5,429 nt of DNA. Origin: Acidimicrobiales bacterium. GTDB taxonomy: Bacteria > Actinomycetota > Acidimicrobiia > Acidimicrobiales > Poriferisodaliceae. The notes under the pieces are model-generated. The model saw only the letters and a list, made by a program, of their open reading frames with translations, was not told the origin of the DNA and did not search any database. The translations under genes were made by a program, and so were the position numbers. Every line of letters begins with the position of its first letter. Positions within the stretch are counted from its first letter, which is position 1. The stretch lies in assembly GCA_020631315.1 (NCBI GenBank), contig JAHDHM010000264.1, positions 1 to 5,429 on the forward strand, in the 5' to 3' direction. Below, one piece after another: positions 1 through 5,429 of this stretch.

Positions 1-260
1 TGTGGGACGCCATCGACGAGCGCGGCTACACCGACGATCTGCTCAAGCGGTTCAACCGGCTCCAGCTGATCCCGAAGATCTCGCCGGAGAAGCTCGCTGC
101 CAAGACGGTCGCCGCAGTTGCCGCCGATCGGCGCCACGTGCGGTACCCGAAGCGGTTGCTCGCGAACTTCTGGTTGTACGAGGCGCCGCGTCGCCTGAGC
201 GAGTCGCTCGCGGCCGGCATCAAGGTCCGCCCGCCGGTCGCCCCTGAGGAGCTGAGCTAG
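1..260 (+). CDS. C-terminal part of a probable short-chain dehydrogenase/reductase (SDR)
   Basis: The first complete codon is at 3 and the TAG stop is at 258-260, giving 85 residues with no start in the window, so the gene begins further left. The peptide has a pattern common at the C-terminus of SDR-family oxidoreductases: a stretch like KISPEKLAAKTVAAVAADRR (the 'in position x, enzyme available for all products of this class' helix), followed by HVRYPKR and a final helix with APRRLSESL. The nucleotide-binding Rossmann part and the YxxxK catalytic motif lie outside the window, so the enzyme class rests on this tail alone and the substrate cannot be inferred. The gene converges on the DddP-like gene, with only 12 bases between the stop codons and no hairpin between them. 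Other alpha/beta oxidoreductases with a similar tail are possible. Confidence 0.55.
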   Translation, partial: WDAIDERGYTDDLLKRFNRLQLIPKISPEKLAAKTVAAVAADRRHVRYPKRLLANFWLYEAPRRLSESLAAGIKVRPPVAPEELS

Positions 261-272
261 ACCGTGCGGCGA

Positions 273-1619
273 TCAGACCAAGTCGAGTGAGCTGGGCGTC
301 AGGTTCTCGGGGCCGTCTTCGGTGATGAGGATCTGGTTCTCGAGCTTGACGCCCTCGCCGCCTGCCCTCGGGCCGACGTAGCTCTCGACGGTGAGCACCA
401 TGCCGAGTTCGAGGACGCCGTCGAACCCCCAGTCGTCCCACACTCGCGGGAAGTAGATCTCGGGGTACTCATCGCACTGACCGACCCCGTGGTAGAGGCA
501 CGAGTAGTGCCGGTACTCGTCGACGGGCGGCACGAAGCTGTCGAAGGTGAGCTCCCGGAACGTGCGGCCTGGCGTCATCAGCTCGGTGTTGCGTTCGATC
601 TGCTCGACGGCGATCGCATGCGTGGTGGCCTGCTCCGGCGTCGGTGTGCCGCCCCCGGCCCGGTAGGTGCGGGAGATGTCGATCATCATCCCGTACGCGC
701 CGACGAGGTCCGTGTCGTAGGCGACGAGGTCGCCGTCCTCGATGACCCGGCTCGACGCCTCCTGGAACCACGGGTTGGTCCGGGGACCGGAGGCGAGGAT
801 CTGGGTCTCGATCCACTCCCCTGCACGGCGGATGTTGCCGGCGTGCAGCATCGACCAGACCTCACGTTCGGTCATGCCGGGTGTGAGGGCGGCCCGGAGC
901 TCGTCCATCGTCGTCTGGCAGGCGTGCGCAGCGCAGCGCATGGCGGTGATCTCGTCGGGCGTCTTGATGGCCCGGGCCAGCTCCATGAGTGCCTGGCCGG
1001 ACTCGACGGTGAACCCTGCGGTCTCGAAGTCCTTGTAGGCCCAGTACGAGGTCTGGTCGATCGCGACCTTGGCGCCGGGGCCACAGTCGTGTGTCATGAC
1101 CTCGATCAGTTCGGCGGCGAACCGGTGGGCGATCTCCTCCTGGCGCGGTCCGCCGAGGAAGTAGGTGTGGCCGACGGCCGGACGCACCTCGGTGATGAGG
1201 TCGTTGTGGCCCGACAGGAACTCGCTGCCGAAGTAGTCCCACACGATGAGGCGTTCCGCGCTGACCCAGGCGTAGCGGGCGCCGTTGTGCATCACCCAGA
1301 TCTGCATGTTGGTCGTGTCCGACACGTACCGGATGTTCATCGGGTCCATGACGAGCACGCCGCCGACGTCGCTCAGCTCCAGCTGGCGTCGGACTCGTTC
1401 GAGGCGGTCGGCCCGCATCCTGTCGAGGTTCGGGAGCTCCAGGCCGGCGGCTGCCCACTCGGAGATGCACGGCTCGCCCGGCCCGATGTTCAGGTGATGC
1501 AGGTACGTCGCTGCGGCGTCCCACTCGTTGCTGCCGTCGGCGTGCGCTTTGGCCGCACGTGACATCGAGAACGACTGCGTGGCGGACTGGTGGAGGGAGT
1601 CAGCGATCTTGCCGGCCAT
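273..1619 (-). CDS. dddP: DddP-like DMSP lyase, M24 (creatinase/aminopeptidase P) fold
   Basis: This 448-residue protein has the two-part M24 layout: a creatinase-type N-terminal domain (about 55-220, with DPMNIRYVSDTTNMQIW) and a pita-bread metal domain (about 225-440). Visible metal ligands are D302, D304, D314, H377, E412 and E427. Compared with DddP of Ruegeria lacuscaerulensis, as I recall it (D295, D297, D307, H371, E406, E421), the offset is a constant +7 then +6. The same offset puts D383 and Y372 on the catalytic Asp377 and Tyr366. Family-like blocks include WAAAGLELPNLDRMR, AMRCAAHAC, GEWIETQILASGPRTNPWF and YSCLYHGVGQCDEYP. DddP cleaves dimethylsulfoniopropionate to DMS and acrylate in the cytoplasm using a dinuclear metal site. 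DddP is best known from roseobacters, so an actinobacterial copy is notable. No Shine-Dalgarno precedes the ATG, but a -10-like box lies exactly where a leaderless transcript would need it. An internal ATG (codon 19) is an alternative start. A plain Xaa-Pro peptidase is less likely because of the extra Asp at 302 and the DddP-specific blocks. Confidence 0.8.
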   Translation of the reverse strand: MAGKIADSLHQSATQSFSMSRAAKAHADGSNEWDAAATYLHHLNIGPGEPCISEWAAAGLELPNLDRMRADRLERVRRQLELSDVGGVLVMDPMNIRYVSDTTNMQIWVMHNGARYAWVSAERLIVWDYFGSEFLSGHNDLITEVRPAVGHTYFLGGPRQEEIAHRFAAELIEVMTHDCGPGAKVAIDQTSYWAYKDFETAGFTVESGQALMELARAIKTPDEITAMRCAAHACQTTMDELRAALTPGMTEREVWSMLHAGNIRRAGEWIETQILASGPRTNPWFQEASSRVIEDGDLVAYDTDLVGAYGMMIDISRTYRAGGGTPTPEQATTHAIAVEQIERNTELMTPGRTFRELTFDSFVPPVDEYRHYSCLYHGVGQCDEYPEIYFPRVWDDWGFDGVLELGMVLTVESYVGPRAGGEGVKLENQILITEDGPENLTPSSLDLV

Positions 1620-1625
1620 GTGACG

Positions 1626-1655
1626 ATTGTCCCGAATCGGCGTGGTGTTCGTCGA
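1626..1655 (-). promoter_or_regulatory. Candidate leaderless promoter of the dddP-like gene
   Basis: On the - strand, GACAAT (1631-1626, four of six matches to TATAAT) is followed by six bases and then the ATG at 1619. The last T is therefore at -7 if transcription starts on the A of the ATG. A TCGACG element (1655-1650, four of six matches to TTGACA) lies 18 bases upstream. No Shine-Dalgarno is seen before the ATG, which fits a leaderless mRNA, common in actinobacteria. Both elements are weak and the assignment is inference. Confidence 0.35.
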
Positions 1656-1661
1656 GTCGCG

Positions 1662-1693
1662 ACAGGGCCCCGAGCCGAAGCCCGGGGCCCTGT
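1662..1693 (-). terminator. Strong hairpin between sodN and the dddP-like gene, probable sodN terminator
   Basis: A perfect 11-bp inverted repeat (ACAGGGCCCCG at 1662-1672 and its complement at 1683-1693) encloses a 10-base loop. It begins 26 bases past the sodN stop on the - strand and ends just before the candidate dddP promoter. No U-run follows in the sodN direction, which is common for high-G+C actinobacterial terminators. The position suggests it separates sodN transcription from the dddP-like gene. It could also act as an mRNA-stabilising 3' structure. Confidence 0.6.
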
Positions 1694-1719
1694 GTGCGTT
1701 CGGTGGGATCCGGAGAGGA

Positions 1720-2142
1720 TCAGGCCGGCGGGTAGACGCCCATGCCCTGGGCCTTCTCGGTGGCCCAGAAGATCACGCTGATCTCGTCGATGAGCTCGAG
1801 GAGGTCGCGGCCGAGCTGCGGGTCCATCGACTTCTTGGCCTCGCCGGCGGTGCGGATGGCACGCCAGAACAGGTCGTGGATCTGCGGGAACTCCTCGATG
1901 TGGGCGGGGGTGAAGAAGTCGGCCCACAGGACCATGAGGTGGTGCTTGACCTGCTCGGCGAGCTCCTCCTTGACGGAGATGCAGCGGGCACGGAAGACCT
2001 CGTCGTCGGATCCGTGGTACTTCTCGGCGGTCTTCAGGACCGACATGGCGTCGATCTTGGCCTGTGCCGGGTCGTAGACGCCGCAGAACAGGTCGCAGTG
2101 AGCGTGGGCGACGGTGGCATCGGTGAAGAGCTGCTTCAGCAC
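1720..2142 (-). CDS. sodN: Nickel superoxide dismutase precursor (SodN)
   Basis: This 140-residue precursor belongs to the Ni-SOD family, which disproportionates superoxide to O2 and H2O2 as a hexamer of four-helix bundles. A 14-residue propeptide (MLKQLFTDATVAHA) precedes the hook HCDLFCGVYDP, the same propeptide length as in Streptomyces. After cleavage, His1, Cys2 and Cys6 (precursor H15, C16, C20) would bind nickel, and Asp3 and Tyr9 are kept. Family blocks VKHHLMVLW, DFFTP and IFWATEKA follow. The hook is odd: the usual Pro5 is Phe (codon TTC), and by alignment with the S. coelicolor protein from memory Glu17 is Asp and Arg47 is Leu. There is an extra Cys at mature position 40 and a short C-terminal tail (QGMGVYPPA). 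The GTG start is supported by GAAGGAG six bases upstream and by the propeptide length. The gene is divergent from sodX, its expected processing protease. Confidence 0.93.
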   Translation of the reverse strand: MLKQLFTDATVAHAHCDLFCGVYDPAQAKIDAMSVLKTAEKYHGSDDEVFRARCISVKEELAEQVKHHLMVLWADFFTPAHIEEFPQIHDLFWRAIRTAGEAKKSMDPQLGRDLLELIDEISVIFWATEKAQGMGVYPPA

Positions 2143-2148
2143 CAGGGA

Positions 2149-2155
2149 CTCCTTC
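2149..2155 (-). promoter_or_regulatory. Ribosome binding site fixing the GTG start of sodN
   Basis: GAAGGAG on the - strand lies six bases before the GTG at 2142. It is the best Shine-Dalgarno in the window and decides the start, which also yields the canonical 14-residue Ni-SOD propeptide. Confidence 0.8.
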
Positions 2156-2174
2156 GGAGGGATCGAGTTGCAGT

Positions 2175-2192
2175 GAGCGTACCGGTTCGCTC
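2175..2192. promoter_or_regulatory. Imperfect palindrome over the probable sodN -10 box (candidate operator)
   Basis: GAGCGTACCGGTTCGCTC reads the same on both strands at 16 of 18 positions, with one T/T mismatch pair and a palindromic ACCGGT core. It contains TACGCT on the - strand (2181-2176), which fits the actinobacterial -10 pattern TAnnnT and would start sodN transcription near 2169, leaving a leader of about 26 bases that includes the ribosome binding site. In Streptomyces, Ni-SOD expression responds to nickel. This palindrome does not resemble the Nur box as I recall it, so the regulator is unknown. Confidence 0.35.
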
Positions 2193-2227
2193 CCCTGAAC
2201 GTGGGAGTCCCGGAACCGGATCCCGCC

Positions 2228-2233
2228 TAACGT
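2228..2233 (+). promoter_or_regulatory. Weak candidate -10 box for sodX
   Basis: TAACGT fits TAnnnT and would start transcription about two bases before the GTG at 2242, which has no Shine-Dalgarno. An alternative reading is an ECF-type promoter, with GGAAC (2212-2216) as -35 and CGTT (2231-2234) as -10, although that 14-base spacer is short. Both readings predict an almost leaderless mRNA. Support is weak. Confidence 0.2.
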
Positions 2234-2241
2234 TCGTCGCC

Positions 2242-2634
2242 GTGTCGCTGTTCGATCATCTGGCCCGTCGAGCGGGCGTGCGCCGCATCGGTGTTCGTCG
2301 GTTCGTGGTGGCTGAGGAGTCGATGCTGCCGGCGCTCTCCCCCGGCGACGGCGTGTTCGCGCTGCCGCTGCGGCGGCCGAAGGTCGGGCAGGTCGTCGTG
2401 TTCGAGTCGCCGATCCGGCCCGACATGTGGCTCGTCAAACGGATCGTCGGTCTGGCCGGCGACGAGGTCGAGCTGGACGGTCGCGTCTGGCCGATCGACG
2501 ACGGCGAGATGCTGGTGCTCAGCGACAACCTCGAGGCCACCCGGGCCGACTCGCGGACGTTCGGTCCGGTCCCGATCGAGGGAGCCTGGCGCATGGTCGG
2601 ACGACCGGTCCGGGGTGCCCGACCCGCCTCGTAG
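2242..2634 (+). CDS. sodX: Nickel-type superoxide dismutase maturation protease (SodX), S26 signal-peptidase family
   Basis: The 130-residue product carries the S26 (LepB-like) core. The nucleophile Ser27 lies in AEESMLPALSPGD (boxed SM-P-L-GD), Lys66 in LVKRIVGLAGDEV is the general base, and LSDNLEATRADSRTFGPV near residues 93-110 matches the terminal GDN...SxDSR-G-V box. SodX enzymes remove the SodN propeptide to expose the His1 that ligates nickel. The divergent position beside sodN matches the Streptomyces arrangement and supports this over a general signal peptidase. No N-terminal membrane helix is visible. The first 20 residues are Arg-rich instead, so the enzyme looks cytosolic, as is SodN. 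The start is uncertain: GTG 2242 is chosen because it clears the intergenic region and has a -10-like box in front, but GTG at 2278 or those near 2305-2310 would still keep Ser27. The reading frame stays open far upstream, antisense to sodN, which is not meaningful. Confidence 0.85.
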   Translation: MSLFDHLARRAGVRRIGVRRFVVAEESMLPALSPGDGVFALPLRRPKVGQVVVFESPIRPDMWLVKRIVGLAGDEVELDGRVWPIDDGEMLVLSDNLEATRADSRTFGPVPIEGAWRMVGRPVRGARPAS

Positions 2635-2680
2635 CGACAACCGCAGTGCTGCCGCTCGGGGACCGACACCAGTGCGACGG

Positions 2681-3811
2681 TCAGCCCTCGGCGGGTGGCA
2701 GCAGCGCAAGGCAGTCGTTGTCGAGCACGGACTGGGTCGTGCGGTGCACTAGGGCGGTCATCAGGTCGTGCTGGCGGCCGTCGAACGCGTCCCACGACTG
2801 GTACGACGCCGTCGCGTAGAAGAGGCAGAAGGCGGTGCAGATCCGGTAGAGCCGCATCGCCTCCTCGATGCCGAAGCCTTCGACATCGGACGCCGCCAGC
2901 GTGTCGACGTAGAGCTGGACCAAGGCCTCGTCGTGGCCTCGACGAACCTCGGGTGTCAGCGTCTGGCACAGGAAGTAGGCGACGTCGAAGAGCCCGGTCG
3001 CGACGCCGAGCACCTGGAAGTCGATCAGGAACAGCCGGTCATCGGCGTCGAGGAGCATGTTGTCGCCACGGGCGTCGCCGTGGATGAGGGTCGCCGGCGC
3101 GGCCATCTCGTCCAGGAAGAACGGGATCAGCCCGGCGAAGCGATCGCCGAACTCGACCATCTCCGGAGTGAGGTTCGCCGCCTCACGCTCCTTGCAGTGG
3201 GGCCAGTTCGCCTCGAACACCGCCGGCAGGGCGAACTGGTACACGGGAGCCGACAGGGGCAGGTACACCTCGCCGAGCGACGGCAGGTCGGCATGCTCCC
3301 AGAAGAGCGCGTGGAACTCGGCGAAGGCGACCATCGCGGTCCGAGCCTGATCGAGGGTCGCGCCGGCGACCTGGTCGATCTGGTCGAGGGCGCCGAGGTC
3401 CTCCATCACGATCACGAAGTCGACCGAGTCCTCGGCCATCACGGCGCCGTAGCAGCCGGCCACGCCGAAGGGCATCTGCGCTGCGTGCTGTGTGTAGAAG
3501 GTCAGCTCGCGCAGGTACAGCCCGAGGCCCTCGGCCATCGCCCGCTGCTCCGGGGCCTCGCTGGGGAGCTTGACGATGAACGTGGGCGGACCCGCGGCGC
3601 CGTCAGCGTCGTCGGCCGTGTCGTTCGCGTAGGTCAGTGCGACGCGGAACAGCTCGCCGAGGAGGCCTGCGTCCTCGCCGAAGCTGGTCGTCTCGACGCC
3701 GGTGACGGTGCTGTCATCGGCGATGTTGCCGTTCGCCCTGAGGACATCGGTCGCCCACTCGGGCGTGATCTCCTCGGCGCTGCGAATCAGCGGAATCGGT
3801 GCGATCGTCAT
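2681..3811 (-). CDS. Phosphotransferase of the APH / ecdysteroid-kinase-like superfamily
   Basis: This 376-residue protein has the protein-kinase-like fold of the aminoglycoside and choline kinase superfamily. K81 in FIVKLPSE is the likely ATP-binding lysine and E102 in LRELTFY its partner. FVIVMEDLG (132-140) is the hinge, LIHGDARGDNMLL (242-254) is the catalytic Brenner loop with D246 and N251, and LIDFQ (262-266) carries the metal-binding D264. The RELTFY block and the C-terminal ATASYQSWDAFDGRQ stretch resemble the DUF1679/EcKinase-like branch, common in actinobacteria and rarely tied to antibiotic resistance. The substrate is presumably a small alcohol and cannot be assigned. The ATG at 3811 is chosen because AAGGGGG stands five bases upstream. 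The frame stays open to 3973, but that extension has no homology pattern. The gene converges on sodX (46 bases between stops) and may once have followed a GNAT gene on the same strand. Confidence 0.87.
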   Translation of the reverse strand: MTIAPIPLIRSAEEITPEWATDVLRANGNIADDSTVTGVETTSFGEDAGLLGELFRVALTYANDTADDADGAAGPPTFIVKLPSEAPEQRAMAEGLGLYLRELTFYTQHAAQMPFGVAGCYGAVMAEDSVDFVIVMEDLGALDQIDQVAGATLDQARTAMVAFAEFHALFWEHADLPSLGEVYLPLSAPVYQFALPAVFEANWPHCKEREAANLTPEMVEFGDRFAGLIPFFLDEMAAPATLIHGDARGDNMLLDADDRLFLIDFQVLGVATGLFDVAYFLCQTLTPEVRRGHDEALVQLYVDTLAASDVEGFGIEEAMRLYRICTAFCLFYATASYQSWDAFDGRQHDLMTALVHRTTQSVLDNDCLALLPPAEG

Positions 3812-3816
3812 CTGGT

Positions 3817-3823
3817 CCCCCTT
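3817..3823 (-). promoter_or_regulatory. Ribosome binding site of the phosphotransferase gene
   Basis: AAGGGGG on the - strand lies five bases before the ATG at 3811 and decides this start over the upstream in-frame candidates. The 56 bases beyond it (3824-3879) are G+C rich with only a short stem (CGGTC 3848-3852 with GACCG 3859-3863). No clear promoter is seen there. Confidence 0.65.
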
Positions 3824-3879
3824 CGACCGACGCTCCGTGGTGACCGGCGGTCGGCTCGGACCGTAGCGGGCGCGCCGGC

Positions 3880-3969
3880 TCAGGTCCGCGGGTCGAGCTT
3901 GATGCCCTCGTGCGACGCGACGAAGCCGAACCGGTCGTAGAACGGAAGCGCATCGGTGGCTCCAGTGTC
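3880..3969 (-). pseudogene. C-terminal remnant of a GNAT-family N-acetyltransferase
   Basis: Read on the - strand up to the TGA at 3882-3880, this stretch gives FYDRFGFVASHEGIKLDPRT preceded by TDALP. The FYxRxGF motif followed by a short strand is the typical last element of GNAT acetyltransferases, where the chain pairs with coenzyme A near the tyrosine. Only 25-30 residues are present. Upstream on the - strand the sequence runs into the promoter and coding region of the HNH gene and carries no acetyl-CoA-binding motif, so the gene is cut off. It ends 68 bases before the phosphotransferase start and may once have been its upstream operon partner. A chance match in an open G+C-rich frame is possible but unlikely over about 16 family-like residues. 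Confidence 0.6.
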
Positions 3970-3981
3970 CCACCCCGTTTG

Positions 3982-3987
3982 TACTGT
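3982..3987 (+). promoter_or_regulatory. Candidate leaderless -10 box of the HNH gene
   Basis: TACTGT matches TAnnnT and is followed by exactly six bases before the ATG at 3994, so the start codon would be the first transcribed triplet. No Shine-Dalgarno and no good -35 are visible. The box sits in a GTACTGTAC near-palindrome (3981-3989). The same spacing is seen at the dddP-like gene. Confidence 0.4.
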
Positions 3988-3993
3988 ACGAAC

Positions 3994-5388
3994 ATGAGTT
4001 CGGTGGAGGTGGGGCCCGAGAGTCCCGACGGACATCATCCAGAGTTCGATCTGATCGAAGTGCCTGCGGGTGTGCCGAGTGAGGTCGCGGCGCTGGTCGG
4101 GGCGTTGAACGCAGCCCGATCGGTCGACTGGTCGATGCTCGATGGCGAGACCCTTGCGGAGTGTCGTGAGCTGGTGGACCGGGTCGGGAACGCGGCCGAC
4201 AGCGTGCAGGTCGAGTTCGTGCGGGCGCTGGATGAATCGTTGGTGTGGGCGCATCGTCGGCACCGGTCGGTGAAGGGTCTGTTGCGTGATGCGACGAACG
4301 CCTCGTCGGGCCGTCAGGGTGAGTGGACCAAGACGGCAGGCAAGCTGGGTCAGATGCCGCATGTTGCTGCGGCGTTCGCGGCAGGGTTGATCGGTCGTGA
4401 TCACGTGCAGCTGCTCGGCACCTGTCTGCATCCCCGCTACGCAGGTGCGTTCGCCGCCGCAGAGGTCGACTTGACGCGGTGGGCGATCGAGTTCGACTGG
4501 GGCTCGTTCACCGAAGCCGTCCGGGCGTGGCAAGAAGCCGCTGACACCGACCAGCCGAACGGTGATGACGAACGGCATCAGAAGGCACGCAGGCTGCATC
4601 ACTCGAGATCGTTCGAGGGGCGCGGTCTGCTGGATGCGACGTTGACGCCGATGCAGGCCGAGATCTTCGACAACGTCCTCCGACCGATCGTCGACGAACT
4701 GTTCACCGCCGACTGGGCCGACGCCGTCGGCCGGTTGGGTGAAGGGAACGTGACCGAAGCCGACCTCGGCCGCACCCCGGCACAGCGTCGGGCTGATGCG
4801 TTCGAAGAGCTGTGCCGCCGTTCAGCCGCCTGGAAGGGTGGTGTGGCACGGCCGTTGGTGATCATCCACGCCTCGGCCGACGCGATTCGCAACGGCCTCT
4901 ACGCCGACGCGGGCCTGCCCTTGCCGTTGGGTGACGGGATCGTCCCCGAGCTGCGCCAGTTCTCCTCCGGACACACGCTGTCGCGTCGGGAGCTCGTGAA
5001 GGCGCTGATCGACGGCAAGGTCTCGACGATGGTGCTCGACGACGATCACCAGATCCTGTCGTGGAGTCGAGGCAAACGCTGGTTCACCCCTGTGCAGCGC
5101 ACGGCGATCGCGGCTCGTGACCTCGAGTGTGTCTGCGGCTGCGGGTTGCCGGCCGATCGATGTCAGATCGACCACGTCATCGACTGGCGCCACCACGGCC
5201 TCACCGACCACTGGAACGGCCGACCGATGTGCCCGCCCTCGCACCGGACCAAGACCAAGGACCCCACCTGGCGACCACCAGACCGACCCGGCTGGGAACG
5301 AGGCCCCACCGGACCACGACTCCACCGACCGGGACGCGGGCGCCGACCCAGCCGAGGCCCCACTCGGGGCCAGACGCCCCGGCCATGA
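3994..5388 (+). CDS. DUF222 / HNH endonuclease, 13E12-repeat type
   Basis: The 464-residue protein begins with a mostly helical DUF222 region (about 30-330) containing LHHSRSFEGRGLLDATLTP and a TPAQRRADAFEEL helix, both typical of the family. A C-terminal HNH nuclease domain (about 365-420) follows. The zinc-type cysteines C379/C381/C383/C390 lead into QIDHVIDWRHHGLTDHWNG, with H394 as general base, N408 as the middle residue and H417 as the last histidine. The usual CxxHH is replaced by CPPSH, so spacing there is altered. After residue 420 the chain is an Arg/Pro/Gly-rich basic tail with a repeated RGPT. Homologues include the REP13E12 genes of mycobacteria, which are repetitive and serve as a prophage integration site, and the family is thought to be mobile. 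The gene uses about 11 TTG leucine codons against one or none in its neighbours. ATG 3994 is chosen from the -10 box and the start of DUF222-like sequence. The frame is open back to 3910 over the GNAT remnant. Confidence 0.88.
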   Translation: MSSVEVGPESPDGHHPEFDLIEVPAGVPSEVAALVGALNAARSVDWSMLDGETLAECRELVDRVGNAADSVQVEFVRALDESLVWAHRRHRSVKGLLRDATNASSGRQGEWTKTAGKLGQMPHVAAAFAAGLIGRDHVQLLGTCLHPRYAGAFAAAEVDLTRWAIEFDWGSFTEAVRAWQEAADTDQPNGDDERHQKARRLHHSRSFEGRGLLDATLTPMQAEIFDNVLRPIVDELFTADWADAVGRLGEGNVTEADLGRTPAQRRADAFEELCRRSAAWKGGVARPLVIIHASADAIRNGLYADAGLPLPLGDGIVPELRQFSSGHTLSRRELVKALIDGKVSTMVLDDDHQILSWSRGKRWFTPVQRTAIAARDLECVCGCGLPADRCQIDHVIDWRHHGLTDHWNGRPMCPPSHRTKTKDPTWRPPDRPGWERGPTGPRLHRPGRGRRPSRGPTRGQTPRP

Positions 5389-5404
5389 GAGTCCAGGCCA
5401 TGAG
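5381..5404 (+). repeat. 9-bp direct repeat at the end of the HNH gene
   Basis: GGCCATGAG occurs at 5381-5389 and again at 5396-5404, 15 bases apart, so two ATG codons fall in the same frame. The repeat brackets the HNH stop codon. It could be a small slippage duplication or chance. Confidence 0.5.
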
Positions 5405-5429
5405 CGCCGCAGTGATGGTTCAGAACTCG
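5385..5429 (+). CDS. Possible start of a downstream gene, partial
   Basis: An ATG at 5385 shares the bases ATGA with the HNH stop codon, the classical overlap for translational coupling. The frame stays open for 15 codons (MRVQAMSAAVMVQNS) to the window end. A second in-frame ATG lies at 5400. There is no recognisable domain and no clear ribosome binding site beyond the G-rich end of the HNH gene, so it may be chance. Confidence 0.25.
   Translation, partial: MRVQAMSAAVMVQNS

Follow-up and report, generated by a model that had tools for sequence, protein, structure and literature searches.

Phenylalanine at position 5 of the nickel hook is no one-off: it marks a large actinobacterial branch of nickel superoxide dismutases (Ni-SODs) with Met, Phe or Tyr at this position. 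We found the residue in a sodN gene of an Acidimicrobiales bacterium, on a stretch of 5,429 nucleotides that we refer to as the window (Table 1). In the accessible text of PMC12933891, the first nine residues of Ni-SOD are a conserved HCXXPCXXY; the window protein departs from this consensus at Pro, having Phe5. An earlier note on this DNA had read the hook as HCDLFCGVY and placed the change at 2083-2088, which we confirm, the lower three positions encoding Cys6 and the upper three Phe5.

The sodN product passes profile searches with both Pfam Sod_Ni (PF09055; 127.8 bits, cut-off 25) and TIGR02753 (126.3 bits, cut-off 90). The gene starts with GTG behind an AAGGAG that we take to be its ribosome-binding site. 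Its minus-strand translation reads MLKQLFTDATVAHA up to the leader/His1 boundary and continues as HCDLFCGVYDPAQ... from there. When the protein is aligned to a solved Ni-SOD, the match starts at residue 15.

Table 1. Features of the window
Feature	Position	Strand	Basis
M24-family protein resembling DMSP lyase DddP	273-1619	-	NF043017, 426.4 bits (cut-off 600)
sodN, nickel superoxide dismutase precursor, 140 aa	1720..2142	-	Pfam Sod_Ni and TIGR02753
Thr64 codon (Streptomyces Ni-SOD: Lys64)	1909..1911	-	alignment
Phe62 codon (Streptomyces Ni-SOD: Tyr62)	1915..1917	-	alignment
Leu47 codon (Streptomyces Ni-SOD: Arg47)	1960..1962	-	alignment
Asp17 codon (Streptomyces Ni-SOD: Glu17, partner of axial His1)	2050..2052	-	alignment; Glu17 role from the accessible text of PMC5722923
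Nickel hook H1-C2-D3-L4-F5-C6-G7-V8-Y9	2074..2100	-	sequence
Cys6 codon TGC	2083..2085	-	sequence
Phe5 codon TTC (published hook consensus: Pro)	2086..2088	-	sequence
Putative leader MLKQLFTDATVAHA, 14 residues, preceding His1	2101..2142	-	cleavage predicted from Ni-SOD biology
Presumed sodN ribosome-binding site AAGGAG, six bases upstream	2149..2154	-	motif match
sodX-like S26 signal-peptidase-type protease, divergent from sodN	2242..2634	+	predicted GTG start; profile matches
EcKL/APH-type kinase-like protein	2681-3814	-	Ecdysteroid kinase-like, 74.8 bits
DUF222 protein	3994-5388	+	74.6 bits

The chance that an error in sequencing or assembly produced Phe5, or that the gene is decaying, is negligible. 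The earlier note had judged a read error unlikely from the codon, TTC being two changes from CCC, and it was right on both counts. Codon 5 is likewise TTC in the close relative L001 (L084 is the same gene), and the three proteins P0001-P0003, 90-93% identical to the query, all have Phe5, as do 41 of 141 SodN matches in a draw of the class and 40 of the best 120 homologues (see below). Between the window gene and L001, dN is 0.045 and dS 1.04 (dN/dS about 0.04), which indicates purifying selection, and the ribosome-binding site and the adjoining protease frame are intact. We rejected read error and pseudogene because relatives carry Phe5 and the gene is under purifying selection.

We counted residue 5 in two even draws, one of 396 genomes from the phylum of Ilumatobacter nonamiensis (SodN in 108, with 110 matches) and one of 247 genomes from its class (SodN in 139, with 141 matches). 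The phylum draw gave Pro in 71, Met in 25, Tyr in 12 and Phe in 2, so that 39 of the 110 matches, about a third, have a non-proline hook; the class draw gave Pro in 65, Phe in 41, Tyr in 22 and Met in 13. Proline at 5, which the earlier note had called near-invariant, is therefore no defining feature of the Ni-SOD family overall. The note had also named, as a refutation of its reading, a survey showing Phe5 to be common and active in ordinary Ni-SODs; as to frequency, Phe5 is indeed common within the class, but less so in the phylum. Together the draws comprise 228 distinct rows (21 rows common to both; duplicates L209 and L214 left out). Two further sets consist of relatives of the query and are thus biased: the best 120 of 2239 homologues of the window SodN have Phe5 (40) or Tyr5 (80) and nothing else, and 79 of the best 80 of 208 genome loci match the strict hook pattern (21 Phe, 58 Tyr), the eightieth, L036, having the hook HCDLYCAVY. 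A search started from a divergent SodN extends to Chloroflexota and further phyla; of its best 120 rows (924 in all), 119 have Pro5 and the remaining one has no N-terminus. With a Met5 protein as query, the best 120 of 8000 scored have Met (90), Phe (19) or Pro (10), and one is without its N-terminus; seven source-named Met5 rows, including P0130, come from Nitriliruptoraceae, Nitriliruptorales or unplaced actinobacteria.

We note some variation beyond residue 5. Among the best 120 rows of the divergent search, residue 3 varies in the hooks HCHVPCGIY (40), HCHIPCGIY (8) and HCNVPCGIY (3), and L309 and L311 are of this kind. Two genomes of the class draw have two SodNs each: in G308 (L156 and L176) both are Met5, one of them with Phe62, and in G572 (L275 and L304) both are Phe5.

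We built two trees with the residues of interest masked. In the first (82 representatives of 318 rows, column 5 excluded, one short row left out), Pro against the rest takes one change (branch support 71), and all four residue-5 states take nine. In the second (122 of 243 rows; columns 5, 17, 47, 62 and 64 excluded), a starred set of 47 rows (support 95) comprises 26 of the 27 Phe rows, all 19 Tyr rows and 2 Met rows; the odd Phe row, L132, is placed among Met rows. This tree is poorly resolved, and in it Pro/non-Pro takes three changes, one of them forced by starred branches. The suggestion that Phe might define a clade thus stands in part: there is a clade, but Phe5 shares it with Tyr5, and Met5 adjoins. 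Proline is likely the ancestral residue, because nearly all rows of the divergent search have it. The simplest history would then be a single loss of Pro5 in the ancestor of the branch, with Met early, Phe and Tyr afterwards, and later some reversals and Phe/Tyr exchanges; Phe and Tyr codons differ by a single base.

Residue 5 is not the only site at which the window protein differs from known Ni-SODs. It shares with the Streptomyces enzyme (SodN; PDB 1t6u, 1q0d) the Pfam/NCBIfam family, the four-helix fold, His1, Cys2 and Cys6, and also Asp3, Tyr9, Arg39 and Lys89, but has Phe5 for Pro5, Asp17 for Glu17, Leu47 for Arg47, Phe62 for Tyr62 and Thr64 for Lys64. We take Tyr62 to have a role in the Streptomyces enzyme. 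In the 228-row sample, Phe62 occurs in 67 of 68 rows with an aromatic residue 5, in 3 of 34 Met5 rows and in none of 126 Pro5 rows, and Lys64 is retained in 28/68, 34/34 and 124/126, respectively. The exceptions to the 5/62 pairing are L132 (Phe5/Tyr62) and L176, L262 and L273 (Met5/Phe62). Asp3, Tyr9 and Arg39 are present in all 68 Phe5/Tyr5 rows, and Asp3 is retained in 226 of the 228. The SodNs of I. nonamiensis (L003) and Mycolicibacterium vanbaalenii (L066) belong to the same branch as the window protein, with an aromatic residue 5, Phe62 and loss of Lys64, but they have Tyr5 and retain Glu17/Arg47. Nitriliruptoraceae-type SodNs (P0130 and kin) share the non-proline hook and the ligand residues, and differ in having Met5; Met5 rows of the sample retain Tyr62 in 31 of 34. 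Cyanobacterial Ni-SOD has the same Pfam family and hook ligands but Pro5, in a hook given as HCDGPC... in the accessible part of PMC2234264.

Asp17/Leu47 replace Glu17/Arg47 in the window, L001 and P0001-P0005 (P0004 being Tyr5), and P0006 has Asp17 with Gln47; in the window and L001, positions 5, 17, 47, 62 and 64 are all altered. Glu17 is the partner of axial His1 in Streptomyces Ni-SOD, according to the available text of PMC5722923. Arg47 is the second partner of this residue, and both have changed in the lineage of the window. The Glu17/Arg47 pair is not universal elsewhere, either. Asn17/Met47 occurs in 16 Pro5 rows (L231, L232, L235, L236, L238-L240, L242-L244 and L246-L251), whose genomes are about 0.6-1.1 Mb, and Ala17/His47 in L229, L309 and L311.

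How far these changes are coupled was addressed with independent pairs. For 5 against 62 there are just two independent starred pairs, with 62 the same within both, and power is low; the two residues co-occur, with no extra independent events, and any coupling would go back to what is essentially a single event in history. For 17 against 47, a mean of 2.8 of five pairs changed the same way and 0.2 the other way, which is too few pairs. Because of these small numbers, we rejected statistical proof of coupling for both 5/62 and 17/47.

Beside sodN lies a gene for a SodX-like protease (Table 1). The protein scores 58.1 bits against Peptidase_S26 (cut-off 22.9) and 60.6 bits against the general signal peptidase I model TIGR02227, over its cut-off of 47, and 45.5 bits against the curated SodX model TIGR02754, under its cut-off of 63.25. 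A divergent SodX-like neighbour accompanies sodN at 41/42 Phe5, 26/26 Tyr5, 33/34 Met5 and 119/126 Pro5 loci, with a same-strand gene at three more Pro5 loci. We also scored the SodX-like matches with two patterns of our own making, drawn from remembered S26 motifs: S-M-x-P is present in 41/41 (Phe5), 26/26 (Tyr5), 32/33 (Met5) and 121/122 (Pro5), and a looser K-R pattern in 39/41, 14/26, 23/33 and 100/122. SodX, recognised here as an adjacent gene alone, would presumably cleave behind the leader and free His1.

The predicted fold is that of a Ni-SOD. An AlphaFold2 monomer of the mature window protein (pLDDT 91.0) matches 1t6u_A with an E-value of 1.2e-08 and a TM-score of 0.93 by target length, in agreement with the four-helix bundle; the best match to a structure other than Ni-SOD has an E-value of 0.2. 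The hook orders upon nickel binding and within the hexamer, and low confidence is hence expected there in a monomer. Residues 1-7 are under pLDDT 50 (mean of residues 1-10, 50), and in a Pro5 control from L128 residues 1-5 are under 50 (mean of the first ten, 59). We rejected AlphaFold2 as a judge of the hook, which it leaves unresolved whether residue 5 is Phe, as in the window protein, or Pro, as in the control.

We asked which other superoxide dismutases occur in the same genomes. In the class draw, SodN is present in 139 of 247 genomes, Fe/Mn-SOD in 59 and both in one (Fisher p 5e-25, with kinship ignored); that genome, G433, has a Met5 SodN. Among the 62 genomes with Phe5 or Tyr5, Fe/Mn-SOD is matched in none and Cu-SOD in 7, which leaves 55 with neither. 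Genomes with no match to Fe/Mn- or Cu-SOD make up 33/40 of the Phe5, 22/22 of the Tyr5, 11/12 of the Met5 and 61/65 of the Pro5 genomes, a pattern alike for proline and non-proline hooks. Many genomes are in many contigs and draft-like, so a single absence carries little weight and we may have counted too many genomes as lacking other SODs. In the genome (G001) of I. nonamiensis, a cultured Tyr5 species, one SodN was matched, and searches for Fe/Mn- and Cu-SOD gave no match. The exclusion of SodN and Fe/Mn-SOD is no rule of the phylum: according to the abstract of PMC3919588, many actinobacteria carry both sodN and sodF.

His1, Cys2 and Cys6 are retained in all 313 locus and window rows and in all 228 rows of the combined draws. 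Nickel would be bound through the amine and imidazole of His1, the amide of Cys2 and the thiolates of Cys2 and Cys6, residues that are all kept, and the metal of the window SodN is very probably nickel. The earlier note had offered a changed hook, a compensated fold or a different metal preference as readings of Phe5. The first two fit a clade that is shared with Tyr5 and carries changes around the site. The third, for example Cu, Co or Fe, comes from the inference in that note, and we consider it very unlikely: the nickel-ligand residues and the S26 neighbour are kept in the Pro, Met, Phe and Tyr classes, and Fe/Mn-SOD has no match in any of the 62 aromatic-hook genomes. Judged from sequence, non-proline SodNs are very probably working Ni-SODs, because they cluster on the tree, retain the ligands and Asp3/Tyr9 and have a SodX-like neighbour, and because genomes of the Phe5/Tyr5 kind mostly lack a match to other SODs. 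We are accordingly rather confident that the window protein would prove a working nickel enzyme of the non-proline branch. To our knowledge, no Met5, Phe5 or Tyr5 member has a described activity, metal content or structure.

The Leu4-Pro5 bond in the Ni-SOD enzyme is cis. For its model peptides, PMC5722923 describes a trans bond. A bulky residue 5 may now hold the turn by packing, and the co-occurring Phe62 and, in many members, the loss of Lys64 may accompany it. We would expect Asp17/Leu47 to affect how much of His1 is bound and how much free, or else the redox potential, but not the metal. Is the hook, then, retuned rather than neutrally altered? Loss of Pro5, of Tyr62 and, in the window lineage, of Glu17/Arg47 might alter the redox potential, the access of anions or the loading of nickel enough to set a subclass apart; we rate this at somewhat less than an even chance. 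The concerted change of five positions in the window and L001, the altered 17/47 pairs in P0001-P0005 and P0006, and the joint differences at 17 and 47 in the Asn17/Met47 and Ala17/His47 rows point that way, but co-change may reflect common ancestry, and the 17/47 test has too few pairs. Only tentatively, then, do we suggest that Met5, Phe5 and Tyr5 Ni-SODs could be a widespread subclass of their own in function: side-chain packing in place of proline would make the turn, His1 in the window lineage would do without Glu17/Arg47, and tuning, gating or loading would be altered.

If such a subclass exists, measurements should show it to differ in Ni(III/II) tuning, in the gating of anions or in how nickel is loaded from the Streptomyces enzyme, the basis of the Ni-SOD mechanism. 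This mechanism, like the peptides that mimic the enzyme, is built largely on a single hook, HCDLPCGVY; the structures and mutants are reportedly those of Barondeau 2004, Wuerges 2004, Herbst 2009 and Ryan 2015. Among the papers listed in searches of the open literature we recognised none describing a Met5, Phe5 or Tyr5 hook; subscription papers lay mostly outside this scope, and prior mention is possible. The 39 of 110 SodNs of the phylum draw without Pro5, some also without Tyr62 and Glu17/Arg47, are natural variants that make the roles of residue 5, Tyr62 and Glu17/Arg47 directly testable, and the census corrects the hook consensus used in annotation and mimic design.

We also considered whether sodN is viral or mobile. 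It had no match in phages, nine pattern matches and no relatives in viral contigs, and two plasmid records, both under 60% identity; on these grounds we rejected the idea. In the short flanks searched, the DddP-like, kinase-like and DUF222 genes of the window are in none of the other sodN loci. The score of the DddP-like protein is under the NF043017 cut-off, so it may be related to DddP but serve another function, and the C-terminus of the DUF222 protein is, we presume from its look, HNH-like.
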